This document shows positions 1 to 42,015 of a DNA stretch of 42,015 bases, in pieces (position 1 is the stretch's first letter; each line of letters begins with the position of its first letter). The position numbers and the translations under genes are program-made. The stretch is from a virus: the IMG/VR virus record IMGVR_UViG_3300020172_001675, positions 1 through 42,015 of that record; one strand, 5' to 3'. The notes under the pieces are model-generated. The model saw nothing but the letters and a program-made list of their open reading frames with translations. It did not search any database and was not told the DNA's origin.

Positions 1-1156
<1,156 letters not shown>

Positions 1157-1159
1157 AGC

Positions 1160-4100
1160 ATGTCTTACACCGTTGGCTTACCAGATGGACGAACTGTCGA
1201 GTTTCCTGACGATGTACCAAAAGACAAAGCTGCGGAGATAATTAAGGCGCAGTTTGGCTCTCGTCAAACACCAATTGGCGGTATTGCTGGCGCTTTAGGC
1301 ATGGGGGTCGAAGCCCCCATCTCCTCGGCACGCACAGGTATTGAGTCTTTGTTTGGCGGCAACGAAGCCGTTGAAGCCGGTCTTGGCCGCAAGGCAAAAC
1401 TGGGGGAGAAGTACGCTGAACAGCCTGGGTGGGAACAGGTCAAGAAGGCTTACGAAGAACGCGGCATCTTCCCCGCCATTGGCGAATACATTAGTCAAGT
1501 CCCTGCTGCATTGGCAGAGCAAGCCCCTCAGATGGCGGCAACCATTGGGACAGCGCGTGTGGGTGGTGCGTTTGGTGGTTTGCCTGGAGCAATTACTGGT
1601 GCAGTTGCCCCGTCTTTTACCCAGATGTATGGCGGTTTCTTAGAACGCCAAGCCGAAGAACAAAAAGCCCGGGGCGAACCTGTTGATGTCAACCGCCTAA
1701 CCGCTGGGTTGGCAGCAGTTCCTGCCGCTGCGTTGGATGTAGCGGCCACCTTCATCCCCTTGGGACGGTCGCTGGCAGGTGCCGTGTTTGGCAAAAACGT
1801 CGAACGCATGCTGGCCAAAGGCGCAGAAAAAGGCGCGGAGAACTTGGCCAAAGAAAGTTTGGTCAAGAGTTTGGCCAAGGGTACGGCGGTTGGTGCGTTG
1901 GCGGAAATCCCAACTGAAGTTGCACAGCAGATGATCGAACGTGCCCAGGCGGGGCTGTCTTTGGTTGACCAAGACGCCCTGGCTGAGTACGGGCAAACGG
2001 CGTTCCAAGTGTCCAAGCTGGCCCCGTTTGGTGCCGCAGGACGGTTGTACGAAAAAGGTGCGGCCAAAGACATCGTGGCCGAGCGCCAGCGCACAGAAGA
2101 AGCCACGGCCCTGGCGCAGCAAGAACAAGTCAAAGCGCAGCAAGAAGCCGAGCAAGCGGAGTACCGCAAGACGGACGAGTACCTGGACACCCTTGAGCAG
2201 CGCTACGGCACGTTCATTGCGCAGATGCAAACGCTGGACGACAAGCTTAAAGTCAAGCCCGCCAAAAGTGATCTGGTTGCACAGGCCGACAACGAAGCAG
2301 CGCGTACCGCACGCAAAGAATTGGTCAACTCGGATGAGACCCGCGCACTGGTAGATGAGTACCGCCAGCCTGGAGTACGTGAGCGCTTACAAGCGCGGCA
2401 AGAGCAGCGCCAGCTTGAACAGCAGACCCGTGAGGGGATGCAAACCAAGGGTGCACAAGCACAGTTGTTTGAAGCGCCTGAAGTTACGGACCAGTCCCCC
2501 CTGGCCCAGATTCAGGCTATAGCGCCGCGCATCCAAGAACTGGATAAACAGATTGCGGCTGCTCAAAAAACAGGCGACGTCCAGCAAATTGCCGAACTGG
2601 GTAACCAACGCAATCAGTTGCAAGAGTCCTTGGCCCCGTTGCTTCCCAGCCGTGCGGACTTGACCAACGCTCAGACAGGGTTGGAGCGCTTCTTAAAAGA
2701 CGCGCAAGACAAGATGGTCAACGCGACCAGCACACAAGACGTTGAGCGCCATGCCAACACGGTAATGCAGCACAAGGCGGCGTTGGAACAACTGCAAGCC
2801 TACGAGCCGTTTGTGGAAGCTGCTCCTGCGGGACTGGATAAAGACAAAGCCAAACTTAAAAAGCTGACGACAGACCTTGATGCTGCTCGCCAGTTGGGGG
2901 ACGCTGAACGCGTGCTGAAGCTGGCCCCGCAGATAAGAGACCTTGAGTCGCGTATCGGCCCTGAGTTGTTTACTGAAGGTGCTAAAAAGCAACGTGTCAC
3001 TGAGGCAGGTGAAGTTTCATACAAGCCCGAGCAAGCAGATTTGTTTGGCTTTGAGTATCCTGAAATTCCCGTGGACAAAGCACTTGCTGAAGCCATGGCG
3101 CAAGGGCGCGAACAATCTGCCGCTGGCCGCAAGAAAGTAGAAGCCGAGCTGCAAGCGTTTGAACGCATGACACAACGGCGTGGGCAAAGCCCTGCGCAGC
3201 AAGCACTGGCCCAGTTGCGCTTAGAAGAAGCAAAGAAACTGCTGTCTAATTTTGAAAAGAAAGAACAGGACTGGGCCAAGCTTGAAAAAGAACCTGACAA
3301 CCTGCGCTACCAAGATGACAGAGACAAACAGTACCGCGAACTCAGCAAACGTGTTAGAGAACTTGAAGCGGAGCTTGAGCAAGCGCCTGTTGATTTGTCA
3401 GTTGTTGCCGACGACAAAGAGTTCTTAAGCAACCTTGGAGCTATCAAGAACCGGGCACTGGGGATAACACCCCCCACGCCTGCTGGCGCGGTGCCTAAAA
3501 AAGAGTTTCCACAAAACGTGTATGGCCAGTCGCTACTCAAGATTCAAGAGCAACTGGACGCGGCCAAAGGGCAAAAGAAAGCCAAGATTCAAAAACTCTA
3601 CAACTACCTGACGGCAGGGTTGTCTGAGCCAGAGATTGCAAAGCTCGTTGCAGAAAGTACGCCCGAAGCCGCGCCGGGGATGCGCGTTAAGTCTGACGTA
3701 GCCAAAGAGTTGGAGACCGCCAGGGAATCGTTGGCGGACGTAGAAAAGCGCATAGCCATTGGTGAGAAGCGCCGCCGTGCTGCTCCCGAACAATCTTTGG
3801 AAGATTTGACGGACGAGCGCGTTGCCGATTTGTTGGATCGTTTGCTGCCCGGCGCTTTGAAAACTGGCGAAGGCAAAACCGAAATAGTAAGTTTTGAAAC
3901 TGCTGACGGTGAGCGTAGGAGAGTTGCAGCGCCCAAACCCACACTGCAAAAAGCGCAGAAAGCTAAAGAGCTTCCAATTGAGTCTGCACAGAGACTTGCG
4001 CAAGAACTACGGGACAACGAACGGCTGCTGGACTCCCTCAATGACCAGATCAAACGGGCAGGCAAACCTAAAGGCGAAAAACTCAACGCCCTGAATGCGC

Positions 4101-7100
4101 TTAAAGAACAGCGCAGTTTTCTTCAAAAAGAAAACGACAATTTGCGCAAAGCGTATGACCGCTTGGTGTCGTTGGAACAACCTGCGTACAAAGCCAAAGA
4201 AACAGAACCCACTACTGGCGATTTGTTTGGCCCGTTAGAAGCAGCGCGAAAAGAACTTGGCCCCCAAGAAAAGCGTTTGCAACAGTTGATGGACGAGCGC
4301 GACGCGTTGGTTGCGGAACAAAACCGCAGAAACCAAACCGCCAGCACTGCACAAATGCAGGAACTGTTGGATAAGTTTTCTAAGCTTCCTACCGGGCGGC
4401 TTAAAGAACTGGACAAGCAGATAGATGCTTTGGGCGAACAGCTTGGTCGCACTGAAGGGCGCGTGAATGAGCGTTACTCTGCGTTTGTCCAAGCACGCGA
4501 AGCCGAACGTGTGGCGGATGCTACCGAGGATTCAGTGCCATCACTGGAGCAGTTCATTGACCGTTTGCGCAAGCAAGGGTCTTTGATGACCGACGACCAG
4601 TTGCAAAACCTTTATTGGTCTAACCGGGCAAAGCGGGATGATGCGCTGAACACTACGGGCACTGATGTTCCTGACCAACGAACACTGCCGCAATTTGGTT
4701 TGGCGCAATACGTTAAAGCCAAGCAAGAAGTTCCAAAAGATGAGTTGGACGCGGCCCGTACCAAGTACGTGGATACGCAAAACCTGATTGAAAGCCTGCG
4801 CAAAGCGCTGTCTGCTACTGATAGCGATGGCGGCAAAGCGTTGCGTGACTTGGCTACAAAGCTGCAAACCACTTACGAAAACAAAACACAAGTTTTTGGC
4901 GGTGCTACCGCAGGGTTTAAGCAGGCTGCTGCGCCTTACACAAGCGATCGCCAACGGGCGTACTACGAGGCAATTCCAGCACAAGTCAAAAAGCTGCTCA
5001 ATATGGCCAACTTGGCCCAAGCGGCCAAGAAAACTACGGGCAACATCCCCAAGGATTTGCAAACACGGCTTGAGAAAGCACAAGAAGAACAGACCCGCGC
5101 CAAAGAAAAACTGGACGTTTTGGAAAAGCGTCAACGGGCATACGAGCAGCAACAAGACGTTATTACTGGCGCGGCTCCTGGCCAGCGCGAAGCAGACCGC
5201 TTGAAGGCGGGTGCGGGGTACCGCACAGCAGCGGGGAAGCTGCGCACAAAGCCCACGAAGAAAGCAAGCTGGGGTATTGAGTCCGTCCCCAAAACAAAAG
5301 AAGCCAAGCCTTCGGAAGTTGCTAAAGCTGCGGCAGAGATGGCTCGTGCAGCAAACTTGGTCAAGGCGGCGGAACGGCTGGCCAAACCCACAACCGTTAC
5401 GGTTGCTGACGACATTGACGAGTTGCGGCAGCAACTTGCCCGTGCGCAAAAAGCGGCTGCGGGGGATACGGACAAAGACAATCCCGCTGTAAGAGAACGC
5501 AATCGACTGGCGCAACAATTGGCGGACTCTATAAAACGCACGCCCTCTATTCCAAACGTTATTGTCGAGTCCCAAAAGAAACTGGACATGCTCAGCAGCG
5601 CCGTCAAAGCGCTGGACCCTGCGGCCAACGGCACGTTTGCTCCTGAAAAAACCATTGACGTTATGCTGGAGATGGAACGGCTGCAAGCTGAACTGGGCGA
5701 GTATGTTTACCGGGGTGGTAAATTAACCGAGCAGCAGCTTTCTGGCGCAGCGGCAGCAGAGGCAACGGCCAAGCTCATTCAGACAAAAGGAGCAGACACA
5801 CCTGCTGCTTTGGCTAGAACAGCCAAGGACTATGAGTTGGCGGTGAACCGGGTTGATTCCCAGCTTACAGACCTGCGCAAACAACTGGACAAAATCAAAG
5901 CTGAGTTTGAAACGGTTGCCAAAAACGAAACAACGGTTGACGGCGAAACCGCAAGAAAAGCCCCAGTGGTTGTTGAGGCAAAACTTGCGGAGCTTATTGA
6001 AAAGGCTACGCCTGTAGATGCTGCGCACACCAAAGCGGTGGCGCTGTACAAAGTGGCTCGTCGTGATTTGCTCATGTTCCAGTATGAAATGGGCAAAGGG
6101 GTGCGCCAGCAGTACGCAGATGCCGTGGCCGCGCTACAGGCGGAAACTGAGCGCCAAGCAAAAGACCCTGCGTTGGCAGCGGTTGCAAAACGTAACGAAT
6201 CGAATGCTGCTGTGTTGGCACAACTGCAAGATCGGCTGGCCAAATCACAAGTTGCTTTGGAAAAAGCAAGGGCCAAAGAACGCGCTACCCCTGCGCCAGA
6301 CAATCGGACTGCCGAACAAAAAGCCGACGACGAACGTCAAGATCGTTTAGAACAGCTTTTGAAAGGCCCGTCAGCAGAGTTGGCCGCGTTGCCCGGCACG
6401 CGCATTGAAGTGGACACAACGGGCCAGTTGGCACAAGCTGTACAAAACAACGCCAAGCGCATGCTTGGTTTGTCACAAGCTGCGTTGGAAAAAGCCATTG
6501 CCAAAAACGACGTTGCCGCAGTGCAAAAAGCAACTGCGGATGTTCAGCGCTATGAAAGAGAACTTGCCCAGGCAATGCCTGCGGGTGAGCGCGTTACAAC
6601 TAAGGTGGGCGAAGGTGCTCCAAGCACAGCACCAAGCACGCAGCCCGTTGCGGAAGGCACACGACTTGGTGCACGCAGGGTTGGTCCGCTTGTTCGACAG
6701 GCCCAAAGACCGCCAGGACAGATGCTTACGGGTTCTGGGCTGGATGTTAAGCAGGGAAGCCAGAATCCGCCAAGGCAGGCTGGGGCTGTCCGACTGCGCA
6801 GCTATGACTTGTCTCCTGAAGCGGCCAACGCAATCAGTCTGGCTACGCTGAACAAGCAAGTGAAAGCCGCAGAAGGCGACCGCAAAGCCGAGTTGCAAGA
6901 GCAGTATAAGCTGCAAACTGAGGGGCTTACTAAAGAGCAAGTTGCGGAGCGGCTTGCAGAAGGCAAGCGTTTGATTGGCAGCGACGAGTCTATGGCGTTA
7001 ATTGCACAGCGCGAGAACCTGCGCCAAGCTAATGCTGATTTGAACAAAGCCCGCACCGAACTCAACGCAGCAGAAACCGCTGCGGAGAAAAGCGGGGTTA

Positions 7101-10100
7101 AAGACAGCCCGGCTGTGATGGTGGCGCAAGATGCGTTTGATCAGGCAAGCGACGCCATAGAGATGTTGGAGAAGCGCATCTCTCGCATGCGGGAAGCTGA
7201 GCAAGCCAGCAAACAAGCACGCCGCACAGGCGCAACGGCGGAGCAAGAAGCCGACAGCGCGGTTGAAGAAGACGTAGATAAAAACGCGCCAGTTACGCGC
7301 TCACAAAAAGCCGTTGGCGATTTCTACTTTGACGAAGGCGATGTGTCTCCTACCCAGTACAAGACTGTGGCTGGGACGCGGTTGTCTGACCAAGCCATTG
7401 AAGAGATCAATGACGGCAGTTTGATCTACGCGTTGAACGATGTGGCCAAGAACGGTGCAACGCCATTACTGCGTGAGAACGCAGCCAAGGTAGCGCAGTT
7501 TGTTCGCCAGACCAAGGTTCGCGTTGTCAGCCGCATCACCATTGAGGGCAAGCAGTACCCGGCGGCGTATGAGGCGTCTACCAACACAATACTGTTAACT
7601 CAGGATGGCATGACACAAGAAGACCTTGTGCACGAAGCAACCCACGCCGCCACCATGCGCGTGATTGAGATGCCTGAGAAAGACCTGACGCCCATGCAGC
7701 GCCAAGCCAAGCGCGAACTGGAGGCGATGCTCAAAGCCATCAAACGCGACAAGAACTTTGAAGGTGAGTACGCAACCGCAGACCTGAAGGAGTTTGTGTC
7801 CGAAGCGCAGTCTAACGACGACCTGCGCACAAAGATGGAGCAAAAGCCTTGGTTCCGTGGCAACATGTTGGTGCGTGCAATACGGCGTTTCTTGAACCTA
7901 ATTGGCTTTGATACGCAAGAGTTGATGACAGCACGGGCGCAAGAATTGATTGAAACCATCTACATGCCCTCGCGTTCAATCCAGGGTGTTGGCAGAAGCG
8001 CTGCGGCTGCACGACCAACATCCGCCATTGTTGGCTACGACCCAACAACCACGGCCAAGATTAAAGGTAACTTTTACGGGCTGGCTGGTCGGGTACAGCT
8101 TGTTGACAGGCTTGCCGCAGCGGACGCTGCCATCGTGGCCGCAGAAGGCGCAGACAAATTAACTTCTGTTGAAGCGTTCCAGGCGCAGTACTTCATGCGC
8201 ATGGCAGACAAAGTGACCCAGGCGGCGGGGCAGTTCGTTACTAGCGGCCCGGTGCGCATCGTGGCGGACAAGCGCACTACCGGGACGGAGTACCGCTATG
8301 AGTCTGTTGAGGGGGCCAACCTGCTTCGTGTGAGCGAACACCTGGAGCAAGCCACTAAAGCCAGCGGGCGCAGTGCGGACGACATTGAGCGCATGTTCAC
8401 CGTGATAAGCGCAGGTGCAAGAGCCGAGGCTATTCCCAACGGCTGGATTCGTTTGAACACTGGTGATGCTAAAAAAGCCAAGGCTGAGTACGATGAGGAC
8501 AAGGCGTACTTGAACGCCAACCCCAAGGTCAAGCAGTACATGGATGCGGCATCAGCGGAGTACCGCCAGTACAACGCAGGTCTTTTGGACTTTGCCGCGC
8601 AATGTGATTTCCTGACGCCTGAAGAAGCTACTCGTTTGAAGCGCGTGCCCTATGCTCCGTACTACCGTATTGAAGACGGCGTGGTCAAGTTGTTTGTAGA
8701 AGACGAGCGCCCCATCAGGATTGGCAACATCAAGGACAACCCAGACTTGCAGCGCATGATTGGGGACAACAAAAAGATACTGCCGATTCTTACCAGTGCT
8801 GTGCAGAACACGTACATGCTGACCCGTGCCGCCTTGGACAACAAGGCCGCATACGAGACATCCAACGCCATGTACAAAGCGGGGTTTGCTTCTAAGTATG
8901 GCCCAGGCCGAGGCCCCGACGGCACCGACACAGTGCACTTCAAGGTCGAGGGTAAGCCCTACTTTGCAACAATTGATTCGGATACGTTTGGTATTCCAGC
9001 GCACTTAATTGTCAAGGGCATGGAGGGCATCAAGACTACGCTGCCACAGCTCGTGCAGATGTTGGGCGTGCCTGCTGACATCTTGCGCAAGTTCATTACC
9101 CGCTCCCCCGCATACGCTGTGCGGCAAATTATTCGAGACCCTATCAACGCGGCTTTGCTGTCGGGTACTGATGGCGTGCCTGTGCTCAACGCAATTCGGC
9201 AGTTGGCCAAGATGCGCAATGGGCAGAACACGACCCAAGACGAACTCATGCGCGGTCTGGTTGTCAGCAGCAACGTCTACACGGGCAACGAGAAAGACAT
9301 GGAGAAGTTCTTGCAGGACATCCAGTCTGGCAAGGGCAAGTGGACAAAAATGATGGGGGTGATTGACAGCGCGGCTTTGCAGGCGGACGTTGCCACCAGA
9401 GCGCTGGTGTATGAGTCGGCCTTGAAGCGGGGTTTGTCTAAAGCCCAGGCGCAGTTTGTGGCAATGGAGTCCCAGAATTTTGGGCGCAGGGGGTTGTCGC
9501 CCAGCATGCAAATGTTGTCCACAATGGTTCCGTTCTTCAACGCGCAGATTCAAGGCTTGGATGTGCTGTACCGCACCCTGCGCGGCAAAATGCCGTTTGC
9601 CCAGCAGATGGAAATTCAACGCAAGCTGAAGGCCCGTGGGATGATGCTGATGGCTGGCGCTATGGCCTACGCCATCATGATGCAAGACGATGAAGCCTAC
9701 AAGCTGGCTACGCCCGAACAGCGCTACGGCAACTTCTTCGTGTACATCCCAGGCGTAAAAGACCCGCTGCGAATCCCCATTCCCTACGAGATTGGCGTGC
9801 TGTTCATGGCTATTCCCCAGGCCATAGTGGACGTAGCCATCCGCGACACAAAGGCGTCGGAAGCAATCAAGGGTATTGGCAAGCTGTTGTGGCAGTCCGC
9901 GCCTGGGGTTGTGCCTGTGGGTGCAAAGCCTTGGCTGGAAGCTTTCTACGGGCAGACCGCGTTTGGGCCAATAGAAAACCAACGCGAGAAAATGCTTGCG
10001 GCGGGGGAGCGTTATCGCCCAGGCACTACCGAAGTGGCCAAGGCTTTGGGGTCGTTTACGGGGGTTGTGGGTGTGTCGCCGCTGATGTTGGAGCACTTTG

Positions 10101-10564
10101 TAAAGAGCTACACCAGCATGCTGGGGATTTCCGCGTTGCACATGCTTGACCCTGTGTTTGCAACGGGAGCGGGGGGCGAGAAGGCATCTATCCCCGCAAG
10201 CAAGCAGCCGTTTGTTGGCGGCTTGTTCCACTCAGCCGAAGGCCGGTTCTTGATTGACCGCGCTTACGGACGCATGGATGAGATTGTGCAGGCGTCAAAC
10301 ACCTACGAAGGCCTGATGAACAAAGGCCAGAGAGCCGAAGCGCGGGCGTTCGCCCAACGCCAGAGCAATCTGATAGCTATGAAAGACGAGGCGGGGGCGT
10401 TCAGGCAAGAGATGGGGGAGCTGTTCTCAGAAGAACGCGCCATCCGCGACAACCCCCGGTTGACTACGGCTCAGAAGGACGAGCGCTTGGATCGCTTGAA
10501 GCGCTTTGAGAACAAGATTGCGGAGCGGTTTTATAAACTATCCGAAAGAACCACACGCCAGTAA
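1160..10564 (+). CDS. Giant polyvalent virion protein with zincin motif
   Basis: This is a 3134-residue protein. The N-terminus (about 1-35) is a small domain of the form SYTVGLPDGRTVEFPDD. Residues about 95-290 hold Ala/Gly-rich hydrophobic segments that could be membrane-active. Residues about 300-2050 are mostly charged coiled coil. An HEATH site (HExxH, residues 2158-2162) marks a metallopeptidase-like domain. The last ~700 residues resemble large polyvalent protein C-termini and include a hydrophobic helix near 2825. Such proteins are known in phages and conjugative elements and are thought to enter the host with the DNA. AAGGA lies about 8 nt before the ATG. Ejection and protease activity are inferred. 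It ends convergent to the minus-strand replication genes. Confidence 0.85.
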   Translation: MSYTVGLPDGRTVEFPDDVPKDKAAEIIKAQFGSRQTPIGGIAGALGMGVEAPISSARTGIESLFGGNEAVEAGLGRKAKLGEKYAEQPGWEQVKKAYEERGIFPAIGEYISQVPAALAEQAPQMAATIGTARVGGAFGGLPGAITGAVAPSFTQMYGGFLERQAEEQKARGEPVDVNRLTAGLAAVPAAALDVAATFIPLGRSLAGAVFGKNVERMLAKGAEKGAENLAKESLVKSLAKGTAVGALAEIPTEVAQQMIERAQAGLSLVDQDALAEYGQTAFQVSKLAPFGAAGRLYEKGAAKDIVAERQRTEEATALAQQEQVKAQQEAEQAEYRKTDEYLDTLEQRYGTFIAQMQTLDDKLKVKPAKSDLVAQADNEAARTARKELVNSDETRALVDEYRQPGVRERLQARQEQRQLEQQTREGMQTKGAQAQLFEAPEVTDQSPLAQIQAIAPRIQELDKQIAAAQKTGDVQQIAELGNQRNQLQESLAPLLPSRADLTNAQTGLERFLKDAQDKMVNATSTQDVERHANTVMQHKAALEQLQAYEPFVEAAPAGLDKDKAKLKKLTTDLDAARQLGDAERVLKLAPQIRDLESRIGPELFTEGAKKQRVTEAGEVSYKPEQADLFGFEYPEIPVDKALAEAMAQGREQSAAGRKKVEAELQAFERMTQRRGQSPAQQALAQLRLEEAKKLLSNFEKKEQDWAKLEKEPDNLRYQDDRDKQYRELSKRVRELEAELEQAPVDLSVVADDKEFLSNLGAIKNRALGITPPTPAGAVPKKEFPQNVYGQSLLKIQEQLDAAKGQKKAKIQKLYNYLTAGLSEPEIAKLVAESTPEAAPGMRVKSDVAKELETARESLADVEKRIAIGEKRRRAAPEQSLEDLTDERVADLLDRLLPGALKTGEGKTEIVSFETADGERRRVAAPKPTLQKAQKAKELPIESAQRLAQELRDNERLLDSLNDQIKRAGKPKGEKLNALNALKEQRSFLQKENDNLRKAYDRLVSLEQPAYKAKETEPTTGDLFGPLEAARKELGPQEKRLQQLMDERDALVAEQNRRNQTASTAQMQELLDKFSKLPTGRLKELDKQIDALGEQLGRTEGRVNERYSAFVQAREAERVADATEDSVPSLEQFIDRLRKQGSLMTDDQLQNLYWSNRAKRDDALNTTGTDVPDQRTLPQFGLAQYVKAKQEVPKDELDAARTKYVDTQNLIESLRKALSATDSDGGKALRDLATKLQTTYENKTQVFGGATAGFKQAAAPYTSDRQRAYYEAIPAQVKKLLNMANLAQAAKKTTGNIPKDLQTRLEKAQEEQTRAKEKLDVLEKRQRAYEQQQDVITGAAPGQREADRLKAGAGYRTAAGKLRTKPTKKASWGIESVPKTKEAKPSEVAKAAAEMARAANLVKAAERLAKPTTVTVADDIDELRQQLARAQKAAAGDTDKDNPAVRERNRLAQQLADSIKRTPSIPNVIVESQKKLDMLSSAVKALDPAANGTFAPEKTIDVMLEMERLQAELGEYVYRGGKLTEQQLSGAAAAEATAKLIQTKGADTPAALARTAKDYELAVNRVDSQLTDLRKQLDKIKAEFETVAKNETTVDGETARKAPVVVEAKLAELIEKATPVDAAHTKAVALYKVARRDLLMFQYEMGKGVRQQYADAVAALQAETERQAKDPALAAVAKRNESNAAVLAQLQDRLAKSQVALEKARAKERATPAPDNRTAEQKADDERQDRLEQLLKGPSAELAALPGTRIEVDTTGQLAQAVQNNAKRMLGLSQAALEKAIAKNDVAAVQKATADVQRYERELAQAMPAGERVTTKVGEGAPSTAPSTQPVAEGTRLGARRVGPLVRQAQRPPGQMLTGSGLDVKQGSQNPPRQAGAVRLRSYDLSPEAANAISLATLNKQVKAAEGDRKAELQEQYKLQTEGLTKEQVAERLAEGKRLIGSDESMALIAQRENLRQANADLNKARTELNAAETAAEKSGVKDSPAVMVAQDAFDQASDAIEMLEKRISRMREAEQASKQARRTGATAEQEADSAVEEDVDKNAPVTRSQKAVGDFYFDEGDVSPTQYKTVAGTRLSDQAIEEINDGSLIYALNDVAKNGATPLLRENAAKVAQFVRQTKVRVVSRITIEGKQYPAAYEASTNTILLTQDGMTQEDLVHEATHAATMRVIEMPEKDLTPMQRQAKRELEAMLKAIKRDKNFEGEYATADLKEFVSEAQSNDDLRTKMEQKPWFRGNMLVRAIRRFLNLIGFDTQELMTARAQELIETIYMPSRSIQGVGRSAAAARPTSAIVGYDPTTTAKIKGNFYGLAGRVQLVDRLAAADAAIVAAEGADKLTSVEAFQAQYFMRMADKVTQAAGQFVTSGPVRIVADKRTTGTEYRYESVEGANLLRVSEHLEQATKASGRSADDIERMFTVISAGARAEAIPNGWIRLNTGDAKKAKAEYDEDKAYLNANPKVKQYMDAASAEYRQYNAGLLDFAAQCDFLTPEEATRLKRVPYAPYYRIEDGVVKLFVEDERPIRIGNIKDNPDLQRMIGDNKKILPILTSAVQNTYMLTRAALDNKAAYETSNAMYKAGFASKYGPGRGPDGTDTVHFKVEGKPYFATIDSDTFGIPAHLIVKGMEGIKTTLPQLVQMLGVPADILRKFITRSPAYAVRQIIRDPINAALLSGTDGVPVLNAIRQLAKMRNGQNTTQDELMRGLVVSSNVYTGNEKDMEKFLQDIQSGKGKWTKMMGVIDSAALQADVATRALVYESALKRGLSKAQAQFVAMESQNFGRRGLSPSMQMLSTMVPFFNAQIQGLDVLYRTLRGKMPFAQQMEIQRKLKARGMMLMAGAMAYAIMMQDDEAYKLATPEQRYGNFFVYIPGVKDPLRIPIPYEIGVLFMAIPQAIVDVAIRDTKASEAIKGIGKLLWQSAPGVVPVGAKPWLEAFYGQTAFGPIENQREKMLAAGERYRPGTTEVAKALGSFTGVVGVSPLMLEHFVKSYTSMLGISALHMLDPVFATGAGGEKASIPASKQPFVGGLFHSAEGRFLIDRAYGRMDEIVQASNTYEGLMNKGQRAEARAFAQRQSNLIAMKDEAGAFRQEMGELFSEERAIRDNPRLTTAQKDERLDRLKRFENKIAERFYKLSERTTRQ

Positions 10565-10727
10565 ACCCGTCCCGAACACATGGTTCGGCACGGGCATCGA
10601 ATAGGCGGTGGTGAAGGGCTTTGCGCAAGCCCTCTTCGCGGGTAGCTTCTAGATCGAGGCAGGGGACAAAGAACCCCTGCCCCTTCTCAAGTTGCGCCCA
10701 GGGATAGTTGATTCTTAATTTCTTCAT
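10464..10727 (-). CDS. Small phage protein overlapping two neighbours
   Basis: This is an 87-residue ORF. Its first ~60 residues look like a genuine small phage protein: INYPWAQLEKGQGFFVPCLD, then a helical REEGLRKALHHRL segment and DGFTGVWFFR. No function is known to me. It starts 41 nt inside the 3' end of the primase-helicase gene, with GGAAG just upstream of the ATG. Its last ~33 codons run antisense through the 3' end of the giant virion gene. That tail is low-complexity and may be non-conserved. The evidence is the protein-like composition of the first two thirds, which also explains an otherwise empty 122-nt gap. Confidence 0.6.
   Translation of the reverse strand: MKKLRINYPWAQLEKGQGFFVPCLDLEATREEGLRKALHHRLFDARAEPCVRDGFTGVWFFRIVYKTAPQSCSQSASSDPSARPSEP
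10566..10594. terminator. Hairpin at the convergent gene end, terminator-like
   Basis: An inverted repeat starts 2 nt after the giant gene's stop: CCCGTCCCGAAC pairs with GTTCGGCACGGG (11 of 12 pairs, 5-nt loop). No U-tract follows on the plus strand. Two further perfect stems lie at 10615-10633 (7 bp) and 10658-10681 (8 bp). All three sit inside a probable small minus-strand gene, so the terminator role is uncertain. Confidence 0.4.
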
Positions 10728-13587
10728 CCACTTCCGATATGCGGCGGCTGATGTGCATGGCGGCGACTCGAAGCGGGGGGCCGCTGGTCTTGGCCAGCAA
10801 GTCCTTCTTCTTCAAGTACTGCACGGTGAAGTCCTTCTCAAGCTGGCGCTTAAGCGCGGTGTAGCTGAAGCTGCGGTTTGAACAGAACGCTTTGAGCAAA
10901 CGCTCTTCAATGAAGAAGTCAATGTGCTCTGGCGTTACGCCCCACTCTACGCGGCCCATGACCTCGCCCCTGGTGGTGTTCTTGTCCACCGCAGTACCGT
11001 CTCCCAAATGCGCCAAGGGGCCAGCCTTCTCGCCAAACTTGACGATGACAAACTTACCCTGGTATTCCTGGGTGTAGGCGTTGAGCACATCCTCGGCACT
11101 GCGCTTGCCCCCGCTGATACTCAGGCGCTGGTTTGTGATCTGGCGGCGGTAGCTCTCCAGTATCTCGGCCAGGGGGAACTCGGCAACCTTGGCGTGTTCG
11201 CTGTTCATAATCACACCAGCGGCGATGGCGCAACCAACACCTGCCATCCAGAAGCGCTCATCGTTGGGAGCCTTGTACTCCTCGTACATGCGCCGCACTG
11301 TCTCGGGCACCAGTGTCTTGAGCAGGTCTTGGTTGTCAACCATGTACTGCACCAGCGCGTCACCTGCCACGGCGTAGTTGTCTTGGAGCGACTTGATGAT
11401 CTCGATCTCATCGGCGTTCCACTCCAGCTTCTCGTCCATGATGTACTCAATGAGCCTACGCAACTCGCCCTCGGAGGAGTGCTTGCGAACGCTGGTCATG
11501 TAGTCAATGGCTGGCATGTTGGATGACATGATGGCAATCGTCTGCCAAGTGGACAGGTTCAAGCGCTCCTTGTTTGCGCCAGACTCCATCCTCTCTTTGC
11601 CGCGCCCCTCGCTCACACTGAACAGCGTGGACGGGAACCACTCGAAGTCCGCCCGGTTGTTGGTCGTGATCTCATCAGTTATCAGCGGGTTGCTGTGCAG
11701 CAAACCCAGACGCTGTTGCATGGCCACAGGCGATGTGCCTGACCCTGTGCGGTAGTGTGTTGGGTGCCCCCAGATAGATGCCGCGCCATCAAGCGCCAAG
11801 GATTTACCCGTGCCCGATTCGCTGGACGCGCAGTGCACAGTCAACCCGTACAGGCCAGTGAACCGCATGAGCGGAGCGCCAGCACCCAGGAGAATAATCG
11901 CCAAGTGATCCCACAGCTTGCGGCGCACCAGCAGGTTGATGACCTTGCGCCAAGTTTCCAGGGAGCCTGTCGGTTGGGTGTTCATCACGATGTTCTCTAG
12001 CCCTGGCATGGGCACCTCAATAGGCGGCTTGTGCGCGGCGTAGATACGCCCGGCAAACACATAGGTTCCGTCTTTCTGCCAGCCGTAGTGCGCTGGCACA
12101 TCAATCGGTTTCTTTTCACTGCTCATTTTCTCCACACAAGACCTCACGTAGTTGTATAAATTTATGTCGTTGCCTGAACCAAACGCAGCCACAACGTTTT
12201 GCGCCATCAGGTGTTTGATCGTCTCATCCTTACCTGCCACCGCTTTTTGCGCAAAGGTTATTTCCTGTACGCGAGAGGGGCGCATGGCCAGCATGTGAAC
12301 GATGTGTTCTCCCTGGTTGTTCAGTATGTCTACTGGGAAGAAGTCATACGGGAGCAACATGACATGTCGTTTGATTACGTTGCCCTGGGCATCTTCATCT
12401 TCTTTCTCGATGAACACACCACCGCGTTCTCCATACGCGTAACCCTTGGGGGGTTCAGGGCGCAACACTTTTTTTGCTTTGTCTCCTGTATCAGATGGCG
12501 GGATTTCCACAAGCTTCTCGGCGGTGGATACGGCGGTCTCGCGTCCAAGCATCAGTGGGTTGGTGATCTTTCCAAAGAACTGACACCCGTTGCATATGCC
12601 TGGATTCTCCGAATCAAACTTCACGCATGGGTACGGGCCTTTAATCTCCGCCAGTTTCCTATGCATGCGGTCTTCATCGTAAGGGTGCAGATTGGACAGC
12701 CACACAGCGGCTTTGTCGCCGTCATCGCACTTCTGCGCAATGCTCAACCACCCACGCCACAGCGGCTCCATGCCATCGTCTTCGGCGTTCTCGGCGTAGT
12801 GCTGGAGTTGGGCGCACCCATTGCCCGCCTTGGTCTTGACCAGGATGTTCTTGAACTTGGTAACGCTGTTCTCGAACAACTTCACTGTCGTTGCAGACAC
12901 CGTGGCTACGGGCCGCTCACCAGGGATTGCCAAATCCGTCTTGCCCTTGGGCGGCAGCATGGGGGGCAGCGCTTTCAGTTGGCTGCGGATATGCTCCGCT
13001 AGTGTGTGGAAGTCAAAGGTGTCGCCTTCAGCCAGTATGCGAACCTTGCGCGGCGTGCCGTACTTCTCTTTGTGGTTGAACGTATCGGGTACACGAAGTA
13101 CCCGGGCGGCGTCTGCTGTCACGGTCATGTCGATGCTCAAGGCTTCCTGCTTACACAGGCGCTTGAAGTTCTCCGCCACAGGCTTCCACTCATCGACTGC
13201 TACATCCTGTGTGAAAGGCCAGTAGCAGTGCAACCCACCACCAGAACCGACAACGTAGGGTGAACCCAGCAGGTCAATACCTGTCTTTGCCAAGAACTCA
13301 TTCAGCGCGTTTGCTGCTTCCTTCTTGGTGGTGTACCCATCCATGTCAACGAACAGTGCGCGAATGAAGCGGGCGTTGTCCGCTGTGCGCTTGCCCTTGT
13401 TCTCAAAGGTGGATACCGCAAAGTACACATCCTTTTGTTGACGAACCCATTTCTCTACGGTGGGGGAAATTTCCTCCGTGTATTGCACATAGATATGCTC
13501 CTTCTTTTTTGTTGATAGCTCTGCCGCACAGTACAGCCCGTTATCCGGGGACGGCAAAACGACCGCTAGAAATTCAAGCGGGGTCAT
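10687..13587 (-). CDS. Primase-helicase (archaeo-eukaryotic primase plus SF3-like ATPase)
   Basis: The protein has 966 residues. The N-terminal part carries archaeo-eukaryotic primase motifs: ALFVDMDG (catalytic Asp81/Asp83), GGGLHCYW (His120) and ARVLRVPDTFNHK (161-173). A Cys cluster (C321, C332, C335) follows. The C-terminal half is a DUF927/superfamily-3-like ATPase with Walker A SSESGTGKS (588-596), Walker B NPLITDE (633-639), sensor IAIMSSN and Arg710/711. It should unwind the fork and lay down primers for the phage polymerase encoded upstream on the same strand. AAGGA lies 5 nt before the ATG. It is the last large gene of the replication block. Motif support is strong; primer chemistry (RNA or DNA) cannot be told. 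Confidence 0.92.
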   Translation of the reverse strand: MTPLEFLAVVLPSPDNGLYCAAELSTKKKEHIYVQYTEEISPTVEKWVRQQKDVYFAVSTFENKGKRTADNARFIRALFVDMDGYTTKKEAANALNEFLAKTGIDLLGSPYVVGSGGGLHCYWPFTQDVAVDEWKPVAENFKRLCKQEALSIDMTVTADAARVLRVPDTFNHKEKYGTPRKVRILAEGDTFDFHTLAEHIRSQLKALPPMLPPKGKTDLAIPGERPVATVSATTVKLFENSVTKFKNILVKTKAGNGCAQLQHYAENAEDDGMEPLWRGWLSIAQKCDDGDKAAVWLSNLHPYDEDRMHRKLAEIKGPYPCVKFDSENPGICNGCQFFGKITNPLMLGRETAVSTAEKLVEIPPSDTGDKAKKVLRPEPPKGYAYGERGGVFIEKEDEDAQGNVIKRHVMLLPYDFFPVDILNNQGEHIVHMLAMRPSRVQEITFAQKAVAGKDETIKHLMAQNVVAAFGSGNDINLYNYVRSCVEKMSSEKKPIDVPAHYGWQKDGTYVFAGRIYAAHKPPIEVPMPGLENIVMNTQPTGSLETWRKVINLLVRRKLWDHLAIILLGAGAPLMRFTGLYGLTVHCASSESGTGKSLALDGAASIWGHPTHYRTGSGTSPVAMQQRLGLLHSNPLITDEITTNNRADFEWFPSTLFSVSEGRGKERMESGANKERLNLSTWQTIAIMSSNMPAIDYMTSVRKHSSEGELRRLIEYIMDEKLEWNADEIEIIKSLQDNYAVAGDALVQYMVDNQDLLKTLVPETVRRMYEEYKAPNDERFWMAGVGCAIAAGVIMNSEHAKVAEFPLAEILESYRRQITNQRLSISGGKRSAEDVLNAYTQEYQGKFVIVKFGEKAGPLAHLGDGTAVDKNTTRGEVMGRVEWGVTPEHIDFFIEERLLKAFCSNRSFSYTALKRQLEKDFTVQYLKKKDLLAKTSGPPLRVAAMHISRRISEVDEEIKNQLSLGAT

Positions 13588-13601
13588 GGAAGTCCTTCGG
13601 A

Positions 13602-13787
13602 TTATTTAAACAGGTCGAGCTGCTGGGGGTCTCTGAGCGGGTGCTCGTCAGTGGGTGCCAGCGCCATGAAGCGGCGCAGCAATTCAACTTGCCATTGACG
13701 GGGCAGGTTGTCATGTGCGTCTAGTTCGTCTGCCGCAATGCGGATGAACTCGCTGTTACTCAAGGTTCGAGGTTGTAGTGTGCGCAT
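13602..13787 (-). CDS. Small hypothetical phage protein, 61 aa
   Basis: A 61-residue helical, acidic/basic mixed protein with no recognised domain, ending PQQLDLFK. GGAG lies about 8 nt before the ATG. It overlaps the end of the HTH gene by 28 nt and ends 14 nt before the primase-helicase start, so it belongs to the same transcript. A role near replication is only positional. Confidence 0.65.
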   Translation of the reverse strand: MRTLQPRTLSNSEFIRIAADELDAHDNLPRQWQVELLRRFMALAPTDEHPLRDPQQLDLFK

Positions 13788-14038
13788 ATTTTTCTCCAGG
13801 CATCGTCAGCCGAGTGTGCGGTTTGTAGGAATTTCAACATGGTCTCAACCCGGAACTCATAGGCGGGGAAGATGTCGCCACCTTCAAACCAGTTGTAGAC
13901 AGTCTGGCGCGACACACCCAATGCTTTGGAGATGCGCACGACCGAGAAGTTGTGGTGCGCGGCCCATCGACCTAGCTGGTTCCCCAGCGTCTTGGGCGCA
14001 CGCATGATCGCGTTGATTGTTTTTTCTGAGTAAGCCAT
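13760..14038 (-). CDS. Helix-turn-helix DNA-binding protein, 92 aa
   Basis: The ATG at 14038 is chosen because the longer frame upstream is only a shadow of the ssDNA-binding gene. Residues about 17-50 form a helix-turn-helix: LGRWAAHHNFSVVRISKALG followed by VSRQTVYNWFEGG, typical of Xre-like or Cro-like folds. The rest is helical. It probably binds DNA as a small regulator. It sits between the ssDNA-binding gene and the primase-helicase, just after a UUCG-loop hairpin that could limit read-through. No good Shine-Dalgarno is visible, so the start is less certain than the frame. Confidence 0.75.
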   Translation of the reverse strand: MAYSEKTINAIMRAPKTLGNQLGRWAAHHNFSVVRISKALGVSRQTVYNWFEGGDIFPAYEFRVETMLKFLQTAHSADDAWRKICAHYNLEP

Positions 14039-14047
14039 ATTACAAAC

Positions 14048-14067
14048 GCAGGGGCCGAAGCCCCCGC
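14048..14067 (-). terminator. UUCG-tetraloop hairpin between ssDNA-binding and HTH genes
   Basis: On the minus strand GGGGC-UUCG-GCCCC forms a 5-bp core with an outer 2-bp extension across one mismatch. It follows the stop of the ssDNA-binding gene by 5 nt. The downstream sequence is only weakly T-rich (GCGTTTGTAAT), so it may be an attenuator or an mRNA 3'-end stabiliser. Confidence 0.5.
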
Positions 14068-14072
14068 TGGTT

Positions 14073-14984
14073 TTACTCGTCGTCCCAATCGGACACAATG
14101 TCCGCCAACTTGCTCTTCTTGGCTGGCACAGCCGAGGGCTTGGCCGCAGTGCTACGCACTTCGGGTTCCTCATCAGCTTCAGCCACAGGCGCGGTCTGGG
14201 GCTTCTTCTCAGCCGCAGGGGGCTTGCCAGGGATAGCCAGCACAGGCGCGGCTTTGACACCATCGCTTTGTGCCGTGGTCATCACGATTGCGCGTTGCGC
14301 ATCGGGGCTTTCAGCCTGGGCCTTGACGACCTCGTACTCTTCCTCAGTCAACCAGCGCACGGGTTTGAAGTGCAGCTTGGGAGCCTCGGCCTTAGTATCG
14401 AAGCGCATCTCGGTGACGATCTGCTCGGGGTTAACAGGCGGGTTCTGCACGGCCAGGAACCGGGCGTATGCCTGCAAGGGGCGCTTGTCGCCGTCTTCCT
14501 TACCGAACACCGAAGTGGCGGGCAGGGTCAACTGCAACACATCCCCAGTGGGGTTGTTCTCAAGCACCACAGCCAAGCGCTGTTGGTAGCGGCAAGCGCG
14601 GCTATTACCTTGGCCAGAACCCGCCGCGTTTTGCGGACAGTTCATGCAAGTCACCGACTGCTTGTGTTCAGCAGTGGGGTCAGGGCGCTCACCATCATTG
14701 CTCCAGCAATCAGGCCCGGTGATGTTGTCTGCGTCATAGGACTTGGCGTAGAAGATGCGGCTCACCTTGGGGGCGGCTTTCACAATGATGACGTTCATGT
14801 GGCGTTCATCAACGGACGCGATCTCTTTGCCGCCTGCTACCAAGCGGAACACACCACCTTTGATGGAGATGCGTTTAACGCTGGAGACGTTGCCGCCCGT
14901 GAGGGCTTTGGCGGTGTCGGACAACTCGTTGTTACGGGCGAATGCGGGAACATTTGTGGGGGAAAAAAGCGTGATATTGCTCAT
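14073..14984 (-). CDS. Probable single-stranded DNA-binding protein
   Basis: The protein has 303 residues. A beta-rich N-terminal region (about 30-85) is followed by four cysteines (C93, C113, C116, C131) in a zinc-site layout. An Ala/Pro/Glu-rich linker (about 235-290) leads to a short acidic tip, SDWDDE. An acidic C-terminal tip on a flexible linker is the hallmark of SSB-type proteins, which use it to recruit replication partners. Phage SSBs are diverse and this one is assigned by architecture and context (primase, polymerase, SNF2 ATPase nearby), not by a clear OB-fold signature. It starts 5 nt after the upstream gene. An alternative is a structural recombination mediator. Confidence 0.6.
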   Translation of the reverse strand: MSNITLFSPTNVPAFARNNELSDTAKALTGGNVSSVKRISIKGGVFRLVAGGKEIASVDERHMNVIIVKAAPKVSRIFYAKSYDADNITGPDCWSNDGERPDPTAEHKQSVTCMNCPQNAAGSGQGNSRACRYQQRLAVVLENNPTGDVLQLTLPATSVFGKEDGDKRPLQAYARFLAVQNPPVNPEQIVTEMRFDTKAEAPKLHFKPVRWLTEEEYEVVKAQAESPDAQRAIVMTTAQSDGVKAAPVLAIPGKPPAAEKKPQTAPVAEADEEPEVRSTAAKPSAVPAKKSKLADIVSDWDDE

Positions 14985-14989
14985 GATGG

Positions 14990-15394
14990 TCAGTTGGTTG
15001 GTTTGGTTATGACAACTTGAAACTCAGAGACTGAGTTCAAGCCTGGGGGAACTACCCCAGGGTTTTCTTCAAGAAACGTGCGCATGTTGCCTTGTGCAAT
15101 GCGCTTCTCTAGCAAGTCCACGACACTGTGCTCAAGGATGAAATCCTTGAACGATGCCCAGTCTTGTGTTGAGTAGCGCGTTGAAGTACGCATGCTCACG
15201 GTGCCGAAGGGGGTTTTGACCGTGGAGACGCCAAGCGCCTTCATCTGGTCTTTGATTGCAAACTTGATCTCGTCCTGTTGCGCTTTGAGTGTCTCCAATT
15301 TGGTGTCGTACTCTTGCGTCATGGTGTCGATCTCAGCTTTTATCTTACGGTAGATTTTCGTAAGCCTGTCGAGTGGTACAGCGGTTTCGCTCAA
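14990..15394 (-). CDS. Conserved phage protein with coiled coil, 134 aa, TTG start
   Basis: Residues about 8-60 form a coiled coil (KIYRKIKAEIDTMTQEYDTK onward). A compact C-terminal domain follows with YSTQDWASFKDFIL and ends PGVVPPGLNSVSEFQVVITK. The TTG at 15394 is preferred because AGGAGAA lies 5-6 nt upstream and no ATG fits. It is placed between the SNF2 ATPase and the ssDNA-binding gene. I recognise the pattern from phage genomes but know no tested function. It may act on the ssDNA-binding protein or on host nucleases, by context only. Confidence 0.75.
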   Translation of the reverse strand: MSETAVPLDRLTKIYRKIKAEIDTMTQEYDTKLETLKAQQDEIKFAIKDQMKALGVSTVKTPFGTVSMRTSTRYSTQDWASFKDFILEHSVVDLLEKRIAQGNMRTFLEENPGVVPPGLNSVSEFQVVITKPTN

Positions 15395-15436
15395 TTGCTT
15401 CTCCTGTTTTTTTGTCTAAGGTTGGACATGGTACAC

Positions 15437-15465
15437 AGTATTTTTTCTTTTGCAACTCCTTTCAA
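15437..15465 (-). promoter_or_regulatory. Candidate sigma70-type promoter, leftward
   Basis: Minus strand TTGAAA (15460-15465) and AATACT (15437-15442) are 17 nt apart. The region is A/T-rich and lies between the SNF2 stop and the TTG start at 15394. It could boost the ssDNA-binding gene pair. Match quality is 5/6 and 4/6. Confidence 0.4.
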
Positions 15466-17021
15466 GAATTTATTTCAGCGTCAAACATCTGGGTCAAAAG
15501 TAAGTTGTCGCTTACTTTGCCCTCCAAAGCTTTGAACATCTTTTTCTCGATGGGGCTCCCCTGGATATGGATGACTGTCACCTTGTCTGAGTTCTGCCCC
15601 TTGCGGTCGGCACGGGCTATGCACTGGATGTATTGCTCAACGCTCATCAACGGGCCATAGAACACAACAGTGTCGGCGGCAGTCAGGGTAATCCCGTGGG
15701 CCGTAGCCTGCGGCTGCATAACCAACACGCGGGGGTCAGGTTCGTTTTGAAAACGGCGGATGATGTCAGCGCGTTTGGGTGGTGTGACTGAGCCGTGGAT
15801 GCACTCAGCGGTTATGTGGCGCTTGAGCAGGTGCGTGTGGATAGTGTCGATGGTGCTGCGAAACAGTGCAAAGATGATGACCTTGCGGTTGGTTTCTTCA
15901 AGTATCTCTTCGAGCACACCCAGGCGCGGCGCTGAATCAAACTCAACGACTTCCTTCTCGTCCGTGTACGCCGCGCCGCAACTGATTTGCAGTAGCTTGC
16001 TCAAGCTTGCAGCCGCATTGACGGCGGTGATTGTTTCGCCTGCGGCTTGCACCAGCATGCGGTCTTTGAGCAGGGTGTAGTACTTGGCTTGCTGTGGGGT
16101 CAGCGGCACTTCCCTAACGGTGGTCAGCACAGGCGGCAAGTCCAGGCACTGCGCTTTGGTGTAGCGGATGGCGGGTTGCAAAGCTTCGTGTACCAGATCG
16201 GGGGCGTTGGCTTTTGGTGCCCACTTGTACATGGTGATCTTGTTCATCACCATGTCGCGCCAGCCTGTGTACAAGCGAGGGATTCCATCGGGGTTGACGA
16301 TCTTGGCCAGTCCGTACGCGTCCGCTGGGGACTGAGACGCTGGGGTGCCTGTCATCATCCACACATGGGTATCGGCCCTGAGTATGGACTTGAGTGCCTT
16401 CCAGCGCTTGGTGGTCACGGTCTTGTATGCATTGGCTTCGTCAACGATCACCAGATCAAAGCGCCCATCATTGACGATCTCAGACGCAATCAGGTTCAGC
16501 CCATCGTAGTTGGCAATTACGAACTCGTAGTCTTGCTGAATCATCTCAATGCGGCGGCTAGCCTGCGCGTGGTGCGCGACAATGGCAGAGCGATGGATGA
16601 TGCTGTTGTTCAAGTCTGCCAGCCATGCGGATTGCATGATCGACAAGGGGCACAGTATCAGCACACGGCGTACCTCACCGCGCTGCATCAAGTAGTCCGC
16701 TGCCCACAGTGCAGATAGCGTCTTGCCTGTGCCGGGTTCGGAGAACACAAACGCCTTGCGGTGCATGGTCAGAAATGCGGCGGTCTCTTTCTGGTGCGCC
16801 ATGGGCTTGTACCTACCGGGCCAGTTGTAGCGGCGCACGATGGGGGAGGGGACGTCTTTGACGCCCAGGTTCTTCAACACACGCGCTTCATCTAGCCCCC
16901 AGAAGACTGCAACATCAAAGCCACCATCAGCGCGGGGCATGACTTTGGACTTGGGGATGATGCTGTACTTCTGGGGGTTTCGTGTGCTAAACAGTAGTGC
17001 TTTGTCTTCTATGATCTGCAT
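15462..17021 (-). CDS. SNF2-family ATPase/helicase
   Basis: The protein has 519 residues and both RecA-like lobes. Lobe 1 has Walker A SEPGTGKT (94-101), the Walker B box VDEANAYK (Asp193/Glu194 region) and motif III MTGTPAS (223-229). Lobe 2 has the SNF2-type motif VI QCIARADRKGQ (466-476). DEAN replaces the usual DEAH, as in many phage SNF2-like proteins. It likely translocates on duplex DNA in replication or recombination, or strips bound proteins. An N-terminal ~70-residue extension is unassigned. It sits in the polymerase-primase block. GAGAAG precedes the ATG. The family call is secure, the substrate is unknown. Confidence 0.93.
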   Translation of the reverse strand: MQIIEDKALLFSTRNPQKYSIIPKSKVMPRADGGFDVAVFWGLDEARVLKNLGVKDVPSPIVRRYNWPGRYKPMAHQKETAAFLTMHRKAFVFSEPGTGKTLSALWAADYLMQRGEVRRVLILCPLSIMQSAWLADLNNSIIHRSAIVAHHAQASRRIEMIQQDYEFVIANYDGLNLIASEIVNDGRFDLVIVDEANAYKTVTTKRWKALKSILRADTHVWMMTGTPASQSPADAYGLAKIVNPDGIPRLYTGWRDMVMNKITMYKWAPKANAPDLVHEALQPAIRYTKAQCLDLPPVLTTVREVPLTPQQAKYYTLLKDRMLVQAAGETITAVNAAASLSKLLQISCGAAYTDEKEVVEFDSAPRLGVLEEILEETNRKVIIFALFRSTIDTIHTHLLKRHITAECIHGSVTPPKRADIIRRFQNEPDPRVLVMQPQATAHGITLTAADTVVFYGPLMSVEQYIQCIARADRKGQNSDKVTVIHIQGSPIEKKMFKALEGKVSDNLLLTQMFDAEINS

Positions 17022-17034
17022 TTGCTTCTCGGGT

Positions 17035-17145
17035 TTATTTTTTTCCTAACGCTATCGCTTGTTCCCAAACGAATCTGGCTACGTTGTAGCCAATGAGCTT
17101 TTGCTCTGCGACCGTGATGGTCCGCCACCATTCCTCGAATGTCAT
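17035..17145 (-). CDS. Very small phage protein, 36 aa
   Basis: A 36-residue ORF, MTFEEWWRTITVAEQKLIGY to WEQAIALGKK. It is amphipathic and helical. It overlaps the HNH-like gene by ATGA, with AGGAG about 8 nt upstream, and ends 13 nt before the SNF2 gene. The overlap, the ribosome site and the absence of another gene in this gap support it. Function unknown. Confidence 0.65.
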   Translation of the reverse strand: MTFEEWWRTITVAEQKLIGYNVARFVWEQAIALGKK

Positions 17146-17375
17146 TTGTTGTCTCCTTGGTTGGCCTTCTTGGCACGCAGTCGCAGGTTGCCCGGCGCTG
17201 ACTTGCCGCCTTTGCGCAGCGGCTTGATGTGGTCAATGTCTTTGCCAGTGCGGGCGATGCCCTTCTTGTCATACTCACGCCGAGCACGTTGGCGCTCATG
17301 CTGATCGGAGCCAGGGCCAGACTTGCCTGTTTCCAGATCGCGTTTGTATTCAGCTTTGTAGTTACGAGTTGCCAT
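17142..17375 (-). CDS. HNH-like small protein
   Basis: A 77-residue basic protein. The core DIDHIKPLRKGGKSAPGNLR matches the HNH beta-beta-alpha metal motif: D-H pair, then GG and an N in the usual place of the second histidine/asparagine region. The N-terminal part is Arg/Lys-rich and should contact DNA. The ATG at 17375 is chosen over the adjacent GTG because AGGAG is 6 nt upstream of it. It could be a nicking or structure-specific endonuclease used in recombination or packaging. The final His of a canonical HNH is not obvious, so activity is uncertain. Confidence 0.65.
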   Translation of the reverse strand: MATRNYKAEYKRDLETGKSGPGSDQHERQRARREYDKKGIARTGKDIDHIKPLRKGGKSAPGNLRLRAKKANQGDNK

Positions 17376-17384
17376 CACACACTC

Positions 17385-18050
17385 CTAATGTTTTGGGTTG
17401 TATTCACAGGTTTTCACAGGACACCACGGGCACAGCGCAGAGGACTTGGGGTTCCATGTATTTGAAGCAAAGCATGCTTCAAGTCTGGCTACGCGCTCAC
17501 GGTAATTCCACCACTCAGCATCGGCCTCTTCCACGGTCATGCTGTGCTTGACCATATCATTTTTCACCACAAATAACAACGCCGAACTGACCTTGCGTAT
17601 GTGGGGAAAATGCTTGAACACCATGAGGGACATCAGCTTTAGCTGGTCACGATCCGGGTATTTGTTGTTGCCTGTTTTGTAGTCAACTACCCGTGCTGTC
17701 AGGTTGTCGTCATCAATGATGAGCAAGTCAGCGATACCCCTGACCCACCTGCCCTTGTTGTTGAAGTCGCACGGCTGCAAGTCCGGGGTGATGCCCATCT
17801 CATACTCACACAGCTTCCTGCCCGGCATGGCCATCAACACATCAAGCGCCCCCTTGGCGTAGTCAAACTCAGGAGGCAGCGGTGTGCCATCCCGAATGTA
17901 GACTTCCGCCGCTGTGTGAAAGCTTGTGCCGTAGCGTGTTGCCTCAGTCTCCTGAAATGGGAAGTTGTTGAGCACGTTTACCTCGTGGTATCTGCGCGGG
18001 CATCCCTCAAAGTTTTTAAGAGCGCTGTGGCTCCACGTTACAGGCTTCAT
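17385..18050 (-). CDS. Cas4/RecB-like PD-(D/E)XK nuclease
   Basis: The protein has 221 residues. RecB-family nuclease motifs are in order: His45, Asp108 in GIADLL, Asp123-Lys125 in VVDYKTGN, and Gln136. Four cysteines, C17 plus C207, C210 and C215 (CPWCPVKTC), match the split Fe-S cluster of Cas4 and AddB-type nucleases. It is expected to be a metal-dependent exonuclease in phage recombination or host DNA degradation. It lies between the zincin and the HNH-like gene. The ATG at 18050 overlaps the upstream stop as TGATG. There is no CRISPR array, so a Cas4 adaptation role is not implied. Confidence 0.87.
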   Translation of the reverse strand: MKPVTWSHSALKNFEGCPRRYHEVNVLNNFPFQETEATRYGTSFHTAAEVYIRDGTPLPPEFDYAKGALDVLMAMPGRKLCEYEMGITPDLQPCDFNNKGRWVRGIADLLIIDDDNLTARVVDYKTGNNKYPDRDQLKLMSLMVFKHFPHIRKVSSALLFVVKNDMVKHSMTVEEADAEWWNYRERVARLEACFASNTWNPKSSALCPWCPVKTCEYNPKH

Positions 18051-18358
18051 CAAAATCTCGCAGTCTCTATGGCTATGGCAAGTCGGGCAGCAAACCCCTC
18101 TACAAAGTCTTCCCGGTTGTTGAGTTTGTGTTCACGCATGTCCTCAAGGATGGCGTGCACCAGCTCATGCCAGAAAGTTTCTTTGACCGACTCGGACGAG
18201 AATTTACGCCCAGTGCGGTTGTTTCGCAAACCAATCTTTATTTTCTGTTCGGGGTAGTGGACGCGTCCCATGTCGTCTTTGTCCTTCATGGCCTCGACAA
18301 CTTCAACGCTGTACCACTTGTCACCCACCTTTACTTTCTTTGGTAGTGTTATTTCCAT
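18050..18358 (-). CDS. Small zincin-type metallopeptidase-like protein
   Basis: A 102-residue protein with FWHELVHAILEDM, an HExxH zinc site at residues 64-68, and a later EDFVEGFAARL helix that could give the third ligand. The short N-terminal half is beta-rich (VGDKWYSVEVVE). Similar compact zincins occur in phages beside replication genes. The substrate is not known. It follows the DNA polymerase stop directly (0 nt gap) and is coupled to the Cas4-like gene by TGATG. It is much shorter than SprT proteases, so an inactive metal-binding role remains possible. Confidence 0.7.
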   Translation of the reverse strand: MEITLPKKVKVGDKWYSVEVVEAMKDKDDMGRVHYPEQKIKIGLRNNRTGRKFSSESVKETFWHELVHAILEDMREHKLNNREDFVEGFAARLAIAIETARF

Positions 18359-20335
18359 TTAGTTCTTTGCTTCTCCATATCTACGGTGAGCACCACCGTC
18401 AGCGGACAAGGGAATACCGGGCATGTAGCGCGGCTCCATTGTCATTTGCGCCAGGACCCAAGTCTTGGCTTCTTCCACCTCACTGTCGGGCACCAGAGCA
18501 ATCAGCTCGTCATGCACCGTTCCAACCACGGGGTATCTTTTACCAACCCGCAGCATTCCGTCTGTCATCACCACCCGCGCCAAAGCTTGGGTCACATTGT
18601 TCGTTATCTTTCCAGCATACAACTTGGTAGCGTCTGGCCCGTATACCCACTGGCTCCTACCTTTTTCATCCTTGACTTCACGCAGATCGGGGTAGCGCAA
18701 GCACATCCCGTTTGGCAATTCTATTTCACCCTTCCTGAATGTCAAGCACTTGTGGGTGTGTTCTTTGCCGTTGACCAGGGCCGATACCAACAGGCTGGAG
18801 CACATGTCCCAGAACGAGACAACAGGAGACGCGGTGGCACGATAGATGTCAATGATGCGCTTGGCTGCAATGGCATGGTGCACCAAATCAGCAAAAGTAC
18901 AGGTGTGCGGGATATCCCGTAGTTTGACCTCGGTTTCAGACCACTCCAAGAACCGCTCGGCCATATCCTTGTTGACGTTCAACGCTTTTGAGAACTCTTT
19001 TGCGTAGCAAACGGGGGGCGCCCCAAGGAATCCAGTAAGAAGCTGCGACGCAAACGCCGCCCAGCCAAGGCCGTAGCCGCAACCGAGAAGCGCTGACTTT
19101 GCAGACTGGCGAAGGTCGGGATGAGACTCTTTGGTAAGCCCAGGTATGTTAAACATCTGAGCGCCGAACGCGGCGTAAGGGTCACCCCCAGCGCGGAAGA
19201 TGTTAAGCATATCTGTGTAATCTGATAGCCACGCAAGTACTCGCGGCTCAATCTGCGAGAGGTCCCCGACGACGAGTTGGTGCCCCTCGGGAGCCATAAT
19301 TGCTTTACGTAGGAACGAACCTCGCTTGAGGTTTTGCATGTTGATGGCTGACCCCTTAGCTGCCGTCCATCGCCCAGTCTGAGCACCGTAGTACGAAAGC
19401 GGAACCGGGAGCGGGCCGCGCTGGCTGATGTCCAAGAATCGCTGTGCCCTTGTGCGTTCGGTTGTTGACTTGACTTTGAGACGCGCTTCGCAAAGGAGCG
19501 CAACATCTTCGTTTGCACCATTGAGGAGGGCTTGGAAGAGCGCATCGTTTTTTGCCAGGGCAAGAGTCGGCTTGCCTGTGGTCTTACTGATCTTTGTCGG
19601 GGGTGCAACGCCAAGGTTTGTAAGAATCTGCGCAAACTTAGGGTTTGACGCCAGCTCAGACTCAGCGATGTTAAGACGTTGTAGGAGCGCTTCACGTATG
19701 TTTCCTTCCTCTGACAATGCTTGTATCAACATCTTCTGGTCAAGCTGCAACACCGGGCGTGTGTACATCTTGAGCGTCATGTCGATGAGTTTGAGTTCTT
19801 TTGTGGGGTAGCCCCAGCCACCAAGCCCGAAGAAAATCTGTTCACACAGCCATGTGTCGTGGCAGCAGTACTCGGCCAGCACGCTCTCCACATCCTCTGG
19901 CAGCTCGTCCAGTATGTTCTCGGATGGCGACAGCCCGTCTCCCTTGGGTGGCAGGCCCAGGTCTTTGGCCAGCTTGGCCAAGCTGTTGCCCACCTCCACA
20001 CCGCGCAGTGCCCGGCCCATAGACAGCGTGTCCATGATGAACGCTGGGTGTGCGTTGTAGTGCCACTCCATGATCGACACATCGAACCCTGCGTTCTGTG
20101 CCATGACAGCGGTGGTGCTCCAGTCGATTGACTTGAAGAACTCAGGCAAGTCCTTGCGTGTCACCCATACTGCGGGCGCTTCGCCGCCCAGCTCTTTCCA
20201 AGACAATCCCCACGCCTTGAAGCGGGGGTCGCGTATGTACTCCTCCATGGTCTGGCAAGAGAAGCCCAGCTTAACGCCGCGCCCCCAGGCAGTTTCAAAG
20301 TCCAGTACGATGGCGCGTTCAAATGGTTTGCTCAA
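18359..20335 (-). CDS. Family A DNA polymerase with 3'-5' exonuclease
   Basis: The protein has 658 residues. Exonuclease motifs: VLDFETAW (Asp12, Glu14), QNAGFDVSIME (Asn81, Asp85) and YCCHD (Tyr156, Asp160). Polymerase motifs: A, VVGDLSQIEPRVLAW (Asp358, Glu363); B, RQSAKSALLGCGYGLGW (Arg409, Lys413, Tyr421); C, VGTVHDELIA (His608, Asp609). The fingers region between B and C is long, with about 185 residues. The start is a TTG overlapping the previous stop as TTGA; GAGG lies about 8 nt upstream. It is the phage replicase, working with the primase-helicase and SSB-like protein. There is no 5' nuclease domain. Confidence 0.97.
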   Translation of the reverse strand: MSKPFERAIVLDFETAWGRGVKLGFSCQTMEEYIRDPRFKAWGLSWKELGGEAPAVWVTRKDLPEFFKSIDWSTTAVMAQNAGFDVSIMEWHYNAHPAFIMDTLSMGRALRGVEVGNSLAKLAKDLGLPPKGDGLSPSENILDELPEDVESVLAEYCCHDTWLCEQIFFGLGGWGYPTKELKLIDMTLKMYTRPVLQLDQKMLIQALSEEGNIREALLQRLNIAESELASNPKFAQILTNLGVAPPTKISKTTGKPTLALAKNDALFQALLNGANEDVALLCEARLKVKSTTERTRAQRFLDISQRGPLPVPLSYYGAQTGRWTAAKGSAINMQNLKRGSFLRKAIMAPEGHQLVVGDLSQIEPRVLAWLSDYTDMLNIFRAGGDPYAAFGAQMFNIPGLTKESHPDLRQSAKSALLGCGYGLGWAAFASQLLTGFLGAPPVCYAKEFSKALNVNKDMAERFLEWSETEVKLRDIPHTCTFADLVHHAIAAKRIIDIYRATASPVVSFWDMCSSLLVSALVNGKEHTHKCLTFRKGEIELPNGMCLRYPDLREVKDEKGRSQWVYGPDATKLYAGKITNNVTQALARVVMTDGMLRVGKRYPVVGTVHDELIALVPDSEVEEAKTWVLAQMTMEPRYMPGIPLSADGGAHRRYGEAKN

Positions 20336-20607
20336 TTCATGGCCTCTTTGGGTGGTGCTTCACGCATGTTGATGTAGTTGAAAAAGTTATCCGCGGCCAG
20401 CAGCAGCGTGGCTGCATCCATCTCGTTGCAGTTGACCGTGACCACACTGGCGCTCTCGTCCCGCAGATCGCCCAGCACAATGACAGCAGCGTGCTTGTCC
20501 TCGGCGTAGCACTGGAGCAGTGCGTACACCAGCATTTTGAAATGGTCCTTCTGGGCATCGGTCATAGCCGCCACTCGGCGCTCTATATCCTCTTGTGTTA
20601 TTCGCAT
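20332..20607 (-). CDS. Conserved hypothetical phage protein, 91 aa
   Basis: A 91-residue, mainly helical protein with a beta-type middle (HAAVIVLGD) and a C-terminal helix DAATLLLAADNFFNYIN. No catalytic motif is seen. It overlaps the VRR-NUC gene by 10 nt and couples to the polymerase start by TTGA, so it is cotranslated with the polymerase. A polymerase accessory role is only inferred from that. Confidence 0.75.
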   Translation of the reverse strand: MRITQEDIERRVAAMTDAQKDHFKMLVYALLQCYAEDKHAAVIVLGDLRDESASVVTVNCNEMDAATLLLAADNFFNYINMREAPPKEAMN

Positions 20608-20897
20608 AGCAGTTCCTTTAATGTTTGTTTAACCAAGTCAATGTTCTCCTCGTTGATGACCAGTGCCGTACCCCCGGCCTGCTGTATCTTGGCCAGCTCC
20701 ATGTCTTGCAGCGCGGTGGTTTTGCCCTTGCCCGCCTTGCACTCGATGGCGATAAACGTGCCAAAGTAGCAGCAGATGATGTCTGGTATGCCAGCCCGTC
20801 CCATGCCGTTTTGCACAGGCGAGAAGTGGTACACCGCGTTGGCGTCAAGCAGTTGCTTTACTGCCTTCTTTACCTTGGCTTCGGGGGTCATTGCCAT
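20598..20897 (-). CDS. VRR-NUC domain nuclease
   Basis: A 99-residue protein with the VRR-NUC form of the PD-(D/E)XK fold: GRAGIPDIICCYFG (Asp39), IAIECKAGKGK (Glu52, Lys54) and a downstream Q. Members cut branched DNA or act as nickases. In phages they sit near replication genes, as here just upstream of the polymerase. The ATG at 20897 is used because AGGAA is 6 nt before it. A start 14 codons upstream has no ribosome site. It overlaps the HTH gene by 53 nt. Confidence 0.86.
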   Translation of the reverse strand: MAMTPEAKVKKAVKQLLDANAVYHFSPVQNGMGRAGIPDIICCYFGTFIAIECKAGKGKTTALQDMELAKIQQAGGTALVINEENIDLVKQTLKELLCE

Positions 20898-21063
20898 TTT
20901 GTTTCCTACGCTTTCTGAAGAAGTATTTGATGACTTCATAGTCTACGCCGAACCGCTCGGCAATCTCCCGCATCGACTCGCCTTGTGCACGCAGCACGAT
21001 TACTCGGCGCTCATCAATCATTGTGGGCTTGCGCCCACTGCCCGGTCTTGCACCGCCCTTCAT
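20845..21063 (-). CDS. Small HTH protein, 72 aa
   Basis: The start at ATG 21063 (GGAGG 5 nt upstream) gives the common phage N-terminus MKGGARPGSGRKP. A resolvase-type helix-turn-helix follows: VIVLRAQGESMREIAERFGV then DYEVIKYFFRKRR. The C-terminal tail is basic. It is likely a DNA-binding protein. The same layout occurs in small terminase-like and regulator proteins, so the exact job is open. Coupled to its upstream neighbour by ATGA. Confidence 0.75.
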   Translation of the reverse strand: MKGGARPGSGRKPTMIDERRVIVLRAQGESMREIAERFGVDYEVIKYFFRKRRKQNGNDPRSQGKEGSKATA

Positions 21064-21281
21064 TGAATCCTCCCCCTCATAGCCTCGACCATAGACCTTT
21101 GCGTATCCAGCAACTCCTCCCGCTGTCTGCACACCTGCATGTACCTGTCGTACAAAGACTCGACCCCCCGTTGCAGTCTTTCCAATTCATCCGCCGCTTG
21201 CAAGATGACTTCTTTGGGGCAGTACTCGTGGTTCAAGCGCAGGTCTTCGATCAACGCTTTCAGTTCTTCGTCTTTTGTCAT
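21060..21281 (-). CDS. Short helical hypothetical protein, 73 aa
   Basis: 73 residues, almost wholly helical with heptad-like spacing (LERLQRGVESLYDRYMQVCR), so a coiled-coil dimer is likely. No motif. It has ATGA overlaps on both sides (21278-21281 and 21060-21063), which supports translation as part of the chain. Confidence 0.7.
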   Translation of the reverse strand: MTKDEELKALIEDLRLNHEYCPKEVILQAADELERLQRGVESLYDRYMQVCRQREELLDTQRSMVEAMRGRIQ

Positions 21282-21523
21282 GTGACTTCCTTTGCTTTGC
21301 GTGCGTCAACACACTCTTTACACACGTATTTTTTAAACCCTGGCTTTAGGTTGAGTACGCACCCCTGTTGTGGGCGTGACTCTTTCTGGCACCCCCAACA
21401 TAGTTGCCCGCGTTCGTGCATCCACGTATTGTGTTCGCGTGTCATCTTCGCAACATCACCAGCCTGCGCCAGCATGTTGAAGGCGGTATTGCCCTTGCCT
21501 TTGTGGCTGTCCCACTTGCTCAC
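21278..21523 (-). CDS. Zinc-finger-like protein, 81 aa
   Basis: 81 residues. Two CxxC pairs, CWGC and CKEC, with C55 between them, form a zinc ribbon or HNH-like zinc knuckle. The segment between them is basic (GFKKYV). ATGA-type overlaps on both sides. It likely binds zinc and nucleic acid. No HNH catalytic residues are obvious. Confidence 0.7.
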   Translation of the reverse strand: MSKWDSHKGKGNTAFNMLAQAGDVAKMTREHNTWMHERGQLCWGCQKESRPQQGCVLNLKPGFKKYVCKECVDARKAKEVT

Positions 21524-21672
21524 ATTACACCCCTCATCTCCCAGCCAGCCAGGAAGTAACTCCAGCGGCCTTGCATGGCAGCATTGACATACCTGCCCTT
21601 GTCCATCTTCATGTCCTCCTCGGTGTAGCCCTTGCCTGTCATCAGGGCTGTGAATACTTGTCTTGCTTTCAT
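21520..21672 (-). CDS. Short phage protein, 50 aa
   Basis: The start is set at ATG 21672, with AAGGAG 6 nt upstream and an ATGA overlap with the zinc-ribbon ORF. The protein contains KGYTEEDMKMDKGRYVNAAM then WSYFLAGWEMR, a helical pattern I know from several phage small proteins of no known function. The same frame stays open upstream to 21915 only because a neighbour is frameshifted; the longer product is not favoured. Confidence 0.7.
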   Translation of the reverse strand: MKARQVFTALMTGKGYTEEDMKMDKGRYVNAAMQGRWSYFLAGWEMRGVM

Positions 21673-21764
21673 GTGTTCTCCTTGCATTTGTGAAACGGCA
21701 TAACCCGACCCAACCAGCCGATAAGTTCTCCGCATTTCTGGCAACAGTAAGACGGGTGCTTCAT
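21669..21764 (-). CDS. 31-aa zinc-ribbon-like protein
   Basis: A short ORF on the minus strand, MKHPSYCCQKCGELIGW to FHKCKENT. CCQKC and a later HKC could form a small zinc knuckle. AAGGAG from the shared repeat lies about 7 nt upstream. It ends in ATGA overlap with the next gene. Composition and coupling make it credible despite its size. Confidence 0.65.
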   Translation of the reverse strand: MKHPSYCCQKCGELIGWLGRVMPFHKCKENT

Positions 21765-21915
21765 GTGTTCTTCTCCTTGAGTTTGGCTTCAATGCTTTCT
21801 CTTGCGCTGTCCAAACAAACGCATCCCCATATTTTTGATTCCAGTTTTCTGGTGGTGACGAATACCAAGCCAACCAAGATTTAAACGCAGCCTTGTCTTT
21901 GTCGGTGCTATCCAC
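21761..21915 (-). pseudogene. Short ORF with probable frameshift, ending in IEAKLKEKN repeat
   Basis: A GTG start at 21915 has AAGGAG from the repeat upstream and opens MDSTDKDKAAFKSWLAWYSS and so on through GDAFVWTA. To end like its neighbours in IEAKLKEKNT and overlap the next ATG as ATGA, it must change frame before 21793. The span is 155 nt, not a multiple of 3. Without the shift the frame reads the repeat as LKPNSRRRT and runs through two genes to 21520. Either a recent indel, a sequencing error, or a fusion. The A5 run near 21835 is one possible site. Confidence 0.5.
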
Positions 21916-22133
21916 AGTTCTTCTCCTTGAGTTTGGCTTCAATGGCGGCAAACAACTCATCCCATTCTTTTTGGGTCATTTGGTCTGCTGTCCAAAAACC
22001 TGCTTTGTCCTCGTCTGTCAGACCGATCCAATCTCTAAACATATACCTGCGATTTTCGTAAACCAGCTTGTCGGGGTCGGTGGGGTGTGGTTTAAGCGGC
22101 ATTGTTCTTCTCCTTGAGTTTGGCTTCAATGGC
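21767..22133 (-). repeat. Three direct repeats of 27-30 nt at gene junctions
   Basis: Copies at 21767-21793, 21917-21946 and 22104-22133. The first 27 nt are identical in all three, and the last two share 30 nt. Read on the minus strand each encodes the gene end IEAKLKEKN and carries AAGGAGAAGAAC, the ribosome site of the next gene. Copies are 150 and 187 nt apart. Confidence 0.9.
21908..22102 (-). CDS. Small hypothetical protein, 64 aa, IEAKLKEKN end
   Basis: The start at ATG 22102 uses AAGGAG within repeat copy 3. The protein opens MPLKPHPTDPDKLVYENRRY, has GLTDEDKAGFW and ends ELFAAIEAKLKEKNCG. The tail is the product of repeat copy 2. It overlaps the 253-aa gene by 11 nt and the next ORF by 8 nt. 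No known domain; function unknown. Confidence 0.65.
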   Translation of the reverse strand: MPLKPHPTDPDKLVYENRRYMFRDWIGLTDEDKAGFWTADQMTQKEWDELFAAIEAKLKEKNCG

Positions 22134-22853
22134 TCTGGCATCTGAGAGTTTTGCGTAAGGGTTTACATCAGAGTCTGATGTTCCAATGCGACTGATGGTT
22201 TCCCAAATTTCCTGATCCGTCAGCCCAACCCATTTGCGCTGTGGTGGGGGCGCTGTACCAATACCAAGATTTCCTTCTGCATGTTCACGCATGTCAACCT
22301 TCTCCCACTCACGCGCATCACGCACCGCCACATCAAACCTTAATGCGTCTATGAAGTTTTCCGGCACTGCTGAGGACGACTCTCTGAAGCATTTATCAAA
22401 GTAGTCCTCGTACATCTTTTTTATTTCTGGATGCATTGACTGTGTTGGATCGTACTCGGCCTTGATGCTCACACCCGGCTCAGGTTTTGGGTACAAGGGC
22501 GGCACACCAGCGTTCCACTGCTGTGCTGGTGGGGCTGCGTAGAGCTGTGTGCCGATTGGAAGGTCGTCTACATCCCCCGGCCAATAATCAATTCCGTGTT
22601 TTTCATCGGATGATGACCCCTCACATACCCACGCCACAGGCTCTTGCTCAATCTCTTGCCCAAGGCGCTGAACCTCTTGCATGGCGTGTTCTGCCAATGC
22701 TTCTTTGATGGCGGTGATGGCTTCATGTGCTGTTTGCTCAACACGATGGTATTTCCATGCGTCCTGTGGCGGGTCAGACAGCAACATCACGCCGTGATAA
22801 TGCAATGCCTTTTCCAACGCCTCAAGCGCCAGCTTCAATGCTTCTTGTGTCAT
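22092..22853 (-). CDS. Modular accessory phage protein, 253 aa
   Basis: Three parts are visible. An N-terminal helical part, MTQEALKLALEALEKALHYH onward, is followed by EPVAWVCEGSSSDEKHGIDY and LPIGTQLYAAPPAQ. The latter is a beta-type module I know from many Burkholderiales phage proteins. The C-terminal part has RKWVGLTDQEIWETI and ends IEAKLKEKNNAA, shared with its downstream neighbours. Function unknown; proteins of this type seem to be assembled from swappable modules. ATGA overlap with the upstream gene. Confidence 0.75.
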   Translation of the reverse strand: MTQEALKLALEALEKALHYHGVMLLSDPPQDAWKYHRVEQTAHEAITAIKEALAEHAMQEVQRLGQEIEQEPVAWVCEGSSSDEKHGIDYWPGDVDDLPIGTQLYAAPPAQQWNAGVPPLYPKPEPGVSIKAEYDPTQSMHPEIKKMYEDYFDKCFRESSSAVPENFIDALRFDVAVRDAREWEKVDMREHAEGNLGIGTAPPPQRKWVGLTDQEIWETISRIGTSDSDVNPYAKLSDARAIEAKLKEKNNAA

Positions 22854-23077
22854 GCTTGCCCCCTTGTTCTAATGGCGGCCTGAATCACATCGTGCTTGGC
22901 CTGCGCGATCGGGGCGGCACATTCGGCGCACATTTCTAACGCACCGCTGAGTTGGTAGGTATGCAGGGTCGTTGGTCGAGGGAATGCCAAGCCGAGGTAA
23001 TTGGTGCAGTCGAAGCTCTCGACATGGCACTCTTTGTGGCAGATGTCGCAGATGGTTTGGTAGGTGAGCTTGATCAT
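22850..23077 (-). CDS. Small Cys-rich protein ending IRTRGQA, 75 aa
   Basis: 75 residues. CDICHKEC and a later CAEC give a probable zinc ribbon. The C-terminal helix ends VIQAAIRTRGQA, related to the IRARGQA ends of the next three upstream genes. AGGGG lies before the ATG and ATGA overlaps bind it to both neighbours. Function unknown. Confidence 0.7.
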   Translation of the reverse strand: MIKLTYQTICDICHKECHVESFDCTNYLGLAFPRPTTLHTYQLSGALEMCAECAAPIAQAKHDVIQAAIRTRGQA

Positions 23078-23349
23078 GTGTTTCCCCTTGCTCTGATTGC
23101 TTCTGCTAATCCCTGTACATCGTAGTCAGGCCATCCATCTGCCACCTTTGCACACGCCTCACGCTCTGCAAATCGTCCAGCCTCAACCCCTTCTTGGTAC
23201 GACATGAAACTGCTTGGGTCAATGTTTAATAGCGTGTGTTTCGCTACCAGTTTGGCAAAGGCTTCAACCACCGGGTCATGCCAATTAGTGTCGTGGTTTG
23301 GGTTATCGCTGGCTACTTTCCACATATGCTCAATTTCATTTCGTGTCAT
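23074..23349 (-). CDS. EREACAKV-IRARG family protein, copy 1, 91 aa
   Basis: 91 residues opening MTRNEIEHMWKVASD. The module FAEREACAKVADG then AEAIRARGNT is shared with the next two ORFs upstream. The 24 nt coding for the EREACAKV core (23143-23166) are identical in all three. Abundant in Burkholderiales phages; no tested function. ATGA overlaps at both ends. Confidence 0.75.
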   Translation of the reverse strand: MTRNEIEHMWKVASDNPNHDTNWHDPVVEAFAKLVAKHTLLNIDPSSFMSYQEGVEAGRFAEREACAKVADGWPDYDVQGLAEAIRARGNT

Positions 23350-23695
23350 GCTTGCCCCCTTGCTCGGATTTCTGCTGCAAACTCATCAGCAGAATGTTGC
23401 CCATCAATGCGCCACAGGCTTTCACACACCTTTGCACACGCCTCACGCTCATCGGCACGGACAAGCGCAATCAACTTCTCTGCGTATTCAAGCCCAATGA
23501 TTGGCATCCAATTCACATCGGTCGCTACATGAAGCCCCGCCTGTCTAGCCATCTCAATGATTTCATCTTGTGTCATGCTTGTCCCCTTGCTCGTATGGCG
23601 TAGGCGCAATCAGCAGGCGTAGGCCACTTGCAGCACTCCGTGCCTTCTGCTTTTTCTTCCATGTCATCACACACCTTTGCACACGCCTCACGCTC
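23143..23695 (-). repeat. Three identical 24-nt repeats in paralogous ORFs
   Basis: Copies at 23143-23166, 23427-23450 and 23672-23695, encoding the EREACAKV core. Spacing is 284 and 245 nt. Each sits in a separate ORF of the same family, followed by a second shared stretch at the gene end (IRARG plus AAGGGG ribosome site). Confidence 0.9.
23346..23576 (-). CDS. EREACAKV-IRARG family protein, copy 2, 76 aa
   Basis: The start is at ATG 23576 (AGGGG upstream, ATGA overlap with copy 3); the longer frame is a shadow. It opens MTQDEIIEMARQAGLHVATD, then ADEREACAKVCESL, and ends FAAEIRARGQA. The variable middle between the two shared parts differs from copies 1 and 3. Function unknown. Confidence 0.75.
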   Translation of the reverse strand: MTQDEIIEMARQAGLHVATDVNWMPIIGLEYAEKLIALVRADEREACAKVCESLWRIDGQHSADEFAAEIRARGQA

Positions 23696-23800
23696 TTCCA
23701 GCACAGCCGCTTCAATCTGGGCTTTGTATTCGGCATGAACCGCTTCGCTCCACATCTTTGCCAAATCGGCTTGGAATTCTTTTCGTGTCAGGATGCTCAT
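23573..23800 (-). CDS. EREACAKV-IRARG family protein, copy 3, 75 aa
   Basis: The start is at ATG 23800, with GAGG about 6 nt upstream and ATGA overlap with the gene before it. It opens MSILTRKEFQADLAKMWSEA, then LEEREACAKVCDDM, and ends CAYAIRARGQA. C-terminal half has extra cysteines (ECCKWPTPADC), so a metal site is possible here but not in copies 1 and 2. Confidence 0.75.
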   Translation of the reverse strand: MSILTRKEFQADLAKMWSEAVHAEYKAQIEAAVLEEREACAKVCDDMEEKAEGTECCKWPTPADCAYAIRARGQA

Positions 23801-23991
23801 GCTTCCCTCGCTTTCAGCGGACACCAAGCTGGCGTGGCTTCAAACTGCTCCCCGCACCCCCAAAGGATGTCGCCATATGCAGGTCGGTTGTTCTGTGGGT
23901 GACTGCAATATGTCCAGCATTCACCATGCCCACGATGGTCTTTTGCAAAGGGGCAATCACGGCAATCCTTGACTTCGATTTCAGCTTTCAT
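23797..23991 (-). CDS. Cys-rich zinc-site protein, 64 aa
   Basis: 64 residues: VKDCRDCPFAKDHRGHGECW, then YCSHPQNNRPAYGD, and a close TPAWCPLK. The C..CPF...C...CSHP...WCPL pattern recurs in small phage proteins and should bind one or two zinc ions. No known function. ATGA overlaps on both sides. Confidence 0.72.
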   Translation of the reverse strand: MKAEIEVKDCRDCPFAKDHRGHGECWTYCSHPQNNRPAYGDILWGCGEQFEATPAWCPLKAREA

Positions 23992-24239
23992 CGCTTCATC
24001 CCCCGAATGTATGCAACAAAGCTCTGCACAGTGTCACGACCGAACGGCCCTGTGAATTTGGTCTCCAACTCCACAGCCACCTCCTCCAGCGTGTCGTTGC
24101 GGTGCAGGTGTACAAACTCTGCGGGGTGTGAGTGGACATCCATGTGTGCGACCTGCCGCTTGCGCCAGCCGCTGGTGTGCTCCCACTGGCCCTGCTTCAA
24201 GGCCAACTGCTCAAATGCTTCGTCTTCTGGGTCTTTCAT
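23988..24239 (-). CDS. Hypothetical phage protein, 83 aa
   Basis: 83 residues with several histidines (HMDVHSHPAEFVHLH) that could bind metal, followed by DTLEEVAVELETKF and a C-terminal helix. AAGGAG lies 7 nt upstream of the ATG. Not recognised. ATGA overlaps at both ends. Confidence 0.68.
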   Translation of the reverse strand: MKDPEDEAFEQLALKQGQWEHTSGWRKRQVAHMDVHSHPAEFVHLHRNDTLEEVAVELETKFTGPFGRDTVQSFVAYIRGMKR

Positions 24240-24418
24240 GTGTTCTGCTCCTTAATCATTTTTTTGACATCATCCACAGTGAGTCCAAGCGCCTCTAAAT
24301 CTTCTGGTCGGACAATAAAATACCTTGGTATCAAGCTGACCCTATCGCCAGTTTCATCCATGTGTTTGCGTAGTTCTACAAGCAAGGCTTCTAGGCTGGC
24401 TTCTGATAGATCGGTCAT
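24236..24418 (-). CDS. Hypothetical phage protein, 60 aa
   Basis: 60 residues, helix then a short beta stretch (SLIPRYFIVRPEDLEALGLT), then a helix ending KKMIKEQNT. The last codons with AAGGAG form the same kind of end-plus-ribosome-site junction as at 21764. GAGGGGG precedes the ATG. Function unknown. Confidence 0.65.
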   Translation of the reverse strand: MTDLSEASLEALLVELRKHMDETGDRVSLIPRYFIVRPEDLEALGLTVDDVKKMIKEQNT

Positions 24419-24537
24419 CTATCCCCCCTCTCGTTCTCGTCCATCCAGAACCACAGGTTCATCAGTCCAATGACCACAATGCCGCAGACAATGAACCCAA
24501 TGCCGCCCAGCAGAATCGTTACCAGTACTGTTTCCAT
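24415..24537 (-). CDS. Small single-span membrane protein, 40 aa
   Basis: 40 residues: METVLVTILLGGIGFIVCGI followed by VVIGLMNLWFWM and a charged tail DENERGDR. One strong transmembrane helix (about 4-33), probably inner membrane. ATGA overlap with the next gene and TAAATG contact with the previous one. Could affect the host envelope or superinfection, but this is a guess from topology. Confidence 0.7.
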   Translation of the reverse strand: METVLVTILLGGIGFIVCGIVVIGLMNLWFWMDENERGDR

Positions 24538-25176
24538 TTAACCCCCGAACAGTTTGTGCAACTCGGTGTACATATAGCGTGCATCCCCCACATCCAGGTC
24601 ACGCAACACGCACAGCGCGTCGTACACAGCACGCGCCTCACGCACAGGCTTGGCCAGCACCTTATCCAGCGCTTCCTGGCCCTTGTCAACGCTTGGGCTA
24701 GGCTCGGGAGCCAGCGCGGCTATGCCTTGCGCCTTGGGCTTTGGTGCGGCCTTGGGCTTTGGTGCGTCTTTGGCCACTTTCTTTTTCTTGCGGATGCTAG
24801 GTATAGGCTTGTAGTAAACGCGGTTTGATTCCAGGTTGCCTACCTCGTTGCTGCGCACCATCTTGATACGAACCATCTGCGCGATGAGGGAGCCTATCGA
24901 ACTGTCTTTGAACCCTGCGGCGATAAACGCTTTGCGTACATCGGTTCTCAAGCATCCTGGGTTGTTTTTAATGAAGGCGAAGATGTCTTTGGACAGGTTG
25001 CCCGTGAGGGTGAGTTTGGTGTTGCCGTTGATTTGTGTTTGCATGACTGGTGGCTGTGCCTCTGGTTGTGTTGCTGCTTGCATGGTCTGCTGCTCCTCTT
25101 CGTCCCATTCGTTGATGGTGGTTGATAAAACTTGTTTGCTGATTGCGTTGGTGAGTGCGGTTTGAAGGTCAGGCAT
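24538..25176 (-). CDS. Winged-helix-like DNA-binding protein, 212 aa
   Basis: The start at ATG 25176 has AAGGAC 6 nt upstream; the longer frame is a shadow. After a Gln-rich N-terminal region, residues about 60-130 form a winged helix: LSKDIFAFIKNNPGCLRTDV, then GSLIAQMVRIKMVRS with a beta wing. A Lys/Ala/Pro-rich linker (KPKAAPKPKAQ) joins a C-terminal helical domain. Likely a transcription regulator or DNA-binding accessory protein. It is the second gene after the candidate promoter at 25421-25449. Confidence 0.72.
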   Translation of the reverse strand: MPDLQTALTNAISKQVLSTTINEWDEEEQQTMQAATQPEAQPPVMQTQINGNTKLTLTGNLSKDIFAFIKNNPGCLRTDVRKAFIAAGFKDSSIGSLIAQMVRIKMVRSNEVGNLESNRVYYKPIPSIRKKKKVAKDAPKPKAAPKPKAQGIAALAPEPSPSVDKGQEALDKVLAKPVREARAVYDALCVLRDLDVGDARYMYTELHKLFGG

Positions 25177-25178
25177 TT

Positions 25179-25397
25179 TTAGTCCTTGATGAGAAGAAAA
25201 AAGATGGCGGAAAAAAGAAGTGAGACGAGCGCAACATAGATGATTGCGCCTTCGATGATGTAACACCAGTCAGGGCGTATGCCAAGCAGTGCCGCCTGGA
25301 TACGCTCCTCGTCTTGTGTCATGTTGTGTGGTCTGCCGCTGTAGAGCAGTCCGATCTTTACTTTGCCCGTGTCGTAGGGCGGTGTGTGATAGTGCAT
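25179..25397 (-). CDS. Small membrane protein, 72 aa
   Basis: 72 residues with one C-terminal transmembrane helix, GAIIYVALVSLLFSAIFFLL, ending in KD. The N-terminal ~45 residues are soluble. GGGGAA lies 7-8 nt before the ATG. First gene downstream of a promoter with perfect TTGACA. Its stop lies inside the next gene's ribosome site. Function unknown. Confidence 0.7.
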   Translation of the reverse strand: MHYHTPPYDTGKVKIGLLYSGRPHNMTQDEERIQAALLGIRPDWCYIIEGAIIYVALVSLLFSAIFFLLIKD

Positions 25398-25420
25398 TGT
25401 GTGCTTCCCCGTTTTTTGAA

Positions 25421-25449
25421 AATGTACCTCGCAATTAAAAGTCTGTCAA
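25421..25449 (-). promoter_or_regulatory. Sigma70-type promoter, leftward
   Basis: Minus strand TTGACA (25444-25449), 17 nt, then TACATT (25421-25426). A TTGGACA lies 3 nt beside it on the plus strand, giving an imperfect inverted repeat over the -35 box. Predicted transcripts start about 20 nt before the ATG at 25397 and would serve the short-ORF and replication genes. Confidence 0.65.
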
Positions 25450-25742
25450 GTGTTGGACAAGTTAGTGTGTGCTTCGCGCTCTGCCTTTGCATCGTCAATC
25501 ATGTGCTTGGCAATCTCAAACCAGTTCACATCGGACAGGAACGCCAGCGCATAGTCTTTCATGAGTCCATCAGGCATGTCGCCGACAACAAACTCTTCGG
25601 CCATGTCTTTGTAGTAGATCGAGGCTTCGTAAACATCGTCAGGCCGTGCATCAATCCAGTAGCGGCCCACCCCATCAAATATCTCCAGGTTCACACGCCA
25701 TGTGGCGTAGTTCGTCCAGCCGTTGTAGGTCTTGTCAGTCAT
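25446..25742 (-). CDS. Conserved phage protein of NGWTNY-TW type, 98 aa
   Basis: 98 residues opening TDKTYNGWTNYATWRVNLEI. This NGWTNY.TW start is widespread in phage proteins that often act as early genes; no function has been shown to my knowledge. The rest is helical and acidic (YYKDMAEEFVVGDMPDG). GAGGAG lies 7 nt upstream. Its stop overlaps the -35 box of the next promoter. Confidence 0.78.
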   Translation of the reverse strand: MTDKTYNGWTNYATWRVNLEIFDGVGRYWIDARPDDVYEASIYYKDMAEEFVVGDMPDGLMKDYALAFLSDVNWFEIAKHMIDDAKAEREAHTNLSNT

Positions 25743-25878
25743 CTTTCATCTCCTCTAGTAAAGCCGCCTGATCTTCGGGATAAAGATCATCGAACGGCAC
25801 GAAATGGTTCTCTTGGCAGCAAGAGTAGCTGTCCCCCTTGGGGGTCACGCAGTACACGCAATAAAGTTCTTCAAACAT
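25735..25878 (-). CDS. Small Cys-containing phage protein, 47 aa
   Basis: 47 residues: MFEELYCVYCVTPKGDSYSC then CQENHFVPFDDLYPEDQAAL. A CxxC and a CC pair could bind zinc. AAGGAAC is 6 nt upstream, just after the terminator of the amidotransferase gene. It overlaps the next gene by 8 nt. Function unknown. Confidence 0.68.
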   Translation of the reverse strand: MFEELYCVYCVTPKGDSYSCCQENHFVPFDDLYPEDQAALLEEMKDD

Positions 25879-25894
25879 GAATGTTCCTTTTGGT

Positions 25895-25921
25895 TAAAAG
25901 CCCCCAGGGAATTCCCTGGGG
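25895..25921 (-). terminator. Intrinsic terminator after the amidotransferase gene
   Basis: On the minus strand CCCCAGGG-AATT-CCCTGGGG (25902-25921, perfect 8-bp stem) is followed by GCTTTT. It begins 14 nt after the stop at 25935 and closes the amidoligase-amidotransferase unit. The U-tract is short, so some read-through into the next two genes is likely. Confidence 0.75.
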
Positions 25922-25934
25922 ACACTGACACCCG

Positions 25935-27050
25935 TCAGGCAAGCAACGCGGGCAGGGGTTGGCTGCGCACATGGCTCCAGTTGAGGTAGTAGCAGAGCAC
26001 CTCGGCAATCGTACTGGCAGACTTACCATTGCGCACGAAGTCGTGCATCGCGGCAACATCGGAGTCGAGCGCGGCGCGGTAGATGTCTTGCTCATACGAG
26101 GACAGGTCTTGCTCACGCGTGAATGTCGTGATGCTTGGCACCCAGTTGTCGAAGATGGTGTCAATGGTAGCCATGGGCATAGCCTCCAGGCACGCCTCGA
26201 CCGCCTCCACATCCGCGTCAAACAGATACTCACCGAGCAGCTCGATGTCTTCCAGGGTCATGGACTCAGCGTCAATCATCTCATCCTCGACCCACTCGTA
26301 GTCGTCCTCGTTGAACTTGGGGTCATGCGCTGACACAGACGCCTTGCGTGGTGCGACCTCGCCCATGTACATATCGTCACAGAGGTCGTCGCTGCCCCAG
26401 CTACCATACTTGCCGTAACTGGCGTAGCTGGTGTACCGACTGGCGTGCTTGCTGGACGAGTAGTAGTTGGCTATCAGGCGTGTGGGTTTCCATGCGTAGG
26501 TATTGCTGAACCATAGCCCATCGTGCTCAACGCCTTGGTCGTAGTTGACATGGGACATACGCCCCTCGCCATCCATGAACACAAAGCGGTTGTCACCGAT
26601 GTAGTCAGCAACCATGGTCAAGAACGCCTCGTTGTGGATAAGCGCAGGGTGGTCATGCACAGGATCAGCAAGGTAGGTCTTGATGAAGTGCCAAGTGTCG
26701 GACTTGGAGGTGTCAGCGGCATTGCCTGTCTTCAACACGCCGTTGTGCATCATGGCAACATAGCCCGGCACAACATCGTAGGGATGGCAGTTGATGAGGT
26801 CGGTGTCGCCGTGTGTAGTCCAGCGGAAGTGGATTGCCAACTCGCGGTCATCGTTGGGTAGCTTGGTGATGAACGCAGTCGCATCGGCTTGACTCTTGGG
26901 CAGAACCTTAACGACCTTCAACCCCTTGGTTGTGGAGTACATGATGCCGATACCATCGGGGTTCGATGAGTAGATGTCAGCGATGAGACCATTGGTGTCG
27001 AGCAGGGTCGAGCGGATTTTGGCAGACTTGCCAGTGATGATAAGACACAT
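25935..27050 (-). CDS. Class II glutamine amidotransferase-like protein
   Basis: The start MCLIITGK at 27050 puts Cys2 at the N-terminus after Met removal, as required for an Ntn-type nucleophile. The longer frame upstream is a shadow. Family motifs: PDGIGIMY (31-38), HFRWTTHGDT (74-83), NCHPY (87-91) and HNGVL (102-106). The domain (about 1-190) should release ammonia from glutamine. A ~180-residue C-terminal part with a Tyr/Ser-rich linker and an acidic helical region is unassigned. It lies 25 nt after the amidoligase gene. Known gene neighbourhoods pair such proteins with Amidoligase_2 enzymes. Substrate unknown. Confidence 0.87.
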   Translation of the reverse strand: MCLIITGKSAKIRSTLLDTNGLIADIYSSNPDGIGIMYSTTKGLKVVKVLPKSQADATAFITKLPNDDRELAIHFRWTTHGDTDLINCHPYDVVPGYVAMMHNGVLKTGNAADTSKSDTWHFIKTYLADPVHDHPALIHNEAFLTMVADYIGDNRFVFMDGEGRMSHVNYDQGVEHDGLWFSNTYAWKPTRLIANYYSSSKHASRYTSYASYGKYGSWGSDDLCDDMYMGEVAPRKASVSAHDPKFNEDDYEWVEDEMIDAESMTLEDIELLGEYLFDADVEAVEACLEAMPMATIDTIFDNWVPSITTFTREQDLSSYEQDIYRAALDSDVAAMHDFVRNGKSASTIAEVLCYYLNWSHVRSQPLPALLA

Positions 27051-27075
27051 AGTGATTTTTCCTTGATTGTTATGA

Positions 27076-28947
27076 TTAAACGCGGTCAACACAAGCCAAC
27101 TCAGCGGGCGCTGAATTCTTGGCGGTAGCACGGCGGCGAACGCCATACCAGTCGGCAAGGTTGGGATAGGTGTTGTTGGTGGTACGCAACCACTTGATGA
27201 AGCTTGAGTAGTCAAGGTCGCGGTAGCTTGCGACACGGCAGAACATGACAGCAGCATGGGTGAACTCGATCTGCGCCAACAAACGCTCACGCTTGAGAGA
27301 CGCGCGGAAGATGCGAAGCTCGATGGTGTTGAAGCTGCGCTCACCGACATACTGCACACCCAGGCGGTCAGCCTCGGAACGCTTCAAGCAGGTCGTGTTG
27401 ACCATGCGGTAGCGGCGTGTGCTCTTGCCATTGAGGGCGTGCTTGGGGTTGTCGAGGATGCTTTGATCTTCTGCCGCGCAGTACTCACGCGCTTGCTTGT
27501 CCACTGTGGGATGACGACCGGCAATACGGCGTATGAAGTCCACATTGGTGTTGGAGTTGATGAGCATGAGAAACTTGCCCAGGGTCATCGCAGTGAATGC
27601 ACGCGAGTCGATGTGCACATGCATACCGCACGATTCCTTGTCCCAGGCAGAGAAGTTTGATGGGATACCCTCACTGAACCAACTACCAAAGCACTTGATG
27701 TGCTCGTCTAGTTTGCGTGGTGCAGTCACGACCTCGAAGCCGCCGTTGGGCAGCGAACCATCGGACTTGCATACGCAGTAGTCCTCGCCCAGTGCTTCAC
27801 GCACAGACTCGACTGCGCTGCCCACAGACCCGTCTGTTGCCATCTCAAGCTCGATGCCCATGAGGAAGTCACCGAATGGAGACGGCGTGAAGCTGATGTC
27901 CTTGGCTACATAGTCTGTGACCACAGTCATGTAGCCCATGAGACGATTGGGTTCTTCGCGTGGGTAGCCGTCATCATCGTCGAAATCGCTCTCTGCCAAC
28001 TCTTCGTCGCGGTCGTATGAGTAGTACGCTTGCTCACGCTCAGACCAATGTACATCGTCTTGCAGCCAGTACTCTTCCTGGTCTTCGACCCATACTGCGC
28101 GGTCATCGCGGCACGACTCACACCATGTACGCATACGCCCATTCTCACGCACCGAAACTGTCTCGTGCGCGTGCACCACATGGTCGCAGGATGTTTGTTC
28201 CAGGTTGGTCATGACACCTGCATTACTCAGCGCATCTTCAATGGCAGGGAACGCGGCTACCATGCGTTCCATGTGGTAGCCCGTGGCAGTGTCTGAGAAC
28301 CAGTCATCGAAATCGCCCGCATCCTGGTCTTTGATTGCTTCGCGCACCTTAGCGCCCAACTGCTTGAAGGTGTTACGCATGTGCAGAAATTGCCACTGGT
28401 CAACGCGCGCCCCTTTGTAGGACACCAAATTGGTCGTTGGTGAGTCTAGCCCCAGCTTGATGCGTGCATCTCGCTTGACACGAATCATGCTGCCGCGAAT
28501 GAGACCAGACTTGCGCCCATACATCGGACTGTCGAGGATGTCGAGAAGCCTGTAGTAAAGCGCATACCCCTCGAGCTGCAACCACGCACGCTCAGCTTGT
28601 GTCAGCGGTGCCACGCTGTAGTCCGCCTCGTCAAACGCAATGCCCCACACGTTGTTGTCGATGATGGACTGCATAGCCTCGCCCAAGCTGGTGTTGGCTA
28701 TGGCTGACTGCACATCAGAGTGAGAGCGATTGAGGTAGGAAGTCTCAATGCCCGCCGCACGCGTTGCGGCGACAAAGCAGGTGTTCGGGTTGCGGAACAG
28801 ATGGGGGTTGGCTAAGCCCTTGACTGCAAGCCACACGCGAGTGTTGAAGGCTTCGACCACGAACGCGTGTCGGCGTTTGTGTGTGGCGTTGCCCGTGTCG
28901 GCGGTGTTGCGCTCAACGAAAGTAAATTCTGCGTGATAAATTCTCAT
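27076..28947 (-). CDS. Amidoligase_2-type COOH-NH2 ligase
   Basis: The protein has 623 residues. The C-terminal catalytic part shows the glutamine-synthetase-like amidoligase motifs in order: GIELEMA (364-370), KSDGSLPNGGFEVVTAP (394-410), CGMHVHID (440-447) and NTIELRIFR (540-548). Acid residues in these motifs should hold Mg-ATP. The N-terminal ~245 residues are unassigned. C254/H256/H259 and CESC (276-279) form a probable zinc site, then an acidic stretch near 320-326. Such ligases join a carboxyl to an amine, possibly a peptide or modified-protein bond. The target is unknown. Start: GGAGAA 6 nt upstream. Confidence 0.9.
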   Translation of the reverse strand: MRIYHAEFTFVERNTADTGNATHKRRHAFVVEAFNTRVWLAVKGLANPHLFRNPNTCFVAATRAAGIETSYLNRSHSDVQSAIANTSLGEAMQSIIDNNVWGIAFDEADYSVAPLTQAERAWLQLEGYALYYRLLDILDSPMYGRKSGLIRGSMIRVKRDARIKLGLDSPTTNLVSYKGARVDQWQFLHMRNTFKQLGAKVREAIKDQDAGDFDDWFSDTATGYHMERMVAAFPAIEDALSNAGVMTNLEQTSCDHVVHAHETVSVRENGRMRTWCESCRDDRAVWVEDQEEYWLQDDVHWSEREQAYYSYDRDEELAESDFDDDDGYPREEPNRLMGYMTVVTDYVAKDISFTPSPFGDFLMGIELEMATDGSVGSAVESVREALGEDYCVCKSDGSLPNGGFEVVTAPRKLDEHIKCFGSWFSEGIPSNFSAWDKESCGMHVHIDSRAFTAMTLGKFLMLINSNTNVDFIRRIAGRHPTVDKQAREYCAAEDQSILDNPKHALNGKSTRRYRMVNTTCLKRSEADRLGVQYVGERSFNTIELRIFRASLKRERLLAQIEFTHAAVMFCRVASYRDLDYSSFIKWLRTTNNTYPNLADWYGVRRRATAKNSAPAELACVDRV

Positions 28948-28998
28948 TGCATTCTCCAGTTATGGTTGTTTGCCTGTGACCGACAGGCGGCGGTTTTT

Positions 28999-29018
28999 GA
29001 GAGAGAAACTTCTCTCCC
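28999..29018 (-). repeat. GAGAGA/TCTCTC hairpin, copy 1
   Basis: GAGAGAA-AC-TTCTCTC lies between the 67-aa gene and the amidoligase start. One of five similar elements at 29.0, 30.1, 31.6, 32.3 and 32.5 kb. The sequence leading into the amidoligase start has CTGGAGAA, also seen before the 31605 and 32714 starts. Confidence 0.8.
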
Positions 29019-29020
29019 GA

Positions 29021-29224
29021 TTACTCCAATTGCGTCTCAATTTCATGCAAGATACACATTGCTATGTCTTGCTGGTTCAGCACCAGTGCGCCCTGCACCT
29101 GGATAACCAAGTCGAGCAAGCGTGCACGCTCAGCGTCAGCCAGGGCTGACTGCGCTTCTTCTCTGTCGATCAGGTCTTGGTACGCGTCCATGACCGCGTA
29201 GTGGTGTGCGTCAAGCCCCTTCAT
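29021..29224 (-). CDS. Hypothetical phage protein, 67 aa
   Basis: 67 residues, all helical: DAHHYAVMDAYQDLIDREEA then ERARLLDLVIQVQGALVLNQ. ATGA overlap with the DUF2591-like gene. No motif. Probably cotranslated with it. Function unknown. Confidence 0.7.
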   Translation of the reverse strand: MKGLDAHHYAVMDAYQDLIDREEAQSALADAERARLLDLVIQVQGALVLNQQDIAMCILHEIETQLE

Positions 29225-29559
29225 GCTGTTAACTCCTCTGGTATTTCAACTTCATCGCCCATCTGGGATGCCACATAGCACCGCATGGCGGCGATCAGGG
29301 GTGTGGGGCCGTCTAACGTATAACTCTCGTCCTCTATGCGGTCGTCGTACTTGTGCGCTGTCCAACCGTCCCACCTTGGGTGAATCAGCGTTATGACTTC
29401 CCTCTCAATGATCGGACCGCCTTGTGCCCAGTCGGTTGATGGTGAGTAGTCTTCGGGCCAAACAATTTGTCGGTCGAGTATGCGTAGCTTCTCGCCCATG
29501 ATGTACCCTACCGCCCAGTCAAGGGCGGTGCCTGTTAGGTCACTTGTCTTGATCTTCAT
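29221..29559 (-). CDS. DUF2591-like phage protein, 112 aa
   Basis: 112 residues. It begins MKIKTSDLTGTALDWAVG and has YSPSTDWAQGGPIIEREVI and GPTPLIAAMRCYVASQMGDE. These are the signature segments of the DUF2591 phage family, which has no tested function. ATGA overlap with the 86-aa gene upstream and with the 67-aa gene downstream. Confidence 0.82.
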   Translation of the reverse strand: MKIKTSDLTGTALDWAVGYIMGEKLRILDRQIVWPEDYSPSTDWAQGGPIIEREVITLIHPRWDGWTAHKYDDRIEDESYTLDGPTPLIAAMRCYVASQMGDEVEIPEELTA

Positions 29560-29816
29560 TGCAGCTCTCCCACATCAATCTCATAGATGGGGTTGCAGAA
29601 CTCGACCACGAACTCGCGGTGTTCGCCCACGATGCGCTCGTCTTCTCCGAACACATAAAAGATGTCGTTGTGGAACCCCAAGCTGCCCTTGACCCCCTCC
29701 AATATGTCTGTTGCCATCGAGTCCGTGGCAGCGTTGGGCATGACCACACAGCGGCGCTCGAACCGCTTGTGGTCGTCTTTCCAATAGCCTTCAATACAGA
29801 TAACTTTCGCTTTCAT
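29556..29816 (-). CDS. Hypothetical phage protein, 86 aa
   Basis: 86 residues, beta-rich with alternating hydrophobics: KAKVICIEGYWKDDHKRFER then CVVMPNAATDSMATDILEGV. AAAGGAAAT before the ATG at 29816. Ends with ATGA overlap. Frame checked against two competing frames that give less protein-like products. Function unknown. Confidence 0.7.
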   Translation of the reverse strand: MKAKVICIEGYWKDDHKRFERRCVVMPNAATDSMATDILEGVKGSLGFHNDIFYVFGEDERIVGEHREFVVEFCNPIYEIDVGELQ

Positions 29817-29828
29817 TTTGATTTCCTT

Positions 29829-30005
29829 TCAGAAGTTACACGGCTCAAGTACAAACAAACCCTCTACTGGCAGGTCAACCAGTTCAGTCGCAAGCTGGTG
29901 TGCTCTACGCAGTCTTGATGCTGCTATGTATCGCGCACACATACGCTTGAATGCATGGCGTTTCATCAGCACTAGTTGATGCTGCTTTATCTTTCTTACT
30001 TTCAT
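29829..30005 (-). CDS. Small basic protein, 58 aa
   Basis: The start at ATG 30005 has GGAGG 8 nt upstream. Basic helical N-terminal half: VRKIKQHQLVLMKRHAFKRM then CARYIAASRLRRAHQLATEL. May bind nucleic acid by charge. Function unknown. Confidence 0.6.
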   Translation of the reverse strand: MKVRKIKQHQLVLMKRHAFKRMCARYIAASRLRRAHQLATELVDLPVEGLFVLEPCNF

Positions 30006-30067
30006 ATCAATTTCCTCCAGGCTATGGTGAAAGCTGTGCGCGGCGTAGCCCAAGCCGCGGACAGCGT

Positions 30068-30087
30068 GAGAGAGAAGTTTCTCTCTC
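30068..30087 (-). repeat. GAGAGA/TCTCTC hairpin, copy 2
   Basis: GAGAGAGAA-GT-TTCTCTCTC, a perfect 9-bp inverted repeat in the 99-nt gap between the 84-aa and 58-aa genes. Nothing else is seen in that gap. Confidence 0.85.
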
Positions 30088-30104
30088 GTGAATGTTCCCA
30101 TTGG

Positions 30105-30359
30105 TTAAAAAGTCACAGACACCCGTCCCTCGGGGGCGTATCCCATGACGCCCTCGTATAGCTCTTCGCGGATGAACTCTCTGTCCATACTGTCACCGCC
30201 GCTCCAGTCCCACCCTTGCTCACCCATGAGCGTGTGCGCTAGGGGTAGCGTCTCTTTGATTTGCTTGAGGGTCAGGTACTTACCACTACGCATCAGTGGG
30301 TAGATGCCGCGCTTGCCGTAGAAGCGGTAGATGTAGGTTGCGAACTTGTGTTTGCTCAT
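30105..30359 (-). CDS. Hypothetical phage protein, 84 aa
   Basis: 84 residues: KFATYIYRFYGKRGIYPLMR then TLKQIKETLPLAHTLMGEQG. Mixed alpha/beta with many aromatics. ATGA overlap with the 222-aa gene upstream. No known family. Function unknown. Confidence 0.72.
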   Translation of the reverse strand: MSKHKFATYIYRFYGKRGIYPLMRSGKYLTLKQIKETLPLAHTLMGEQGWDWSGGDSMDREFIREELYEGVMGYAPEGRVSVTF

Positions 30360-31024
30360 GATGTCTCCAGCCCATGCCAGGTTGCGGGCACGGGTTCGCC
30401 TTGGGGTAGCCGCTTGATGGTGTCAAGCGCTTGACTGATCTGGGCAATGAGGGCTTCGTTCCCTTCGGACTGCGCCCGCCCCAGGTCTTTGAGGGTGCGC
30501 CTGTATAGCCTGTCCCTTTGCTTGTTGTGCAGGATCGCTGGCACAGTCCGCTCGAATGGGCGCTTGCGCTTTGCTCGAACCACAGGCGGTATGTCATCGA
30601 ACAGCGTGATTACCCTCTCCCGGATGTGCGCTGGTACATGGTCGCACCAGTGCGTGCGCTCTGGGTACAGTTGCATGGGCGTTTGAGATTTTTCCCTCTT
30701 GAGTAACTCAAGCCTACTGCGTAAGGTGTCGAGCACCTGGATGTAGGCTTGCAGTGCAAGCGTGCGTGCGTCCCCAGATTTTGCCAACTTGTAGCCCAGC
30801 ATGGAGCGCACGACCTTGCGCTCATGAATGAGCGGCGCAATGAATTCACCCCATGTGTGGTCAAGCTGGCGCTTGTGTGCGCGGGCAACCTTGAGATTTT
30901 TCCGCATTTCACGCACTTGTGCTTTTATCAGCTCGATCGTTTCGGGCGAGTCGTGCCGTCTGCTTAGTGCGTTGTGCAGGTCGCGCTCACCCATGTGGGT
31001 GTAGTTCGATAGTCCTTTTGGCAT
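30356..31024 (-). CDS. Helical hypothetical protein, 222 aa
   Basis: The start at ATG 31024 has AAAGGA 6-7 nt upstream; a longer frame runs into the promoter region. Mainly helical with coiled-coil segments: ELIKAQVREMRKNLKVARAH, later TLRSRLELLKREKSQTPMQL. The C-terminal part is basic (RAKRKRPFERT). First gene of the leftward unit from the 31-kb control region, so likely early-expressed. No known domain. Confidence 0.75.
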   Translation of the reverse strand: MPKGLSNYTHMGERDLHNALSRRHDSPETIELIKAQVREMRKNLKVARAHKRQLDHTWGEFIAPLIHERKVVRSMLGYKLAKSGDARTLALQAYIQVLDTLRSRLELLKREKSQTPMQLYPERTHWCDHVPAHIRERVITLFDDIPPVVRAKRKRPFERTVPAILHNKQRDRLYRRTLKDLGRAQSEGNEALIAQISQALDTIKRLPQGEPVPATWHGLETS

Positions 31025-31057
31025 GATGTGTCCTTTTTCGGTTCGGAAGTATCCGTG

Positions 31058-31087
31058 ATTAGAGCAACTTTCCCCCCGCGTGGACAG
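31058..31087 (-). promoter_or_regulatory. Candidate promoter in left arm of inverted repeat
   Basis: Minus strand CTGTCC (31082-31087), 18 nt, TCTAAT (31058-31063), about 34 nt before the ATG at 31024. The right arm has the matching TTGTCC (31332-31337), 18 nt, TCTAAT (31356-31361) on the plus strand, which would read antisense to the genes to its right. Confidence 0.45.
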
Positions 31088-31151
31088 TCGCAAGTGCTTG
31101 ATTGTACAGAGGAAGGCGGCGTACTGTCCACTCTATCTATCTGTTTGGGAA

Positions 31152-31180
31152 GTGATACATAGCCTTTGACAGATTGTCAA
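31152..31180 (-). promoter_or_regulatory. Candidate sigma70 promoter with palindromic -35
   Basis: Minus strand TTGACA (31175-31180), 17 nt, TATCAC (31152-31157). The -35 box is one half of the perfect palindrome at 31166-31180, so a repressor site over the promoter is plausible. Confidence 0.55.
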
Positions 31181-31389
31181 GCGCGGTCAAAACAGCGGGA
31201 GTTAGCAAGATGATAAACCCGGCAATTCTGAACGCGCACGAGTACACATCTCTATATCTATATCTATATAAATATAGATAGATAGATAGGACAGTGTGTG
31301 TCCGTGCCGCATATAAATCAACCACTTACGCTTGTCCAAGCGGGGGGAAAGTGTATCTAATCTGGGATACCTATTTTTGTGCTTAAAAA

Positions 31390-31605
31390 CTAGGCATTTT
31401 GTGCACCGAGTTGGTGCGGAACTGGTACACCAAGTGCTTCGAGGTACTGAGCGCAGGTCTCAGCGCTGGTGTGCATGAGGTGCTCTCTGCCCACACAGGT
31501 TTCCCACAGGAGCACTTCGCGCCAGCGTTTGCCGCCCCGCTCAAGGGATGGGATGTAGGACTTGATGACGACCCCATTGATGGTCAGGTTGGTGTGCTTT
31601 TTCAT
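31390..31605 (-). CDS. Hypothetical phage protein, 71 aa
   Basis: 71 residues: MKKHTNLTINGVVIKSYIPS then WREVLLWETCVGREHLMHTS, beta-rich first half and a helical end. CTGGAGAAGCATC precedes the ATG and matches the leaders at 28947 and 32714. A GAGAGA-type hairpin lies 20 nt upstream. Function unknown. Confidence 0.68.
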   Translation of the reverse strand: MKKHTNLTINGVVIKSYIPSLERGGKRWREVLLWETCVGREHLMHTSAETCAQYLEALGVPVPHQLGAQNA

Positions 31606-31622
31606 GATGCTTCTCCAGTTGC

Positions 31623-31641
31623 GAGAGAGAGTTTTCTCTCT
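31623..31641 (-). repeat. GAGAGA/TCTCTC hairpin, copy 3
   Basis: AGAGAG-TTTT-CTCTCT with flanks, just upstream of the ribosome site of the 71-aa gene. Same family as copies at 28999, 30068, 32261 and 32515. Confidence 0.8.
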
Positions 31642-31668
31642 GGGTTCTGCAAGGCGCAGGGTTGCCCA

Positions 31669-31692
31669 GCAAGTACAGCACGCTGTACTTGC
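31669..31692. promoter_or_regulatory. Perfect 24-bp palindrome
   Basis: GCAAGTACAGC-AC-GCTGTACTTGC, two 11-bp arms and a 2-bp centre. It lies 9 nt after the stop of the 47-aa gene. The long perfect arms and tiny centre suit a dimeric protein operator better than an RNA loop, although a cruciform or mRNA hairpin is possible. Confidence 0.7.
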
Positions 31693-31700
31693 GGAGGTTC

Positions 31701-31844
31701 CTACAGTTCCCCGCCTGCGAGGAAGGCGAGGAGGGTGTCGTCGTCTACGAATGCGCCATCAAGGGCTTGGTCGTGTGCCGCATCGAAGAAGGTGTCGTGC
31801 GTCTCGAAGACGCACAGGTAGGGGTTGTTTTTGTACAGGGGCAT
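31701..31844 (-). CDS. Small acidic protein, 47 aa, behind leader copy 2
   Basis: The start at ATG 31844 has GGAG about 7 nt upstream in the structured leader. 47 residues: MPLYKNNPYLCVFETHDTFF then HDQALDGAFVDDDTLLAFLA. Acidic, no known family. The longer frame upstream only translates the leader RNA. Confidence 0.62.
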   Translation of the reverse strand: MPLYKNNPYLCVFETHDTFFDAAHDQALDGAFVDDDTLLAFLAGGEL

Positions 31845-31850
31845 TTGATT

Positions 31851-31914
31851 CTCCAAGTAGCGGACAGGATTGTCCCCACAGAGCACCCTTGTGGGATGCG
31901 CTGTAAGAATTCCC
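31851..31914 (-). ncRNA. Structured leader, copy 2
   Basis: 64 nt, near-identical to 32155-32217. On the minus strand it starts GGGAATTCTTACAGC, forms a hairpin (4+3+3 bp with one mismatch and one bulge), then GGACAATCCTGTCC, and ends CTACTTGGAG, the ribosome site of the 47-aa gene. Directly follows the stop of the 77-aa gene. Confidence 0.7.
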
Positions 31915-32148
31915 TTAGTCAAATGCTGCGAGGTACATACGCGCAACTGTTTGCTTACTTGGCACGCGGTTCTCGCCTGCGATTGCGCCTTCAAGGAAGT
32001 CGCGCAAAGCAACCAAGCGGCGGCGTTCTTCGCCAACCCACAAACACCTGCCATTTGCCATGGCGTTCAGGTCACGGCACACAGATGTGTGTGTTTCGCA
32101 GACAAAGTCTTCTTCTTGTTCTTTGGGCGATGCGATGTGAATAATCAT
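31915..32148 (-). CDS. Hypothetical phage protein, 77 aa, behind leader copy 1
   Basis: The start is at ATG 32148, with TTGGAG of the leader upstream. 77 residues: MIIHIASPKEQEEDFVCETH then NAMANGRCLWVGEERRRLVA and a C-terminal helical part. Three cysteines without a clear zinc pattern. It shares CETH/FETH with the next ORF, but the match is too short to call homology. Function unknown. Confidence 0.65.
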   Translation of the reverse strand: MIIHIASPKEQEEDFVCETHTSVCRDLNAMANGRCLWVGEERRRLVALRDFLEGAIAGENRVPSKQTVARMYLAAFD

Positions 32149-32154
32149 GCTGGT

Positions 32155-32217
32155 CTCCAAGTAGCGGACAGGATCGTCCCCACAGCACACCCTTTCGGAT
32201 GTGCTGTAAGAATTCCC
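32155..32217 (-). ncRNA. Structured leader, copy 1
   Basis: 63 nt. ACAGCACA (32182-32189) pairs with TGTGCTGT (32200-32207) as an 8-bp stem, followed by GGACGATCCTGTCC and the ribosome site. Relative to copy 2 one stem pair changes from A-T to G-C, a compensatory change. There is a 1-nt length difference, which argues against coding. A terminator lies just upstream. Confidence 0.7.
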
Positions 32218-32224
32218 GTTGGAC

Positions 32225-32257
32225 AGGAAAAGAAACAACGGCGGGGGTCGCCGTTGT
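32225..32257 (-). terminator. Intrinsic terminator after the 143-aa gene
   Basis: Minus strand ACAACGGCG-ACCCC-CGCCGTTGT (perfect 9-bp stem) followed by TTCTTTTCC. It lies between the 143-aa gene and leader copy 1. It implies that the leader genes need read-through or their own promoter. Confidence 0.8.
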
Positions 32258-32260
32258 CGT

Positions 32261-32280
32261 GAGAGAGAAAAATCTCTCTG
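32261..32280 (-). repeat. GAGAGA/TCTCTC hairpin, copy 4
   Basis: AGAGAGA-AAAA-TCTCTCT, right after the stop of the 143-aa gene and before its terminator. Confidence 0.85.
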
Positions 32281-32282
32281 GG

Positions 32283-32714
32283 TTACTCGAAGGTGATCTG
32301 CGACAGGGCGCGATCAACCAACGCCTTGATCTGCTCACGGGTCATGCCCGCGAACAACTCAACTGCCTGCTCGACCTTGACCTTGGGCACAGCCACGCGA
32401 GCGTGACTCTCCGGGCTGGTTGACTTGGGTTTCTTCACGATGTAGTAGCGAAAGTCGCTGTACGCCCGGTCGATAGCTTCGATGTGCGCCTTCTTCGCCT
32501 TGCCGCCTTTGCCCAGAGAGAGAATTCTCTCTGCCTGCGGTTGCTCGAACCCTTGACCAATCAAGTGGTACAGCTTCCAGCGACCACGCAAGTCTGCCTG
32601 TTGCTCGGGCGTTGCCTTCGCGAAAGCGGCGGCAATGGTAGCGGCGGCAGCTTTCACTGCCGCACCCTGTTCGCCCACGGCTTGGGCGAATTGATTGAAT
32701 GACATAGCTTTCAT
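32283..32714 (-). CDS. Hypothetical early phage protein, 143 aa
   Basis: 143 residues. Ala-rich helical N-terminus (VKAAAATIAAAFAKATPEQQ), then GRWKLYHLIGQGFEQPQAER, a basic patch (KGGKAKKAH) and a C-terminal helix. CTGGAGAAGCAAC precedes the ATG. First gene of the leftward transcript from the promoter near 32.96 kb, so probably among the earliest made. An in-frame copy of the GAGAGA palindrome (32515-32533) encodes its ERILSL segment. Not recognised. Confidence 0.75.
   Translation of the reverse strand: MKAMSFNQFAQAVGEQGAAVKAAAATIAAAFAKATPEQQADLRGRWKLYHLIGQGFEQPQAERILSLGKGGKAKKAHIEAIDRAYSDFRYYIVKKPKSTSPESHARVAVPKVKVEQAVELFAGMTREQIKALVDRALSQITFE
32515..32533 (-). repeat. GAGAGA/TCTCTC palindrome, copy 5, inside a gene
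   Basis: AGAGAGAATTCTCTCT is a perfect 16-bp palindrome within the 143-aa gene. The only copy in coding sequence. Confidence 0.8.
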
Positions 32715-32933
32715 GTTGCTTCTCCAGTTAGTTAATAAACATCCTTGGGGTTTCCCCCTCGGACACTTTCAGTATCACATGACGGGGTTTTAAACATGGT
32801 CTGGAGCCAACCCCTGAACCCCACCGTACCCCCACCAACCCATATATAACGACGACATACCAGCCAGCCAGAACACTATTCCCCAGCCACACTTCGCATT
32901 TTCTGTAATCCTTTTGACTACCCCCATAAATTT

Positions 32934-32962
32934 TTTAAAAAATTCCACAGAACCCTTGTCAA
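32934..32962 (-). promoter_or_regulatory. Candidate leftward early promoter
   Basis: Minus strand TTGACA (32957-32962), 17 nt, TTTAAA (32934-32939). The -35 box is half of the inverted repeat TGTCAA-acga-TTGACA. It would give a ~210-nt leader before the ATG at 32714. Confidence 0.55.
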
Positions 32963-32989
32963 ACGATTGACAGAGGCAACACCGCCCCC

Positions 32990-33028
32990 CAAAACAAAAA
33001 AATCCCCTGACCGTTGCCAGTCAGGGGA
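32990..33028 (-). terminator. Strong leftward intrinsic terminator
   Basis: Minus strand TCCCCTGAC, 8-nt loop, GTCAGGGGA (33003-33028, perfect 9 bp) followed by TTTTTTTGTTTT. It stops leftward transcription from beyond 33028 just before the early promoter. Confidence 0.85.
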
Positions 33029-33069
33029 TGAAGAGGGGGGATAATCACAAACCCCCGGAGGAGAAGCAA

Positions 33070-33144
33070 ATGAGCATTTTTGCTAATTGGCCGCAGGCCA
33101 ACTGGCAACTGCTTGCACACTTACCGGGATTGAGTGTACATTAG
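33070..33144 (+). CDS. 24-aa leader ORF before terminase
   Basis: ATG with GGAGGAG 6 nt upstream, one of the best ribosome sites in the window. It encodes MSIFANWPQANWQLLAHLPG and four more residues, and its stop TAG overlaps the GTG start used by the small terminase gene. It may be a coupling peptide, or the true N-terminus of the terminase if a frameshift or sequence error joins them. Confidence 0.45.
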   Translation: MSIFANWPQANWQLLAHLPGLSVH

Positions 33145-33796
33145 CCCCATCGCAGGTTCAAGGGCTTATGCGCGTATGCTGGATCATTTAATAGATTTCT
33201 CTCCCGAGGTGAGTGCTCACCAAGGGAAAAGCGTTGCCGTAAACAAACTGTCCCCGGCAGATTTGGTGGACGCCAAAATAAAAACCACAGATTGGCTCAA
33301 AGGTTTGGGCGCGGTTGATACCGACGAAGCGGTAGCACAGGCAGAGATTGACGCCGCCAGGGCGTCTTTCAACGGAATGATTACTGCGGCTCCCGCAGAG
33401 ATCACCCACAAACATCTGGCACAGATAAAAACCCCGGCGGCTGTGCAGCACTTGGTTGGAATGTTGTCTGCATACGACTGGGAGTTTGTGGAACGCGCCA
33501 AAGAGATTCGTGGCTACACCGTGGCCAAACTGCTGGAAGAAGCAGAGAACCCCAACGCCAACATCCGCCTGAAGGCGCTTGGTCTTTTGGGAAAAATCAC
33601 GGAAGTGGGCCTGTTCACCGACAAGATTGAGGTCAAGAAGGAGTCTCTGAGCGACGACGAGATCGACCAGAAGATCAAAGACAAGCTCAACAGGTTCATG
33701 GGCGTCACAGACGCTGCCGTGATCGAGGATATAGAAGTTAGCACTCACACACCAGCGGCTGATGAAGCTCAACGACCTGACGCTCTCCCCAACTGA
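33134..33796 (+). CDS. terS: Terminase small subunit
   Basis: 220 residues from GTG 33134. An N-terminal basic/helical region, a central helical part (AEIDAARASFNGMITAAPAE) and a C-terminal helix KKESLSDDEIDQKIKDKLNR. It is assigned from position directly upstream of, and overlapping by 35 nt, the large terminase gene, plus size and helical content typical of these DNA-recognition oligomers. An alternative start is ATG 33176 (MLDHLIDFSPEV). Neither has a good ribosome site, which may mean coupling to the 24-aa ORF. Confidence 0.75.
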   Translation: MYISPIAGSRAYARMLDHLIDFSPEVSAHQGKSVAVNKLSPADLVDAKIKTTDWLKGLGAVDTDEAVAQAEIDAARASFNGMITAAPAEITHKHLAQIKTPAAVQHLVGMLSAYDWEFVERAKEIRGYTVAKLLEEAENPNANIRLKALGLLGKITEVGLFTDKIEVKKESLSDDEIDQKIKDKLNRFMGVTDAAVIEDIEVSTHTPAADEAQRPDALPN

Positions 33797-35297
33797 GATC
33801 GCCGCCATTCAAAAGGCGCTCCCAACGCTCTCTCTCAAGGAGAAGATGGAGCTGTTTGACATGTTGGAGGAGCGCGAGAAGCGCTACGGGGTGGCAGCAG
33901 CACGCCAGGACATGATTTCCTTTGCCAAACGGGTCTATCCGGGGTTCAAAGTGGGCCCACACCACAGGAAACTGGCCAAAATCTTCACCGATGTGATTGA
34001 AGGGCGCAAAAACCGGGTCATCATCAACATTGCACCCCGTATGGGCAAGTCAGAATTCAGTTCTTACCTGTTCCCAGCCTACTTTCTAGGTAAATACCCT
34101 AATAAGAAGATCATCATGGGCACGCACACCGCGTCTTTGTCGGAAGACTTTGGCCGCAAGGTGCGCAATCTGATCGACAGTGAGGACTATCGTGAGCTTT
34201 TTCCACAAACACTTGTTGCCGATGACCAGAAAGCTGCTGGAAAGTGGGGTACTAGCGCTGGGGGTCAGTATTACGCTGCTGGTGTCGGCGGTGCTCTGGC
34301 TGGTCGGGGTGCCGATCTGTTTGTTGTGGACGATCCTCACTCGGAACAAGACGTCAAAGCCAACAGTCGTCTAGCGTTTGACACGGCGTGGAGTTGGTTC
34401 CAGACTGGCCCACTCCAGCGCTTGATGCCAGGGGGCGGAATCATTGTGGTGATGACCCGCTGGGGCAAGCTGGACCTGACCGGGCGGCTGATCGACTACC
34501 AGACCAAGAACCCCAACGCCCCGTCCTGGGAGATCGTGGAGTTGCCTGCCATACTGAACGAAGGCACGGACGACGAGAAGTCCCTGTGGCCCGAGCAGTG
34601 GCCCCTGGCAGCGTTGAAGTCGGCCAAGGCGTCGATCGACCCGCAGTACTGGAACGCCCAGTACATGCAGCAGCCCACCAGCGACAACGCGGCCATCATC
34701 TCCAGAAAGAATTGGCGCATCTGGGAGGCGGAGGAGCCGCCCACTTGTGAGTACATCATCCAGTCCTGGGACACGGCCCACGAGACCAAGAGCACGTCTG
34801 ACTACAGCGCCTGCACGACCTGGGGGGTGTTCTACAACGAGGAAGAGAACGATGCCGCGCAGGTCATACTGCTCGATGCGTTCAAGGACAGGATGCCGTT
34901 CCCAGAACTCAAAGCCGTGGCGTTCAAGCACTGGAAAGAGTGGGACCCCGATGCGTTCATCGTGGAAAAGAAAGCCGCTGGCGGGCCGCTCATCCAAGAG
35001 CTGCGCCACATGGGCATCCCGGTGCAGGAGTTCAGCCCCTCCAGGGGCAACGACAAAATTGTGCGTCTGAACGCCGTTGCAGACTTGTTCACATCGGGTA
35101 CAGTCTGGGCACCAGACACACGCTGGGCCAGGGAGGTCATCGAGGAGGTGGCGTCCTTCCCCAATGGCGAGAACGATGACTACGTGGACACGACCTCCCA
35201 GGCGTTGCTGCGGTTCAGACAGGGCGGGTTCATCCGCTTGGACACCGACGAGAAAGACGACCCCATTTACTTCCGCCGTAAGGCGGCGTATTACTAA
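33762..35297 (+). CDS. terL: Terminase large subunit
   Basis: 511 residues. ATPase: Walker A APRMGKS (91-97), Walker B LFVVDDPH (186-193), coupling motif VMTRWGKLDL (230-239). RNase H-like nuclease: SWDTAHE (Asp337), FIVEKKAAGG (Glu402) and NDDYVDTTSQAL (Asp472/Asp476). It cuts concatemers and drives DNA into the prohead through the portal encoded next. Start MKLNDLTLS overlaps the small subunit gene. Confidence 0.97.
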   Translation: MKLNDLTLSPTEIAAIQKALPTLSLKEKMELFDMLEEREKRYGVAAARQDMISFAKRVYPGFKVGPHHRKLAKIFTDVIEGRKNRVIINIAPRMGKSEFSSYLFPAYFLGKYPNKKIIMGTHTASLSEDFGRKVRNLIDSEDYRELFPQTLVADDQKAAGKWGTSAGGQYYAAGVGGALAGRGADLFVVDDPHSEQDVKANSRLAFDTAWSWFQTGPLQRLMPGGGIIVVMTRWGKLDLTGRLIDYQTKNPNAPSWEIVELPAILNEGTDDEKSLWPEQWPLAALKSAKASIDPQYWNAQYMQQPTSDNAAIISRKNWRIWEAEEPPTCEYIIQSWDTAHETKSTSDYSACTTWGVFYNEEENDAAQVILLDAFKDRMPFPELKAVAFKHWKEWDPDAFIVEKKAAGGPLIQELRHMGIPVQEFSPSRGNDKIVRLNAVADLFTSGTVWAPDTRWAREVIEEVASFPNGENDDYVDTTSQALLRFRQGGFIRLDTDEKDDPIYFRRKAAYY

Positions 35298-35305
35298 GGA
35301 CAGAC

Positions 35306-37837
35306 ATGGCAACGAATATCGACAAAGCGCTTTACCAACAGCCCCAGGGCATCGACGAGTTGGGGGAGCAAGAAGAAGCGCTGGAGATTGAGATCATCGA
35401 CCCAGAGGAAGTCAACATCCACGCCGGGGACTTGGAGCTGTCTATCCGCCCAGGCGACGAAGACGAGGACGAGTTCAACGTCAACTTGGCCGAGGAGATG
35501 GACCAGTCTGCCGTGGAGACCCTGGCCGGGGACTTGTCAGGCGACATTGAGAACGACAAGAACTCCCGCAAGGACTGGGAGAAAGCCTATACAGAAGGGT
35601 TGAAACTGCTGGGCCTCCAGTACGAAGAGCGCACGGAGCCTTGGAACGGCGCGTCTGGCGTGTTCCACCCAATGATTACCGAAGCGGTTGTGCGCTTCCA
35701 GTCTGAGACGATCACGGAGACCTTCCCCGCGCAAGGCCCGGTGCGTACCAAAATCCTGGGCAAACAGACCCCCGAGAAGCAAGAAGCCGCCATACGTGTC
35801 GAGTTCGACATGAACTACGAGCTGACAGAAGTGATGCGCGAGTTCAGACCTGAGCATGAGCGCATGTTGTGGAGCCTGCCAGCCACAGGCAGTGCGTTCA
35901 AAAAGGTGTACTACGACCCAAGCCTGGGGCGTCAGGTGTCGATGTTCATCCCCGCCGAAGACATCATCCTGCCCTACGGGGCCACGGACTTGGACACCTG
36001 CTACCGCGTCACCCATGTGATGCGCAAGACCAAGAACGAGATTGTGAAGCTCCAGAAAGCGGGGTTCTACCGCGACATCGAGTTGCCCGATGCGTCCAAA
36101 GAGCAGACCAACATCCAGAAAGCCAAGGACAAGGAGACCGGGTTCAGCGACCTGAACGACGAGCGCTACATCATCTTTGAGTGCCACGTTGACCTGGACT
36201 TGAACGGCTACGAAGACAAAGACGATGACGGCGAAGAGACCGGGATTGCACTGCCATACGTAGTTACCCTTATTAAAGGGACCAACGAGGTGTTGGCCAT
36301 CCGCCGCAACTGGAAGGAAGACGATGAACTCCGACTCAAGCGACAACACTTTGTCCACTACCAATACATCCCAGGCTTTGGAGCCTACGGCTTTGGCCTG
36401 TTCCACCTCATCGGTGGGTTTGCCAAGTCAGCCACCAGCATCATGCGCCAGCTTGTCGATGCAGGAACGCTGTCGAACCTCCCAGGAGGCCTCAAATCTC
36501 GTGGACTTCGCATTAAGGGTGACGACACACCGATTCAACCCGGCGAGTTCAGGGACGTAGACATCGGCTCTGGAGCGCTCAGAGACAACATCCTGCCCCT
36601 GCCGTACAAGGAGCCAAGCGGCGTTCTGTACCAGTTGCTGGGCACGATCGTGGAGGAAGGCAGACGCTTTGCTGCCACGGCAGACATGAAGGTCTCGGAC
36701 ATGAGCGCACAAGCGCCCGTGGGCACTACCTTGGCCATCCTTGAGCGCCAGTTGAAGGTGATGTCGGCAGTACAGGCCCGGTTGCACTACAGCTTCAAGC
36801 AAGAGCTGCAACTGCTGGCCGGGTTGATCCGGGACTACACAGACCCCGAGTACGACTACGACCCAGACAAGTCCAACCGCCGCGCAAAGCAGGAAGACTA
36901 CAGCCACGTTGACATCATCCCGGTGAGCGACCCCAACGCAGCCACCATGAGCCAGCGGGTTGTGCAGTACCAAGCCGTCATCCAGATGGCACAGATGGCC
37001 CCGGACATCTACGACTTGCCCCAGTTGCATCGCCAGATGCTGGAGGTGTTGGGCATCAAGGACGCAGACAAGCTTGTGCCCCTGCCTGACGACCAGAAAC
37101 CCAAAGACCCTGTGGCTGAGAACATGGCCGCACTCAAAGGAGAACCACTCAAGGCGTTCTTCTACCAAGACCACGAGGCACACATCAAGGTGCACACGAT
37201 GGCCATGCAAGACCCGATCATCATGCAGTTGATCGGTCAAAACCCCAAGGCACCAGTGATACAAGCGGCCATGCAGGCGCACATCGCAGAGCACGTTGGG
37301 TTTGGCTACCGCCAAAAGATCGAGCAGCAGCTTGGTATGCCCCTGCCCCCGGCAGACGAGAAGCTGCCCCCGCAGATCGAGGTGGCGCTGTCAGGGATGA
37401 TGGCCCAGGCAGCACAGCAGTTGCTCCAGCAAAACCAGCAGCAAGCAGCGCAACAGCAAGCCCAGCAACAGCAGCAAGACCCTGTGCTACAGATGCAAAA
37501 GCAAGAGTTGCAGATTCGCCAGCAGGAAGTGCAGATCAAGCAGCAAGAGGCCCAGGCCAAAGCACAGCAAGCCCAGGCAGACTTGCAACTGCGCCAGCAA
37601 GAGTTGCAGCAGCGCATGGCCATGGAGAACAAGAAAATCCAAACCAACGCACTGGCGCAAGCAGGCAAGTTCAAGATGGACAACAAGAAGCTCCAAGTGG
37701 AAGCGTTGACCAAAGCAGGCGACTTCAAGTTCCGCAAGCAAGAAACAGGCATCGACATTGCCAAGACTGCTTCGCAGCAGCGGCACGACAAAGATATGCA
37801 GACCAACCAACCACGAAAGGAAACCCCTAAAGAATGA
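35306..37837 (+). CDS. Portal protein
   Basis: 843 residues, larger than the P22 portal (725). The N-terminal part is acidic (EEALEIEIIDPEEVNIHAGD). The core has WNGASGVFHPMITEAVVRFQ and YIPGFGAYGFGLFHLIGGFA, features of podovirus portals. The C-terminal ~140 residues are a Gln-rich helix (QNQQQAAQQQAQQQQQD near 710) that could form the barrel or bind internal proteins. Forms the dodecameric vertex that docks terminase. Located 8 nt after terL. Confidence 0.92.
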   Translation: MATNIDKALYQQPQGIDELGEQEEALEIEIIDPEEVNIHAGDLELSIRPGDEDEDEFNVNLAEEMDQSAVETLAGDLSGDIENDKNSRKDWEKAYTEGLKLLGLQYEERTEPWNGASGVFHPMITEAVVRFQSETITETFPAQGPVRTKILGKQTPEKQEAAIRVEFDMNYELTEVMREFRPEHERMLWSLPATGSAFKKVYYDPSLGRQVSMFIPAEDIILPYGATDLDTCYRVTHVMRKTKNEIVKLQKAGFYRDIELPDASKEQTNIQKAKDKETGFSDLNDERYIIFECHVDLDLNGYEDKDDDGEETGIALPYVVTLIKGTNEVLAIRRNWKEDDELRLKRQHFVHYQYIPGFGAYGFGLFHLIGGFAKSATSIMRQLVDAGTLSNLPGGLKSRGLRIKGDDTPIQPGEFRDVDIGSGALRDNILPLPYKEPSGVLYQLLGTIVEEGRRFAATADMKVSDMSAQAPVGTTLAILERQLKVMSAVQARLHYSFKQELQLLAGLIRDYTDPEYDYDPDKSNRRAKQEDYSHVDIIPVSDPNAATMSQRVVQYQAVIQMAQMAPDIYDLPQLHRQMLEVLGIKDADKLVPLPDDQKPKDPVAENMAALKGEPLKAFFYQDHEAHIKVHTMAMQDPIIMQLIGQNPKAPVIQAAMQAHIAEHVGFGYRQKIEQQLGMPLPPADEKLPPQIEVALSGMMAQAAQQLLQQNQQQAAQQQAQQQQQDPVLQMQKQELQIRQQEVQIKQQEAQAKAQQAQADLQLRQQELQQRMAMENKKIQTNALAQAGKFKMDNKKLQVEALTKAGDFKFRKQETGIDIAKTASQQRHDKDMQTNQPRKETPKE

Positions 37838-38028
37838 TCCAAGATTTCGCACGCGTATTGCGCGAACAAATACGCACCGACATGAACAACTACGCAGATG
37901 ACTGCGCTGGTGGTGGGTGTCGCACTTTTGACGAGTACCAAAAACTTTGCGGGGTCATCCAGGGTCTGGCCATCGCAGAGCGTTACATCATTGACCTTGC
38001 AGAGAAAGTTGAAAAATCCGATGAGTGA
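37834..38028 (+). CDS. Small head-module protein, 64 aa
   Basis: 64 residues: MIQDFARVLREQIRTDMNNY then EYQKLCGVIQGLAIAERYII and a charged tail. Helical. ATGA overlap with the portal gene and 8-nt overlap with the GroES-like gene. A pattern seen between portal and scaffold genes in phages; no known job. Confidence 0.75.
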   Translation: MIQDFARVLREQIRTDMNNYADDCAGGGCRTFDEYQKLCGVIQGLAIAERYIIDLAEKVEKSDE

Positions 38029-38458
38029 ACTCGCACTTGAACCGGGGCAATTTGCCCTGCCTGAAGCAATCCAACCCGTCGATGCTCCGGCAAAAGACGC
38101 AAACAACGATGAGAAAGCCACCATGCTGCCAGAGCCAACAGGCTGGAAGCTGCTGTGTGCGGTGCCCGACATATCTGAAAAGATTGACGGCACGGAGCTT
38201 GATCTCGTGAAGGCATCGTCCGTCATGCGCCAAGAAGAACACGCCACAACTGTTCTGTTTGTGCTCAAGGTCGGACCTGACGCATACAAAGACACCTCCA
38301 AGTTCCCCGCAGGCGCGTGGTGCAAGGCAGGCGACTTTGTGCTGGTACGCACCTATTCTGGTACGCGCTTCAAGATTTTCGGTAAAGAGTTTCGCTTGAT
38401 TAACGACGATCAAGTCGATGCTGTTGTGCAAGACCCTCGCGGGTTAACCCGCGCTTGA
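38021..38458 (+). CDS. GroES-like co-chaperonin
   Basis: The start is at ATG 38021; the longer frame is a shadow. After a ~38-residue Ala/Pro-rich N-terminal tail, residues about 39-140 follow the Cpn10 layout: EPTGWKLLCAVPD, a mobile-loop-like stretch, VLKVGPDAYKD, WCKAGDFVLVRTYSG and DDQVDAVVQDP. Phage GroES analogues such as T4 gp31 and RB49 CocO let host GroEL fold the capsid protein. Here it sits between portal and scaffold, which fits. Distant homology, so confidence is moderate. Confidence 0.7.
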   Translation: MSELALEPGQFALPEAIQPVDAPAKDANNDEKATMLPEPTGWKLLCAVPDISEKIDGTELDLVKASSVMRQEEHATTVLFVLKVGPDAYKDTSKFPAGAWCKAGDFVLVRTYSGTRFKIFGKEFRLINDDQVDAVVQDPRGLTRA

Positions 38459-38468
38459 TGGAGTAGAC

Positions 38469-39428
38469 ATGGCTGAACAATACAAGTTCCCAGACGAACT
38501 GGATGACGAAAAGACCTCCCAGGTCAATGTGTCCGTAGAGGACGACGGTGACGTAGAAGTCGAAGTCGTTGACGATACCCCCATCCAAGACAGAGGCCGC
38601 AAGGCTCTGGACCGGGAGGTTGAAGACCCCACGGACGACGAGATCGAGAACTACTCCGATAAAGTCAAAGGGCGCATCAAGGAGTTGACCCACGCACGTC
38701 ACGACGAGCGCCGGGCCAAAGAAGCCACCATGCGCGAGAAGCAAGAACTCGAGCGTCTCGCACAGCAGCTCATCAATGAGAACAAGCAGTTAAAACAGTA
38801 CGTTTCAACTGGGTCAGAACAGTACGGCAACATGGCCAAGAGCGCGGCGGAAGCCGAGCTGGAGAAAGCCCGTCGCCAGTACAAGGATGCCCAGGAAGCG
38901 TTTGACACTGACGCCATAATTGCAGCGCAGGAAGCACTTACTGACGCCAAGTGGCGGTTGGAGCAAGCAAAAAACTTTCGCCCACCCCCTTTACAAGCTG
39001 AAGAATATGCTGTACAAACCAGGCAAAGCGCACCCGAACAAGCGCAACCAGACGAAAAAACCCTGCGCTGGCAGGCAAAAAACCAGTGGTTTGGTTCCAA
39101 CGGGTTCGAAGAAGTCACCAGCTACGCACTAGGGCTGCACCAAAAGCTAGTCAACAACGGGGTAGACCCCCGCAGTGATGATTATTTCGAGCACATTGAT
39201 GCTCGCGTGAAGTCGAAGTTCCCCGAAGTTTTCGGTGGTACAGAAGACAAGCCAAGGTCGGGTGATTCCCCAAGACGACCTGCTGCCGTTGCAGCCCCCG
39301 CGACCCGTTCGTCGGGAGCCAAGAAAGTCCAACTTACTCAGACCCAGGTCGCACTGGCAAAGAAATTTGGATTAACCCCGCAGCAGTATGCTGCTCAAGT
39401 AGCAAAATTGGAGAGTCAAAATGGCTGA
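38469..39428 (+). CDS. Scaffolding protein
   Basis: 319 residues. Very acidic N-terminus (EDDGDVEVEVVDD), long coiled coil about 75-170 (RRAKEATMREKQELERLAQQ), then a helical C-terminal part ending in a basic/helical stretch (LTQTQVALAKKFGLTPQQYA) typical of scaffold ends that bind the capsid shell. Position before the capsid gene supports it. Overlaps the next gene by 8 nt. Confidence 0.75.
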   Translation: MAEQYKFPDELDDEKTSQVNVSVEDDGDVEVEVVDDTPIQDRGRKALDREVEDPTDDEIENYSDKVKGRIKELTHARHDERRAKEATMREKQELERLAQQLINENKQLKQYVSTGSEQYGNMAKSAAEAELEKARRQYKDAQEAFDTDAIIAAQEALTDAKWRLEQAKNFRPPPLQAEEYAVQTRQSAPEQAQPDEKTLRWQAKNQWFGSNGFEEVTSYALGLHQKLVNNGVDPRSDDYFEHIDARVKSKFPEVFGGTEDKPRSGDSPRRPAAVAAPATRSSGAKKVQLTQTQVALAKKFGLTPQQYAAQVAKLESQNG

Positions 39429-39873
39429 AAACCGTACCCCCCGTGACAATGTGTCACGCGACAAGCAAGCTCGTTATGTGTATACGCCTTCCTCGGCACT
39501 GCCTGATCCGACCCCGGAGCCAGGATATGTGTACCGCTGGGTGGCCACCCATGTATTAGGGCAAGCGGAACCCACCAACGTGTCTCGAAAGATGCGCGAC
39601 GGCTGGGAGCCTGTCAAGGCAGAAGATCATCCGGAATTGATGATTGAAGGTAACGCGAAGACGGGGAACGTCGAAATTGGCGGACTCATGCTTTGCAAGA
39701 TGGTGGCGGAACGGGCACGCGCTCGGGACGACTACTACGACCGACAAGCTCAAAACCAGATGGAATCGGTGGACAACCACTTCATGCGAAACAATGATCC
39801 TCGTATGCCTTTGTTTGCGGACCGCAAGTCCACAGTCAGCGGCGGCAGAGGTTTTGGTTCAGGTTCTAAGTAA
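39421..39873 (+). CDS. Conserved head-module protein, 150 aa
   Basis: 150 residues. YVYTPSSALPDPTPEPGYVY then WVATHVLGQAEPTNVSRKMR, later a helical segment ARARDDYYDRQAQNQMESVD and a Gly/Ser-rich end. Recurs between scaffold and capsid genes in related phages as far as I recall; role unknown, maybe head assembly or minor head protein. Confidence 0.75.
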   Translation: MAENRTPRDNVSRDKQARYVYTPSSALPDPTPEPGYVYRWVATHVLGQAEPTNVSRKMRDGWEPVKAEDHPELMIEGNAKTGNVEIGGLMLCKMVAERARARDDYYDRQAQNQMESVDNHFMRNNDPRMPLFADRKSTVSGGRGFGSGSK

Positions 39874-39888
39874 ACAAGGAGTCCTTAA

Positions 39889-40515
39889 ATGGCATCAGTA
39901 GCATCCCCTTACGGGCTAAAACCCGTGAATGAGCTGGGCGGCACACCGTATGCAGGTGCAACCCGTTCGTATCTCATCGACCCCGCAGGCACTGCCGCAA
40001 ACATTTACAACGGTTCGCCCGTGTATGTGAATGCAAACGGCTATTTGGCTGTGGCCACCGCAACTGGCGCAGATGCGACCACCAACGGCTTTCCTGTCGG
40101 TACCGCTAACACGGGTATCGTAGGTGTGTTTGTTGGCTGTTCTTACGTCAACGCACAAGGCCAAGTGATCTATGCTCAGTACTACCCCACGGGTACCACT
40201 GGCGTGGTCAACGCTTACGTTGTGGATGACCCCGGTGTTGTGTTCCAAGTCCAGTCCGCTGGTACTGTGACCCAAGCCGCCGTCGGCGCAAACGTGTTTT
40301 TCTCAACTGGCGCTGTGGCAACTGGCAGCACATCCACTGGTAACTCTACGGCTTCTGTCGTAGCAGGTTCCTCGGCTGTGACCACCACCGCAGCATTCCG
40401 TGTTGTTGGGTTTGTGAACATGCAAGGTTTCTCGGTTGTGGGCGATGCTTACACTGACATCCTTGTGAAGATCAACCCCGGCTACCACTCATTTACCAAC
40501 GCAGTTGGCCTGTAA
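39889..40515 (+). CDS. Structural protein, probable capsid decoration
   Basis: 208 residues opening MASVASPYGLKPVNELGGTP, rich in Gly, Ala, Val and Thr and predicted beta. AAGGAG is close before the ATG. It lies 13 nt before the major capsid gene. Similar VQAPYGLKPVN-type proteins are virion components in phages. Decoration or head-stabilising role is inferred from position and composition. Confidence 0.75.
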   Translation: MASVASPYGLKPVNELGGTPYAGATRSYLIDPAGTAANIYNGSPVYVNANGYLAVATATGADATTNGFPVGTANTGIVGVFVGCSYVNAQGQVIYAQYYPTGTTGVVNAYVVDDPGVVFQVQSAGTVTQAAVGANVFFSTGAVATGSTSTGNSTASVVAGSSAVTTTAAFRVVGFVNMQGFSVVGDAYTDILVKINPGYHSFTNAVGL

Positions 40516-40528
40516 GGAGTAACTCAAA

Positions 40529-41458
40529 ATGGCAATTTCACGCGCACAACTACTTAAAGAGTTGCTCCCTGGTCTGAACGCTTTGTTCGGTTTGGAATAC
40601 GCTCGCTACGGCGAAGAGCACAAAGAAATCTACGAAACTGAGAAATCAGAGCGTAGCTTCGAAGAAGAGACCAAGCTTGCTGGTTTCGGTGCTGCTCCCG
40701 TCAAGAACGAGGGTTCCGCCATCTCCTACGACAATGCGCAGGAAGCGTTCACCGCCCGTTACAACCACGAAACCATCGCCCTGGGCTTCTCGATCACCGA
40801 GGAAGCTGTGGAAGATAACTTGTATGACTCCTTGTCTGCTCGTTACACCAAAGCCCTGGCCCGTGCGATGTCCTACACCAAGCAAGTTAAAGCCGCAGCC
40901 GTCATCAACAACGGTTTCAACGGTTCGTACTTGGGTGGTGACGGCGTGACCTTGTTCGGTAACAACAGCTCCAGCACTCGTGTTGGCCACCCCTTGGTTA
41001 ATGGCGCTGTCAACTACAACAGCCCCACCACTGGCGTGGACTTGAACGAGACCTCCTTGGAAAATGCCGTGATTCAAATCGCTGCATGGACCGATGAGCG
41101 TGGTCTGTTGATCGCTGCCAAGCCTCGCAAGATGGTCATCCCCCCAGCGCTGATGTTCGTTGCCAAGCGTTTGCTTGACACCGAGCTGCGCGTCTCTACT
41201 GCTGATAACGACATCAACGCTATCAAGCAGATGGGTGCGATTCCTGAAGGCTACTGCGTCAACCACTTCTTGACCGACAGCAACGGCTGGTATTTGATTA
41301 CCGACGTTCCCAACGGCATGAAGCATTTCGAGCGTATGCCCCTGGCAAACTCGATGGACGGCGACTTTGATACGGGCAACGTCCGTTACAAGGCTCGTGA
41401 GCGTTACAGCTTCGGCTGGTCTGATCCCCTCGGTATGTGGGGTTCCGCAGGCGCTTAA
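40529..41458 (+). CDS. Major capsid protein
   Basis: 309 residues. Opens MAISRAQLLKELLPGLNALF, with an E-rich early helix like the HK97-fold E-loop/N-arm. Later KPRKMVIPPALMFVAKRLLD and NVRYKARERYSFGWSDPLGM, the typical P-domain and C-terminal capsid features. AAGGAG about 9 nt before the ATG. A strong terminator follows directly. Assembles the icosahedral shell on the scaffold and portal. Confidence 0.92.
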   Translation: MAISRAQLLKELLPGLNALFGLEYARYGEEHKEIYETEKSERSFEEETKLAGFGAAPVKNEGSAISYDNAQEAFTARYNHETIALGFSITEEAVEDNLYDSLSARYTKALARAMSYTKQVKAAAVINNGFNGSYLGGDGVTLFGNNSSSTRVGHPLVNGAVNYNSPTTGVDLNETSLENAVIQIAAWTDERGLLIAAKPRKMVIPPALMFVAKRLLDTELRVSTADNDINAIKQMGAIPEGYCVNHFLTDSNGWYLITDVPNGMKHFERMPLANSMDGDFDTGNVRYKARERYSFGWSDPLGMWGSAGA

Positions 41459-41468
41459 TGTGTCTATG

Positions 41469-41498
41469 AAAAAGGGGCCTTGTGCCCCTTTTTCTTTT
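41469..41498 (+). terminator. Intrinsic terminator after the capsid gene
   Basis: AAAAAGGGGC-CTTGT-GCCCCTTTTT (perfect 10-bp stem) followed by CTTTT. It would end or reduce the head transcript 10 nt after the capsid stop. Confidence 0.92.
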
Positions 41499-41500
41499 AG

Positions 41501-41597
41501 TGTATATTGCAACTATTCCGGGGTTCCCGGTGTATCTGACAGTCCCGGCTGACGACATGCAGACAGATACGCCCCACTTGCATGTAAGGAAAAGATC
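41501..41597 (+). promoter_or_regulatory. Structured leader between capsid and next structural gene
   Basis: CCGGG-gtt-CCCGG (41518-41530) is followed by GTATCTG (41532-41538) pairing with CAGATAC (41564-41570) around an inner CAG...CTG. AAGGA ends it before ATG 41598. TATATT at 41503 could be a -10 box but no -35 is clear. Confidence 0.5.
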
Positions 41598-42015
41598 ATG
41601 GCAAACACGACTTTTAACGGCCCAGTTCGTTCTGAAAACGGCTTTCAAGACATTTCTATCAACGCCACCACAGGCGCTGTTACTGTTGACGCTACGTTTG
41701 GTGCCGCTACTAGCGTGACCAACCTGACAACCACGAATCTGGTTTTTACTGACCAGAACCACCCAAGCACCGCCGCAATTAACGCTACAGCAACAGCCAC
41801 CGCAGCGGAAGTTGCAACGGGCTACATCACCTCCACTTCAGCCGCTCCCACGACCATTACGCTGCCCACAGGCACGTTGCTTGGCGCAGCCTTGGGCGCT
41901 ACTGCTGGCACTGTGATGGACTTGTATGTTGATAACACCGCAGGTGCAAGCACAGTGACTATTGCTGTAGCTACCAATGGTATTTTGTCAACCGCCGCCG
42001 CTGACACTTCTGGTA
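41598..42015 (+). CDS. Structural protein, 3' end outside window
   Basis: The frame is open from ATG 41598 to the right edge (139 codons). Opens MANTTFNGPVRSENGFQDIS, then Thr/Ala/Gly/Val-rich, strongly beta (TLPTGTLLGAALGATAGTVM). AAGGAAAAGATC precedes the ATG. Likely a virion decoration or head/tail protein by composition and place after the capsid gene. Full domain not visible. Confidence 0.78.
   Translation, partial: MANTTFNGPVRSENGFQDISINATTGAVTVDATFGAATSVTNLTTTNLVFTDQNHPSTAAINATATATAAEVATGYITSTSAAPTTITLPTGTLLGAALGATAGTVMDLYVDNTAGASTVTIAVATNGILSTAAADTSG

Follow-up and report, generated by a model that had tools for sequence, protein, structure and literature searches.

The window analysed here comprises an entire linear viral record (42,015 bases), and the two genes under study lie within its replication (early or middle) gene block, as they do in the compared phages. 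A first-pass annotation had described a frame of 623 residues and one of 371 residues lying 25 nt apart, and these coordinates were confirmed exactly: the spacer spans positions 27051-27075 and the second frame runs from an ATG at 27050 to a stop at 25935 on the minus strand, a plausible ribosome-binding site being found ahead of each gene (Table 1). The motifs listed for the two products (GIELEM, CGMHVH and ELRIFR in the first; M-C2, RWTTHG and HNG in the second) are likewise present, and change little or not at all among 23 relatives. The terminator that had been placed at the end of the pair held up only in part; a strong 10-bp hairpin does exist, however it is followed by four U only and is absent from the list of the terminator scan, so that a terminator at 25900-25923 is plausible but weak.

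Table 1. Features of the ligase-amidotransferase pair, in window coordinates
Feature	Position	Strand	Basis
Amidoligase_2-type ligase, first gene of the pair, 623 aa	27076-28947	minus	translation, PF12224 match, AF2 model
Ligase N-terminal region, residues 1-250; variable, apparently recombinant	28198-28947	minus	dN/dS, fourfold sites, length variation in ligase alignment
Zinc-finger-like segment, residues 254-279 (C254, H256, C276, C279)	28111-28188	minus	nearly invariant columns; hhalign
Ligase catalytic domain, residues 361-605 (E366, E368, D396, S398, E405, H443, H445, E543, R545)	27133-27867	minus	invariant columns
Ribosome-binding-site-like AAGGA, 9 nt 5' of amidotransferase ATG	27060-27064	minus	read from sequence
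Class II glutamine amidotransferase, second gene of the pair, 371 aa	25935-27050	minus	fold matches GlmS/PurF/EgtC, sequence matches GlmS/PurF
Amidotransferase catalytic domain, residues 1-190 (C2, R76, H80-G81, N103-G104, D118)	26481-27050	minus	invariant columns; dN/dS; pLDDT mostly >80
Probable flexible linker, low-confidence, residues 194-262	26265-26471	minus	pLDDT mostly <50
C-terminal helical region, residues 263-371	25938-26264	minus	pLDDT ~77-90 to residue 360; missing from divergent members
10-bp hairpin, possible weak terminator (tail CUUUUAACC), 3' of amidotransferase stop	25900-25923	minus	fold z -2.55

Right after the hairpin lies a Cys-containing ORF of 47 residues (25735-25878, minus strand), near-identical in four close relatives and not in others, and a P22 NinX family protein (29221-29559, minus strand) is encoded upstream of the ligase. 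The terminase (33762-35297, plus strand) is 47-53% identical to those of HTVC023P, HTVC027P, DSL-LC04 and 023Pt_psg01; as these phages measure ~58-62 kb, the 42-kb record may be incomplete. Between the portal and major head genes, a protein of 186 residues (37898-38458, plus strand) shows a weak C-terminal GroES/Cpn10-like match below the Pfam cut-off. A protein of 3,134 residues (1160-10564, plus strand), for which no PHROGs match was found at E 0.001, carries at its C-terminus an LPD38 domain, known from large polyvalent proteins.

The ligase matches PF12224 (Amidoligase_2) over residues 437-565 with 23.5 bits, above the gathering score of 22, which bears out the family named in the first-pass annotation; two PHROGs families carry the name amidoligase. 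Searching solved structures with the ligase profile gave chance matches only at the level of sequence. The AF2 model (mean pLDDT 80.5) matches the solved folds of glutamine synthetase, the GCS2 protein 1tt4, PafA and Dop, with scores that are modest for a multi-domain protein (E 4e-4, low TM), and the viral structure matches are mostly phage proteins named amidoligase. On this model the ligase is assigned to the glutamine synthetase/GCS2/PafA superfamily fold. The conserved residues expected with a GS/GCS-like fold (ExE, DGS, HxH, ExR) form invariant alignment columns, and the same catalytic residues are kept in phages tf and phiEco32; as judged in sequence, the loss of metal or ATP residues that would have spoken against an active ligase is not seen across the relatives. 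A zinc-like segment had been placed at the N-terminus. The segment is present, with its three cysteines and one histidine, but it is internal, lying between a variable N-terminus of ~250 residues and the catalytic domain, and it is followed by an acidic stretch. An hhalign comparison places it against the LIM-like segment of the clostridial homologues, the LIM match itself being sub-threshold.

The second protein is a class II glutamine amidotransferase which keeps Cys2, Arg76, THG, HNG and Asp118. Its score against the Pfam GATase_4 profile (18.3 bits) falls below the cut-off of 23, so no GATase_4/6/7 match above cut-off was obtained for this copy; however, fold and motifs fit the family, sequence matches to GlmS (weak) and PurF were found, and clostridial homologues score over the GATase cut-off. 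The AlphaFold model has a mean pLDDT of 77.3 and its Ntn fold matches GlmS, EgtC and PurF at E 1e-6 to 1e-3. EgtC, known from ergothioneine biosynthesis, is a match by fold and not by sequence, as a search with the amidotransferase did not find it up to E = 10. The glutamine-site residues M1-C2, R76, N103-G104 and D118 occupy invariant columns of the amidotransferase alignment.

The two genes are strictly linked in this subfamily. Upstream sequence is available in 57 of 58 amidotransferase-centred viral contigs and the ligase is found there in 57/57; among 79 ligase-centred loci, a set which overlaps with the former, four stop at the gene itself, and in each of the 75 others the amidotransferase lies downstream. 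Unlinked occurrence in relatives, which would have counted against the pair as a unit, is thus not what the co-occurrence counts give. The order ligase then amidotransferase is constant across related viral contigs. Gaps are mostly 11-31 nt, with longer ones such as that of ~1 kb in locus L048, where an ORF (L048:5441-5980) resembles, as judged by eye, an HNH-type homing endonuclease; in phage UFV-P2 an HNH gene occurs at the same place between the two genes (PMC3890496). In 16 loci from cellular genomes the pair is kept in 13 of the 15 with room. The linkage is a trait of this ligase subfamily and not of PF12224 overall, since the weak relatives L171 and L173 from cellular genomes are without the amidotransferase and, in Clostridioides phage AR1086-1, the gene next to a more distant ligase is not an amidotransferase.

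The pair was found in the marine OM43 phage MEP401, the spring-water podophage ctgrD200, many metagenomic phages, Burkholderiales prophage-like loci, clostridial MAGs, and a Rhizobiales contig that also has ParB-like and DUF4942 genes. At locus L167, a mobilizable element of clostridia, genes for a relaxase, a NikA-like protein and an integrase surround the pair, and at another locus (L158) a Lar restriction-alleviation domain lies near it. Divergent members, 21-28% identical, from OM43 phages, the podophage, prophage-like loci and the mobilizable element still have both genes. Neither enzyme shows a change at its catalytic residues among 23 homologues, at identities down to 21-28%. Besides the two enzymes, no family common to all 38 compared loci was found, and a third universal partner gene was accordingly rejected. 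A universal substrate peptide next door was rejected as well, the small downstream ORFs, such as that at 25735-25878, being lineage-specific only. The target is therefore probably not encoded next to the pair.

Both proteins are under purifying selection. Measured with four close relatives, dN/dS takes values of 0.04-0.16 for the amidotransferase domain, 0.14-0.23 for the ligase core and, higher, 0.37-0.50 for the ligase N-terminal region. Such constraint, together with linkage across divergent relatives, excludes a chance pairing. At fourfold-degenerate sites the N-terminal region is more diverged than the core whenever the window copy is one of the two compared (Fisher p 0.0003-0.03, the four tests being mutually non-independent), whereas this excess appears in 0/6 comparisons among the four other relatives. 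The pattern points to one event in the lineage of the window by which the N-terminal region was exchanged. That the first ~250 residues of the ligase evolve fast and look recombinant is new here. The suggestion that extra parts of both enzymes select the target gains some support for this N-terminus, which may take such a role.

The module as such is already known, being carried by phages tf, UFV-P2 and phiEco32 and by OM43 phages. In tf and phiEco32 it includes genes for a COOH-NH2 ligase, an amidoligase, an amidotransferase, an ATP-grasp protein and an AIG2 protein. Searches for COOH-NH2 ligase (PF14395), AIG2 (PF06094) and ATP-grasp matched the positive controls tf and phiEco32 but nothing in the window or in any of ten related viral records; a full phiEco32-type module in the window was rejected on these grounds, with the reservation that the record may be incomplete. 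Nor was an AIG2/GGCT gene found beside the window ligase. The LUZ24-like phages tf and UFV-P2, along with phiEco32, share with the window the adjacency of an amidoligase followed by a class II amidotransferase (PMC3890496). In hhalign comparisons of the phiEco32/tf type with the window, the ligases align at E 3.7e-10 and the amidotransferases at 1.2e-4 (probability 55%). The ligases of phiEco32, tf and UFV-P2, however, are without the zinc-finger segment and long N-terminus.

The two-gene form was previously reported in the OM43 phages MEP401 and MEP402 (PMC10580990). In these and in Podoviridae sp. ctgrD200 the ligase is directly followed by the class II amidotransferase in the early region, the catalytic residues are those of the window and, as in the window, ATP-grasp, AIG2 and COOH-NH2 ligase were not detected; the proteins are 21-28% identical to those of the window and differ in having shorter, different N- and C-terminal extensions. 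The pair is a further member of this published module class, in its two-gene form without COOH-NH2 ligase, ATP-grasp and AIG2. Clostridial LIM-type cassettes (L161-L170) resemble it in that a zinc-finger segment and ligase are followed by an amidotransferase (hhalign E 1.2e-32). In these cassettes the two genes often overlap by one base, the ligase bears 2-3 finger repeats without the N-terminal region of ~250 residues, and the setting is a MAG or mobile element rather than a lytic phage. Amidoligase and AIG2/GGCT pairs of Tn6164 and Clostridium clostridioforme prophages also combine a PF12224 ligase with a small second enzyme on mobile elements (PMC3485107, PMC11318856), but there the partner is a gamma-glutamyl cyclotransferase and not an amidotransferase, and the ligase belongs to another subfamily.

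Both arrangements occur across a set of five clostridial genomes. All nine high-scoring canonical PF12224 ligases have an AIG2/GGCT gene within ~1.4 kb, whereas the low-scoring LIM-type ligases with room adjoin an amidotransferase and none has AIG2 nearby (9/9 against 0/9, Fisher p 4e-5, three of the LIM-type loci being recent copies). The split is seen in the genomes G003, G007 and G008. A partition this clean is new here, although Iyer et al. 2009 may already have reported it. Ammonia is thus not needed by the PF12224 family as a whole, since other members pair with AIG2/GGCT (PMC3485107). The Ruminococcus MAG G003 holds three copies of the two-gene cassette (L161, L162, L163) at ~90% DNA identity in different contexts, the stretch of 2.19 kb shared by L162/L163 and by L161/L163 being essentially the two genes alone, and the fourth copy of the ligase runs up to the edge of its contig.

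Linkage and catalytic residues together uphold the earlier description of an Amidoligase_2-type ligase and a class II amidotransferase as a conserved two-gene unit. The pair is real and conserved and almost certainly active, and its members almost certainly work together, an ATP-driven ligase and a glutamine-splitting partner altering an acid group on a target. More specifically, we give an even chance to a two-subunit glutamine-dependent amidoligase, expressed early or in the middle phase, that amidates a host carboxylate. Cys2 of the amidotransferase would release ammonia from glutamine, the GS/GCS2-fold ligase would activate a carboxylate with ATP as acyl phosphate, and joining of ammonia to this intermediate would give an amide; this chemistry is well supported, its class being read from what is known of the families and from the conserved residues. 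The most likely target would be a protein encoded by the host, or another carboxylate of the host, in whose choice the variable N-terminal region and zinc finger would help, and the modification would form part of host takeover or counter-defence. We infer the physical complex, ammonia as the nucleophile, the host target and the biological purpose. An ammonia-donor role agrees with the sequence search, in which the partner finds GlmS and PurF and not EgtC. A host-directed role fits the mobilizable element with its relaxase, NikA and integrase and the Lar domain in L158; these contexts and the LPD38 protein of the window would favour it over virion modification.

By its EgtC fold match the modelled partner could be a hydrolase, and the EgtC matches suggest a serious, though rather unlikely, rival which the first-pass annotation had not considered: the ligase may link a glutamate gamma-carboxyl to an amine of a target or metabolite in the manner of EgtA, the class II enzyme later hydrolysing the product like EgtC, with no ammonia donor. 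EgtA and EgtC bring a GCS2-fold ligase and a class II Ntn fold into one pathway in which EgtC hydrolyses a gamma-glutamyl amide, and with BtrJ/BtrG they exemplify the logic of adding and removing a gamma-glutamyl group. EgtC ranks with the best fold matches of the partner, and this relay is kept as a rival because the amidotransferase and AIG2/GGCT, which stand beside divergent and canonical clostridial ligases respectively, both handle gamma-glutamyl groups. However, the partner is GlmS/PurF-like in sequence (RWTTHG, HNG, SDT), and the two kinds of partner need not be equivalent, as tf and phiEco32 carry both. Quite unlikely, too, is amidation of the D-Glu or meso-DAP carboxylates of peptidoglycan precursors, which would alter the wall against competing phages or lysis. 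Amidotransferase-dependent wall amidation is carried out by LtsA/AsnB. It is also known for MurT/GatD (PMC3267633), the ATP-grasp protein of the larger tf module has weak D-Ala-D-Ala-ligase similarity, and a cell-wall and superinfection hypothesis for phiEco32 is already in the literature, credited to Iyer et al. 2009 in PMC10580990. Yet the ATP-grasp, AIG2 and COOH-NH2 ligase genes behind the wall link are those absent from the window and sampled relatives, and a zinc finger with a fast-evolving N-terminus would be better suited to binding a macromolecule than a wall precursor, which is conserved.

Modification of a virion protein or of phage DNA appears very improbable. The genes are phage-borne, and glutamine-dependent enzymes do occur in some phage DNA-modification pathways; against this, the pair sits in the replication and not the structural block, and the scanned proteins, which took in part of the small ORFs, gave no recognisable base-modification gene. 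The virion-protein target of the first-pass annotation is less supported also because the pair is carried, next to genes for relaxase and integrase, by a mobilizable element of clostridia. That the genes merely hitchhike or decay, kept by linkage only, is scarcely credible: split ligase frames (L014/L032) and an apparently shortened amidotransferase frame (L182) indicate decay of some copies, but both catalytic domains are under strong purifying selection and the pair recurs in unrelated elements. A bolder form of the host-directed reading, quite unlikely as a whole, would be a modular counter-defence modifier shared by phages and mobilizable elements, in which a conserved ligase/amidotransferase chassis inactivates or re-marks particular host proteins by amidating their side chains or gamma-glutamylating them, while the exchangeable N-terminus and zinc finger choose the target.

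The first-pass annotation had known of no tested phage target, and the literature searched likewise gave no experimental substrate test for this strictly linked pair with its wide distribution among phages and mobile elements. Although the pairing itself is already published, the two-gene form is a simpler experimental object than the phiEco32 and tf modules, offering two proteins, clear catalytic residues and a mass shift, and through it an old prediction becomes testable. With a host protein as target, the pair would be a case of post-translational amidation driven by a phage; with a gamma-glutamyl hydrolase as partner, it would represent a reversible tag that mobile elements carry.
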